A stretch of DNA of 64,000 nt. It comes from Symbiodinium sp. CCMP2592. Lineage: Eukaryota; Sar; Dinophyceae; Suessiales; Symbiodiniaceae. The DNA lies in assembly GCA_905221615.1 (NCBI GenBank), contig CAJNDT010005870.1:369501-433500 (forward strand). The letters are read 5' to 3'. The position numbers were made by a program, and so were the translations under genes. This document shows positions 1 to 64,000 of the stretch, piece by piece (position 1 is the first letter of the stretch; every line of letters starts with the position of its first letter). Below the pieces are notes generated by a model. It searched no databases. It saw nothing but the letters and a program-made list of their open reading frames with translations, and had not been told where the DNA came from.

Positions 1-233
1 TCCAGAACATATACAGGTGTATGCCCTCAAACCCTAAACACTCGAGGGGGATGAAAGGTGTTGGAATTGCTGACTCAGTGTTTGAATTATTGTATTTGTC
101 AGATCATTCCTCTAACTTCAGTCTCACTCAACAGACCCCGAACCACATGCCTCGCCTGGATTGTCCGAGTGTGAGCGGTGTCAGCATCATTTGCACCGCT
201 GAAGTTCCATGTGCAGCATGGCATGGTCCTGCC

Positions 234-460
234 ATGACGATTTGCGTGTCCGAGGTTCTGCTCAGTGGCGAACAGCAGGACGTCGAGGTCCCGAGCCGGA
301 TGATTCCAGCCAGTGTTGATGCAGCATGCTTGCCATCTTCCGGGATGTCCCTTTTGCTACGCAGGCAGTCAGGCGGGAGAGCTGAGCTACTGACGTGTGG
401 TGTTGGTCGCAAGCCGCGCGCATCAAGCCTCTTCGTAGACAGATTTTCATCACCTCCGCA
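234..460 (+). pseudogene. Relic of ubiquitin-like N-terminal exon (duplication unit 1)
   Basis: The ATG at 234 opens a peptide beginning MTICVSEVLLSGEQQDVEV, which matches MTIRVSVGLLSGEQRDVEV at 3168. Both have the look of a ubiquitin-like beta-hairpin start (short strand, LLSG turn, second strand), a common opening of dinoflagellate WG-repeat proteins. Here similarity fades after about 25 residues and no clear WG exon follows directly, so I read it as the decayed first exon of unit 1. The assignment rests on the match to the second copy and on a general resemblance to the ubiquitin fold, not on a profile search. Confidence 0.45.
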
Positions 461-496
461 AAATCCATTAGCATGATGCATGTCACAGGCTCGCAG

Positions 497-1387
497 ATGC
501 ATTTTGCAAGGCTTGCCTGCTACGCCTTAGTCAGGTTTGGATTGCCGGTTGGGGCTGTACGACCTGCATTGGAAGCGACACTTGCAGGTCAAGAAGCAGC
601 TCTCAGAGACGATGTATGTTGCTGTAAGGCGACGGTGAATGGGAGTGCGATCTAGCCTTATCATTGCCAAATGTTCAAGCAAATTCGACCCGACCGACCT
701 TTCTGGTTCCATCGGGGGGCGTGCTGCTGGACAAGCGGATTCTTCTGCACGCGTACCTTAGGTGAACTTACCGTCGGGCACGACAACAGTGGCGACAGAG
801 TTTCAGCGGACTTTTGCCCAACAGCTGAATCTCCGAAGGGCATGGTGAATCCCGTGGACCCGAAATGGATGTTGTCACAACAAGGCTCGCCACGATGCTG
901 GTCGGTAACGTGGTCGGATTCGCCGTCGGAGCAGGGGCCGCACAGGGCCCCCGCGGTGCCGTTTCGAAGATGGTGGATGACACGACCGGCTGCATGAAAG
1001 GAGGGGAGGCCGCAGCGGGAGGGGTCTTCTGGGACCTTAATGCCGACCTCAACTTGGGCAAGAGCTTAAAAAAAAGTCAGGGGCGGAGTCACAGGGACCG
1101 GGGTGAAGTTCGGCGGCACTGGCCTGGAAAGGGCGAAGCTGGTGCGTGAGTACAACAACGGGAAGATCAAGTTGGACTGGATGCATGTTGAGTATGACGA
1201 GACAGGCAACTCCTACTACATGATCCAAGATCCCAAGACCTACCAGCCACCACAGGACGGTGGAAGATGTGTCCAGCTTAAGGAGCGCTTTGGGAACGTG
1301 TGCGTCATACCAGATGCGGACGGACGTGGCTTCCATATGAAAGCAGTGGTGAATCTCGCAGAAGAAGTCCCGTCGCGACCATGCTGA
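497..1387 (+). pseudogene. Decayed copy A of the cysteine-rich gene
   Basis: Homologous along its whole length to the intact gene at 4346-5269. It starts with MHFARLACYALVRFGLPVG, keeps DDVCCCK, then loses the frame near 640 after a stop. It resumes as MFKQIRPDRPFWFHRGACCW from 671, shifts again near 862, and shifts a third time around an A8 run near 1069. The last block, from 1103, keeps GGTGLERA, YNNGKIKLDWMHVEYDETG and QDPKTYQP. Three frame changes and an internal stop make a functional product unlikely. Much of the peptide is still recognisable, so the break is fairly recent. Confidence 0.8.
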
Positions 1388-2030
1388 GAGGGTCCAAGCC
1401 AGAGTCTACTGTATGCAAAACACGGTTGCTGGGCTCCTTCGGGTGGTTTCTCTGCTTTTGGAGGACTGAACAAACCGAGGAGCCGAGTTCGCTTGAGAAA
1501 GAAAGACTGATGTACCAGTGCAGCATTGCAGTACGTTTGGTGGGAGCGTTTCTGGCTACTGCTTTCGCAAAAGTGGTGTGCGTCGGGGGGAATCTGCCAG
1601 GTGACAGCTGCTTCGTGAAAGGAGCCCTTGCCTCAGCGCGGCTATGCTTTGCTCGGATTGGTTTGTTGTACTATGCTCAGTTCGAGGTTCCGACCATCTG
1701 TAGTCCAGATAAAAAGCAAGTTAGAGCAAGGGAATGAGGACACCAGAATGTATTTGCACCCGGCATGTGGGGAACCCATCCAGTTGCCACAATTTTCGCG
1801 AAAGCTCTTCGGATTTCCTCAGCCTTGGCGTGCAAAAACGAACAGAGAAATGCCGCCCAAGTTTGAGATGAGTCTCGACTGAGGATTTCTTAAAACCCAG
1901 GACCTAGGACCTTCATCCGAAGCACCTTTCCATCGATTGCGTACCTGAGGGGCCTCCCATACACGTTCCTGTCTACTTACAATGGCTGCCCACGCGGAAT
2001 GTATTGCCACTGTTCGTACATCTTTCCCCG
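1388..2030 (+). other. 3' flank of cysteine-rich copy A; no gene
   Basis: No coding region supported. The first about 150 bases match the sequence after copy D (near 42970-43110), including an AAACCGAGGAG core and a CAGTGCAGCATTGCAG stretch, so the duplicated unit extends past the stop codon. Later parts resemble 5460-5740, the equivalent flank of the intact copy. Confidence 0.5.
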
Positions 2031-2330
2031 CGAATGGCTCTCAGACAAGGTATGCCTTCGCAGTGTCATCATCCACAGACCGGCCGTGACTCGAACTGTG
2101 CGTGGACAGCTGATCGGGGGCGGCCTGATTGAATTTATATGATGTATATCATGTGTTTACTACAGGCACCATTGCGATGGGCCGATGACGATTATCCCCA
2201 TGCTGAGAAGTACAGAACCACTTCAGAGATTTGCGAAAACTTACACGCCTTCAGGGTAGCGGATTTGCGCCCCTGTCCCCCTTTCGCCTTACAACCCAGG
2301 AAAGTGCTGCACTGCAGCATGGATCCAACA
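2031..2330 (+). pseudogene. Degenerate WG-repeat exons of duplication unit 1
   Basis: Bases 2035-2130 match 5745-5870, the exon coding HAFAAVRNDGTVITWGHPQM. The stretch around the WG motif is deleted here, so only the start (YAFAV) and the tail with the CAGCTGATCGGGG block survive. Bases 2215-2320 match 5945-6060, the exon coding QICANSHAFAALRNDG, and read QICENLHAF before losing the repeat core. Neither can supply a complete RCC1-like blade. They are the counterpart of the better kept exons in unit 2. Confidence 0.6.
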
Positions 2331-2385
2331 GTGTGTGCTGCCTTCCAGAGTCCAGAGCGCTTTGTCACCCGTTGATTGTCTGCGC

Positions 2386-2409
2386 GCACACACACGCTGT
2401 GTGTGTGTG

Positions 2410-2442
<33 letters not shown>
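2386..2442. repeat. (CA)n/(TG)n microsatellite
   Basis: A short CA run is followed at once by a long TG run, so the two halves could pair as a hairpin. One TTTG interruption lies in the TG run. Non-coding. Confidence 0.9.
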
Positions 2443-3167
2443 AGCAGCAGCATTAGCTTTAGGAGGCCTGAGTTTCCGACATCACATGAGATGCCAACTA
2501 TTAGCCGCAACTCTTGGCGTGTGCCCGCTCTCGTGTGCAGCGATCTGTGCTGATTTCATGTTACATTAACCCCTTACCGTCAAAACGAGGACGGAGGACA
2601 GATTCTTGAGCGATCAAGAGCACCCCAAGACACGAAACACCGCTCCAAGTGGGTCCATGTCGCACTTCCCCAGAGAGTGCTGATGAGTGGCGTATGTGAT
2701 CCTTCACGCACCCCTCAGCACTGAGGGGATGTCTGCTGCCCAGGCTTTCTTCGCTGTCACGCTTGCTTCTAAACAAGCAGAAACATCGAAAGCGACGCCT
2801 TGCCAGCTGTTTCAGTCGTTGGCCAGAAGATCACCGACACTACAAGCCGCTTGTGCCATCAGGAGCTGGAGCGGCATAGAGCATCGAGGCACCACTTCGT
2901 TTTTGGGACGCCGCTGACTGGCCCGAGCTTGTACCGCCGGATATGCCACACAGACAGCTGCATGTAGGACCGCTCACGGAACAGTGCATCGGTATATATC
3001 GAGCGAACCTTGCAGGTCAGCCCCTGAGTTCGAAGAGCAGCATGACATGGTAGGATCAAAAAGGTTGAAGGACTCCGAGCCCTCTCGGTGAAGGATCGGT
3101 TGTTGCAGGCGCAGGTTTAGGCTTTGCATAGCAACGTGTCTTGATAGAGCCCTGCCCTAGCGCCGCC
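2443..3167. other. No supported gene
   Basis: Only short overlapping ORFs with no recognisable domain. It separates the two duplicated units; 3060-3167 leads into the unit 2 ubiquitin-like exon. Confidence 0.5.
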
Positions 3168-6100
3168 ATGACAATTCGGGTATCCGTGGGTTTGCTGAGT
3201 GGCGAGCAGCGGGACGTCGAGGTTCGGAGCAGCGGCTGTCGGTCGCGTTGTGTTCCCGCACTCGCCACCTTCCGTATCCCCGGCAGGTTGATCCACAGGA
3301 TGCGGTTTGGGTCCTGCAGCTTCAAGCAGGGGCAGCTCTGGGAGCACGCCTGCAGGCGGGGGAGGGGGCCCGAAGTTTCAATTGCGCGAAGGTGAAGGCA
3401 TAAGGCTCTTGGAGAGCTTGCTTGTGGCTGTGGTTTCGCCACACTACACGCTGGACATTGCAGGGCTTGGTGACTCCGGAGGGCAAGGTTCTTGCGCCGC
3501 ACAGCAAAGTGCAAGAGCTGCCTGCCCAGCATACATGAGCAGAGTCTACTGATACTGTGTCTGTGTGCAAAGGCGAGGCGTACGCCTGATGGAACGCGAC
3601 TGAGAGTAATTCCTCTGAGCAGTCAGGTCCCTGCGGGATGGTGATGCTGTGGCTTCGGCAGCAAGTGGTTTCTGAACCGCTTTGGCTCTGCTCTACTCAT
3701 GCCACAAATCAGGTGACCATGCTGCTGAGCCGTGTCCCGCGGCTTCATGCTGGCTGCGCTGCCTTTGCTGTGGTTTCCGAACATGGAGAAGCACTGGCCT
3801 GGGGCCACCCCCAGCGAGGGGGCGACTGCAGCATGGCTCGTCAGAATTCTTCAGACCTGCTAGCGAGTCACAGTGTCATGGCATGCTAACCTAATCGGCG
3901 GAACGGCAAGTTCGATTACCCGGAAGACGTTCGAAGGCTCGGCTGTCCAGGACGATCTCGTAGGCATCCTGCAGCTCAGCACGCACTCTTTCGCGCACTT
4001 GGTCTGCAAGCGCAAGAGCTCCGTTTGTACAGTGCTTTGTTAGTTGTTCAGTGTTATGTGTGGCTTTGAGCTGATGTTAGGTTCGCAGCTCTTCGAAGAG
4101 ACGGCTCTGTCGTCACTTGGGGCAATGCCGGCAGGGGAGGCGAAGAAGTGCAGCGTTTGCTGTGCAGTTCGGGCAGTGGAAGCCAGCCATGAAAGTGCTT
4201 TCAGTTTAGAACAGTATTACCACGTCAGCATGTTGTCGTGCGGCCGGCCTGCACCGGAAGCCACGAGCATCAAGCCTCTCGTTAGTCTAGACATCCATCG
4301 TCACTGTCTGTGCAATCCATAAGCAGCTGCCGTCTCGGTGAACTGATGCACGTTGCAAGGCTTGCTGGCTACACCATATTCGTGTTTGGAGTTCCCGTGG
4401 CGGGTGTGCGACCTGCTCTGGATTCGGCCGTCGCAGACGAAGAAGCCCTCGGTGACCCTGTGTGCTGCTGCAAATCGCAAGTGGAGAAGGGTTCCATTGA
4501 CACTACGCTCATTCCGATAGAGTGGCATCATTGCGATGCCTTCAAGCAGATCCGACCTGATCGTCCTTTCTGGTTTCACGAGGGGATGTGCTGCTGGACA
4601 AGCAAATACTTTTGCACAGGCACTATAGGCGAACTGCTTGTCGGGCACGACAACAGTGGTGACAGGGCATCTGCCGACAAGTGCCCAGCTTCGTCTCCTG
4701 ACGGTACAGTGCGTCCTCCTGACCCTACGATGGCCTACAATCGCAACGTGGAGTACCTCGAGACAAAAATCGCAACGATGCTGGTCAGCAACGTAGTTGG
4801 ATTCGCCTCGGGATCGGCAGGATCTGCGCACTCATCAGCAAAGGGCTCGGCCGGAGCCATCGTTGTGAAGACTGCCAAGGACATAAGCAGCGGCCACAAA
4901 TCCGGAGAGGCAGCCTTGGGAGGGCTCTTTGAGGATCTCAGAGGCGACCTCGCCGTGGGCCAGAGCTCCAGAATCACGGGTGTAACAGGCACAGACGTAC
5001 ACTTCGGTGGCACCGGCCTCGAAAGGGCGGCGACGGTTTGGAAGTACAACAACGGGAAGATCTCGTCGGATTGGATGCATGTTGAGTATGACGAGACAGG
5101 CAACTCCTTCTACGTGATCCAGGATCCCGAAACATACCAGCCAAAACAGGAAAACGGATGCCACCGGCTGAAGCAGGGCCTTGGGCACGTATGCATCGTA
5201 CCGGACAGTGACAGACGCGGCTTCCACATGAAAGCAGAAGTGGATCTTACGAAAGAAGTCCCGTCCTAGCCCTGCTGACGGGGCCTATACGACGGCCTGC
5301 TGTATGCGCAACGCATGCCTGCTGTCCTTCTCCAGGTAGGTTCTCTGCCGGAGGGCTGGACGGAGTGCTGGCAGGAGCAACAAAAAGCGGCATTGCAGCG
5401 CTGCCTTACCTGTGAAAGCGGTCCTTGCTGTTGCTTTACTTTTGCTTTATTGCTTTGCGTGCCAGGCGACAGCAGCTTCGTGAAGGGAGACCTTCACAGT
5501 GTTGAATACCTTGCTGCTTCAGCGAAGCTCTTCTTGGTCTGGTTTAGCCTGCCACGATCCTCCCCGAACAAATCTACCCCGGCACGCCAGTTGGACAAAG
5601 GAAGTATCGCCTGCCCATTCATTGTTGCACAGCTTACAAGAAAAGTCGAAATGGTTTTCGTTACGAGGACTTCGGATGGAATTTCGTTTGCTGGTTTGAG
5701 GCCTTGATTCGAAGCATCTGTTTTTTTGAGTCTTTCCATGAATGGCTCCCCAAGAAGGCACGCCTTCGCTGCCGTGCGGAACGACGGTACAGTCATCACC
5801 TGGGGTCATCCACAGATGGGTGGTGACTCGAGTGCGGTGCGAGAACAGCTGATTGGGGCGGCTTGACTTTACTCCTTCCTACGTAGCTTTCATTGCCTGC
5901 CGGACTAGCGTTAGACCGATAGAGATCTCCCTGCCGAGAAGCGTAGTTTCAGGTCAAACAGATTTGCGCCAACTCGCACGCCTTCGCAGCCCTTCGGAAT
6001 GACGGGTTCGCACCCCAGGCCCTCGTGCAACCCAGGAAAGTGCAACGCGTCTCGCAGCTCTCGCGCCGTATCGACCGCCATTTAGGAAAACTTCACCCGT

Positions 6101-8323
6101 GCCAATTTCTTGCAGTTTGAGAGCCCAGGCGTGTGATTACATGGGGCCACCCTGAGCATGGTGGTGACAGCATGGCAAGACAGAGCGAGCTGGAGCTCTT
6201 TTGCTGCATGGTGCAGTCAACTTCTCGGGGGAAATTTCTACCGAGAAGCCAGATAAAGCCTGACAAAGTTGACTCTTTCTGTACTTGCACCCCGCAAGAA
6301 TTGCGAAAGAATGAGACTATGAGGATGATCGACAGCGAGGGGGTAGGACGGGCAGCATCACCAAGTAGCCAAAGTGGCCTTTGAACATCGAATCCCGTCA
6401 TCAATCGCAGGCTTAGTTCATGCGGGTCGACGGTGGACTTGCAGTGCTCATTGGGACCTAATCGGTATTTTCAGTATTCTGCCCGGTTCGCAAGTTTGAT
6501 GTAAGAGATGGAAGCATCCACGAGAACCGTTATAAGGCGCAATGTGGTGACGCGTTTGCACGCCAACCAGTTTGCCTTTGCAGCGGAGACGGTGGAGGGG
6601 CATCTCCTCGCTTGGGGCTGCCCAGATCGAGGCGGCGACGTAAGCTCCGTTGCAGCTTCTATGGAAGGGCTGCTTCCGGCTCAGGCCGGGCCATGCACCT
6701 TGCTTTAGATGCTCTGTACTTGTAGGATCATGGGACTTAGTAAGTATGGTTATTACAAGTTATAAGTACCTTAATTGGGGTTATCAGTTACCCGAAAAAA
6801 AGCCGTAGTTAGTCAGTCCCATGATCCTTCAAGCAGCCCACGGCGCATCCTCTGTTTGGAGGATGTCTCCTCCAATGCAAGCGCCTTTGCAGCACGGCTC
6901 CGCGATGGCAGCGTCGTGACCTGGGGAGATCCGGCCTTTGGAGGCTCAGTGCTTTATGCTCCCGTCCGAGGGGGCCGAGCGAGTAGAGCAGAGTCGTGCT
7001 GGAAGTTGAGAGGGGGATGCCGGAGGCGACAGCTCCTCAGTTCGGAAATCTCTGTCTTCTGCAGCTCAGCTTTGCATTATGCTCCCCCTCACATGGCTCA
7101 AGAGCGCCATGTCCATGAGCTCATTTTCAGCGGCATGCTCCTTTTGGCGCCAGTGAGGTCAAGAAAGTGTACAGTTCGCGCCGCGCCCTTGCATTCGCAG
7201 CGATCACAGATGACGGATCCGTGGCTTTGCAGGCATTACTGTGGTTTACATTGTTGAGTATCTCGGACAATCTCGGACAGGAGTGTTCATGTGTCCGTGC
7301 TTCGTTCACCACGTGCTAGTCTTTCACAGTAGGAAAGTTCATGCATGCTTCTGCTGCATGTCACCCTGCTGCTGTTTCCAAGAAGGTTGTCACCTGGGGC
7401 CACCCAGACATGGGTGGCAACAGTGCGGATGTACAGCACCAGCTGATCGATGTGGTGACCATCGAAGTGTACTCCTTTGCATGGGCAGCTCTCCGCACCT
7501 GCGCCCGCACGGAGCTCCAGCATGCGAAGCCTGCCACAAAGTTTGAGCATCTTGTCAGCTGAGGCAGGGATGGCCGGGTGGTGACGTGGGGAGAGTCGCA
7601 AAAAGGTGGAGACAGCAGCATGGTGCAAGAACAGCTGAGAGATGTCGAGCAGGCCCGTGTCTGGAAAGCTTGGCGAACGTGTTCAAATATGGAAGGATTA
7701 CAAACGTTTGGATGTGGCAGGATTTAGAAATGGGCCTGGGAGGGGAGTTTTGCGGACATGTCAGAAGGCCATTGTCGGGGACAAGCTTTTGCAGAAGCAG
7801 GCAGCTGTGTCCCCACAAGCAGGTGTGTGCCAATGCCTACGCATTCGCAGCAGTTCGAACCTGGGCCAAAGCAGACGGCTGATTGCTTTGAATTGAAGCA
7901 GAAGAGCGATATCCGCCGTAGGATCACAGAAACTAATGCGACCGACTGACCGACTTAGGACGGGATGGTACCGTGGTAACGTGGGGCCAAGCTTTGCGTG
8001 GCGGTGGCTTGACTTGGGATGCGAAAGGTGGATGCCACAACTGTCGGTTACCAGCCGGCAGCCCGCCCGCAGCCCGAGGTGACAGCAGCTACGTGCAGCA
8101 TCAGCTCATCAACGTGGAGCCCGGGGCGTGATAGCGCGTACACTTCGTCAGACGAGCTGTCTTGTCAGGGGCTTCGAAGTGCTTGGCAGGAGTTTATCTA
8201 TGCTACCGCTGCAGCTTTCGCGGCAGCGAGAACGGATGGCACAGTTGTGACTTGGGGCGACCCTTCGCGTGGTGGGGATGGCTGCCCTGTCCAACTTAGA
8301 GCGGGGCCAAGCAGCCAAATGTG
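3168..8323 (+). CDS. Ubiquitin-like plus WG-repeat (RCC1/HERC2-like) protein, many exons
   Basis: Span of a split gene, not one ORF. The first exon starts at the ATG at 3168 (MTIRVSVGLLSGEQRDVEV, ubiquitin-like). WG-type RCC1-like repeats follow: AAFAVVSEHGEALAWGHPQ (3738-3850), DGSVVTWGNAGRGGEEVQ (4100-4155), HAFAAVRNDGTVITWGHPQM (5758-5865), a repeat split over 5958-6007 and 6129-6200 whose halves join in phase as NDGRVITWGHPEHGGDS, then further ones at 6560-6650, 6870-6960, 7175-7230 plus 7382-7460, 7470-7500 plus 7565-7655, 7830-7875 plus 7957-8110, and 8205-8290 (TDGTVVTWGDPSRGGD). Each repeat is an AFAA(L/V)R strand followed by DGxVVTWGxPxxGGDSSxVQ, as in RCC1-like propellers used as protein-binding scaffolds. 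Exon edges are approximate and intactness is unproven. Another gene lies between two of the exons. Confidence 0.65.
4346..5269 (+). CDS. Cysteine-rich protein of unknown function, 307 residues (intact copy B)
   Basis: Single open frame. I chose the ATG at 4346 because the peptide MHVARLAGYTIFVFGVPVAG starts at the same place in decayed copy A (MHFARLA) and upstream in-frame codons are not conserved. Visible features: ten cysteines, including CCC at 40-42, C63, CCW at 82-84, C90 and C113; a block FKQIRPDRPFWFHEG (66-80); a Gly/Ala/Ser-rich segment at 149-171 that could form a membrane or glycine-zipper helix; and a C-terminal block with YNNGKISSDWMHVEYDETG (234-252) and IQDPETYQP (258-266). 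No signal peptide is obvious. I do not recognise the family. Three damaged relatives lie in this window (497, 32225, 42480). It sits between exons of the Ubl/WG gene on the same strand. The long open frame with conserved blocks supports a real gene; its function is unknown. Confidence 0.7.
   Translation: MHVARLAGYTIFVFGVPVAGVRPALDSAVADEEALGDPVCCCKSQVEKGSIDTTLIPIEWHHCDAFKQIRPDRPFWFHEGMCCWTSKYFCTGTIGELLVGHDNSGDRASADKCPASSPDGTVRPPDPTMAYNRNVEYLETKIATMLVSNVVGFASGSAGSAHSSAKGSAGAIVVKTAKDISSGHKSGEAALGGLFEDLRGDLAVGQSSRITGVTGTDVHFGGTGLERAATVWKYNNGKISSDWMHVEYDETGNSFYVIQDPETYQPKQENGCHRLKQGLGHVCIVPDSDRRGFHMKAEVDLTKEVPS
6719..6833. mobile_element. MITE-like inverted-repeat element, about 115 bp
   Basis: The left end CTTGTAGGATCATGGGACT is repeated inverted at the right end as AGTCCCATGATCCTTCAAG with one mismatch in 19. 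The interior is short and AT-rich with no coding capacity. It lies between two WG exons. The same right-end sequence closes a related element near 25540. Target-site duplication is not clear. Confidence 0.7.
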
Positions 8324-9055
8324 AGGCCCGCGAGCTCTAGCCGTAGTCTCAAGATTCTCCTTATCTAGGTTGCTCTTTCGCTTCCCAACTTGTACCGTTT
8401 GAAAGAGCAGGTGTACATAGCTGTGCTGCTTCATCCAGTATGTTGCGAGCGAAATTTGTGAAATGCAGCTGCTGTGAGCCTGCATGTTGGATCGCATGTG
8501 TGTTGAAGGTGCCCGGAGCGCAGCGAGCACAAACGAGAATGTGCGACAACCCACGCAATGCAAAACGTCGAACACCACAACGCGGCAGAAATAATTCGTA
8601 GACACAGATACCAGACCAGACCGAGTTCTAGACATACAAAGCACGGTCCTGGTCCAGTGTGAACCGTTTCAATTCCGACAAGTGAAGCCTGCAATGGCTT
8701 CAGAAAAGGACTATGACGAAGTGCCCGGGCTGCCTGCAAGTGCAGCAGGTTAAAATGCATCGACATCCACTTGCTCTCTCATGCCGTCTTAGGTGCAGCA
8801 AACTATCTTCACAGCGGGGGCAGGCAATGCTCTGCAGGCAGCTGTCGCATCCATAGTGACGCGGCTATGGTTATGCAGGCTGTGACAGCGGTGCTGCTTT
8901 CAACGCATGCAAACATCAACCAACAAATCGTTTCTGCCTCCAGTACGCCCAGTGAGGTGCGCCGGCCCCTCGACGAGGTTCCAAACTTTCTCGAAGATCC
9001 AGCTGGCTACGTGCCATGGCCGTACTGTTGCCATCTGTGTCTCTGCCATGTTGCG
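8324..9055. other. No supported gene
   Basis: Follows the last recognisable WG exon. Possible further exons of that gene could not be supported: no AFAA or WG motif was seen in any frame. Confidence 0.4.
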
Positions 9056-9199
9056 CGCATTATTTTTGTCGTCATTATTATGATTATTGCTACTACTACC
9101 ACTACTACTGCTACTACTGCTACTAATAATTACCACTAATACTACTGTACTGCGACAACTGCTGCTACTGCTCTGCTCCTCCTCCTCCTCCTCCTACTC

Positions 9200-9255
<56 letters not shown>
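9056..9255. repeat. Trinucleotide-rich tract, ATT/ACT grading into pure (CTA)n
   Basis: Starts as imperfect ATT/ACT/GCT triplets and becomes an almost perfect CTA run at about 9190-9255. Low-complexity peptides in all frames; not treated as coding. Confidence 0.9.
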
Positions 9256-9256
<1 letters not shown>

Positions 9257-9317
9257 GGCCGTCCCCCCCTGGTGCGACGCCGGTCGCTGAGTTCGTGGAT
9301 GTACAACATGTTCATGG

Positions 9318-9780
9318 ATGCTCTCCAAACCCAAATGCGCTAGACCATGGACGTCGTTAGGTTTTGGACATGGATGCTTTCCAAACCAAAATGCGCTAGA
9401 CCATGGACTTAGGTTTTGGACATGGATGCTCTCCAAACCCAAATGCGCTAGACCATGGACGTCATTAGGTTTTGGACATGGATGCTCTCCAAACCCAAAT
9501 GCGCTAGACCATGGACGTCATTAGGTTTTGGACATGGATGCTCTCCAAACCCAAATGCGCTAGACCATGGACGTCAATAGGTTTTGGACATGGATTCTCT
9601 CCAAACCAAAATGCGCTAGCCATGGACGTCATTAGGTTTTGGACATGGATGCTCTCCAAACCCAAGTGCGCTAGACCATGGACGTCATTAGGTTTTGGAC
9701 ATGGATGCTCTCCAAACCAAAATGCGCTAGACCATGGACGTCATTAGGTTTTGGACATGGATGCTCTCCAAACCAACGAT
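9318..9780. repeat. 56-bp tandem repeat, about eight to nine units
   Basis: Units start at 9318, 9374, 9426, 9482, 9538, 9594, 9649, 9705 and 9761 with the word ATGCTCTCCAAAC (ATGCTTTCC and ATTCTCTCC in two units). Spacing is 56 bases except for one 52-base and one 55-base unit. Each unit contains CGCTAGACCATGGACGTC. As 56 is not a multiple of three, the translated repeats rotate through frames, which argues against coding. It is bracketed by CTA tracts. Confidence 0.95.
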
Positions 9781-10092
9781 TTGAATGAAAATCATGATCA
9801 AAATGAGGCCCAAAAAACCTTGATTCTGATCGCTAGGTTTTGGGCACGAATATCGAGACACCCAAAAACAGTAAAACTCATGAAATTCGCAAAGACAAGT
9901 GCTGTAAATACCAGCATTTTCGGGTGCGAGATTGATGAACAATGTTAGAAAATATGGTAAAAATACACACGAAACCAGGAACAGTTGCCATTTTCGATAA
10001 CTGCGGAAAAAAAGTGCTGTAAAACACAGCATTTCCGACCACAGCAAGTCCCCAAGATAAGAGGTTTGGGCGTCGCACCGGGGGGGGCAACC
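9781..10092. other. No gene; AT-rich spacer
   Basis: Spacer between the 56-bp repeat and the next CTA tract. Contains two similar AGTGCTGTAAA words (9898 and 10013) and nothing else recognisable. Confidence 0.5.
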
Positions 10093-10159
<67 letters not shown>

Positions 10160-10164
10160 TACTT

Positions 10165-10228
<64 letters not shown>

Positions 10229-10229
10229 C
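10093..10229. repeat. (CTA)n microsatellite, about 137 bp
   Basis: Nearly pure CTA triplets with two TTC interruptions. Gives poly-Leu, poly-Tyr or poly-Thr on one strand and poly-Val or poly-Ser on the other; taken as non-coding. Confidence 0.95.
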
Positions 10230-10670
10230 AGCAAGGCAACGTACGCATTAGGGTCGTAGCATCCTGCTTTACCCCCTTTTTATCTCTTGTTCTAGGACCC
10301 CCTAGGCCGGGAGATTGATACATTGAGTACGATCACAACGCGAGTTGCCTGTAGTGAAACCTGTAGTGCACTTTCCTTGCCGAGAATTCCCGTGTTGTAG
10401 CTGCTGTTTCGCTTGTTGAAGTAGCTGAAAGTTGTGCGGCCGAAGGCCGATCTGTAGTGAGCCCTTGTGCGAAAACGGGGGAGCGAGAGGCTCCACCCCG
10501 GTAGTCCTGAGAAACAGTCCTCGTCATGTAATCTTTCTTTCTGGGTGGAGTTTTCTTAGTTGATCTGTTGCCGTAAAGGAGTTGGTGAGGACTGTTGATT
10601 GGGCCACAACGAAGTCGACACGTCACCTGCAGCGCGGAATCCGAGCGAGTCCGACAAGTGGGAGCCAAAA
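10230..10670. other. No supported gene
   Basis: Short ORFs on both strands without domains. Nothing recognised. Confidence 0.4.
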
Positions 10671-10691
10671 ACTACTCCTACTAATACCTAC

Positions 10692-10733
<42 letters not shown>

Positions 10734-10760
10734 ACTACTACTACTGCTACTACGACTACG

Positions 10761-10801
<41 letters not shown>
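10671..10801. repeat. (CTA)n/(CTG)n trinucleotide tract
   Basis: Mixed TAC, TGC and ACG triplets, ending in a pure CTA run. Third such tract within 1.8 kb. Confidence 0.9.
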
Positions 10802-10803
<2 letters not shown>

Positions 10804-13800
10804 GCTGATAGCCCGGCAACTGCCCAGCTAGGACAAGGCCTGCCAGACCTGGCTGGCGACACAGCGAATGACCTGGCGAAAGATTTCACTGGACTCGGCA
10901 TAGTGAAACGTAGAGTCAAGGAGAGAGCAGGTTCATGCACTGCTTCATGTTTGTAAAGAGGCCTGGGCGTCGGGAGAGATCTCGTCTCTTGTCCGAAGGA
11001 AGATGGACGACTTCCGACGGATGCCGCAGGTTGCGGGTCTCTCAGACTCAGAATTCGAAGATGTAGGAGGCCGGAGTCGAGGTCGGCACATCTGCACGAT
11101 ATACTTGACCGGACGAGCAAGGTGTGGGGAAGCTTTGTGTGCTGCGTGGGACATCCCCACGTGGCGATCATGGGCATGTGGTCGTGGCGCGGGCTTGCGA
11201 CGCGGGGCACCTTGGCCAAGTGAATTCCGATCGTCGTGCGTCAGTATGTGGCCTTGCAGTTTTCCATCAGGTTCGATTTGCGGCTCTGCTGCATGAAGGA
11301 GGTGATGGTGTTCTGTAGCAGATTCAAGCACCACGTTCCACACGGTTTCAACCGCCATTGCCTTCACGAGTTTATTGTCTGCAAGCCAGCAGACTGGAAT
11401 CGAGTTGTGCGGCATGGGACCTCCGTTGTAGTGGATTACCCTCATGGCTCGGGCACTGGCTTGAAAGCCGTCCGAGACGAGGCTCCACGACCCCTACCCT
11501 GGCGAGTTGGCCGCCGACATGCTCCAGCCTCCCTTTGTGTGGGCGGCTGTCATCGAGGCTGAATCGGCATAGGCTTTGCGACGGAAAAAGCGCTAGAATG
11601 TCTGGCGAAGTTGCTGGAAATCGCGGGGCGACCCCAGCTGGTCGTTGCGAGAGCTTCCAGGCCTTAGGTAGCTTTGCGATGCTTTGCAACATGTTTTGGG
11701 CATCTTTGCTTCTGCACTTCTGCACGTCAGCCCCAGCTTGCGCGCCCAGCTTCATGGACTTACTCGTAGCTTGCGTCTTGCGTGTATGGTGTGTCACAAG
11801 GGGATCACACTTGCGCACGGTTCATTTCCAAGCTCTGATCTCTGGAAGTTCGTTTTTTAATACCGGGTGCCGGGGGTTGCAAGCCACACAGCTGTTGTAT
11901 GCTGTTGTGTGCTGGGTGTCGGTGTCGATCTACTTCTTGCATTTGGGCTAGGCTCCGGTTCTCGAGACGGATTTGCCTCAAGGCCTCTCTTGGGCCCAGA
12001 GCTGTCGCACTACCCTCATCTCTGGTGTGTTGATGTTTTCCCGGCTTCTGGGAGAGCCCCTGCTGGCCGTTCATACATGCGGTGTAATTAGTTACTACTG
12101 TAGCATACCAGTTCTGTCTGCAGCAGGACATGGCTGGCTCAAAGGCAAATACAGGACTTTTCATTCATGAGCTTGAAACTCTTTTTCATAAGAAGTTAGG
12201 AACTTGCACAAAAACGCATGAAGCCATCAAAGGAGAGGGTGACTCCTGAAAACCAATCCAAGACGCAGTAGCTTCCTCCCCGGAGATATGGATTGCGGCT
12301 CCATGGATCCGCACAAAGGTCGGCACCATGGCCTTCAGGTACACGTACAGGTACAGTAGCTGGTATCAAGGAGAACTGTAAATTCATGGGCATATGCCAA
12401 CCCTAACCACCAAGAGCGCACGACGGCTTGCCTGAAAGTTCGACGCGCGTACCCTCGCTCGGGAGGTCTTGCGCGGGACCACAGCCTGCCAGAGGTTGCC
12501 ACAGAGCTGCCGCCAGATCAAGCCCTTAGGCGCACCGAAGCTCACGCTCGATTCGCATGTGCAGGCAGGGCCATTCAAAAATCGACAGATGTCAGGCAGC
12601 CGCTGTTGCACTCCTCCTCGGACGAATCGGAGCTGATGCCTTGGTTTCCCAAGACTGCAACCCGCAGATGTCCCGAATTGCTAAGTTGTTCATGTTTGCT
12701 TCCCGACTTGTGGCCGAGAAAGCTAAGGGCATGGTCTTTGCTTAGCGGCAACACCCCGATGCGAGGCTTGGACGGTGGCTGGTAACTGTAGCCTCTGCAA
12801 GGAAGCTCATGATGCCACTTTGCCGGAGATCGATACACTTGCATGCGAAGCCAGACCACATTGCATGGTCATGCTCCAAAATCAGGCTTGTATGGACACG
12901 GCTTCTGATCTATGCTAGAATGAGCGACGGGTTACTGTGTACTTGCGCCGCAGTCCGCCGGGAATTCGCCCACGCCAGCACGCAGTGCCCGCCCCTTGCA
13001 GACGAGGAGGCCAACGGCAAATGCGTACCAAGCACTACAATAATCGTGTGTGTGTCTTGCTTCAACCTGCAGGCAGTGCCAGCACCCCAGCCAGATCCGG
13101 ATGTGGACCAGGACTGACAAAAACCGAGGAGAAACTTCGAAGAAAGCCTCAGCAAGGGGAGCTGCTCTCATGTCTGCAGGAGAGCATCAGGCGGCGTTGC
13201 TTGGATCAACATGTATACTGTATATACGATTATATACTATGTATGTAATTTCATATTATGTGCCAAACTCAGCTCAGGCGCCCGTCACCACTGCTTGCAG
13301 CTTTGCTGCGCACGGCTTTGCTGCTCGTGGTGCTGCAAGTGCATGGTGCCTCGGTCAGTTTCAAGATCTTGAGTGATGTACCAGTATGTCGATGCAACTT
13401 CGTGCAGGCACTCCAGGTCCTAGCAAGCACCAGCGTTTCCTGTCAACATGCGGTTTGGTCAGCAGGATACGCTGCACACTGCAGGTTCTGGTTGTCGTCG
13501 TCAACGCCTTTTTCTTATCAGGTGGCCAACTGCATCGGGACGAGAAAGGGATCTTTCCTGCAAAAGCAAACTGCATTCGCCAAAAAACGGTTCGTGTGCG
13601 GAAGATGGACCTGTCACGTGACATCTGTTACTGATCGCCCGGAACGGTCGAACCTCGGAAACGAGTAGAGCCGGTGCATGCGCAGGCCCTCTCAGCAAGC
13701 CGATGTGGATCCCGATTAGTCAGCATGCCGCCACTTTGCAGCATACTAGCCTGTTCGCACTCAGAGATGTGCACGAGAGCGCTGGCCGGTAGGACGTCAT

Positions 13801-15405
13801 CGTAGATGTACTTGAACCGAGCATGCAGCAGATGGAAGCTGCATGTTCTTTCCTAGCGCTGCGGCCTCTGCCGGGACATCTTCCAAGCTGCAGAAGTTCC
13901 CGAGGCCTGCGAGAACTGCGACGACCTGCCGAGAAGCGCTGACGCCTTTCGTCAGGAAGCTCCAATGGAAGGTGGCCTCGCAGCTTGCGAGGATCTTTGC
14001 AGTTCGTGGCTGGGCCGTGCATGTAGAGATAGTAGTGGAGATATGCCAAGCATCCTGTACTTTTCGAACATGCCCCTGGCAACTTCACCTCGTAGCGTCG
14101 GGAGCAAGAATTTAGCTTGACAGAACGGCTGCCCTGCTTCAGCTTCGGATGCTGCTCAGGTATCCGGACTGCCAGGCCGTGGACTGGTTCAACGACACCA
14201 GGTCCGCCTGGGGGATTCTCAAGATCTTAAGAGCACAACATGCCCTAGTGTGTAGTTGCCGACACTGTATGGAAGAACGAACACATGCACAGGTGGTGCA
14301 ACTTGTACACGCAGCCCTGCCTGAAGCCGACGGCAAGCTGGGATGGCGCAAGCTCGTATCAGCGGCTTACAGGGAATGGAATCCTCAAGTAATTTGCTGG
14401 AGAGTGAGAACAAGCGGGGAGAAGAGACAGAACATCCTGCCAAAAAGAAGAAGGAGAGTCAGGAGTAGGAGTACATAATCCCTTGGACCGGAGGTAGTAG
14501 AACAGCAAGCACAATCATGACGAGCAAAGCGACCATTGGACGCGAGTGGGATAGAGTGGCGGATAGTCCCGAATCGGTTCTTTTGAAGTCCAGTTTCCCC
14601 ATGTTTAGATTGTAGAGGTAGCAGACTTAACCAGCTTTTACAGGTCGACGATGGTCGACGTGTGGTAGCTGGCTTGGTGGTTTGATGCATTTCCTACTTC
14701 CCTCAAGCAGAGGACGTGTTTTGTGGATTTCGCACTATACCTTTTGGCAGAGGAGCATTTCGCATGGCGTTGGCGGCAAAGGAAATCAGTGCGTAGACCA
14801 AACTGAAACCTGAACGACTTAGTGCTTCAACCGGCGGAGAGGGGTCTTGCCCACCCGACTAGCTTCGCCCTAGAAGCCGTGCGCAGTGGAACTTTTCAGA
14901 TCGGTTGAAGTCTCAAGCTCGTAACTCGTGGCCTCCGATGGAGCACACTGACAGTAAGGCAGAACATGTTTCTTAGATTCCAGCCATTCCAGACAGTGCA
15001 ACCGATTGCGGGAACGAAGGGAACCTCTGCCCCGTTTGCTGGGGAAAAGCGAGTCTTGCACATGCCCAGAAAAAACGGGCTGCAAAAGTTTCGGTGCATC
15101 CTTATGGAAGGACCGCACGAGCTTCGTGGCAAAGTCGTTGACATGTTTCTGTCGCAGTCACAAGGACCCAGCAGGGCCGAAAAGCAAGGCAACATCTCTA
15201 GAGTTCGGAGCACAGGTCCAGGTTCACTCAGAGGATAGCACAAAACCTGTGGCTTCAAACAGCAAAACTGAACAACGGAGGGAACGAGAGACTGTCGCCG
15301 CATTTTTTATCGGGTGTTGACTCCCGATTCACTGAGGCACCAGTGCTGTCAAACCCGGGGCAACAAACGTTGCACACAGCCTTTTCAAATGTTGCTTCGA
15401 CGTTA
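10802..15405. other. No gene that I can name
   Basis: Several unlisted-family ORFs overlap here: minus strand 10945-11445, plus 11358-11951, plus 13258-13668 with a signal-like hydrophobic start, and plus 14149-14478. None shows a domain, repeated exon pattern or convincing frame choice between strands. Parts may be exons of an unrecognised gene; 13880-14030 on the plus strand reads as an acidic, plausible exon (AEVPEACENCDDLPRSADAF). Confidence 0.3.
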
Positions 15406-15453
15406 CCCTGCATTGCGGGCTTTGTCCTTGCTAGGTAGGAGGGAAAAAAAAAC
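15406..15453. repeat. Dispersed repeat fragment, sister of 25501-25546
   Basis: CCCTGCATTGCGGGCTTTGT followed by CCTTGCTAGGTAGGAGGG and an A run. The same words occur at 25501-25546 with two differences. On the minus strand both read [12 protein letters not shown](M/L)QG, but that is more likely a repeat-family signature than a gene. Confidence 0.75.
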
Positions 15454-16590
15454 GTTGCACCGTACCTTGAAGCTATACCTTGCAACTGTATCTTTCTACG
15501 ATTTTTGCGACCTGCCTAACGGGCTCCTTTTTCCTGGGATCTGGCTGTCGTTTCGCGTCCCTTCAAAAGGCCCTCAAACAGGAAGCCCTTCGGCTCGGGC
15601 GACCTGACCAGTCCACTACGCCCTACGCCTCGAAGTGAAGTGAAGCGAAGAGACTGCCCGACAAGGCTTGGCTGAAGTGCCAGCCGGGGGAGATGCAAAT
15701 GGTAATGCCTGCATGCAATCGATTGCAAAGCGCACAGAAAATGCAGAACACTACCCGGGCGAAGTCAAACCGCTATAGTTCGTAGATTCCCAGATGTTTG
15801 CGCAGAACCGCCAAGGATTGCCGTGAGCTGCACGCTGTTCAATGGCACCAGCGGTGTCATGATCGGAGGACACTGTATCTTTGTCCTAGTTGGGGGACAT
15901 TTTACATTTTTATGGGTTACTTAAACCCAATAAGGAATAAACCTGTGTATTGTTTTCGGATCCCAACCATGAACTAGGTATGGCCGGCATCGAAATACCT
16001 ACTACCTGGTCGGTTGTGTACCTTGGGCAGGAAACGGCCAGTCCCGCTTCCCTTTTTCTGTCAGCTGACTGGATAAACCCCTATGAGGTCCTCAGTTCTT
16101 GACTGAAGACATCCCAAGATCTTCCGTGCTGCTGAGAAGCCCAGGAAACGCGAGATTCCTAAGCTTTTGTCTTCGCCAAGAAGTTGGCTTTGCTCACTCA
16201 GCGTGGCTCTCATCTACACGTATGTCACGCGCGCTTGGCGAGTTTGGATTCTTGACCCGCTGCTTCGAATTGATTTTCGCACCATGCAGACGATCATCGC
16301 CTTGCGTGCGTGTCACCTACGGGGCAAATTCTACACATCATGACAGGTCGTCTTGGCTTCGTGGAAAGATGCGGCCTGCAGCATCATGGCTGGCAGATGT
16401 AACTGTTCCCGGCATTTGTGCCTGCTAATAAGTCGTGCTTCTGCCGTAGGTAGCAGGCACGCTTTGAGTCGGAGACCGCATGGTACACTTCCGGAAAGGC
16501 GCCGCGTCGATTTGACAGGTCTTGTGGATCACGCCAAAAGGCCCACGCGGTCGGAGTGCGGCTTGTCTGTAAATATCCCTGATTAGGCGG
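15454..16590. other. No supported gene
   Basis: Around 15900-15940 a short hairpin is formed by TTATGGGTT and AACCCAATAA. No coding region recognised. Confidence 0.4.
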
Positions 16591-16882
16591 ATGGGACAGA
16601 ACGCCTTGGAGAGCAATGCTTCGTGCAAGTTTGCCCACAGCAGCCCCATAGATTCCGAGAGCTTTGTGGAGCTGCCTGAACTCTACTGGCACTTAGAAAC
16701 TCAGAGTTTTTTTGTTCGTGACCTTCCAGATTTGCCATTCGGTTCACCAATGCGGGCAAAAGCCACAAGTCAGCCACAAGCTGGATTGGAGAACATGCTG
16801 CAAGTAAGAAGCCTTGAAAGGATGAAATGGCACAAACAAGAAGATGGCAATATACCGAGTAGTAGTGGTCGTAGTAGTAGTC

Positions 16883-16931
<49 letters not shown>

Positions 16932-17007
16932 GCGTCGTCGTACTAGCAGTCGTAGCAGTCGTAGTAGTCGTAGTAGTCGTCGTCGTTGTACTAGTAGTAG
17001 GGTTTGA
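16591..17007 (+). CDS. Possible small ORF ending in an Arg/Ser-rich repeat
   Basis: 138-codon frame. The first about 85 codons have mixed, protein-like composition (for example SFVELPELYWHLETQSFF). The rest is an AGT/CGT microsatellite that reads as Ser and Arg, resembling the RS tail of splicing factors. No RNA-recognition motif is present. The RS-like part can be explained by the microsatellite alone, so I doubt it is a functional RS domain. Confidence 0.25.
16857..17000. repeat. (AGT)n/(CGT)n trinucleotide tract
   Basis: The complement of the CTA tracts at 9-11 kb, here on the opposite strand, with scattered CGT triplets. Confidence 0.95.
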
Positions 17008-18707
17008 TCCGACATGACCGTTTGAGCTCAGAGTTGTCTTGACAACCGCTAAGGGTAATCCTGATGGAGTTGTTCTTAAGTTCGAACTTTGAGAGGAACG
17101 GTCTTTCCTCGAACCTCGAGAGTGTGAGAGAAAGGGAGGCTTCTTGTGACCTGCGGAAAGACAGAGACTTCATGAGGATGCTAGCGGCATGACGTAAGTC
17201 CTGTTTGCCTTCTACGATGCTACAAATAAAGATAGGTGTCAGAATGCATCCTTGGTGTTCACATAAAAGAATTCGGCATGTAGTTGGCGGTGTCGACCCG
17301 GTCATAGCACCGACGCTCGTACTCACGCGCAGATGTGTTCCACCGCTCCCAGCAGCAGCTTCGATTCCAGCATGTTTCTGAAGTGGTTGAGGTCCTTGCT
17401 TGGTTGCTGCTGTTACTCGGGTGGTGGGCCTTCACCTACCACGAATTCGGTCTACCGACGATGGCAGCCAAAGGAGAAAGCGCAGAAGGAGGCACAACAT
17501 GTGAGTCTAGGCCCAGGCGTCCCAGCTTGTCGAGGCTTGTGCGAGCCACAGGCTGGAGACCCTTCGTGTGAAATGGCCCTCTCTCTCTGTGGTTCTTTCG
17601 ACTTGCCGTGCGCAACGACGATTTTTTTCCCGCAGTGGGCACCTGCAGGGATATTTGGAGAGATGGCTCTGGAACAGAAGCTGTGGTATGGTGCCAGCTT
17701 CCTGGCGCTGTTGTTGCTGTGCCGTGGCATATGTTCAGATCTTCGAGACTAGAACGGAGTGTACAAGGTGATCCTCGGGCTCTTCCGGAGTTGACCGTTT
17801 TAACATGACATCATCGGCTGAGGATAATCAAGTTCAGTTTAGGTCTCCGGTACAAGGCCCCCGCGGCCAGCTGGGTTTTTAAAGGTTTCTACACTGTTTG
17901 AACCCGATGTTGCGACCGGAGGTGTTGCCCATGTTCCCGCAGCATCATCCTGTCGGGCATGCTTTCGCTGGGCACCTGCATCATGTCAGCCACTGGGCAG
18001 GATGTCTCGCACCGCAAATGCATGCTACGTACCCTGCAGTTCAAGCGGAAGAGCTTTTGCACGGGGCAGGTGCAGAACCAGGTTTGGTGTAGTAATGCTG
18101 ATTTTGCATGATAGCAGTGCCGTGAGGTAAAGCACAGACTGATTCTTCAGCCATGCTGGGATGCACTTGGCGTTGAAACAAGCTTTAGCAGAAGCAGCTG
18201 CCAGCAGAAAGTTGCATTAGTTGCATCTCCTGCTCGCTTGCCTTTGCTTCCACGTTTTGCTTCCGAAAGACGTGTACGTTTCAATCCCCAGCGTGACAAG
18301 GTATGCAAAATCTCGATGTTGACGTTGCAGTCGTTCTACTGAACACCTTGCGTCCCTTGTAACTGCCACAGAAGAAGTCAATCCACAAATGCCCCTCTTC
18401 CGCCTTTAGGCCTTTATGAGTGCGGTTGCGTTCGCGCTGTCCGGATGCATCGATGTGACGGAGCCTTGTCGAGCTCAATAGCAGAAGGTGCAAGGCCGTC
18501 ATCCCCCATGTGACCCATGATCTGCTGAATGCCAGCATAGAGTAGCTGCAGAATGCAGCAGATGTGCGACAGAGTCTTTGCTGACACCTTGCGTTGGCCG
18601 CTGTCTAAGCCCTGTGCTATCCAATCCAAAGCAGCCAGCACAAGAAAGACTGGAATTGGAAGGCTTAGCACATTGGGGGTATCCTCCCCCCCGCCCCCCG
18701 CGCCCAG
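17008..18707. other. No gene that I can name
   Basis: Short ORFs only. The minus-strand frame 18414-18899 (161 codons) is open but overlaps the better supported plus-strand mini-exon at 18708. Confidence 0.35.
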
Positions 18708-19774
18708 GCTGCAACGGCAGCGATTGGCGGGGCCACTGCTGCCGGGTTTACCGAAGCTACTGTAGCTGCCGAAGGCCGGGCCAGGGAAGCCTGGAAGGTT
18801 GCGCCGAGCCAACTGCAGCGAAACGATCTCATCCACTGAGGACATAAGCTTTTCCTTCCTAGAAACAGAGCCCGAGTCCCCATCTACATCTTGATCCATC
18901 TACATCTTGATCATGCTACCACCGTCAGCCAGCATCAGCCAGAATGCTCTCATGTTTGGACACGACATCAGAACGTCGGCAAGTTTCTGGCTTCAGGTAC
19001 ACTTGCAGGTGGAGCAGCTTTGGAGGTGCCTCCCGCCGTTGCTTCGGAGCATGGCACGAAGTGCTTGCACGGGATGACCCGTGAAGTATGGTGAAGTCAT
19101 CTCCCATCGCCGGCCTAGACATCATGACCACAGCTTCAAGTGTACTTACTTCTGTCGGGTGGAGTCTTTATGACCTTAGGGTCCTTCTGCCAGCTTTGCT
19201 GATGAGTTGTCCGAGAATGGAGGCAGACGGATCGCACTTTGTAGCCTATTGCTCCAGGAGATGGAAGGGACTTGCTATTCTCCGAGCAGCGGTGAATATC
19301 TGCAGAACGGTCAAGTCTACCCCGAAGCCGCCCCAAGCCTGGATTTTACCATGGACGTTCTACATGCTACCCATGCTCCGGTGTGCCCTGTCTTTTGCTA
19401 GGCAGGTGTGGCGGCAGATGGAGCAATGGGTGCAGAAGGTGCAGTTGCCGCTGATACCGTGGTGAGCTCAGTGAGTTCGAGGGCAGCACCGGGCTTGTTG
19501 CGTTTGCTGCAAGACTTGCTCACTTTGGAATGGTGTTTCTGCATGGCATTCTTAGGCGGCAGGGGGCGCGGCTGCTGCCGAGGACGGTCTGCACACACTT
19601 GACGGCTCCAGGGGTTGAGACTTGCCACTGCAGGATGCAGTGGTAGTGTGTGAATGTGTGTGAATGTAGTGGAGTTGAGAAGCCATGGTACGTGACATCA
19701 GGGGGCGACAGCAGCCGAAGCAGCAGTGGCGGCCGATGCTGCTGTAGCTGCAGAGGCAGCTACGGTGGCGGAAG
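18708..19774 (+). CDS. Ala/Gly-rich protein in small exons (internal part)
   Basis: Five short exons are suggested at 18708-18774, 18997-19053, 19406-19461, 19556-19604 and 19702-19774. Each begins with G right after an AG and ends at a GC or GT. Phases agree for the first four: exon 1 ends on one base and exon 2 supplies two (giving GTLAGGAALEVPPAVASEHG), exon 2 to exon 3 likewise (GVAADGAMGAEGAVAADTV), and exon 3 to exon 4 is phase zero (AAGGAAAAEDGLHTLDG). Exon 5 reads ATAAEAAVAADAAVAAEAAT. The product would be an Ala/Gly/Val repeat protein of unknown function, possibly with glycine-zipper helices. First and last exons were not found. Low complexity lowers confidence, since GC-rich drift can mimic it. 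Confidence 0.4.
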
Positions 19775-22410
19775 GTGTCGTGGCTAATCAAAGTTTCTAC
19801 CTGAGTGGTGTCATTAGCTCGGAGCTGATGGCAGTTCTGCATATCAAGCATCTTGGCACATGGGTAATTACTCTGCTTATTGGCCGAGGCGCACGTGTAG
19901 ATTCCAACATGCCGCAGCAAGCTCTCACGGAGAGGACTCGCCTCCCGCGCCCGACCCCACAACCCAGACTCCTCGCCCAGCGTGGATCGCGAGATTCGGC
20001 GGTTGAGCTAGAATCTGGCTGTCTTTGCCCAGAGATGTGATGATCGGCTAGTGGTACTAGTAGTTGTTGTGATCGACTAGCAATAGCCTTCGATATTTGG
20101 CGAGAGCCCTGTCGGTTACCAGGTCTGGGTGCCCTGGCTTTGTGCGCGATCCAGCAGCTCGGCTGACCATTGGTACTTAGTGGTAGTTGACCATGACTGA
20201 CTGGGAACGCATGCAGGGGTCCACACTAGATTCACTAAAGACTAGATCTGTGAGAAAGCTGAAGTTTAAGGGCGATGGCTTGGGGAAAGCCATAGCTGCC
20301 AGGAAGACAAATGCGGGAAGAAGCACTTGGATAAACAGTGGCACTTGAGAGAAGTTCCAGTCTTGTGCCGTATGCTCGGGGCCGGCATAGCATGTCTATG
20401 CGACTTCATGCTTCTCAGCACGCCTAATGCTTTGTGATGGGGAGTAGTTGCATATTGCTTGCTACGGCATGATCCCCGTGGCTGCCTTCTATGTGCATCA
20501 TGTGGTACAGCCAAACTCCACACTTTGAAGGTGACTTAAACCACTGTGCGCGACGTGGCCGACGAGGCTCTTGTACAGTGTACAGCGCCGTGGTTGCAAA
20601 CCTTTAATCTCGACTTGCTTCGGCAGCCTGTGTGGCTGCACTGCAAACCAGGATGCAAGTCCGGATTCTCAGCTCGGTCGTGTGCCGTGATCCGAAGCAC
20701 TTAAGGTCTGCGCTGCCATGATAGCTTACAAGTATCTCCGTGAAAGAAGGTTAGAACCTGGGGCAGAAGATGCCCAGTGCCCAAATGAGGCGGTACCAAA
20801 AGCCGGCAGCGCGGTTCTCTCACCTCTCCCAGAGGACTGGAAACCCGACTTCTTCAAGAAGCCATTTCATGACAGGGTCTCCTTCACCAATTTCTGATTT
20901 AATGTCGCCGTGGTTGCGGGGCCTGCAGTTGGCATTCAGCCGCAAATGGCCTGCATGCAGCTCAGCTGCCAGCCGCTTCTCAGGACGCAGAAGTCTTGTT
21001 GTTGCCTGGTGCCATCGCATCTTGGGCTGTGCGCACATGCATGCAGGCCAGCTAAATCGTGAACTATGGTGTTTTCTCGGCTTCGAGGTCCCTTGCATCT
21101 AGACTGCGCAGAATGCGCTTCGTCGCAAACGGCATCGAGAGCAACAAAAAAGATTCGCATCGAATGGAGCGCCGGCGATGGGTCGTCACTACAGTACGTC
21201 GTGAATCACACTGTAAGTACGAGACTGCAGCGCGGCAGCGATGTGAATGCTGTGTGAATCTTTCTGCAGCGTTTCAGTCCGAGGGGGTGCAGTTTTGTGC
21301 CGGTAGAATATGCACGCCTTGGTGCTGACTGCCAGCCCGATGGAAGTGGCAGGCACAGCATGCAAAGCAAGCACTGGCCAGCTTTCCACGGTTTTGTCGG
21401 CGAAGCTTAGCTCGGCAATGCACATTCGCAGGCGCTCCGTATGCTAGTCATGCCATTGAAGCTGGAGGCTTCCGCATACTTCGGCCTGTTCAAAGGCAGG
21501 CCGCTGGTCGTGGTACGCAGGCAGGGTTGTTTTGTGGGTTGCGAGACACTGGCTTGCGTGCCTGTCGCAATCGTGTCTGACAGGAAATCCTGCACCAACT
21601 GTGCCGTGTTAGGGTGTTTTTGCACCGCAGTTTTTCCCGAAGCCGTCGACTGGACGAGTGCACGACAGAATCTGCTCTTGGAAGGTTCGTTACCTGACAG
21701 TTAAAGGGAAGAGCGATTGAAAAGAGGAGGAGAAACCAAGAAGGCTAAATAACAGCTGGAACATGGTAAGAAAAGCCGAGCGGAACCCCAGGACTCCCCT
21801 CCTCCGTCCTCGCTCTGGGGTGCTTAAGCCCAGAAAAAGCTGACCCTATGTTATTTTTCTAGCCAAGTAGGTGCCCCGCTTGTCTTCGCATGTGTGCGCT
21901 TCAGCCTGTGCATATGTAGACATATACATATTTCCTTTCTTTCGTAGCCTGTTTTTGGCTTTTACCTGGACCTGGTGCATAGTAGGGTTTGCCTTTCGGG
22001 CAGCTTTTCTACAGCTTGTGTTCAAACCGATGATAACCAGCTTTGTCTCGCAAGCAACTTGAAATCTTTTTTGCCGTCATTTTGTCCTGTAGACTGAGTT
22101 TCCCAGGGATCTGCAGGTGTTCAGGGCTAAGCTTCTAAGCCCTAAAGAACCCTTCAACACTTACAGCCCTTCGTTTTGAGTCGAAGAAAGCACGCACGCA
22201 AAAGATAGTGATGAGACTAACGACAACATAGACCAAACGAAAGCACGAAGCATTTGGCAATATCGAGTGCTCCAGAACAGCAAGTGACTATCATGCTTCC
22301 GTTTGTTGCCCTGGCAGTTGTCACGCAGATGCCTCGCCACGCCTCCTGCCCAAGGTCGAGGCAGGGCATTGCGTGGCTTTCTTGACAGGTGTTGGATCTC
22401 TTGGATTCCT
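19775..22410. other. No supported gene
   Basis: No recognisable domain in any frame. ORFs of 60-110 codons overlap on both strands and look like chance frames. Confidence 0.4.
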
Positions 22411-22516
22411 AATGTAGGAACCTGATTAGAAACCCTGGGCCTATAACTTCAAATAGTAGGATTCATGTAAGGAACCCCAATAAAGGCCCAAGGTTTCTGA
22501 ATCAGGTTCCTACATT
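22411..22516. mobile_element. MITE-like foldback element, about 106 bp
   Basis: The left arm starts AATGTAGGAACCTGATT and runs to GGGCCT; the right arm is its inverted repeat, ending AATCAGGTTCCTACATT. Arms are about 32 bases with a few mismatches, leaving a short AT-rich loop. No coding capacity. Confidence 0.8.
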
Positions 22517-23958
22517 ATTGAGTAGCACCTCCGAGGAGCTCTCGCTGCTGCAACGGCGACGGCCTTCCTTGCTGCCGGCTGCTCGGCCATTCGGCAGAGT
22601 CGGCGCAGATGGAAGAGGCGAGTCGAAGCATCGGCGATGTGCGGCACGACATGTTGTGAGACATACTGGCCTGCTTAGCAGGAGTGAGTAAAGCTCTGGA
22701 TCACTCGGGAGGATCTTTGAATGACTCCAGAACATCAAAAGCAAGTTCACTCCACATAGTAATGAGTAATGCTTGATCCCGCCACAAACTCGTAGAGTAA
22801 TGTCAAAGACACAGGCCGAATGTAGATCATGCCGGAGTGGAATCTCATGTGTAAGCATCAGATCGCACCTCTCATAATTGAAACGCTTCGCGTCGCCCGC
22901 CTTGGCCTGGCTGCACCCGTATGTGCCGAATTGGTTGGAGGTGTTGTCTAAGGCGGGTCTAAGTTAAGCATCCTGAGCCTGCATCGCTACCCCGTGAAGA
23001 GTTGCATGACTTGCTTTGCCGAAGAGAATTCTTGAGCCGAGATCTTGCAGGCTACAGGGGGTTGCTTTTGCGCAAGTGTTCTGCATAGAAGTGCTGTACT
23101 TTTGTCAGTTTCAGTATCTTTGACTCAAAGCCCTCGCCCTAGAACCTGGAGTTGTGCTCTTCGCGGCGGAGGGGGAGCGGTGGCGGGGGAAGGGATCTGG
23201 TGGCAAAGTCATGGGTTCACAGAGAGGAGGGGGGCGGGTGTGGGGGTCAGTGGCCCCCTTTTCGAAGTGGGGGTCAGTGGGGAGGGGATTAGGAGGTGGT
23301 GAATAGAGGGAATCCGTATAGGAACCTCTGACCGCTTCGGCCAGGAACGAGGCGAATTTGGCAGTATCTCTCATTCATGGAATCGGTACAGTAGATGTCC
23401 TCGGCCAGGCGAGCGTCACATTCACGCCGAACACTTGTCTGGCTGATATACGGTGAGACTGGGAGGTAAGAACAACAAAGCACGTCATCTTTCGAAATGA
23501 AACCTTTCGAAGGTGCCAGGTGTCACTTGCACGGCCAGCTACTGCGACCGAGATTGCAGCACCGGAACGCGCTCCTCAGCTGCGACTCAGAGCAGGAGTG
23601 ACACTCCAGCCCAGAAATAGAATGAAATAAGTACTATAATGCTGTTTTTCTTCTTAGCATCAGTACTTGTTATGGTTTGTCTTTTTTTCTACTCACAAAG
23701 ACGACTTGAACTCGCGGAGGCTTCGGGAGATAGGAAGGGCAGGATGTGGGGTCGGTGTCCGTGACAGCAGATTCCGGCCCGTCTTGCAGAGCGCACGTGC
23801 AGCCAGGGATCCCATTGAACTCAGCCTTGGCAATCGCGAGGGCGCGAAGAGGCACCTCCTGTCGGGGATCTGTTAAGACCTCTTAAGGCCTTGATTCAGC
23901 CTTCCGGTGAATCCGACAGCACTTCCTCCCTGTAGCAGGTTGCGCGGGTGTTGTGATC
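22517..23958. other. No supported gene; upstream region of the CobW-like gene
   Basis: A G-rich, low-complexity stretch at 23160-23310 is the only notable feature. Promoter elements of the gene at 23959 could not be recognised; dinoflagellate promoters generally lack a clear TATA box. Confidence 0.35.
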
Positions 23959-24473
23959 ATGGAGTCAACTGAGAATGTGTATATAAACTCAGACGCAAAA
24001 TACGCAAGGGCTGCTCTTAGTCTAGGAGAGTGAAATTACCGAGGTACCTGTGATTCTGCTGAGCGGCTTTTTGGGCACGGGGAAAACCACCTTGCTGCGG
24101 CACTGGCTGGAGAACACAACCGATCGCATTGGCACTTCGTCAGCATGAGCCCATCTGCAGTGACTGCAGCGAGCTGTCATGAGAGCCGAATTTCACACGC
24201 ATTAAACCGTACGGGGTGGTGGCCTACTGCCGTTCAGCCGTGAGGCATCGTTGTAAACGATGTTGCTTCCGTCAACATCGACTCGAAGCTCGTCCTGGGC
24301 CCAGCAAGTCTCGAGCTGAGGTCCTCGATGTCTTTGTCTCTTGCTAAGGTGCAGCAGCAGTCCTACAACTCAGAGGGGGAGGTGAATGCTATCCAGCTGG
24401 CGCTCTTCGATCAGAGTTTGGAATAAGATATGCTACGCTACACATGCTATAATGCTATATATATATATATATA

Positions 24474-24504
<31 letters not shown>

Positions 24505-27500
24505 CTATACATATATTATACATATACTACATATACTCTCTCTCTCTCTCTATATATATATATACTATATATATACTATATATGTATATATATATATATA
24601 TATGTATACTGTATATACTATATGTACTGTATATACTAGAATATACATACATACCCTATAGTGTATAGATATGCCTTGTTCTGCGGAGCAGCCTTGGAGC
24701 CCAGCAGTGCAGGAGCTCAAGCGTGTAGGATGCGAGCGAAGGAACGGCTGTGCCTGCTGCTCATTGGGCGATGAGCTGCTGGTAGACATCTCTGATTTGA
24801 TCGAACTCTCCGGCGGGGACCGTCGAGTCGTCGAGCCAGAGATGACTTGCGTAGAAGACCTGTCGCAGTTCTCCGGTGAAACTCCCTGTCTGTGCCGAAC
24901 GCAGGAAAGACCCTTCAAGCAGATTGTTGTGGAGCTGCTCCTGGGATGCAGCATCTTGCAGGTTTGAATCGATGGCTTGGACTAGTGACTCTAAACTACA
25001 GTTTTGTTTTCGGTGCTGCACCGATCCGGGTTACCCTGCGTGACATCGAGCAGGCTACGTAGCCATGTATGCGTAATACACATACATACATTATAGAGCC
25101 ATTTTTGCACCACGCATCTTGCATCCTTGTCGTAAATGCTTCCCGTCTTCCGCCACGGCCCGGTCGCAGCATGCCGCAGCTGAAGGGTAGTCTCCGGAAC
25201 GCCCTCCGGAACCCTACCACGCCACTTTTTGCATCAGAATCTCTGGTAGGGGGGAGGTGAATGGGTGGATGGGTGGTCAAGTGGGGGGTGGGTCATGGAG
25301 CCGGGATTGTTGGAGCAAAGAGGGAGCCTCCTCTGATCTCTTTGGGGCCGAGACGAATGTGTCTCATACCTTCAGACACACATATCTGCACATTTACATA
25401 CATGCCAACGCACATGTACATACACACATGCACAATCATGCATACATTGGGGTCATAAGTAAGTATAAGTACAGTTACCCCAATAATAACCCTAGTTACT
25501 CCCTGCAATGCGGGCTTCGTCCTTGCTAGGTAGGAGGGAAAAAAAGTCCCATGATCCTTTAAGTACAGTGACATACACACATGGCAGGCATTACATAAGT
25601 CGATTGATGCCCCATGAGGAGTGGGGTCGCAGAGCCGGAGCGCGTTCGTGAGAACTTCGACTCTGCTCGGGAAGCTGGGTGACTCCTCTAAGTTGGTGGT
25701 TGCCAAAATTATGGTCCCGTTTTCGGGTAGCCTAAACATTGGGTGCCGTATTATAATAAGGACCCAAGATGGGCCCCTAATATTGACAACCACCCAAGTT
25801 GGTGAGTGGCAGTGACGGATTCGATCGGTTCATGTAAGACTTTTCTCCGGGAGACGGCCGGCGCAGGTACTATGTGGTGAATGGCGTGGAGTTGGGCCAA
25901 GTTGTCACAGTGCTTGATGCCTCAACTTTCTGCGAGGCAGCATGACCATGCCTGACAGCATGTAGGAATAGGACTCACTACCAAACTCATGTATGCTTGT
26001 TCGGCAAAGCCTTTCCTCTCATGACGTCTAGGCTTAAAGATGCATGATGACGATTGAATATTGACGGCAGGAGTACATGGAGTACTCGCGGTTGTATGAG
26101 AGAGAAGATTTGATGGATGGCGATGTGGGAGAAGCTCGGCTCTGCAGATCCCGGATGAGCGGTGGCCGTGCGACGCTTGTTCGATCTTGCTCGAACTCAG
26201 CCTTGCAACAAGGAGATGGCCGAGCTGGCAGTGGTCGAGCTGTTAGTTGAGCAGACAGAGGTCCGGAGTCCCGGAGGTTTTGCTTCACATTTCCTGCGCT
26301 GCTGGATCTTGGTCAGCGCATGGACAAACTTGTATAGCATGACAAAAATAGCAACTTGCTCAACAAGGCGACGCTCTCCACGCCACCTGTACTCGCACGT
26401 TAACGATTCAGCTTGAAGGTTCAATCCTTTACACTTCGTTCTTTTAGTGCGCTGCGGCACGGAGTTGTTGGACTTCGTTTGGGATGCTCTTGGACAGTTT
26501 TTTTGCATGCTCTTGGTGCGCTTCGAGTCTCTTTGATCTCCGACGCCATCAACATTTGTAGCGTTTTGTTTATGTTCTTGCTTCTTGATGCGCAGGTTGG
26601 GAGTATAATTAATAGGATTTGCTTAGGCGCTGGGTGACCTTTGTTTCAGTACAGACGGCAGGACCCCTGGCCCACTGATGCGCCATCCAAGCATGGATAG
26701 CACGCCAGTTGTAGCACACGGTCATGGGAGGAATTCAGGAAAGCTTGTTGTCACAACCAGTGCCAGTTCGCGAGATTAGCTTGCGAGGCTGCTGACATCG
26801 TCATCCTGAACAAGACGGATCTGGCGACAAAGGACCTGGCAAAGCCGAGTCCACTGTCGCCATGTCGCGAGCGACATCAATGGCACCAGGGGCAGCGTGA
26901 CTGCTGCTGTAGGCTTGGGTGTTCGGCATGTCTTGCGAAGCCGCCAGGAGCAACTCGATTTAACGCGCGAGGTAGTGAAGGCCATTAACAAAAAGGCAGG
27001 GATCTAGTTTGCCTTTCAATACCTCTCTCTAGGTTACTTGAGCCTGGGAGGCCAGAATCATCGAGACCACCTTTGGCAAAGTCGCGCTCCAGGATGTGCT
27101 TGCTGAAGATCACTCAGACTCTGGGCCTCGACCGTGATCAAATCAAAGCTCGGGGTGTTCTGTTCGCCAGCCATCGCGTTCTGTGCTGATCTTGTTGCAT
27201 GGCCGACGGGCCTGAGGAAGCCAGACATGATCATCACGAGCATGCTCACGAAGAGCACGGCCACGAAGGCTTCTGCGCACGTGTATCTCTATGTGTATGT
27301 ATGTATGTATGTATGTAGGTACGTATGTACGGTGTATGTGTGTTTGTACGTATATGTATATGTATATGTATATGGACATATATACCTCACAAACACATTA
27401 GCCGATGCCAAGTAATGAATGAACAAATGAATGCATGCATGCAGGAATGAATGAATGACTTAATTGCATAATGAGCTCTTTAGCTAACTCGGTCATATAT

Positions 27501-27728
27501 CTGTATATATATATACATGTGTACATACATGCATGCATACATACATACATGTACATGCATACATACATGCATACATACATGCACACATACATATACATAT
27601 GCATATACATATATACGTACATGCACATACACATACATATACACATACATACACATATACATATACATATACATGTACATATATATACACACACTTAGAC
27701 GCAGACACACATCACCACACACAGATAC

Positions 27729-27806
<78 letters not shown>

Positions 27807-29299
27807 GTTATAATATGTGGCGTGCTGTTATTCAAGCCGTCCCACATCCTGCAGCAAGGAAGCTGGACAGGATTCTCTCCATCTCTCTCGCTCCCTCGAC
27901 CCTGGTTGTCGCTCCGTCCCTGCGGACCTATCCCCGATTCGCTCTGGACTCCGTTGGTCCAGACCCGATTCTGGATTCGATGGTGAGGCTACACATGTTG
28001 ACGACCAGGTAAGAAGCCGATCGGCCAGCTCGGCCCGATCCTCTTGAGTCCCGGTCTCCATCCGATTGTCGAGAAATGATATGAGCTTTCAACGTCGATC
28101 TTCTCAGACCCCACGCTCCATCCCGCAGGCCACCATGACGACTGCCATGCGGAGCATGGCCACGAAGAGGAGCGTGAAATCCATTCAGTTCTCGGGGATT
28201 GGAGCTGTCACGTGTCGGGCTGCAAGAGTAGCTTGGGAATGGGCGCGTGCTTTTGTTAGGGCAGCTTCCACCCTTCGGCCCGCTGACCCGTTTTGATGGC
28301 CTGAATAAACAACTTTCGGTTCTGGAGGAGCACGGCCACGCCCACAGCCACGCTAGCAGCTGCAGCGAGCCAGGGTGCAGCGATGCCAGTCATGGCCACA
28401 GCCACAGCCATGCGGATGACTGCAGCTGCTCGGCTTGGTAGATCTTACAGTATCGCCTGGTTGAACCGTTTGCTCCCGTTGTGCAACGTCTTCAAACTCT
28501 GTTGACTGCTCAGGCGATCCGGATTGCACGGACTCCAGCCACGGCCCTGGCCCCAGCTGGAGAAACCGGTGCCTTCAGGGAATTGCGCAAAGGAACGAAA
28601 GGACGCATCCGAACGCGGGAAAGTACTGTGTCTTGCAGTGGTTGTGCAGCATGACAGCCTCTAGCGAAACCCACTGCCATGCCAGTTCGGAACTTGTGCA
28701 TGGCAGCTGGCTTCGTCCAAGGTCATGATCACGGCCACTCCCATAGTCACAGCACAACGACCGCCGAGGCGACCGTCGTGCAAAGTGCTTGATGTTCTGA
28801 GGCTTGTCGGGAGCAGACAGCAAGAGCAACAGGACAGAGCGAGTGGCGTGAGGCCCTAGGACCCGTAGGAGGCTCGGCAGCGGCCCAACAATCAAGGTTG
28901 GGTGGGTAGCGGAAGGACTGCAGAAGAAGAAAAGGGAGAGGAAGGAAAGGAGTTCTCAAGCGCCGATCACTAATGCACACAGCCACCTACCAGGAGGATG
29001 AGGTGATCTCAGCAGCAAAAATCTGTTCCGCACCCGGGAATACGCAAGCAGCATGGAGGTACATGGACTGTCACTAAACAGTTGAAACGTCGATTCGAGT
29101 GCGAGTGCCAACAAGGAGGGACGAACAGTCGAATTGTTACTGTCGTTATTGTCCACCATTAGGATCATGATTCTTCTTCGTGCTATAATTAACAGTACCA
29201 GTACTGCTCTTGTTCTCACTAGCTCATGCTACGATGCTATAACTACTAGTGTTGTTGCTATTGTTATGATGATTTCTGTTATTACTCATACTCAATATT

Positions 29300-29353
<54 letters not shown>

Positions 29354-30906
29354 GGTACTACTGTTAACATTTTTATGGTTGCTACTATTACTTGATTGAT
29401 AAACATGCATTTGTGATTATGTATTGCAACGTTTATTCTTCTTATGTTCCTGTTTCATTTGTAGTTTGCTCATTAAAGTTGTTTTTATCATTGTTATGCG
29501 CGCAGAGAGAGACGCAGGATCGGTTTGGGATTACTTCCTTCACCTACAGAGCACGGCGGCCTCTCAGCGAACAGCGCTTCACGGAGGTGGGTCCTCGCAG
29601 CAGAGGCGAGGAACGGCAAGGTGCTCGCTATGTTGAGAGAACTGAGGCCCTGCAAAAGTGGCCGATTCCAAAACACAACGACCTCAAGCTGATGCTTGAT
29701 GATGCAGAAACCAATCCTGGTCACCCTTTGTGCCTTGGCTGTGCAAGAAGCGCACTGAGGCTGTCCATGGTGGCGCTGTTGTTGGCTTGAGTGTTGCGCA
29801 ATTGATTGGGCCCTTGGGCCGGCTGGAGCATGCACAATCCCCAAATACACATCCTTCCAGGTCCTCTAATCTGAAGCTTCTGAACCTCTGGTTCTGGCAT
29901 TCCGAAGCCTCATGTGATGAAAAGTGCCAACACTGCAACGCCTAAGGGGCAAAGTCATCCGCTCGAAGGGCTTCTGCTGGTTGGAAACCCAGCCGTCTAC
30001 CCGAGTCTATTGGAGCCAGGCCACTTGCCTGCAAGGGTTGTTCTGAGTCCTGAGTCCCTATGGTCCTTTTTGCAGTTTCACGGGTGTCCCATTGCAGACG
30101 TTCGAAACGCCCCAGAACCTTCTTCCTCGGACAACACGACCTCTTTGTGTCAGTGAAGCATTGGCGATTCTGTTGTCGTGTGCGTTTGGGCTTACAGGAG
30201 TGATCCTACATTGGCCTCCTGTAGTTTATGGGTTCAATTGCACATCCGCACGAGCACGCAGTTCGCCAGCTAGGCTCGCAAACTTATGCGGCCAGTGTTA
30301 GGCCCATGTTTTCAGCCGTACCATGCATCGTTTTCGTGCAGTGTGCAGAGGCTGGCAAGGACATGCAGCTTACCTACAATGGACTTTGGTGGGGCGCGAT
30401 GTCACAACATCAGGCGACCCCCCAGTCCCGCTGCGCTTGGGCATGTGCGGCTCACACCTAGATTCCTAGATGCACAAGCACACTAGGTGGTAACGCAGCC
30501 TCACCGGCCTGGCTATGTACTGATTGCGATGAGTGATTTCATCTCAATTCATATGCTTCGCCACTGCACAGCTCAAGCTCATGCAGAAGATGGCTGCTGG
30601 GGAGTACGACAGGGCTCGTCGCGAGGACTTCTTGTCCTCAAAACGTGGCCAGTCTTCAGGCGAAGTCCATATCTCAATGATTCGCTGTCCGCTTTGCCTT
30701 GCCAGGACTGGGATGATGAGTGGTGTGACCGTCGTCAGGAGCTCGTCTTTATTGGTCGGCACCTGGACGAGGCTGGGACAACTGGGTTGTTGAACTTCGA
30801 TGCCTTGATCTTTGCGACCCAGGCTGCAATCTGCAGTATGCTGGACAAGTGTCTTCTCACCGATGATGAGCACCTGGGACAGGAAGTCCTGCTCCTTCGC
30901 ACGTAA
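23959..30906 (+). CDS. CobW/COG0523-type GTPase metallochaperone, about 22 exons
   Basis: Exon pieces in family order, positions approximate: possible start ATG 23959; 24026-24131 with P-loop [15 protein letters not shown]; 24245-24291 [14 protein letters not shown]; 24349-24405; 24742-24830 with metal motif [13 protein letters not shown]; 24905-24945 QIVVEL; 25867-25936 VTVLDASTF; 26210-26260 [10 protein letters not shown]; 26788-26850 [11 protein letters not shown] (GTP-base NKxD); 26972-26999 VVKAINKKA; 27051-27105 [11 protein letters not shown]; His-rich exons 27217-27268, 28129-28185, 28327-28435 and 28722-28765; 29518-29586 [14 protein letters not shown]; 29647-29710; 29947-30026 [14 protein letters not shown]; 30351-30402; 30571-30640; 30706-30795 [10 protein letters not shown]; 30837-30906. 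Most junctions I tested join in phase, many with GC donors. The family uses GTP to deliver zinc or another metal to client enzymes; the His runs are likely metal-binding. All core motifs are present, so it is probably functional. Confidence 0.85.
24456..24665. repeat. (TA)n microsatellite inside an intron
   Basis: Long TA runs broken by CTCTCT and TGTA words, between the third and fourth CobW-like exons. Confidence 0.95.
25455..25563. mobile_element. Inverted-repeat element related to 6719-6833
   Basis: Shares AAGTAAGTAT, AGTTACCC, an A run and the terminal word AGTCCCATGATCCTT with the element at 6719. It also carries the GCTAGGTAGGAGGG block seen at 15424. The left terminal repeat is not evident, so it looks truncated. 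It lies in an intron of the CobW-like gene. Confidence 0.55.
25690..25800. mobile_element. MITE-like foldback element, about 111 bp
   Basis: The left arm AAGTTGGTGGTTGCCAAAAT is repeated inverted at the right end (ATATTGACAACCACCCAAGT) with a few mismatches over about 30 bases. Lies in the intron just upstream of the VTVLDASTF exon of the CobW-like gene. Confidence 0.7.
27285..27400. repeat. GTAT/TGTA tetranucleotide microsatellite
   Basis: Runs of TATG/TGTA after the first His-rich exon, in an intron. Confidence 0.9.
27488..27812. repeat. ATAC/TA-rich microsatellite
   Basis: Starts as ACATACATGCAT words and becomes a pure TA run at 27736-27808. Intronic in the CobW-like gene; all long frames through it are low-complexity Tyr/Ile/His artefacts. 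Confidence 0.95.
29300..29354. repeat. (TTG)n trinucleotide microsatellite
   Basis: About 18 TTG units in the intron before the FGITSF exon of the CobW-like gene. Poly-Cys in one frame; not coding. Confidence 0.95.
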
Positions 30907-32224
30907 TACCCCGGAGATTGAAACGACACCCGCTAGAACAAAATCCAAAACCTTGTCATGCAGATCTTGGCCCCAACCATGCCGGTTTCCAAATCGTGTG
31001 CAGCCAAGCATACGTGCTCTTCAATCTTCGAGACACAACTTATGCTCTCGTGTGTGCAGAGACGTAACACACGCCCAGAATTCTGTAATCAGACTCAGCG
31101 CGTAGACAGTCGCATGCTGACGGCTAGCGCCTGGACTTCCCTGCTTCACAGTCCAAAACGTACTGCCTCGCGCCCAGGATGGTCTCTTACCAGAAAATGC
31201 ATGAAGCATCGATGCAGGAGCAACCTCTAAAGGGCGCTTGACTTGTGGTTCATGATCATGTAACACAAATCTAAAACTGCCGACGTCCATAGCTAGCAGG
31301 CTTCAATACGTTTGGCCAGTCTGGAAGCATTGACCTGTTGGTTCTCCAAAACTCTATGGTTGAATCATGCTGAATCGAGCATCAGCGGAGCTGCCGAAGG
31401 ATCTAGCCGAAGTAAGATGAGCTTGCCTTTTCGAAGAACATCATTTTGCACACAGGCCAGAAGCGAGACGGTGATGTGTTGTGAGCTGTGGGGCCGTGCT
31501 TTGCTTGCAAGCGCAGCCTCCTAGAGATGTCTTCAGTACATGCCAGGGCATCAACAGGAGAAAGAATGGGCGGTGGAGAAGTGAGTCTCGAGAGATGCGG
31601 TGCAGCCTGGGCCGGGGCTAACACGGAGCGCTCATCAGTTCCTATTATACATTACTAGAATAATGAACTCTAGAGATGTTCCAGGAGCTTAGGAGTAAGG
31701 TGTGCTCGGGTGACGAGGCTCGGCCTGAGGGGTGAGACAGGACTGGAGAGGTGAGTGACCTCTTCCTGATTCGGATGACAGTCTTCTGTGCACCAGACGA
31801 GTGCACACCGTCGCAGTACCAGGGTCCGGTGTCCCGCGAGAGGAGGATGGTTTTGCGAGGGTCCTGTTCTGGCAATGGCTGCTGTTGGGGCTGTTGCAGA
31901 CGAGGAGGATTGAAACGACCATCTCTCTCCTGCGGCACTAATTTTGTCAAACACGTGGCCCGGTGACATGTTTGTACAGCACCTCGGCTGCCTTGTTCCT
32001 GTCTGCACCTGTGGCTCTAGCCCGAGAGTGCAGCAGTAACAAGAGTGTCCGTTACCCAAGTTCCAAGACCCTGGCGCACCGGCGCAAATCACTGACCAGA
32101 ACTGCAACGTTCGTGCTAGCATTCCTTCCAGTTTGCGTTGCACCTCGGGATGTCACGAGAACCAACCAATCGTACCAGGGCAATAAGGGAGAGTTTTTGT
32201 TTTAGGTCTTGTTTGACGGCATGC
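30907..32224. other. No supported gene
   Basis: Follows the CobW-like stop codon. Short ORFs on both strands have no family signature. Confidence 0.4.
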
Positions 32225-32590
32225 ACCGCAAGCCATGTGCATCAAGCGGTCTTCTTAGAGTAGACAGCCCATCCGTACAATCCAGTAGCAGCCGCTGATC
32301 ACAAGTGCACGTTCGCATTTTGTCGCCCTTATTGCATTTGGAGTGATATGGAATCTACACTTGCCAACGAAGAAGCTCTCGGTGAGGATGTCTGTTGCTG
32401 CAAGTCGCAGGTCGAAACGAGGGGTCCACCAACAAGATGCTCGCTCCGATACCGGATAATACGTGCGCCACTTTCAAGTAAGTTCGCCCTCACCGTCTTT
32501 TCTGGCTCTATGGGGGATGTGCTTCTGCACCCACGGCGACCACAAGCGGGCTGATCATCAGTCACGACAACAGGCGAACAGGCTCAGCTC
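32225..32590 (+). pseudogene. Fragment (5' half) of the cysteine-rich gene, copy C
   Basis: Matches 4265-4665. It keeps LANEEALGEDVCCCKSQVE at 32357-32413 and damaged forms of the following Pro/Phe/Trp block (32480-32510) and of the GHDNSGD region (near 32560), with indels between them. The start codon region and all sequence after about 32590 are lost. The upstream flank also matches (ATCAAGC, then a TAGAC/GTAGAC word), so the homologous unit begins before the gene. Confidence 0.7.
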
Positions 32591-34085
32591 ACATTAAATT
32601 CTCCATCATTGGAAGAACCACACCTGGAAAGATTACTTTCGACTGCCGCCACATTGGGATTCAGACACTTTCCAGCTAAAAGCCGCGGGAGTTTTAAGCT
32701 CCTCTGCAGCTCCTTGTGCTCCAACTTAGGGTTCAAGAGGAAGCAACGACGATCACATCCGACGTCCGGCCCTCAAGAGAGCTGTGCTGAGCGTTTTCTC
32801 TCTGAGGTGCCGGGAGATCAGATCTCACGGTCGTGATCGTGGGCAGGCGACGCAGCCCTCGTGAGGGAGACCTGGAGCACATGTTGCAAGGGCTAAACCC
32901 TTGTTTGGACTTGGTATTTCTACCTACGATATACGTCCGCTATACTCCGAACATACCCCAAATATACCCATGTTACTTCAACATGCAGTTTGCAAGAGTC
33001 CTCGACGTTTTCATGCACCTGCCTGCTGCTGTTTGAAGTTCCAGCATTTAAAAAGAAAGCTGTACGGAGATGGCAAGGGTAGACATGGTCCTGAAGCATG
33101 GCCCTCACCCAGTTGGGCATGCCAGCTGCTGGACACATGCTGGGAGAAGCCCAGAGCAAGTGTTCGGGAAGGGGAAGTGCGCGACCTTGGTGCAGGAAGT
33201 CCTAGGTTCTTGCTGAGCTTGCGCTTTGCAACTCCTTTCATTTGTGTTGTTTCGCCGTCAACCCTTCCTCCAGAGTGCCCTGCACCGCCTGCGCCGTGTA
33301 ATGCATTCATCATAATGCATCTGCGTCTCTATCCATGAAAACAGATACGTGAGGCTGGCAAGAGTGTCTTCGCAGCAGTAACAAAACTACCTTCAAAGCC
33401 TCCGGGTCACAAGGTGTTCTATGAGCTGCCGCAGTTCTGGCAGCTCCCTCTGCATTTGCCGCCTTCCACATGTGTAGTGCCCAACTTGGCCAGTTCCAGC
33501 TGCGCACTTGCAGCTGGTGTCACGTGCCGCCACGTCAGCATGGCCAGGCGCCTGTGAGCGCCACCAACCACAGCGACCCTGCTCAGAAGCTTTTCAGCGG
33601 CTTGCTGCAAGCCGAAAGCTCCATGCTCACCGCCACAGCACCTGCTGCCGGATCTCTCGTTGTGCCACAGCCACATGTCCGAACACCTTCCCGCTTCATC
33701 GTCTCGCATTCTCTGTGGTGAAGGGATCCTCCCATGCGAGCTGTGCGCGACTGGGACATCGCGCAGACTGCCGTTGCCTGCGGGCCTGCAACTGCTCTTG
33801 CCACGCCCTCCCCTAGTGGTGGGTGATATGGCTGCGGCGTAGGTGGGACTTTTGTTGCCATCCCGGTCCTCCGCGCCATCGAGCGCCCAGAGCCAGCTAG
33901 CAGGTTTTGATTTTGGCTTCGAGCTTCGTTCAACTCACGTGCCATGTGCAGGTGCCGGCTTGCGTCAGATGACGCCGTATGTCCAACTCTTTGACCTGTT
34001 GCGTGTCTGATGGGCTTTGGGTCTTTGTCAGGTCTGACATGCCATGCAGCTTCGAAGCAGAGGCCCAGGAACTGGAACTCCCCCG
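32591..34085. other. No gene that I can name
   Basis: The longest frame is on the minus strand, 33583-34134 (183 codons), with no recognisable domain and an overlapping plus-strand frame of similar quality. Confidence 0.3.
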
Positions 34086-34600
34086 CAGATTGGCCTTTGT
34101 AGACGCTTCCTTCTCCAGTCAGCCGGAGAATCAATCGCTATGCCCAAAGCTGGAGATTTGTCAGGTATGCGGACAGCACTCCTCATCCTAAGCCGTTCAA
34201 GCACGGCATATGCAGGGCATGTACCGAGGATCCCGGGTCTTCGAACCAATGCGGGCAATGTGAGAATCCTAGACCTAGACTATCTTAGAACTGGAAGCCG
34301 ACCTTGCGTAGCTGTTAGCTTGCTCAGAGGCCGCGCAAGGCAGGCTTGCTGGTAGTATTGCAAGACACGTCAAAGAGCGTACTATAGGATCTATCAGGAT
34401 CCACCCTACACGAGCCTCAGCCGTCTCAAGGAATCTCCACACGGGATGCAGGGGTCGAAGGTGCGCCTTTTTCAAGCAAGAGGGTGTGGCAGCGTCAGTT
34501 TACAGAAAGACGCACTTCGCCGCATCAATCTGGCAGCCGGCCGAGAGCCTAACCTTCCCAGGGTTGGCCTAAGCCTTAGAGGCACAGCTCCATGACTCCA
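34086..34600. repeat. Dispersed 0.5-kb duplication, copy 1
   Basis: Very similar to 40352-40895. Both contain GCACGGCATATGCAGGGCAT, GTACCGAGGATCCCGGGTC and GGCAAGGCAGGCTTGCTGGT. Copy 2 has an extra segment of about 35 bases near 40445-40480, while copy 1 has extra bases near 34130. Short frames inside are partly conserved, but no family is recognisable. It may be a mobile repeat or a recent segmental copy. Confidence 0.85.
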
Positions 34601-36745
34601 TGATCCTGTACACCCTTGGCCCGCTCAAGTTGCTTGCGAGTCATCCCGGCTGCGTGTGCCTGGAGCAGACACATCGATTAGCCAACCTGACCTTCTCGCC
34701 TGCTCATGCTAGACTTTTGGCAGGGAGCCAGCACTCAGGCCTGTGTCTCAGTCGATCGCCTGCGCCAGCAGCGGATTTCAGCGCTGCTGCTTTTCATGCG
34801 ATCTTCCAAAGGTTTCCAGTCTTTGGGCCGCATATTCATCATGCTGGGTGTCTGAGCTGCAACTGCCTGCGGATATCCTCAAGTCCAGATGCCCAGATGA
34901 GGTCTGTGTCATTCTTTGCCGTTTGTCGGCCCAAGCATTCTGGTTGAAGTCGTTTGCAAAGGGCTAGAGGTGCCCTAGCTGCTCGCTGCCCGATCTTCCC
35001 TTCAGCGTGACTTGGAGCCTAGTGCTCGAGTGTGGGGGGGGGGGGGGTTGGGCGTCAGATCTTTCTGCATCTCCGCTTCCATGCCTTCTCCTTGAGCGCC
35101 TCTGCTGCGTCGTGGCATGGCCGGCTTGGTCTTGGCTTCCCGACTTTGCTCCTCCAATCCTTGCAATCTTCCGATTTCAAGCGCAGCTGGCGTCAGCTCC
35201 ATGTGCGCAGGTAGCTGATGGTTGGAACCCTTTCAGCACCGCTGCATGCCAGCTGCTGCTTTCAAGTGCCCGCTGCGAGTCGCGCAGCTTCTGGGTTCTT
35301 TGGCTTCAGTGCCACGTGTTTCTTCTGGCTTCTTAAGTTCCACTCTTGCAGAGCTTGGGCACAGTGGACACCTTTGGTTGCCTGGAACAAGAGCCGCTGC
35401 ATTGCTGTCCAAGTCTGCATGACCTGGAGCCTTGTGCACGAGTACATCCGCACGTGACCGCAATGGGTGCCCGGGGAGCCCGGCAACTGGGAGCACGTCG
35501 TCAAGGCTTGCGTGTGCTGCGTGAGAGGCTGGCTGTGCAACGCTGCACTTGCCACTCAGGTGCCAAGATGTCACGCATGGTCCGCTTGGTGCGTTCACTT
35601 TGGCCAAAGGTCAGCCTGGCCAGCATCAGCCTGCCCATCTGCCGGATCCGTGCGCACGTGAGGTTTTTGGCCGTTAGCATGCTTTCCCGCAAATTGCTCT
35701 GCCTGAGACACACCTGCCGAAGTCTGTTTCGCAGCAGCCTGCGTTCTGCACATTGGCAAGCTTGGCTTGGAAGAAAGCCAAGAACCGAGTCCTCAATGAT
35801 GACATTCGGGGTTGTCAAGGGTAGAATATAGGCTGTTTGTTGTCACATGAAACACTTATTTTCTGCTTCCTGATGCATGCTTCTTTCAGCTCACTGCAAA
35901 AAGGAGTGAGATCAACGGTGTCTGTAGTCTGAGCATATAACAGGAAGCCAGTCCGTGCTTGACACCTACGCCTACTACAGCTGATGCCTCAGCTGAGATG
36001 CAACAAACGACCAGACCTGCACGCGTGTTCCACAGAACAGCTATGAAGGATGCGTTGTAGATCTTCGTTGCGTTTGTTGCATGCCTTGTGCCGATAGTTG
36101 CGTTTCTCAACTCAGGGCGTTACTGGCGAGAGCATATGAAGGGGATTCCAGGCGGTCTCAAGCAGTTCGAAACATGAACTCCAAGATTTCGTAGATGCTG
36201 CCCTATACGCCCCGAAACATACTATGATTTGCCAGCATGCCATCTGCAAGGGCACCATACATACCCAGGCCGAACTAAAGTACACTTCCTGTTCATTCTC
36301 AAGTACTGTCCATGTCATTTCAGCGCGACCTTCATTTTACATTTCCGTTGGCCCCAGGGGTTCTGCAGACATGGGGGCTGGGGGTTAAGAGTCGTATCGA
36401 GTCTCAGCTGTATGCTTGCTTGCTTGTTTGGAACCGCATGAGTTCAGACTCGTGCTTGTGTCGGAGCTCTACACAACCGTAGTCTCTCTTGGCATGCGAT
36501 GTCTCAAACCAAGGCATATCGTGAAGCCAGAAGCTCGCAACACAGCCTGGCCAGCACATTGGGATGGGTAAAGGCCTAACGGTCACTTCAAAGTCACTCG
36601 CCTGTCCTGTGGCCGGCGCTCCCTCTGAGCGTAGTGCTCCTGCTCTTTGCCTGGCCGCGATTGGTTGCTGTAAGTTGTTTTGGGTCCTTTTGTTGCGGGT
36701 CGTCTCGCAGACGCGGACAGCACGCAGGGTGTACAGATGGCTTAA
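34601..36745. other. No gene that I can name
   Basis: Contains a run of 14 G near 35035. Minus-strand frames at 35002-35202, 35233-35607 and 35501-35818 have protein-like, Arg/Gln-rich composition and could be exons of one minus-strand gene, but no domain supports it. Confidence 0.3.
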
Positions 36746-37713
36746 TTATCTTTTTCTGTCCCCAAAATTAACTACTCCCCATTTCGAGAAGCTCTCATGA
36801 AGCAGAACCACCTGCAACCTAGCTGCTAGGGCTGGGCGCCGGAAAGGCTCTCTGAGTTCCCTGTGTATGCACCGCTGCTTTTTTGGGCCCATTGGGTCAA
36901 GCCGGCGAACCAAGAGACTCGGCGCTGCACCTTGCTGAACCTCGCCACCCTCAGCAACGATGAGGTTTTGTAGGACGAATCCTGAGCAGGTTTTGCCATT
37001 CCGCGTCTCTTTGGACACTGCCAGCTGCACTGAACCCTCCATGTCCTCCACGGACTGCAAGGCTTCATGATGTGCGGCGAACTTCCGCATGTTGGCCGCA
37101 GCGCCCGCCCATCTCGGTGGTCCCCTCGGAAGAGTCCCGGACTCCGGGGACTCGGGAGTCGTCGCGTTCCAAGCAGCCATGGCAGACATCAGATCTTTGG
37201 CTGGCTGTCTTTGCCGAGCCAAAACGTGTTGCAACTCCAAGCCTCCAGTTCCCGTATCTCCCTGCCGTGCGGTACCACGACTTTCATCCCATCGTGCATC
37301 TGATTTCGCATGACCTGCTGGTTCAGTTTGTCGCTGCTGGTGTAACTTCCCGAGAATGTGCTCTCGGCAGCCGCATAGCCTTCTGGACTTCCTTCGACAA
37401 GTCGTGGGCCTTGCTGATATTTGCTCAAAGTTGAGGGTTCGGCGGCTTTTCTGGCTGCGGGCATCTACTAAGTGGAGCGCAACGGCAACACCAGACTGGA
37501 GCTCGCAGCACTAATTGGAGCACTTGCGACTGAGCAATTGTCAACGGTGACTGAAGATGGCTCGCTCTGCCCCTTCGTTTTTGGCGGCGACAGGGTTCGT
37601 TGCGAGGTGGAAGGATCAACTTCTTGGCATGACTGTCGCTGGTACGGCTCTGCTGATGGGTCACAGGGGCCTCCTGCAGCCGCGCCATGAGTGTCCGGAC
37701 AGCAGCTTGCCAT
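36746..37713 (-). CDS. Candidate minus-strand coding region, function unknown
   Basis: Three neighbouring minus-strand frames have protein-like composition: 37713-37468 (Ser/Pro/Thr-rich, ending SSSLVLPLRST), 37464-37189 (KYQQGPRLVEGSPEGYAAAE, then SDKLNQQVMRNQM) and 37240-36746 (NMRKFAAHHEALQSVEDMEG). They may be exons of one gene, but I could not fix splice sites, and competing frames exist at 37400. No recognised domain. Confidence 0.3.
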
Positions 37714-38198
37714 CCCCCCACCAATAGGAAATTGAACTTGCAGAGTGCCCTCTGCCTGGATTATCAGGTCCCATTATATGTCGTGAGTTGCATTGGGCCA
37801 CATCTTCCCTGGGAAAATGGAACCAGCTTCCTAGTTCCACTATGGTTCCCTTATCTCACTGTCCGCAGTATGGCGTCGCGTTCGAAGAACCAATCTTATT
37901 CATCAGACCAGGGCCTGGAAACGAGCACTTGTCGACAAGATTCTGATTTTGGAGGGGCATAGCCTTGGAAGTTCCATTTTCCAGCACATCACGGTTGACA
38001 GCTTGCCTGAGGACGTTGCGCAGGGCACAGGGGGCAACTCGATCTGGGACTGCTTTCACCTGAGACTCCTGCAGCCTGGCATCTGCCAAAGCACCTGCCC
38101 TCAGGTGACTGCACAAACCGAGACCTTACCTCAGTGCACAGATTTGAGCTCAGCTTTCCTGTAGGATTGAAGTGAGTAAGCGTATCGATGCGGCTAGG
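37714..38198. other. No supported gene
   Basis: A minus-strand frame at 37856-38116 continues the style of the neighbouring minus-strand frames and might belong with them. Confidence 0.3.
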
Positions 38199-38367
38199 AC
38201 GGTTTGCACGTTGCAGTACTGTTGCGAATCGACAGCTTCCCTATAACACGCAAACTGCTGGTCTTCAAGTCTGTCTTCAATGAAGTGCTGCTGTTGGCGC
38301 TTGAAATGCGCGCGCTGGATGAAACAGACCTTCTTAGACTAGAAGCGCAAGGGGGCTCCTGGTAAGG
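38199..38367 (+). CDS. Possible isolated exon, function unknown
   Basis: Open frame without a start codon, reading RKLLVFKSVFNEVLLLALEM followed by RALDETDLLRLEAQGGSW and a stop. The heptad-like Leu pattern and acidic/basic balance look like an amphipathic helix of a real protein, and a CAG lies just upstream. Neighbouring exons were not identified. Confidence 0.3.
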
Positions 38368-40351
38368 CGAGTATTTGGGAAACGGGGTGTTGGTACTGTT
38401 GAAGGGCATGACTACCATAGATCAGTGTGATGCCGCCACATAGGGTACAGATGATTTGAGGACAGGTCAGAAAGACCTCACAACAGCAGTCCCCAAAATG
38501 CCTTCGGCATGATGTGACTGATGATGTGCTTGGAGGGTAACTCTTTGGATGTTATCCACATCCATGAAGCTGCCCCCCAAAGTTCAAGACATGTTCGACA
38601 TTCTAGAATTGAGTCGGGCTGTATAGCCTTCGCTTCATCCATGCCAGCCCAACTTCCAACTCGTGCCCTAGATTGCAGACTGAATTTCAGAGGGCTCTGA
38701 AGGTAACCATCCAGCATAAAATTGAGTCTGTCGACATCAAAAACTGTCATGATCCTAGCGGTTTTGGCTTCTGCAGGCCAACTGGGTCACCTGAACTTTA
38801 TCCACGAGAACGGTCCTGATGAAGGTCAGCCGAAAGGAATTTTCCGGATAGAACCTCGTTTAGGCCCTGAGTTCCAGCAGCAGGGGCCACAAAAAGAGAG
38901 TCAACAACACATCAATGCTTCATTGTGAATCTGCCCCAGCTATATTCATCCAAACAAAGTGCGGGCGCCTTAAGGCCAAAATTGTGTTTTCACCATTGCT
39001 TCATACAGGATTATAATTTCGAGCCGCCGTTGCGGTCTGCAGGCTTTTATTTCCTGCGTGTTGGGGGGTTTGCTGGAAGATGAATCCCAAATTTCGATGA
39101 TCACGGCAGGAGAGCTGCTACCGCTTATGAGGCAAGTGAGCAACGGGCCGTGGCTGCAGCCGCGCCGTAAGGCATCCTTCCCCTTAAGCTATCAGTGGCG
39201 GTTGGGTTTTAACTCTGGGTGATGGTACCGCCGCAAGGTTGTGCCATAGCCACGCTAGCCGTAAGATCCCTATGAGAGTTGTAGTGGCCCCTGTTTGCCG
39301 TGGTACGTATTGCTGACCAAAATACAATTTTGACATTGACGCCCCCATAAATTCATTTCCCGTGCACTGGGCCGCCTTGCAGCAGTTCAAAACTCATGTT
39401 CATTGCGTGTTGCATGCCGCAGAGAGCGTCATGATGGTCCAAAGATGTGCTCGTTTTGATCCGACAAACATGCGTTTTTCCTTGACCAGAGCAGCAGCTC
39501 ATTCGTCGTGCGCTCCAATGCTCGCTATCATCTTCATCTTCGATATGTTTGTAGGTTTGGGAGTTTCTGGGCGACCAGCATTCTCAAATTGGTGTTGGCC
39601 ATGTGGCTAGGTGTGGGGGTTCGGCCCACGGGACTAAAATTTCAAGCAGTTCAGTCCACGTCCAATCCAATGAGCTTCCAACATCCTTGATTCCTGAAGC
39701 CTTGACCCCTTTCGAATTCTCGATCTGCCCTCATGCCGCAGGAATTTATCCAGATAAATTCCTGGGCATGACCACCGCACATATGTCCAACTACTGTCCA
39801 GCTAGTGCTGGCCTTACTTGCTGCGACACGTGGCCGGTCAAGCTGCTGCATCCTGCAACTACCACTGTGCTGTCATCAAATCCTCAGTCCGTTGGCCGCC
39901 TGCCTTCTGATGCGCCCCTGAGTGTGGCGGCATCATTTTACTGCTTCTCACCCAGTTTGCCTTACACGTGCAGCCGTGCGACTCCGGCCTTGCGATGGGG
40001 CTTCCTAAACAAATGCGAGGGGTACCTACAGTAAGGATGTCGGGTGTACGGAACAGAACTTGCTGTTGAGATATACCCAGATGGGAGCATGGAATATTTG
40101 GAGCTGCGTCAGGGGTCAGATTGAGACCTTTTGCCGGTCTGTGCGCGGGCTTTGGTCTCGGCGCAGGTGCCGGCGGCACGGCAGGCGTTGGATGTATCAA
40201 TCCCACACACAGACCCATAATCCCATAACCCAAACACTCCCCAAAGCCAGTTATGCTGCAGGTAATATAGATTTCTGGAAGCATGTGCAGGACCAGATGT
40301 GCAGCCACAAGTTCCATCGTCTCGTGAAACTCCCTTCAAAGCCTCCGCGTC
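38368..40351. other. No gene that I can name
   Basis: Overlapping short ORFs on both strands. A small palindrome, AGGAATTTAT and ATAAATTCCT around CCAG, sits at 39740-39763. Confidence 0.35.
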
Positions 40352-40895
40352 AGATTGGCCTTTGTAGACTCTTCCTTGGCCAGTCAGCCGAAGAATCAGT
40401 TGGAGATGTGTCAGGTATGCAGACTGCGCTCCTCATCCTAGGCCGTGCTCGTAGGCGGAGTGTTCTGCCGCACAACTGTTCGAGCACGGCATATGCAGGG
40501 CATGTACCGAGGATCCCGGGTCTTCGAACCAATGCGGGCAATGTGAGAATCCTAGACTATCTTAGAACTGGAAGCCGACCTTGCGTAGCTGTTAGCTTGC
40601 TCAGAGGCCGCGCAAGGCAGGCTTGCTGGTAGTATTGCAAGACACGTCAAAGAGCGTACTATGGGATCTATCAGGATCCACCCTTCACGAGCCTCAGCCG
40701 TCTCAAGGAATCTCCACACGGGGTGCAGGGGTCGAAGGTGCGCCTTTTTTCAAGCAAGGGGGTGTGGCAGCGTCAGTTTACAGAAAGACGCATTTCGCCG
40801 CATCAGTCTGGCAACCAGCCGAGAGCCTAACCTTCCCAGGGTTGGCCTTAGCCTTAGAGGCACAGCGCCGCTGCTTGCTGCTCCATGATCCTGTG
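40352..40895. repeat. Dispersed 0.5-kb duplication, copy 2
   Basis: Partner of 34086-34600 in the same orientation, 6.3 kb away. It carries an extra block containing GTAGGCGGAGTGTTCTGCCG and a slightly longer right end before CTCCATGATCCTGT. Similarity appears high enough for a recent copy, but no terminal repeats or target-site duplication were recognised. Confidence 0.85.
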
Positions 40896-42479
40896 CGAGT
40901 CGAGGAAGAGCTTCCACAGCTAGGCTGTTTCTTGGCCAGTCGCACAACGTAACGTGCAATCAGCTGAAGAAGCCGAAGACGTGTCAGATCTTCTGCGCGT
41001 TTCACGTTCTAAATCGTGCTTGAAGGCAGAGTGGTGTGCGGAGGGCGCTGCTTTGAAGACTCATTCAAGCAACCCTCGTTTAGTGGCGATTGCGCAGGGT
41101 GTATCCGGGGCCCAGGGTACAAAACCCAGGGTACCCAGGGTACAAAACCCAGGGTAGGATCAAGCTTGCGTGTGCGTCAAAAGACTCACAAGGTGCCAAA
41201 CTTATGCCTTGAGTCTTCGCATCCTTGTAGGTCGTGCCCTGCCTGACAGGTTTGGGGTGAGAATTATGGAGACAACTTCAATGCGTTCAAGACTCTCAGA
41301 TGCTGCAGTACAATTTCAAAGGACTCGTACTGGAATGAGCTCGACTTGCATTTTGACAACTCAACCCCTGTGAACCAAGGAAAACGCACGAGACCGCCTA
41401 CAAAGTCACAGAATTTGATCTGTCCTTGGACAACATGAGCTTCAGATTAGGTGCTATGTGGCCGGAGACCAAGACGCAGGGGATCTGCGAAGCCGAGGTC
41501 GAGTGGCGGGACGGGGATGCTGTGATGCGTTTGCAACGGGCGAGCCGAAGAAGATCCTCTACCGTGGAGCTGGCCTGTTGTGATGACTCGGCGGCTGAAC
41601 TCACAGCGTCGCTACTCGGCGCATGGCCTGCCAGGTGCCTGCATCCTCAGCTTGGGCCACAAGTGAAGTGGAAGCCACCGCGGAAGGAACCCGAAGGTGC
41701 CGAAACCGACAGATGACGGCTTGGGCAGGGCCTCCCAGACACGGCCGGCGATTACATATCCGAGCATTCACTGCGCCAATGCAACACTCCATTTCAAGTT
41801 GACATTTGTACAGCGCATGTGGCTTCCATCATGGCCAGGATCGTGGCGACATGCCCTTGGACATTTCCAAATTTCCAATAGCATGTATGCCGTATACTCC
41901 AGGGATGTGACTTTGCTTTTCGCCCAAGCCCCACCAACTGGGGTGCTTTCAGTCTGACTGCTTGAGCTTCCGTTGCCCGCTTTGTCGTCTCTAACTTGGT
42001 GAACACCTATGTGGAGTTCCATAGTGGTGCAGACGATCACATGGGAGCTGATGACCGCACGCTCGTTGATCGCAAGCTGACATCGAAAGCAGTTTTCACG
42101 ATGATCCTCGGATGCAGAAGTATCTGTTAACTGTTGCTGCTGCCCCGTCCCTTGCAAGCATGTAGAATTCAACAGCAGGCTTGCGTAGTACGACCATCCT
42201 AGCCATGGCTTGTTCCTGGTCGTTCCTGGGACGGATCACGATCAAGCAAGTGTCATTAGGATTTGACGCTTCGGCTTTTCCGAGGATCGTGGGCTGTTCA
42301 CTCTTTGCACTTGGTTTTTTTCCGGCCGTCGGCCGCCGCTGCTGATCTTGCTCTTCTTTGTTTTTCCAGCTACAAGATGCCTGGATTTTTGGCCGCCCCC
42401 CCAAAGGACCAAAACGAAGAGGCTTGGCCGCGACGCGAAGTTCATCTTCTGGTCTTAGACTCATCTCCCAATATTAAGG
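40896..42479. other. No gene that I can name; short tandem repeat inside
   Basis: At 41105-41156 the words CAGGGTACAAAACC and CAGGGTACC alternate in tandem. The plus frame 41426-41716 (96 codons, RLGAMWPETKTQGICEAEVE) is protein-like but unrecognised. Confidence 0.35.
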
Positions 42480-43110
42480 TGGGTGTTCCAGACCCGACAT
42501 GGCCTGGAATCGCAGCATGGAATACATTGAAATCGCCGCGGTGCTGACTAGCGACGCTGGCTTCGTCATTGCAGCAGGAGCGGCATCCAGCACGGCAGGA
42601 TTGCCCGGCGGAACCGTTGCGTGGGTTGCCAATGACATCAGCACCTGTCAGAGAGCCGGGGAGGCTATAATGGGGAAGGCCTCGGATGACCCCAGTCTGA
42701 GCAGAGCCGCAGGCGGAGTCTCGGAGGGGTGCTTTTCGGTGGTGCGGGCTCCCAGGGCCTTAGCTACAACAACGGCAAGATGAAGATGGACTGGATGCAC
42801 ATTGAGTGTATGACGAGAGACGCGACTCCTTCTACGTGGTCCAGGATCCAAGACCTACAAGCCCCAGGACACTGGAAGATGTGTCTGGCTCAACCCATAG
42901 CTTCGGGAACCATGTGCCACACCAGATGCAGACGGGCGTGGCTTCCATCTCAAGGCCGAGGTGGGTTTCGTGAGAAGCCCTGCTGAGGGCGCCCATGCAA
43001 CACTCGGCTTCTGTGCTCCGCGGGGCAGGTTCTCCTTCTCCGAGGGAAAAACCGAGGAGTTCCTTGAGAGAAAAGAACGACTGACGTAGCAGTGCAGCAT
43101 TGCAGCAGGT
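42480..43110 (+). pseudogene. Fragment (3' half) of the cysteine-rich gene, copy D
   Basis: Starts at the counterpart of residue 128 of the intact protein (ATGGCCTGGAATCGCAGCAT versus ATGGCCTACAATCGCAACGT). It keeps the Gly/Ala-rich segment (42540-42600), then YNNGKMKMDWMHIE near 42770-42805 after a deletion and frameshift, and PDADGRGFHLKAEV near 42920-42965 in a shifted frame. Similarity continues past the stop into the flank shared with copy A. Copy C holds the other half of the gene 10 kb upstream, so the two are independent remnants rather than one split gene. Confidence 0.7.
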
Positions 43111-46100
43111 CATGCTTTCGGCAGGTAGGTTGTCCGATAACTCTCGAAACCACGGAATCCTTGACGACCATGTCAAAGAGCTTTATCCCCACCCTCGCCG
43201 GCAGGCGTCACCAGCAGCACGGTAATCCGGAAGTTTGTATTCGTCTTCATCAAAACTGGTCACCGCCTCAATCCTAATCCATCGTTTCCGGTCTACAGCA
43301 ACACAAGCCAAAACATGTACAGCGTTGTCGGCATCATCACCATCGCAGCCACTTTCTCATAAGCACACCTTGTCCATGACATTTGCCTTCTTCATCTGCC
43401 ACACCACCATCAGCAGCAGCACAACCACAGAACTCCGTCACCAGAGGCCGTGTAACCGTATCCAGCATGAAGATGACGGTCAGACTGTCGTCATGATCTT
43501 TATCACTCTGGTCGCCATCGGTATGTTGAGAGTGGTTTGTTGCTGTAGCGCGGCCGGCATTTGCGGCAGGGAGGGGGCGAAGCAACAGAAGCAAGATTGA
43601 TTAATCAGGGTCCGCCTCTCTTGCGGAGAGCGTCCCTCCATGGACAGACCCCGACAACTGATGAGCCCTTACAATGCTTGCCATGTCTGGCTCCAAAGTA
43701 GGGCAGATCATCGCCTCAAGCACCTGCCGACCCTGGGGTTCCGTGACGCACCTCGGTTGCCCTTACGGCCCTAGCGCGTTCTCAGCTGTGGCATCTTTCG
43801 CGCCGCTGTCCCGAGGTCAATCATGGATGCAGCTCAGGAGTACCTGAAGGCAAAACCGCAGTAACCGTAGTAATTAGTGGAGTAGCTAACCTTTAACTTT
43901 TTGGGGTTTATATCATCCTACCAAATTTCAGCCCCTAAGAGACCCTCCATCTTCGCATGGATGAAGAGTTGTGTGCCGTTGCCTCAAGGCGCAGCTCCTG
44001 CCACAAGAGGACTTCGCCCAGGGTCTCAGCGAAAGGCTCTCGGCTGCGGCTGCCAGTCTCGAGTCTTCCAGGAGCCTACTATGCACATTTGCAGCCTGTG
44101 CTGCCAGATGCTCAGGGTCTCGCATGAGCCAGTTTTGCCTTCAGAGCAGTCTTACGAGCCCGAGGCCAGAGCAGCCTGTCCACGGCTCAGTCACATCGCA
44201 ATCGGCAACATGCTGCGCTCCACATCAGCGGCTAGGCCGCTAGGCATGTGTCCTGCAAGGACGGAGATTGCATCGGATACTTCGGGCAGGGAGCCTTACG
44301 ACCGAGCTATACCCTGTCTAGTGCTTCTCCTGCTTTCAGTGGTAGCTGCTGTGCCCCCAACTAAGGCTCCAGCGACTGCAGCGAGGACCACTGTCGGGAA
44401 CACTTCAGTTGATGTGCTTTCATTTTCAGGCGCGCCCAGGAGGAGTCACGCACGCTCTGGCTGTCTTCCTGCACCACACCCCAAAAGCACCACCCACAAG
44501 AAGCATGTGGGTCTCTGGTCAGATATTGTGGACCCTCCTTGACTGTCAGAAACCGTGCTCGGTGACTCCTCCAGACCTTAATTGGGTGTGACCGCGGCTG
44601 TAAAATTAAGTATCCATGCCAGGGTGCAGATTGGATGACTCCACGGGTCAGCCCAACCTGTCCTCGAGGGATCGGTACTCACTGGCTCGCTCGCTCTCTC
44701 GCACACTCACTCACCCTGGCCCGCCCTTCCCATCCGTCTGTGGTTTCTGTCTTTTTTGATGTACTTAGGGCCTGAGGCCCCGCCCCCGCACCCCATGGTA
44801 TCCCCGCGCACCCCGGGTGGCATGGTGCCTGTGGTCTTGCTTGTGTTCGTGGTCTCTCGGCTTCTGTGCCCCTCTCCTTATGGGGTGGTGCCTTTGGTGT
44901 TCGCGGTTGGTGCTGCTGAGCAGGAACACCGGCCCTCGCTCCAAGCTTCAGTATAAGTGTCGTTGTTGCTCCAGCATGCCAACTAAGCAAAAGCTGCCAT
45001 CGTGGACGGCTCGTCGCATGCTGTAATTACATTGGACTGGCGGCTCAGCGCTTGCAGCTATTGGTCAGTAGCAGTGTCATCATTATTGCGATTCTTACTG
45101 CACTGCAGGTAGCGGTTCTCTATTGTTGTCCCTTGCCCATGGTGCCTGTCGCTCTCTGGCGCACATGCGGATCATTGCATTGACACCCATCGCCTCCTCT
45201 CTGTTTATGCTTTAGGTGGTGGGGTTCTGCTCCGGTGAACACCGCATATTTACACGGGCATAAACATATGTTTGTCTGGCAGTCTGTCTGCCTGTCTGTC
45301 TGTCTCTACAGTGTCTGTCTACCTATCGATCTCCTCACAGGCTGCAGGTGCCGTCTATGTTCAAGTGTATGAAGGTGAGGAGCAGCCTCACAATCTCTGG
45401 CTTCTGTCAGCTGCGCTGTTTTCGAGGATGAAGCCAAGATCGAGAACTCCGAGTCCATGGCTCCATCGGCAGTTGGGCCGATCTCGCGGATTCACGGCTC
45501 ACGCAATCCCTCGCTGTTCAAGTTAACAGGGTGTGACAGCTTCTCGTGGTTTGGCAGTCGCTGTTTGTTTTGCCAGGAGCCGTGGACCAAGCCGGCACAG
45601 GCCAGGTCGGATGCAACAGGGAGTGTCGCCATGCAAGCTCAACCTGCTGTCGGACTTACTGGTGAAGAGTGCGCCTGCAGCGGCGGACCGTCTAAATGCT
45701 GATGTTCTTCCTGCTTGTGCTGTCACAAAAGTACGAAAACTGGAGCTGCGCCTGCTCAGACTGTGAAGGGCACGCGTCGGTGATGTGAGTAGGTTTGTTG
45801 ACGAGTACGTAACACCCCATGTTGTGCAGAGATCCAGAAGGTCTCCCCAAGCTCACGGACGTCACGTTGCAGCACCTGCTGTGCACCATGTTTCGCGCTG
45901 AGTTGCCACGGTGTGCTGCCGACATGTCTGCACTCAGCATAATAGCATCCAGAACTTGCCTTCTTGCTTGGCACTCTCAGGAGCACTAAACAAGCTAACT
46001 AAGAGCTGAATCCAGTACAGTCGAGTCAGTCGAGTGGATCTTTGCATGCCGACTTCCTCTGCCTCGACACAGAGGACCTGTCTTCTACCTGGACATCTAG

Positions 46101-47205
46101 AACTCAACGACAGCCCGGCGGGCGAGGTGCCCACCGCCGCGCAATGTTCGAAGAGTGCAGCACAGGCTGCCTCGGCTGAGAATTTTTCAGCAGGTCCGTC
46201 AGACCCCTTAGTTTCTGCAGGCTGACGCTGACCACGTCGTGGTAGCACGGCAAAGAAAGGCAGAGCCCAAACTTGCATTCGATGATAGTGACGTGCAGTA
46301 GCCAACACGCCGTGAGGTTACCCAAGGCGAAGACAGGCAACACCGCCAACACGTAAAATGCTGAAAAAGGAAGTGATGATTCAGACGAACCTAGGATGTG
46401 TCTGACAGAGACTTCGTGTCAAAAGTCGGTAGCAAAAAAAGAGATGATGTCAATGTCCGACACGTGGTTGTCTTCCCTCGCGGCTTTATGGTCAGTCGTC
46501 GTACCGCTAAAGACGTGCCCCGGCACCAACACGACTTCCCACCCACGCTTGCCGCCGTAAGCTGATTCACAGAAGATGCTGGTGCCAGTGCCTGTCCAGC
46601 CCCTTCCAGTGGTACTCGGGCATGTGGTAGAGTCCCGAAGTCCCAAGCACCAGGAAGGCGGCGGGAACGGAATACCATTATGCAATCGTCTTCGTGGTTG
46701 ATGAGGGAGACAATTGCAGCCATTTGCTAGTTGCTTCGGCGCCTTTAGAGAGACACCGCAGACATCCGCAGACCGAAAGTAGTGATGCTTGCAAAGGCGC
46801 AGGGAGAAATGCTGAAAGCAAAGGGCCCTGGCGCAGTCCATCAAATGCCTGTGACCTGAAAAGTGGTGTTCTGACCTGTCCTGTGTGATCACCTGGGTCT
46901 TGCACTATGTTGCACTGTTCTGTTTCTTGAGGGAGTGAGTGCGGCTCGTAGAGCTCCAATCAGAGTTCCTCCAAGTTGCGAGGCTACGAAAAAGCCCAAG
47001 ACCCACGATCGGCGAGGCCTGCACTGCCGATGCCTTGTCAGCTGCATGCTAGTCCGTTGCAGATGTAGGCCTTCGACATCATCAGTGCCACCAGTACCGG
47101 CCTTGGTCCGCAACAACCAGGATCATCCAGTGTCTTTTGCTGGCAAGTGGCAGTGACACAGTGCATTGATGGCTTTGTAGCATCGGCATTGTGCACCGCG
47201 CCGCA
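43111..47205. other. No gene that I can name
   Basis: The longest frames are plus 43901-44542 (213 codons) and minus 46419-46892 (157 codons, with KRGWEVVLVPGHVFSGTTTD). Neither has a recognisable domain. A CTGT-rich stretch lies at 45275-45320. Confidence 0.35.
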
Positions 47206-47291
47206 ATCGAAAGTAACACACTCCAAGCGATTTGGGCTGAAGCTTGTCCGTGAAACGCCGCGCCGTCAGACGCTCTCGAGAGACCGACATC

Positions 47292-49789
47292 ATGGCGGGC
47301 AAGGGCCTTCTTTCGAACATTGGCATCTGGGCCTCGCGGCCCAATTCTGGAGCCAGCATGTGATAGCACAGGGGTCATTTGACTAGATTCTAGGCTAACA
47401 GCTTGCAGATTTTTTTAAGCTCAACAGAAGTTGCTGCACTGAGGTGGCCGTCACTCTGGCGACATGGGCGATCTCCTGGCTGGTGGCTGCACCCGTAAGC
47501 TGCCACGAAGTGCCTGCATGCGCTAAGCACTTGCAGAGTTACCCCGGGTACTACCACGTCATCTCTGCGGCAGCATTGGTGGCCATGCTGGGCCACGAGG
47601 TATTGAGCCTCATTGCGACGTATATGGGAGCCCAGGAGACACAAGCCTTGGTGCCCCACCTCCAGAGCCGCTTTTTGCCCACCCTGCTGCTGGCTGTGAT
47701 GTTTGGCGTGCTTGCGACGGCCGAGCGCCTCTTCTCACGTGCTGAGTGGACCATTGCGCATGTCATGCCGAGTGCGGACGGCCTCACCGCACCCGGTCGC
47801 CCGGTGTATACGATGCAGTACATGGAGTGGGGCATCAATGTTCCGATCATGCTGATCCTGTCCGGCTACTGCACGCTCGGGCGTCCCTTGCGCGAGGTGT
47901 CGAGGCCACTGATCGTCACCAACGTGTATGTGATCTTGTGCTGGGTGGCCACCGCAACTGAGAGCGCCTTCCTGAAGTGGTTTCTGATCGGGGTTTCTTT
48001 TGCCATGTATGCCTGGGCCTCTTATGACATGCTGAACTGGTGCTCTGCCTATGAGCGCACAGCTCCGGCAGATTTGCCAAGCCGCGGCCTACGACCCTTC
48101 CTGTCTTCTGGCCTCGTTGCGCACCTTCTGTTGTATGGCGTGGTCTACATGGCATCAGTGATGGGTGTCATGGACGCACACACGGAGCGCAAGTCCTTCT
48201 TTGCTTTGACCTTCGGAGCCAAGCTCGCCTACAGCGCGGCTTTCGTCTTCATCCGAGCGGATGAATACCACAAGACCCTGACCGACGTGCTGCGAAAGGT
48301 AAGTGTGAGCAACGTCGGTATGATCAGCATTCTCAGAGGAAGTTTTGACATCATTCTTCCTTGCGTGCTGGATGCAGCTGGCCGTTGCAAGCTGCCGGAT
48401 AAATATTCCGGCGACATGACGAAGCTGGAGAAGATCCTGGGATACGGCGTCTCTGGTGCAAATCTCAAGGACCTCTTGGCAGGAGAAGATCAGAAGAGTG
48501 ACTTCTCAGCTTATGTCCGGAATGTGGTGCGCCAGGCTGATTGCCCACAGGCCTTCAATGCAGCAACCCTCTCGACACAGGGAGTGTGGAGCTGTGACTC
48601 TGGAGCCATGCCTCCTATCGCTCAGGTGCTGCACAGCAAAATCCAGCAGAAGTCCAGTCAAAAGCTCAACACCACGCTCCACCTCTCCGTGGTGCCGCGC
48701 TCTGCGCTGAGTTTGGGCAAGGAGAGGCAGCTGGTGGCCGCCTTCCAGATCTCCAGTCCCGAGAGCTTGAACGAGGAGGAGCCTGCAGCCGCAACGAACT
48801 TCGCAACGTTCAAAGCAGGCCAAAGCTCTGTGGGATCCACTACCAATCCCAGCAGTAATGAGGGCTCATCCCATGGCATTGTCGCTAACCTCGCAGATCT
48901 CACGAAGCTTGGTGCATCGGCGATGCTTGGAAACACCCCGGAGGTCACCGACGAGGCCAGCAACTACTTCGGCCACACTCTCACTTCTGCGGAGACTCGC
49001 CTGAATCTGCAAGGGCGTTTCAAGCATACTTGCCATGTCCAAAGAGTTGCAGGCCTGCCCTATCTAGAATGCCACCCACTCTCTCCCAGTGATTCCCAGT
49101 CCCTCCCAACACCTAAGGAGACCATGTCGCATTTGGGCGCCTTTGCACAGCAACAGGTGGCCGTGGGTGCCGTGGCTTTCGACGCTCGCATCGTGGGTGT
49201 TTGGGAAGGCAACGTGGCTAAGGCCCTGGGTGGCTATCGCCAGCGTATCGAGTTCCTCAACGATTGCTTGCATGCGAACGTCACCGTCATGGGGCAGACT
49301 CTCTCAGCTGTCTTCCGCATGGATGCGTCCAAGGGCCATCTGGACATTGAAGTGCTCCCAAGCGGAAGCAGCTGCCCGCCACCGGCCATCCCCTACATCT
49401 TCAAGTTCCAGGACGGCTGCTTGCACCTCTGCGGGCCGGGGACCTCCAGCCTGAAGCGACCACAAAGCTTCGATGGCCCCGGGCTCTGCATCATGGAGCG
49501 CGTGCAGAAGTTTGTGGAGCCTGCGGCGCCGCGCTCGCAGCGTTCCTTGGCGCCCGAGCTTGAGCCTGACCCAGAGTTCTTCAGCCGCCACACCACCGAA
49601 GAGACGAAATCTCAGGCCTCGATGCACTCCACACGCCTCAAGGAGGAGCTGAACCAATTGGGACAGGGCCAGGTTCCGAAGGCCTACAGTCCGAAGCTCT
49701 TCAGCTGGATTGAAGAACAGCCCGCAGTGGCCGCTTCTGCTTTGGTCGCCATGACTAGTGCTGTCATCGCGCTGCGCAAGTCGCTCTGA
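47292..49789 (+). CDS. Rhodopsin-PAS-lipocalin-like chimeric membrane protein, copy 1
   Basis: Proposed first exon from ATG 47292 (MAGKGLLSNIGIW), a short intron, then a 781-codon open frame from 47444, numbered here from 1. Residues 2-18 form an extra N-terminal helix. Seven more helices follow at about 36-62, 77-97, 122-141, 154-171, 176-199, 217-240 and 250-271. Helix C has QYMEWGINVP (125-134), like RYxDWxxxxP of type 1 rhodopsins. Helix G has FGAKLAYS with K260 as retinal-binding lysine. Residues 295-440 resemble a PAS domain (SFDIILPCVLDAAGR, then KILGY and DLLAGEDQ). Residues 583-687 (GVWEGN to HLCGPGTSSLKRPQSFDGPG) resemble the lipocalin-like TIGR03067 barrel. Residues 760-776 are a hydrophobic tail before RK. 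Likely a retinal photosensor; output unknown. This edge copy differs most: its exon 1 and intron are diverged, and the possible donor GGTAGC is GATAGC. Confidence 0.82.
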
Positions 49790-50036
49790 GCGTGCGTGGT
49801 GCCGTGAGGGCAACGCCCAAGTTCCAGTTCCAGAGGTTGAGCATGGTTGAGCCCAGCTCAATTTCTCTTGCCACAGAGCTTGCTCGAGATCCGATAAAGC
49901 GACTGACATTTTGGAGTTGAGAAGGTCCAGGTCTCTGAATGCAGTGGCTCTTGTTTTGGGCTCTGTGCTGTTCTCATGCTAAGGGCCGGTCGAGCTTCGG
50001 CATTGGCCTTTCACCCAATTTAGGAGTAGTGCATGC

Positions 50037-50040
50037 GCGC

Positions 50041-50104
<64 letters not shown>

Positions 50105-50110
50105 CTATCT
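50037..50110. repeat. (TA)n microsatellite in array spacer 1
   Basis: Follows GCATGCGCGC. TA runs broken by CACACATA and CTAT words. Counterparts of other lengths lie at 53537-53560, 56967-56990 and 60422-60440. Confidence 0.95.
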
Positions 50111-50766
50111 ATCATGTGCTCTCTGCTGCTTTGTCCGAAGGTGCGGCTGGCCAATAGTACCCACGAGAGTGTTTCCATGCGACAATCTGCGCGCAGCGCG
50201 CCTGTGCCGCAAATGCATGTTCTGCGACGATGCCTCTAGCGGTGTGGTCTGTTGTAGATGATCTACAGTAGATGCAGAGGGCTGCAGAACAGTGGAACGG
50301 TGGGAAGTTGGTCACATCACAGAGAAGGATATTGCACCGCTGTTCCATGCCGAGTTCCTGGGCACACAGAGAGTGCGACACAATGCGCACCAGCCCTAGC
50401 GGACTCATGTTTCAAGTTTTATAAGGATAGCGCTTGCGAGCGCAATCGCGAGGCTTTGGGCACGTCTGGCTGGTCTTCCCATGCGCAAATCTGTTTGGAC
50501 GAAGATAGTTTGCTTGACTCAGACATGCCTGCAAATTGATGTTGCGCTGCGCAACCTGTCAGCCGCCGGATTTTCCTACCCGTGCGGCACTGTCGACCCG
50601 TTTCAAGACTTCCTTCCGGCAGTGTGGCTAAGTGTTCTGCATGTCGTCATGGTCGCGAAGTGCTCCGAGAACGATTGCTTCGTGACACATGTGTGACATC
50701 ACTTCACCGCATGGCCAGAAGCTATTTGGGCTTAAGCTGCCGCACCCCACTCTCCAGAGCGACGTC

Positions 50767-53285
50767 ATGGCGGGCAAGGGCCTTCTTTCGAACATTGGCA
50801 TCTGGGCCCCGCGGCCCAATTCTGGAGCCAACATGTGGTAGCACAACTTTCATTTAGCTCCATTTTTTGCTGGTGGAAGGAGGGTTTCAGTTAAACAGAA
50901 GTTGCTGCATTCAGGTGGCCGTCACTCTGGCGACATGGGCGATCTCCTGGCTGGTGGCTGCACCCGTAAGCTGCCACGAAGTGCCTGCATGCGCTAAGCA
51001 CTTGCAGAGTTACCCCGGGTACTACCACGTCATCTCTGCGGCAGCATTGGTGGCCATGCTGGGACACGAGGTATTGAGCCTCATTGCGACGTATATGGGA
51101 GCCCAGGAGACACAAGCCTTGGTGCCCCACCTCCAGAGCCGCTTTTTGCCCACCCTGCTGCTGGCTGTGATGTTTGGCGTGCTTGCGACGGCCGAGCGCC
51201 TCTTCTCACGTGCTGAGTGGACCATTGCGCATGTCATGCCGAGTGCGGACGGCCTCACCGCACCCGGTCGCCCGGTGTATACGATGCAGTACATGGAGTG
51301 GGGCATCAATGTTCCGATCATGCTGATCCTGTCCGGCTACTGCACGCTCGGGCGTCCCTTGCGCGAGGTGTCGAGGCCACTGATCGTCACCAACGTGTAT
51401 GTGATCTTGTGCTGGGTGGCCACCGCAACTGAGAGCGCCTTCCTGAAGTGGTTTCTGATCGGGGTTTCTTTTGCCATGTATGCCTGGGCCTCTTATGACA
51501 TGCTGAACTGGTGCTCTGCCTATGAGCGCACAGCTCCGGCAGATTTGCCAAGCCGCGGCCTACGACCCTTCCTGTCTTCTGGCCTCGTTGCGCACCTTCT
51601 GTTGTATGGCGTGGTCTACATGGCATCAGTGATGGGTGTCATGGACGCACACACGGAGCGCAAGTCCTTCTTTGCTTTGACCTTCGGAGCCAAGCTCGCC
51701 TACAGCGCGGCTTTCGTCTTCATCCGAGCGGATGAATACCACAAGACCCTGACCGACGTGCTGCGAAAGGTAAGTGTGAGCAACGTCGGTATGATCAGCA
51801 TTCTCAGAGGAAGTTTTGACATCATTCTTCCTTGCGTGCTGGATGCAGCTGGCCGTTGCAAGCTGCCGGATAAATATTCCGGCGACATGACGAAGCTGGA
51901 GAAGATCCTGGGATACGGCGTCTCTGGTGCAAATCTCAAGGACCTCTTGGCAGGAGAAGATCAGAAGAGTGACTTCTCAGCTTATGTCCGGAATGTGGTG
52001 CGCCAGGCTGATTGCCCACAGGCCTTCAATGCAGCAACCCTCTCGACACAGGGAGTGTGGAGCTGTGACTCTGGAGCCATGCCTCCTATCGCTCAGGTGC
52101 TGCACAGCAAAATCCAGCAGAAGTCCAGTCAAAAGCTCAACACCACGCTCCACCTCTCCGTAGTGCCGCGCTCTGCGCTGAGTTTGGGCAAGGAGAGGCA
52201 GCTGGTGGCCGCCTTCCAGATCTCCAGTCCCGAGAGCTTGAACGAGGAGGAGCCTGCAGCCGCAACGAACTTCGCAACGTTCAAAGCAGGCCAAAGCTCT
52301 GTGGGATCCACTACCAATCCCAGCAGTGATGAGGGCTCATCCCATGGCATTGTCGCTAACCTCGCAGATCTCACGAAGCTTGGTGCATCGGCGATGCTTG
52401 GAAACACCCCGGAGGTCACCGACGAGGCCAGCAACTACTTCGGCCACACTCTCACTTCTGCGGAGACTCGCCTGAATCTGCAAGAGCGTTTTGCGGAGAT
52501 GAGTCAAGCATACTTGCCATGTCCAAAGAGTTGCAGGCCTGCCCTATCTAGAATGCCACCCACTCTCTCCCAGTGATTCCCAGTCTGATTCCCAGTCCCT
52601 CCCAACACCTAAGGAGACCATGTCGCATTTGGGCGCCTTTGCACAGCAACAGGTGGCCGTGGGTGCCGTGGCTTTCGACGCTCGCATCGTGGGTGTTTGG
52701 GAAGGCAACGTGGCTAAGGCCCTGGGTGGCTATCGCCAGCGTATCGAGTTCCTCAACGATTGCTTGCATGCGAACGTCACCGTCATGGGGCAGACTCTCT
52801 CAGCTGTCTTCCGCATGGATGCGTCCAAGGGCCATCTGGACATTGAAGTGCTCCCAAGCGGAAGCAGCTGCCCGCCACCGGCCATCCCCTACATCTTCAA
52901 GTTCCAGGACGGCTGCTTGCACCTCTGCGGGCCGGGGACCTCCAGCCTGAAGCGACCACAAAGCTTCGATGGCCCCGGGCTCTGCATCATGGAGCGCGTG
53001 CAGAAGTTTGTGGAGCCTGCGGCGCCGCGCTCGCAGCGTTCCTTGGCGCCCGAGCTTGAGCCTGACCCAGAGTTCTTCAGCCGCCACACCACCGAAGAGA
53101 CGAAATCTCAGGCCTCGATGCACTCCACACGCCTCAAGGAGGAGCTGAACCAATTGGGACAGGGCCAGGTTCCGAAGGCCTACAGTCCGAAGCTCTTCAG
53201 CTGGATTGAAGAACAGCCCGCAGTGGCCGCTTCTGCTTTGGTCGCCATGACTAGTGCTGTCATCGCGCTGCGCAAGTCGCTCTGA
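50767..53285 (+). CDS. Rhodopsin-PAS-lipocalin-like protein, copy 2 (frame-split, B variant)
   Basis: Exon 1 from ATG 50767, main frame from 50915. The rhodopsin and PAS-like parts are intact, but the frame stops at 52576 and the barrel continues in another frame (open from 52620, MSHLGAFAQQQ). The cause is a central block in which CTGCAAGAGCG is followed by TTTTGCGGAGATGA, 13 bases longer than copies 1 and 3. Removing 52503-52536 as a GT-AG intron gives LQERFAEMSLPYLECHP and restores the downstream frame exactly. A tandem 12-base insertion adds SDSQ. So this is either a spliced functional gene, a gene with two products, or a frameshifted pseudogene. The rest is as conserved as in the open copies, which favours function. 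Confidence 0.7.
52503..52536 (+). other. Candidate 34-nt GT-AG mini-intron in copy 2
   Basis: Begins GTCAAG and ends TTGCAG before GCC, so the acceptor fits the AG-G pattern of this genome. Length 34 is one more than a multiple of three, so retention truncates the protein and removal restores the barrel frame. Confidence 0.5.
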
Positions 53286-53531
53286 GCGTGCGTGGTGCCG
53301 TGAGGGCAACGCCCAAGTTCCAGTTCCAGAGGTTGAGCATGGTTGAGCCCAGCTCAATTTCTCTTGCCACAGAGCTTGCTCGAGATCCGATAAAGCGACT
53401 GACATTTTGGAGTTGAGAAGGTCCAGGTCTCTGAATGCAGTGGCTCTTGTTGCGGGCTCTGTGCTGTTCTCATGCTAAGGGCCGGTCGAGCTTCGGCATT
53501 GGCCCTTCACCCAATTTAGGAGTAGTGCATG

Positions 53532-53536
<5 letters not shown>

Positions 53537-53560
<24 letters not shown>
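53537..53560. repeat. (TA)n microsatellite in array spacer 2
   Basis: Pure TA run, shorter than in spacer 1, in the same relative position after GCATGCGCGC. Confidence 0.95.
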
Positions 53561-53562
<2 letters not shown>

Positions 53563-54217
53563 CATATGCTCTCTGCTGCTTTGTCCGAAGGTGCGGCTGG
53601 CCAATAGTACCCACGAGAGTGTTTCCATGCGACAATCTGCGCGCAGCGCGCCTGTGCCGCAAATGCATGTTCTGCGACGATGCCTCTAGCGGTGTGGCCT
53701 GTTGTAGATGATCTACAGTAGATGCAGAGGGCTGCAGAACAGTGGAATAGGTGGGAAGTTGGTCACATCACAGAGAAGGATATTGCACCGCTGTTCCATG
53801 CCGAGTTCCTGGGCACACAGAGAGTGCGACACAATGCGCACCAGCCCTAGCGGACTCATGTTTCAAGTTTTATAAGGATAGCGCTTGCGAGCGCAATCGC
53901 GAGGCTTTGGGCACGTCTGGCTGGTCTTCCCATCTGCAAATCTGTTTGGACGAAGATAGTTTGCTTGACTCAGACATGCCTGCAAATTGATGTTGCGCTG
54001 CGCAGCCCGTCAGCCGCTGGATTTTCCTACCCGTGCGGCACTGTCGACCCGTTTCAAGACTTCCTTCCGGCAGTGTGGCTAAGTGTTCTGCATGTCGCCA
54101 TGGTCGCGAAGTGCTCCGAGAACGATTGCTTCGTGACACATGTGTGACATCACTTCACCGCATGACCAGAAGCTATTTGGGCTTAAGCTGCCGCACCCCA
54201 CTCTCCAGAGCGACGTC

Positions 54218-56711
54218 ATGGCGGGCAAGGGCCTTCTTTCGAACATTGGCATCTGGGCCCCGCGGCCCAATTCTGGAGCCAACATGTGGTAGCACAACTT
54301 TCATTTAGCTCCATTTTTTGCTGGTGGAAGGAGGGTTTCAGTTAAACAGAAGTTGCTGCATTCAGGTGGCCGTCACTCTGGCGACATGGGCGATCTCCTG
54401 GCTGGTGGCTGCACCCGTAAGCTGCCACGAAGTGCCTGCATGCGCTAAGCACTTGCAGAGTTACCCCGGGTACTACCACGTCATCTCTGCGGCAGCATTG
54501 GTGGCCATGCTGGGACACGAGGTATTGAGCCTCATTGCGACGTATATGGGAGCCCAGGAGACACAAGCCTTGGTGCCCCACCTCCAGAGCCGCTTTTTGC
54601 CCACCCTGCTGCTGGCTGTGATGTTTGGCGTGCTTGCGACGGCCGAGCGCCTCTTCTCACGTGCTGAGTGGACCATTGCGCATGTCATGCCGAGTGCGGA
54701 CGGCCTCACCGCACCCGGTCGCCCGGTGTATACGATGCAGTACATGGAGTGGGGCATCAATGTTCCGATCATGCTGATCCTGTCCGGCTACTGCACGCTC
54801 GGGCGTCCCTTGCGCGAGGTGTCGAGGCCACTGATCGTCACCAACGTGTATGTGATCTTGTGCTGGGTGGCCACCGCAACTGAGAGCGCCTTCCTGAAGT
54901 GGTTTCTGATCGGGGTTTCTTTTGCCATGTATGCCTGGGCCTCTTATGACATGCTGAACTGGTGCTCTGCCTATGAGCGCACAGCTCCGGCAGATCTGCC
55001 AAGCCGCGGCCTACGACCCTTCCTGTCTTCTGGCCTCGTTGCGCACCTTCTGTTGTATGGCGTGGTCTACATGGCATCAGTGATGGGTGTCATGGACGCA
55101 CACACGGAGCGCAAGTCCTTCTTTGCTTTGACCTTCGGAGCCAAGCTCGCCTACAGCGCGGCTTTCGTCTTCATCCGAGCGGATGAATACCACAAGACCC
55201 TGACCGACGTGCTGCGAAAGGTAAGTGTGAGCAACGTCGGTATGATCAGCATTCTCAGAGGAAGTTTTGACATCATTCTTCCTTGCGTGCTGGATGCAGC
55301 CGGCCGGTGCAAGCTGCCGGATAAATATTCCGGCGACATGACGAAGCTGGAGAAGATCCTGGGATATGGCGTCTCTGGTGCAAATCTCAAGGACCTCTTG
55401 GCAGGAGAAGATCAGAAGAGTGACTTCTCAGCTTATGTCCGGAATGTGGTGCGCCAGGCTGATTGCCCACAGGCCTTCAATGCAGCAACCCTCTCGACAC
55501 AGGGAGTGTGGAGCTGTGACTCTGGAGCCATGCCTCCTATCGCTCAGGTGCTGCACAGCAAAATCCAGCAGAAGTCCAGTCAAAAGCTCAACACCACGCT
55601 CCACCTCTCCGTGGTGCCGCGCTCTGCGCTGAGTTTGGGCAAGGAGAGGCAGCTGGTGGCCGCCTTCCAGATCTCCAGTCCCGAGAGCTTGAACGAGGAG
55701 GAGCCTGCAGCCGCAACGAACTTCGCAACGTTCAAAGCAGGCCAAAGCTCTGTGGGATCCACTACCAATCCCAGCAGTGATGAGGGCTCATCCCATGGCA
55801 TTGTCGCTAACCTCGCAGATCTCACGAAGCTTGGTGCATCGGCGATGCTTGGAAACACCCCGGAGGTCACCGACGAGGCCAGCAACTACTTCGGCCACAC
55901 TCTCACTTCTGCGGAGACTCGCCTGAATCTGCAAGGGCGTTTCAAGCATACTTGCCATGTCCAAAGAGTTGCAGGCCTGCCCTATCTAGAATGCCACCCA
56001 CTCTCTCCCAGTGATTCCCAGTCCCTCCCAACACCTAAGGAGACCATGTCGCATTTGGGCGCCTTTGCACAGCAACAGGTGGCCGTGGGTGCCGTGGCTT
56101 TCGACGCTCGCATCGTGGGTGTTTGGGAAGGCAACGTGGCTAAGGCCTTGGGTGGCTATCGCCAGCGTATCGAGTTCCTCAACGATTGCTTGCATGCGAA
56201 CGTCACCGTCATGGGGCAGACTCTCTCAGCTGTCTTCCGCATGGATGCGTCCAAGGGCCATCTGGACATTGAAGTGCTCCCAAGCGGAAGCAGCTGCCCG
56301 CCACCGGCCATCCCCTACATCTTCAAGTTCCAGGACGGCTGCTTGCACCTCTGCGGGCCGGGGACCTCCAGCCTGAAGCGACCACAAAGCTTCGATGGCC
56401 CCGGGCTCTGCATCATGGAGCGCGTGCAGAAGTTTGTGGAGCCTGCGGCGCCGCGCTCGCAGCGTTCCTTCGCGCCCGAGCTTGAGCCTGACCCAGAGTT
56501 CTTCAGCCGCCACACCACCGAAGAGACGAAATCTCAGGCCTCGATGCACTCCACACGCCTCAAGGAGGAGCTGAACCAATTGGGACAGGGCCAGGTTCCG
56601 AAGGCCTACAGTCCGAAGCTCTTCAGCTGGATTGAAGAACAGCCCGCAGTGGCCGCTTCTGCTTTGGTCGCCATGACTAGTGCTGTCATCGCGCTGCGCA
56701 AGTCGCTCTGA
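54218..56711 (+). CDS. Rhodopsin-PAS-lipocalin-like protein, copy 3 (open frame)
   Basis: The cleanest copy. Main exon 54366-56711 is open throughout, with the A-type centre (LQGRFKHTCHVQRVAGLPY), so no mini-intron is needed. Exon 1 at 54218 reads MAGKGLLSNIGIWAPRPNSG and is conserved in all four units. The intron between has the acceptor ATTCAG before GTGGCC. The alternative upstream ATG at 54318 would extend the frame through what I read as intron sequence. Copy 3 shares Phe in RSFAPELEP and several silent sites with copy 4, yet shares the centre with copy 1. With exon 1 the product is about 803 residues. Confidence 0.85.
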
Positions 56712-56966
56712 GCGTGCGTGGTGCCGTGAGGGCAACGCCCAAGTTCCAGTTCCAGAGGTTGAGCATGGTTGAGCCCAGCTCAATTTCTCTTGCCACAGAG
56801 CTTGCTCGAGATCCGATAAAGCGACTGACATTTTGGAGTTGAGAAGGTCCAGGTCTCTGAATGCAGTGGCTCTTGTTGCGGGCTCTGTGCTGTTCTCATG
56901 CTAAGGGCCGGTCGAGCTTCGGCATTGGCCCTTCACCCAATGTAGGAGTAGTGCATGCATGCATGT

Positions 56967-56990
56967 GTATATATATATATATACATATAT
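56967..56990. repeat. (TA)n microsatellite in array spacer 3
   Basis: Short TA run after GCATGCATGCATGTG. This leading word differs from spacers 1 and 2 (GCATGCGCGC) and is shared with the array end at 60410. Confidence 0.95.
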
Positions 56991-57647
56991 ATCATGTGCT
57001 CTCTGCTGCTTTGTCCGAAGGTGCGGCTGGCCAATAGTACCCACGAGAGTGTTTCCATGCGACAATCTGCGCGCAGCGCGCCTGTACCGCAAATGCATGT
57101 TCTGCGACGATGCCTTTAGCGGTGTGGCTTGTTGTAGATGATCTACAGTAGATGCAGAGGGCTGCAGAACAGTGGAATAGGTGGGAAGTTGGTCACATCA
57201 CAGAGAAGGATATTGCACCGCTGTTCCATGCCGAGTTCCTGGGCACACAGAGAGTGCGACACAATGCGCACCAGCCCTAGAGGACTCATGTTTCAAGTTT
57301 TATAAGGATAGCGCTTGCGAGCGCAATCGCGAGGCTTTGGGCACGTCTGGCTGGTCTTCCCATCCGCAAATCTGTTTGGACGAAGATAGTTTGCTTGACT
57401 CAGACATGCCTGCAAATTGATGTTGCGCTGCACAACCCGTCAGCCGCTGGATTTTCCTACCCGTGCGGCACTGTCGACCCGTTTCAAGACTTCCTTCCGG
57501 CAGTGCGGCTAAGTGTTCTGCATGTCGTCATGGTCGCGACGTGCTCCGAGAACGATTGCTTCGTGACACATGTGTGACATCACTTCACCGCATGACCAGA
57601 AGCTATTTGGGCTTAAGCTGCCGCACCCCACTCTCCAGAGCGACATC

Positions 57648-60166
57648 ATGGCGGGCAAAGGCCTTCTTTCGAACATTGGCATCTGGGCCCCGCGGCCCAA
57701 TTCTGGAGCCAACATGTGGTAGCACAACTTTCATTTAGCTCCATTTTTTGCTGGTGGAAGGAGGGTTTCAGCTAAACAGAAGTTGCTGCATTCAGGTGGC
57801 CGTCACCCTGGCGACATGGGCGATCTCCTGGCTGGTGGCTGCACCCGTAAGCTGCCACGAAGTGCCTGCATGCACTAAGCACTTGCAGAGTTACCCCGGG
57901 TACTACCACGTCATCTCTGCGGCAGCATTGGTAGCCATGCTGGGCCACGAGGTATTGAGCCTCATTGCGACGTATATGGGAGCCCAGGAGACACAAGCCT
58001 TGGTGCCCCACCTCCAGAGCCGCTTTTTGCCCACCCTGCTGCTGGCTGTGATGTTTGGCGTGCTTGCGACGGCCGAGCGCCTCTTCTCACGTGCTGAGTG
58101 GACCATTGCGCATGTCATGCCGAGTGCGGACGGCCTCACCGCACCCGGTCGCCCGGTGTATACGATGCAGTACATGGAGTGGGGCATCAATGTTCCGATC
58201 ATGCTGATCCTGTCCGGCTACTGCACGCTCGGGCGTCCCTTGCGCGAGGTGTCGAGGCCACTGATCGTCACCAACGTGTATGTGATCTTGTGCTGGGTGG
58301 CCACGGCAACTGAGAGCGCCTTCCTGAAGTGGTTTCTGATCGGGGTTTCTTTTGCCATGTATGCCTGGGCCTCTTATGACATGCTGAACTGGTGCTCTGC
58401 CTATGAGCGCACAGCTCCGGCAGATCTGCCAAGCCGCGGCCTACGACCCTTCCTGTCTTCTGGCCTCGTTGCGCACCTTCTGTTGTATGGCGTGGTCTAC
58501 ATGGCATCAGTGATGGGTGTCATGGACGCACACACGGAGCGCAAGTCCTTCTTTGCTTTGACCTTCGGAGCCAAGCTCGCTTACAGCGCGGCTTTCGTCT
58601 TCATCCGAGCGGATGAATACCACAAGACCCTGACCGACGTGCTGCGAAAGGTAAGTGTGAGCAACGTCGGTATGATCAGCATTCTCAGAGGAAGTTTTGA
58701 CATCATTCTTCCTTGCGTGCTGGATGCAGCTGGCCGTTGCAAGCTGCCGGATAAATATTCCGGCGACATGACGAAGCTGGAGAAGATCCTGGGATACGGC
58801 GTCTCTGGTGCAAATCTCAAGGACCTCTTGGCAGGAGAAGATCAGAAGAGTGACTTCTCAGCTTATGTCCGGAATGTGGTGCGCCAGGCTGATTGCCCAC
58901 AGGCCTTCAATGCAGCAACCCTCTCGACACAGGGAGTGTGGAGCTGTGACTCTGGAGCCATGCCTCCTATCGCTCAGGTGCTGCACAGCAAAATCCAGCA
59001 GAAGTCCAGTCAAAAGCTCAACACCACGCTCCACCTCTCCGTGGTGCCGCGCTCTGCGCTGAGTTTGGGCAAGGAGAGGCAGCTGGTGGCCGCCTTCCAG
59101 ATCTCCAGTCCCGAGAGCTTGAACGAGGAGGAGCCTGCAGCCGCAACGAACTTCGCAACGTTCAAAGCAGGCCAAAGCTCTGTGGGATCCACTACCAATC
59201 CCAGCAGTGATGAGGGCTCATCCCATGGCATTGTCGCTAACCTCGCAGATCTCACGAAGCTTGGTGCATCGGCGATGCTTGGAAACACCCCGGAGGTCAC
59301 CGACGAGGCCAGCAACTACTTCGGCCACACTCTCACTTCTGCGGAGACTCGCCTGAATCTGCAAGAGCGTTTTGCGGAGATGAGTCAAGCATACTTGCCA
59401 TGTCCAAAGAGTTGCAGGCCTGCCCTATCTAGAATGCCACCCACTCTCTCCCAGTGATTCCCAGTCTGATTCCCAGTCCCTCTCAACACCTAAGGAGACC
59501 ATGTCGCATTTGGGCGCCTTTGCACAGCAACAGGTGGCCGTGGGTGCCGTGGCTTTCGACGCTCGCATCGTGGGTGTTTGGGAAGGCAACGTGGCTAAGG
59601 CCCTGGGTGGCTATCGCCAGCGTATCGAGTTCCTCAACGATTGCTTGCATGCGAACGTCACCGTCATGGGGCAGACTCTCTCAGCTGTCTTCCGCATGGA
59701 TGCGTCCAAGGGCCATCTGGACATTGAAGTGCTCCCAAGCGGAAGCAGCTGCCCGCCACCGGCCATCCCCTACATCTTCAAGTTCCAGGACGGCTGCTTG
59801 CACCTCTGCGGGCCGGGGACCTCCAGCCTGAAGCGACCACAAAGCTTCGATGGCCCCGGGCTCTGCATCATGGAGCGCGTGCAGAAGTTTGTGGAGCCTG
59901 CGGCGCCGCGCTCGCAGCGTTCCTTCGCGCCCGAGCTTGAGCCTGACCCAGAGTTCTTCAGCCGCCACACCACCGAAGAGACGAAATCTCAGGCCTCGAT
60001 GCACTCCACACGCCTCAAGGAGGAGCTGAACCAATTGGGACAGGGCCAGGTTCCGAAGGCCTACAGTCCGAAGCTCTTCAGCTGGATTGAAGAACAGCCC
60101 GCAGTGGCCGCTTCTGCTTTGGTCGCCATGACTAGTGCTGTCATCGCGCTGCGCAAGTCGCTCTGA
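57648..60166 (+). CDS. Rhodopsin-PAS-lipocalin-like protein, copy 4 (frame-split, B variant)
   Basis: Exon 1 from ATG 57648, main frame from 57796, apparent stop at 59457, barrel frame open from 59501 to 60166. It carries the same B-type block and the same 12-base insertion as copy 2. The frame is restored by removing 59384-59417. One unique replacement changes ACAKH to ACTKH in the loop after the first helix. Sharing of two linked indels with copy 2, but of the RSFAPELEP site and spacer type with copy 3, points to exchange between copies. It is the last unit; the array breaks off 0.27 kb after its stop. Confidence 0.7.
59384..59417 (+). other. Candidate 34-nt GT-AG mini-intron in copy 4
   Basis: Identical in sequence and position to 52503-52536. 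Its retention in two array members without further decay argues against a simple dead frameshift. Confidence 0.5.
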
Positions 60167-60421
60167 GCGTGCGTGGTGCCGTGAGGGCAACGCCCAAGTT
60201 CCAGTTCCAGAGGTTGAGCATGGTTGAGCCCAGCTCAATTTCTCTTGCCACAGAGCTTGCTCGAGATCCGATAAAGCGACTGACATTTTGGAGTTGAGAA
60301 GGTCCAGGTCTCTGAATGCAGTGGCTCTTGTTGCGGGCTCTGTGCTGTTCTCATGCTAAGGGCCGGTCGAGCTTCGGCATTGGCCCTTCACCCAATGTAG
60401 GAGTAGTGCATGCATGCATGT

Positions 60422-60440
60422 GTATATATATATATATATG
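60422..60440. repeat. (TA)n run at the array end and composition boundary
   Basis: Homology to the array stops in this run. The next base on starts AT-rich sequence unrelated to the rest of the array. Confidence 0.9.
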
Positions 60441-61190
60441 AGCCCGATACCTTTAGGGTCTATTTAACTAGTCTGCCATATATACAATATAAGATCCCTA
60501 TCTAAATCATATGTTCCTACATATTATATTACAAGACTTACGCTCTGAAAAGTTTAGCATTACTTAGGTCTATAATATTTTTATCATTATTGCTGACACC
60601 ATTGCCACGTTGATACCTGATTAATATACAGTGTCACCTATACAGACAACTGAATTTTAATAATTAATACCTATAACAATATCATTACGAATCCAATGGA
60701 ACACAAAGCAATAACACTCAAACCAAAATAATTATAGTAAGTATTGCTTACATCCCTGTCGCTGCGAATCCTACCTAGTGCAAGTTAGCATCACTACAAT
60801 CATATATTAGGCATTGCATATATAGTGTCAGTACTAATGCAGTCGAATAGAAATTACAAACAGTGTAACCAAAATCTTTCTTTTTAGTATTGTCTACGCC
60901 ACTGCGACTATGAATCCTATTCAGCGTAAGTTACCTCCTCTACGTGCAAACTACTTATAATACTTCTTATCTAGGTCCGTGTCATTAGGATGCATATCAA
61001 ACAGAAAGCAACACCAATACAACCAAAATAATTATAGTAAGTATTGCTTACATCTCTGTCCCTGCGAATCCTACCTAGTGTAAGTTAGCATCACTATAAT
61101 TATCTATTGGGTATTGCATATACTGTGTCAGTATTAGTGTAGCCGAACAGAAATTACAAACACTGGAACCAAAAATAATTCTACTAAGTA
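60441..61190. other. AT-rich region with diverged repeats; no gene
   Basis: A block starting ATTATAGTAAGTATTGCTTA and continuing through CGAATCCTACCTAGTG and GCATATATAGTGTCAGTA occurs near 60730, 61030 and 61584, with a damaged copy near 60890. It flanks the duplicated ATPase exons and behaves like a repeated intron segment. Confidence 0.7.
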
Positions 61191-61194
61191 TTGT

Positions 61195-61420
61195 CGACGC
61201 CCCTGCAACTAGGAATCCTACATCTCGAGGGAGAGAACTGTGAACTGCCACTAACCATCCAGGCTCCACAAAAAGACAGACACCAACTCGAACAAAAGAT
61301 TGGCCTAAGCAATCGTGACATTACTAATTGTCGTACCTGCGGTACATCAATCCTGTAATCATTGCTGCCATATTGCAGTTGTCTTTCCTTTGCCTCAGCC
61401 TCTGTAAGGCCCCTCGCGTC
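61195..61420 (-). pseudogene. P5-type ATPase exon, damaged duplicate
   Basis: On the minus strand it reads GLTEAEAKERQLQYGSNDYR, then IDVPQVRQLVMSRLLRPIF. A one-base loss shifts the frame before what would be LFELVSVFLWSLDG, followed by a stop. The intact twin lies 0.56 kb away. The pattern (LTExEAxxRxxxYGxN, then a hydrophobic FxFxxxxVxLW helix) is the cytoplasmic N-terminal and first paired membrane helix of P5 (ATP13A-like) P-type ATPases. I judge this exon non-functional. Confidence 0.6.
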
Positions 61421-61779
61421 TGCGCTGGCACAGGATACGCAGCGTCTCACTCTTATGCGGGACAGCAGCCGCAAGCAAATTTGCGCCTCCTGTGCCCGTT
61501 TCGAGCAGCTTGTAATGCTGCCCGTGCTATCCGAATCGCAGTTGATAACTCATGGCAGCCGAATAACACCAATACAACCAAATTAATTATAGTAAGTATT
61601 GCTTACATCTCTGTCCCTGCGAATCCTACCTAGTGTAAGTTAGCATCACTACAATCATAGATTAGGTATTGCATATATAGTGTCAGTACTAATGCAGTCG
61701 AACAGAACAGAAATTGCAAACGATTTAATCAAAAATAGTTATAGTAAGTATTGTCTACGCCCCTGCAACTAGGAATCCT

Positions 61780-61985
61780 ACGTCCCGAGGGAGAGTACTG
61801 TGAACTGCCTATAACCATTCAGGCCCCACAAAAAGACATACGCCAACTCAAACAGAAAGATTAGCCGAAGCAATCGTGACAGTACCAATTGTTCTACCTG
61901 CGGTACAGCAATCCTGTAATCCTTGCTGCCATATTGCCGTCGTATTTCCGTTGCCTCAGCCTCTGTAAGGCTCTCGTGTATGCGG
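61780..61985 (-). CDS. P5-type (ATP13A-like) cation-transporting ATPase, single exon
   Basis: About 66 codons open on the minus strand: SLTEAEATEIRRQYGSKDYR, IAVPQVEQLVLSRLLRLIFL and FELAYVFLWGLNGYRQFTVL. It matches the region of P5 ATPases just before and in the early membrane helices, where family members carry YGxNxIxVPxxxxxxLLxxEVLxPFYxFQxFSVxLW. The catalytic DKTGT loop is not in the window; it would lie on later exons at lower coordinates, which are not seen, so the gene is a fragment or has long introns. P5 ATPases sit in endomembranes and move polyamines or extract membrane helices. A possible donor GTAGGA follows the exon. Confidence 0.6.
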
Positions 61986-62099
61986 GTTACATATGCTACA
62001 TATATCTACTGAGGCAAGCCAGGTCTGAACAAACTAGTTCCTTGTCAATAGGGTTTCAATATGAGGAGTGCATGTAATGTATTGGTTCGCCCTGTCCAG

Positions 62100-63240
62100 A
62101 AGTGAAGAGAAACATTATAGCCCCTGCAATGTGCCAGTTTCTTCTGTCCGTAAGAAGGGCTTTCCGATGTATCAGCTTCATATCAAGAGGGCTTCAGTAG
62201 GATGAGTGGGCGTGACAGGTCAAAGGCTTGTAATGTGTTCGTTTGTTCTGTCTGGGGGCTTTCGAATGTATAAGTTCCTCGCCAAAAGAGTTTTGATAGG
62301 CGGGAGTGGAGTGACACATTAGAGAGTCTATATTGTGTCAGTTTGTTCTGCCCAGGGGCCTTCCAATATACAGGGTCGCTTCAGTGGATAAGTTCCTTGT
62401 CAATAGGTTTCCATGGGGAATGGAGTAACACATTAGAGGGTCTGTAATGTGTCAGGTCGCTGTGTCCAGGAGCCTTCCAAAGTAGGATTTTACTTGTCAA
62501 TATACTTTCAATAGAAGGGATGAAGTGACACATTAGAGGGCTTGTAATGTGTTAATTCGTTATGCCCAAGTCAATAGAGTTTGAAAAGGGGAAGTGGAGT
62601 AACACTTTACAGGGCATGTAATGTGCCAATCTGTTATGTCCTGGACTTTCCAGTGTATAAGTTCCCTGTCAGTAGAGGATCAATCGGAGTGGGTGGAGTG
62701 ACACATTAGGGTGCCTGTAATATGTCAATTTGATATGCCCAGGTACAGGGGCCTGACAGTGTCTAAGTTCCTTGTTAGTAGGGTTTCAGTAGGAGAAATG
62801 AAGTGACACATTAGAGGGCATGTAATATGTCAATTTGCCCAGTCCAGGACCCAGGAAGTGAAGATACACATTATAGTGGGTTTAATGTGCCAGATTGTTA
62901 TGTCCATAAAAAGTGCTTTCCGATGTATCAATTTCTTATCAGTAGGGTTTCAATAGCATAGGTGGAGCGACACATTATACGGCCTGCAGTGTGTCAGTTT
63001 ATTATGTCCAGGGGTTTTCTAGTGGAAAAGTTCCATTGCAATAGAGGTTCCATAGGAAGGAGTGGAGTGACACATTAGAGGGCCTGTAATGCGTCAGTTT
63101 ATACTACCCAGAGACCTTCCAATATACAGATGCCCTACAGTGTATAAGTTCCTTGCCTTTAGGGTTTCAATAGGAATATTGACACATGAGAAGGCCTGTA
63201 ATGTGTCAGTTTGTTTTCCCATGTGCCTTCCAATGTATCT
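62100..63240. repeat. Diverged tandem repeat of about 100 bp, some 12 units
   Basis: Units carry GTGACACATTAGAGGGC, TGTAATGTGTCAGTTTGTT, a CCAGGGGCCTTCCAATGTAT-like word, AAGTTCCTTGTCAATAGGGT and TTCAATAGGA. Core words occur near 62112, 62211, 62311, 62427, 62527, 62600, 62697, 62803, 62863, 62967, 63068 and 63180. Spacing varies from about 60 to 116, so units have gained and lost pieces. Non-coding. Confidence 0.9.
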
Positions 63241-63339
63241 TTATACATATCAGATCTGATGTGATCACAGCATTAGCCAAGAAGGATATCACGTAGTTAA
63301 TAGTCTTCACGATCTTAACAAAGGCGCAATTATCCGTAT

Positions 63340-63770
63340 CGAAGGTATACATTCCCATGAAAAAATCCCTATAGATCCCTTCACAGATCCCTTGTATGGA
63401 GCCCTCATAGACAGCCTCTATAGATTCGTATAGAAACTTTATAGATCCCCTATATAGAGAACTTATAGAAACCCCGTATAGATCAACAAATGGAGTTCTT
63501 TGTAGAAAACTTTACAAGACCCCTTACATGGAGCTTTCATAGACAACTGCTATATATTCCTTACCCTTTGTAGAAACCACATGGAAGCCCTGTATAGATC
63601 CCTCGTATGGAGCCCTTCTGGAAAACCCTTGCAGATTGCTTATAGAAATCTTATAGATCCTCTATGTAGAGACCTTATAGAAACCCATTAAAGAAAAAAC
63701 TATAGATCCCTTACAGAGAGACTTTCTAGAAACTCATTATGGATCCCTCATATGGGGCTTTTATAGTAAG
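63340..63770. repeat. Short diverged tandem repeat (TATAGATCCC/TATAGAAACC)
   Basis: Roughly 35-45 base units combining TATAGATCCCT, TATGGAGCCCT and CATAGAAAACC-like words. Strongly diverged; non-coding. Confidence 0.85.
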
Positions 63771-63904
63771 CCCGGTTACAAAGTATGTAGATGCGATGTG
63801 GTAAGCTATTCTTGATATAGTAGTTAAGATAAATCGATTGTATTATGGTTCGTACAATACCTATGAAATTACCTTTAAGAATAGAGGGAGCGGTATTAAA
63901 ACCA

Positions 63905-64000
63905 ATGAAACCGGCAACGAAGATGATGACGATGAAGAAGATGATGAAGATGATGGAGATGATGAAGATGATGGAGATGATGAAGATGATGAGATGATGA
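63905..64000 (+). repeat. GAT/GAA-rich repeat at the window edge
   Basis: Imperfect 15-18 base units of GATGATGAAGATGATGGA. In one frame it reads as Asp/Glu-rich acidic repeat, which could be part of a protein continuing beyond the window, but a microsatellite explains it equally well. Confidence 0.8.

Follow-up and report, generated by a model that had tools for sequence, protein, structure and literature searches.

A tandemly repeated rhodopsin gene of Symbiodinium with a putative PAS-like region and a TIGR03067-like barrel: a probable retinal photosensor

Four near-identical genes stand head to tail in the genome of Symbiodinium sp. CCMP2592. What protein they encode, whether all of them are intact and whether the family has been met before are the questions raised by this locus. 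The window, that is, the whole stretch of 64,000 nucleotides that was analysed (C5008:369501-433500), belongs to a 1.098-Gb genome of 5,383 contigs, which was covered by the searches for paralogs. A sequence-only reading had proposed an apparently new family, where a type 1 rhodopsin domain is followed by a PAS-like domain, a linker, a lipocalin-like barrel and a hydrophobic tail. Our best explanation, which we hold to be probable on the strength of sequence comparisons, is a dinoflagellate-type eight-helix type-1 rhodopsin that would act as a retinal photosensor rather than as a pump, its gene having been amplified from a retrogene.

Gene model, origin and paralogs of the array

The four direct copies, spaced by 3,426-3,496 nt at 47.2-60.4 kb of the window, are 97-99% identical, in keeping with the four tandem genes noticed at the outset. 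A fifth copy lies outside the window, about 41 kb downstream of copy 4 (C5008:470.3-472.8k). Pairwise dS among array copies is 0.006-0.026. The 781-residue frame (47444-49789) that had been taken for the protein does not stand, however. Read without splicing, copies 1 and 3 are open over 796 and 800 codons from stop to stop, and copies 2 and 4 run for 572 codons before they meet a stop. The frame-breaking differences (13 nt and 12 nt) are confined to a single short stretch that lies after the PAS-like part and before the barrel. In the paralogs C3469 (SMTDETMSHLAAF) and C1646 (QSCNFSHFGAF) both sides of this disputed stretch are contiguous in one open frame, which argues that the stretch is an intron of the array lineage. 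This intron 2 has a GA donor and an AG acceptor, measures 126 or 151 nt, and displays GAGAC at the donor, repeated just past the acceptor. It holds the insertions that seemingly break copies 2, 4 and 5; the idea that copies 2 and 4 are broken genes was rejected, as both are intact once the intron is removed. Together with a small GC-AG intron 1 placed after a 13-codon exon 1, a single inferred three-exon model yields, for five copies out of five, an intact protein of 760 residues with one terminal stop. The earlier frame left out exon 1 (47292-47330) and eight codons of exon 2, while it included 42 intron codons (48992-49117), which accounts for its length (760-13-8+42=781). According to PMC7245778, pipelines that predict dinoflagellate genes make use of GA donors. 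The GC and GA donors of the array, together with the leader-like relics described below, would indicate a dinoflagellate. Such genes are a warning that GA-AG introns go unseen when one frame is read straight through.

The closest paralog, C2524, has the same structure. A spliced alignment using the spliced copy-3 protein as query, with no boundaries supplied, returned three exons at the same places; identity to copy 3 is 92.3, 91.4 and 94.9% in exons 1, 2 and 3, against 60.0 and 51.6% in introns 1 and 2, and 61.3 and 47.3% in the upstream and downstream flanks. Within the array, exon 1 of copy 1 is identical to that of copy 3 at 39 of 39 positions despite divergence of the upstream flank (65.1% identity) and of intron 1 (70.6%); intron 2 is identical in the two copies. 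Judged from its sequence, and under the corrected model, the array is real, and its tandem repeats form a gene family that appears to be intact (Table 1). Minus-strand ORFs of 201 residues within the array were rejected as candidates, the one scanned among four having no NCBIfam or Pfam match.

Table 1. Positions of the array features within the window, with the basis of each assignment
Feature	Position	Strand	Basis
Copy 1, spliced-leader-like relic upstream (15/21)	47222..47242	+	leader sequence printed in PMC12014239
Copy 1, exon 1 (MAGKGLLSNIGIW)	47292..47330	+	splice model; 39/39 identical to copy 3
Copy 1, intron 1 (GC-AG, 89 nt)	47331..47419	+	splice model
Copy 1, exon 2: extra N-terminal helix, 7-helix rhodopsin, coupling helix, PAS-like region, linker	47420..48991	+	splice model, hydropathy, PF01036 on copy 3
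Copy 1, rhodopsin part incl. extra N-terminal helix (residues 20-291)	47438..48253	+	copy 3 hydropathy, PF01036
Copy 1, retinal-lysine codon K281 (K260 in the sequence-only reading)	48221..48223	+	position from copy 3; invariant in six aligned sequences
Copy 1, coupling helix after helix G (residues 289-311)	48245..48313	+	conservation vs 3 paralogs
Copy 1, putative PAS-like region (residues 312-458)	48314..48754	+	analogy to PMC9601134
Copy 1, intron 2 (GA-AG, 126 nt, open in frame)	48992..49117	+	splice model
Copy 1, exon 3: TIGR03067-like region and hydrophobic tail	49118..49789	+	splice model, profile match, hydropathy
Copy 1, TIGR03067-like region (residues 558-675)	49178..49531	+	matches of copies 2, 3 and paralogs
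Copy 1, C-terminal hydrophobic segment (residues 738-756)	49718..49774	+	hydropathy
Copy 2, spliced-leader-like relic upstream (16/21)	50716..50736	+	leader match
Copy 2, exon 1	50767..50805	+	splice model
Copy 2, intron 1 (GC-AG, 85 nt)	50806..50890	+	splice model
Copy 2, exon 2	50891..52462	+	splice model
Copy 2, intron 2 (GA-AG, 151 nt, 13+12 nt insertions)	52463..52613	+	splice model
Copy 2, exon 3	52614..53285	+	splice model, TIGR03067 match
Copy 3, spliced-leader-like relic upstream (16/21)	54167..54187	+	leader match
Copy 3, exon 1	54218..54256	+	splice model
Copy 3, intron 1 (GC-AG, 85 nt)	54257..54341	+	splice model
Copy 3, exon 2	54342..55913	+	splice model
Copy 3, intron 2 (GA-AG, 126 nt)	55914..56039	+	splice model
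Copy 3, exon 3	56040..56711	+	splice model
Copy 4, spliced-leader-like relic upstream (16/21)	57597..57617	+	leader match
Copy 4, exon 1	57648..57686	+	splice model
Copy 4, intron 1 (GC-AG, 85 nt)	57687..57771	+	splice model
Copy 4, exon 2	57772..59343	+	splice model
Copy 4, intron 2 (GA-AG, 151 nt, with insertions)	59344..59494	+	splice model
Copy 4, exon 3	59495..60166	+	splice model

Tandem arrays and retrogenes bearing leader relics are a known habit of dinoflagellates (PMC7245778; PMC12014239), and such relics serve as retrogene tags (PMC12014239, where the leader sequence is given). Over the whole window, both strands included, just four matches reach at least 15 of the 21 leader positions, and each starts 51-70 nt ahead of one of the four ATGs. 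As a control, none of 3000 random 150-nt forward pieces taken from bases 1-47000 reached 15, the best score, 14, being attained in 48. Because these sites are copies related to one another, and three of them do not differ at all, they do not count as four independent events; the 14/21 match found at a like place in C2524 is, alone, within chance. These relics suggest that the array gene originated as a retrogene. A retroposed copy that was subsequently amplified would be the simplest account, because the relics go together with three modelled exons, against 17 in C1646, 29 in C5122 and 31 in C3469. Intron 2 would then be a later gain, as neither C3469 nor C1646 has it.

The order rhodopsin, PAS-like region, linker and barrel was also modelled in C2524 (three exons), C3469, C1646 and C5122, with a hydrophobic C-terminus in C2524, C1646 and C5122 and none found in the C3469 model. 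C3469, C1646 and C5122 were spliced by a script guided by the array protein, their small exons being uncertain, and in the C5122 model a linker exon that aligns poorly contains one stop. The rhodopsin and PAS-like parts are both matched by C2046, and the rhodopsin alone by C4934 and C4790 (34 and 37% identity, with NxxxK); beyond these matches the three loci gave mostly spurious sequence, which was left out of all counts. The viral contigs scanned with the copy 3 protein yielded no relative. The domains are under purifying selection. Between copy 3 and C2524, dN/dS is 0.091 overall and, with approximate borders, 0.06 in the rhodopsin, 0.025 in the PAS-like part, 0.095 in the linker, 0.134 in the barrel and 0.141 in the tail, while the first 40 residues are weakly constrained (0.459). 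This ratio alone was used because dS against C3469, C1646 and C5122 is saturated.

The rhodopsin part

The copy 3 protein matches PF01036 (E=4.9e-6, 26.6 bits for a cut-off of 24.6), the one family listed in a Pfam scan to E=1, which returned no bestrophin family and no heliorhodopsin. By this match, and by the Schiff-base lysine in helix G, the rhodopsin part is a type-1 rhodopsin, as had been proposed. The lysine called K260 in the first reading does occupy the retinal position and becomes K281 of the corrected protein; hydropathy of copy 3 likewise agrees with QYMEWGINVP lying in helix C and with an extra hydrophobic segment at the N-terminus. Beyond this segment the profile shows the seven helices of the rhodopsin and, at 738-756, a hydrophobic stretch near the C-terminus, which bears out the hydrophobic tail; one more peak, at 312-330, falls on the beginning of the PAS-like region.

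In copy 3 the chromophore site is lined by K281, E149, N153, Q146 and T277 (from TFGAK). In what we take to be the corresponding bacteriorhodopsin numbering, K281 is K216, D85 is replaced by E, T89 by N, R82 by Q and D212 by T, with L at 96. In an alignment of six rhodopsin sequences (copy 3, C3469, C1646, C5122, C4934 and C4790), four residues never vary: the retinal lysine, E and N of helix C, and the donor-position L. The R82 position is occupied by Q in copy 3 and C5122, by R in C1646 and by F in C4934 and C4790; in C3469 an intron splits the residue, which is Q when spliced and R in the unspliced reading. Of the three carboxylates of proton pumps (positions 85, 96 and 212) only the first has a counterpart, E149. 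There is no carboxylate at the donor position (L) nor at the second counterion position (T277), which makes pumping unlikely, and a proton pump was rejected on this motif.

When a profile of the six rhodopsin domains was searched against PDB, 24 distinct sequences were matched to E=1, with bestrhodopsin 7pl9 at the top (2.2e-14) and, further down, halorhodopsin 7zou (2e-9), the rhodopsin phosphodiesterase 7d7q (1e-7), 7cj3 (1.6e-6) and Chrimson (3e-5). The presence of Chrimson, and the existence of dinoflagellate rhodopsins with channel activity (PMC8406140), would fit a light-gated, channelrhodopsin-like ion channel provided with a regulatory C-terminal part. We deem this unlikely: bestrhodopsin and a halorhodopsin outscore Chrimson in that search, T rather than N stands four residues ahead of the lysine, and the TCP motif of dinoflagellate channels, as given in PMC8406140, reads NVP in the window protein. 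A channel of the TCP type was rejected by the same motif, which is NVP or NMP in the six aligned sequences. Kinship with heliorhodopsins is just as doubtful. It would account for the position of a Symbiodinium natans relative, placed closest to heliorhodopsins in the tree of PMC9601134, where TxxxK is also compared with the SxxxK of that group; against it, PF01036 stands alone in the Pfam scan, and none of the 24 PDB matches is named heliorhodopsin, several being named just Rhodopsin. That the protein might be a retinal-free scaffold retaining the rhodopsin fold is very unlikely, given a lysine kept in six sequences out of six and the dN/dS of 0.06 in this part. An artefact, with copies collapsed or broken by assembly or pseudogene formation, is most unlikely. 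The apparent frame breaks of unspliced copies 2 and 4 would speak for it; against it stand one splice model that restores five copies of equal length with one stop each, a three-exon C2524 recovered without given boundaries, and a dN/dS of 0.09 between copy 3 and that paralog.

Coupling helix, PAS-like region and barrel

The best-conserved 20-residue windows of the entire protein start at 291 and 292, in the helix leaving helix G, with 17 of 20 residues invariant against three paralogs. Next comes the putative PAS-like region. In four members, Pfam lists no PAS family for this part, only one unrelated match (E 0.15), and a PDB search with a profile of just four similar sequences brought up nothing PAS-like. 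Against 76 bacterial LOV sequences (out of 80 loci fetched) the same four-sequence profile scored 14.4, whereas at least 8 of 60 column shuffles scored 15 or more, the best 17.8. These negative tests agree with the account given in PMC9601134 of the S. natans protein CAE7343182.1, whose second half has no domain recognisable by sequence and was identified through its predicted structure, the PAS fold being assigned by AlphaFold2 combined with VAST and TM-align.

In the barrel part, TIGR03067 is the single NCBIfam model matched, and it is so in all four members. This family is presumably lipocalin-like. E-values are 1.3e-6 in C3469, 0.00079 in C5122, 0.0023 in C1646, 0.023 in copy 3 and 0.037 in copy 2, the last two, which are the window copies' own, not being significant alone; scores (14.3-28.6 bits) fall below the curated cut-off of 40.15 in every member, and three of the four match just the second half of the profile. 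The barrel that had been guessed at gains support from the paralogs, then, without reaching the cut-off, and is weak in the window copies. A PDB profile search with the barrel gave a best E of 0.11, and a whole-genome TIGR03067 search detected one weak other locus while missing the array itself. Profile checks proposed in the sequence-only reading had mixed outcomes: above the cut-off for PF01036, below it for TIGR03067, and devoid of a match to PAS families with the four-sequence profile. Pfam identified no cyclase, phosphodiesterase or kinase family in full copy 3, in the barrel or in the PAS-like part, and the Pfam, NCBIfam and PDB profile searches found no enzyme, channel or known output domain.

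In the retinal photosensor that we favour, light would isomerise retinal and set helix G in motion; the coupling helix would relay this motion to the PAS-like region and then to the barrel, which would bind a ligand or a partner. Membrane anchors at both ends, supposing that the C-terminal segment is inserted, would keep the soluble part at the membrane. A bolder and rather improbable version has the TIGR03067-like barrel bind a lipophilic ligand (retinal or an apocarotenoid), so that light would directly control ligand handling or membrane contact with no enzyme or channel output, the soluble part being anchored at both ends. If the photosensor reading is true, dinoflagellates have a conserved modular family with a bestrhodopsin-like light domain, present at no fewer than five loci of one genome, of which the literature has so far given a glimpse through one shorter model. 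With three exons modelled, five copies intact and the coupling helix defined, the family lends itself to direct tests of pigment colour, bistability and barrel ligand.

Known relatives

With the dinoflagellate tandem genes and retrogenes described in PMC7245778 and PMC12014239, the array shares head-to-tail copies, an upstream leader relic, few introns and a GA donor. It differs from the Polarella rhodopsins reported in PMC7245778, the top matches of which are proton-pump types, in that its protein is devoid of pump residues. Bestrhodopsin 7pl9, the best PDB match, shares the VYxxxYMEW of helix C and the LYG of helix F with the window protein, but two rhodopsin stretches of it were matched, against one here, and it has D four before the lysine instead of T. 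The likeness lies in the rhodopsin domain (E=2.2e-14), the bestrophin domain being absent from the window protein (Pfam to E=1). The bestrophin fusion is a named example of dinoflagellate rhodopsin variants (PMC11453091), and bestrhodopsin is bistable (PMC12291454), a property that may be altered here, where T takes the place of D as the second counterion residue. Enzymerhodopsins (7d7q, 7cj3) similarly place a soluble part after the rhodopsin; in the window protein, by contrast, Pfam identified no catalytic family. Rh-PDE carries an extra N-terminal helix, as the window protein does. The barrel differs from TIGR03067 in its sub-threshold scores and also in being fused to a rhodopsin.

A further comparison is with the S. 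natans AltR CAE7343182.1 (PMC9601134), a protein of 532 residues where a rhodopsin domain precedes a PAS fold, which is of the Q-type with TM3 motif QNL and TM7 motif TxxxK, and which its authors consider possibly sensory. Both proteins are type-1 rhodopsins of the Q-type, with an N and an L in the second and third places of the TM3 motif and with TxxxK, but the first TM3 residue is Q in S. natans and E here (ENL). As described in PMC9601134, the 532-residue protein has neither barrel nor hydrophobic tail, whereas the 760 residues of the window protein comprise both regions. Motifs and layout suggest kinship; CAE7343182.1 may be shorter by nature or because its gene model was truncated. The novelty first claimed is therefore partial: the family is not wholly new, because a rhodopsin and PAS protein with similar motifs has been published, while the barrel and tail appear undescribed in the literature searched, mainly open-access journals, where no such domain order plus barrel was met. 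All in all, the array gene looks like a larger version of the previously published rhodopsin-PAS type, a rare type of photoreceptor.

Intron 2 and antisense frames of the array

In all four copies of the window, exons 2 and 3 are separated by a GA-AG intron. Its opening GAGAC recurs immediately past the intron end, and two multi-exon paralogs (C3469 and C1646) lack it altogether; on these sequence features, it may represent an intron gain in a retrogene. Each copy also harbours an antisense open reading frame, probably a by-product of coding bias; the one of the four that was scanned against NCBIfam and Pfam had no family match.

Features of the rhodopsin array and related loci
Feature	Location	Strand	Remarks
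Intron 2, four copies	window 48992-49117, 52463-52613, 55914-56039, 59344-59494
201-residue ORF, one per copy	window 49304-49909 and three equivalents	minus
Rhodopsins, each one long open frame (L001, L002)	C713:644009-644644; C28:224769-225320		carry IRYIDWITTTPLML and IRYIDWIATTPLML
Rhodopsin frames (L003, L005, L006)	C4947:36308-36847; C3624:57160-57955		helix C VEWxLTCPI; helix G NxxxK

Surroundings of the array

Downstream of the array (60440-64000) GC falls to 0.41-0.43, with internal repeats around 60578-61984. Elsewhere in the window are a tandem repeat of about 56 nt step (9313-9776) and a 160-residue ORF (6775-7257) with a weak, sub-cut-off RCC1 repeat match (E 0.009).

Related domains in the genome

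A weak TIGR03067 match (E 0.04) lies near LQGVWELKD at C1324:778818-779060 (L055), within a 521-codon open frame in which no rhodopsin was found. In a PF01036 search of the whole genome, the C713 and C28 rhodopsins, which look proteorhodopsin-like, were the top two matches. The C4947 and C3624 frames, judged by their helix C and helix G motifs, fit the dinoflagellate channelrhodopsin motif (PMC8406140).
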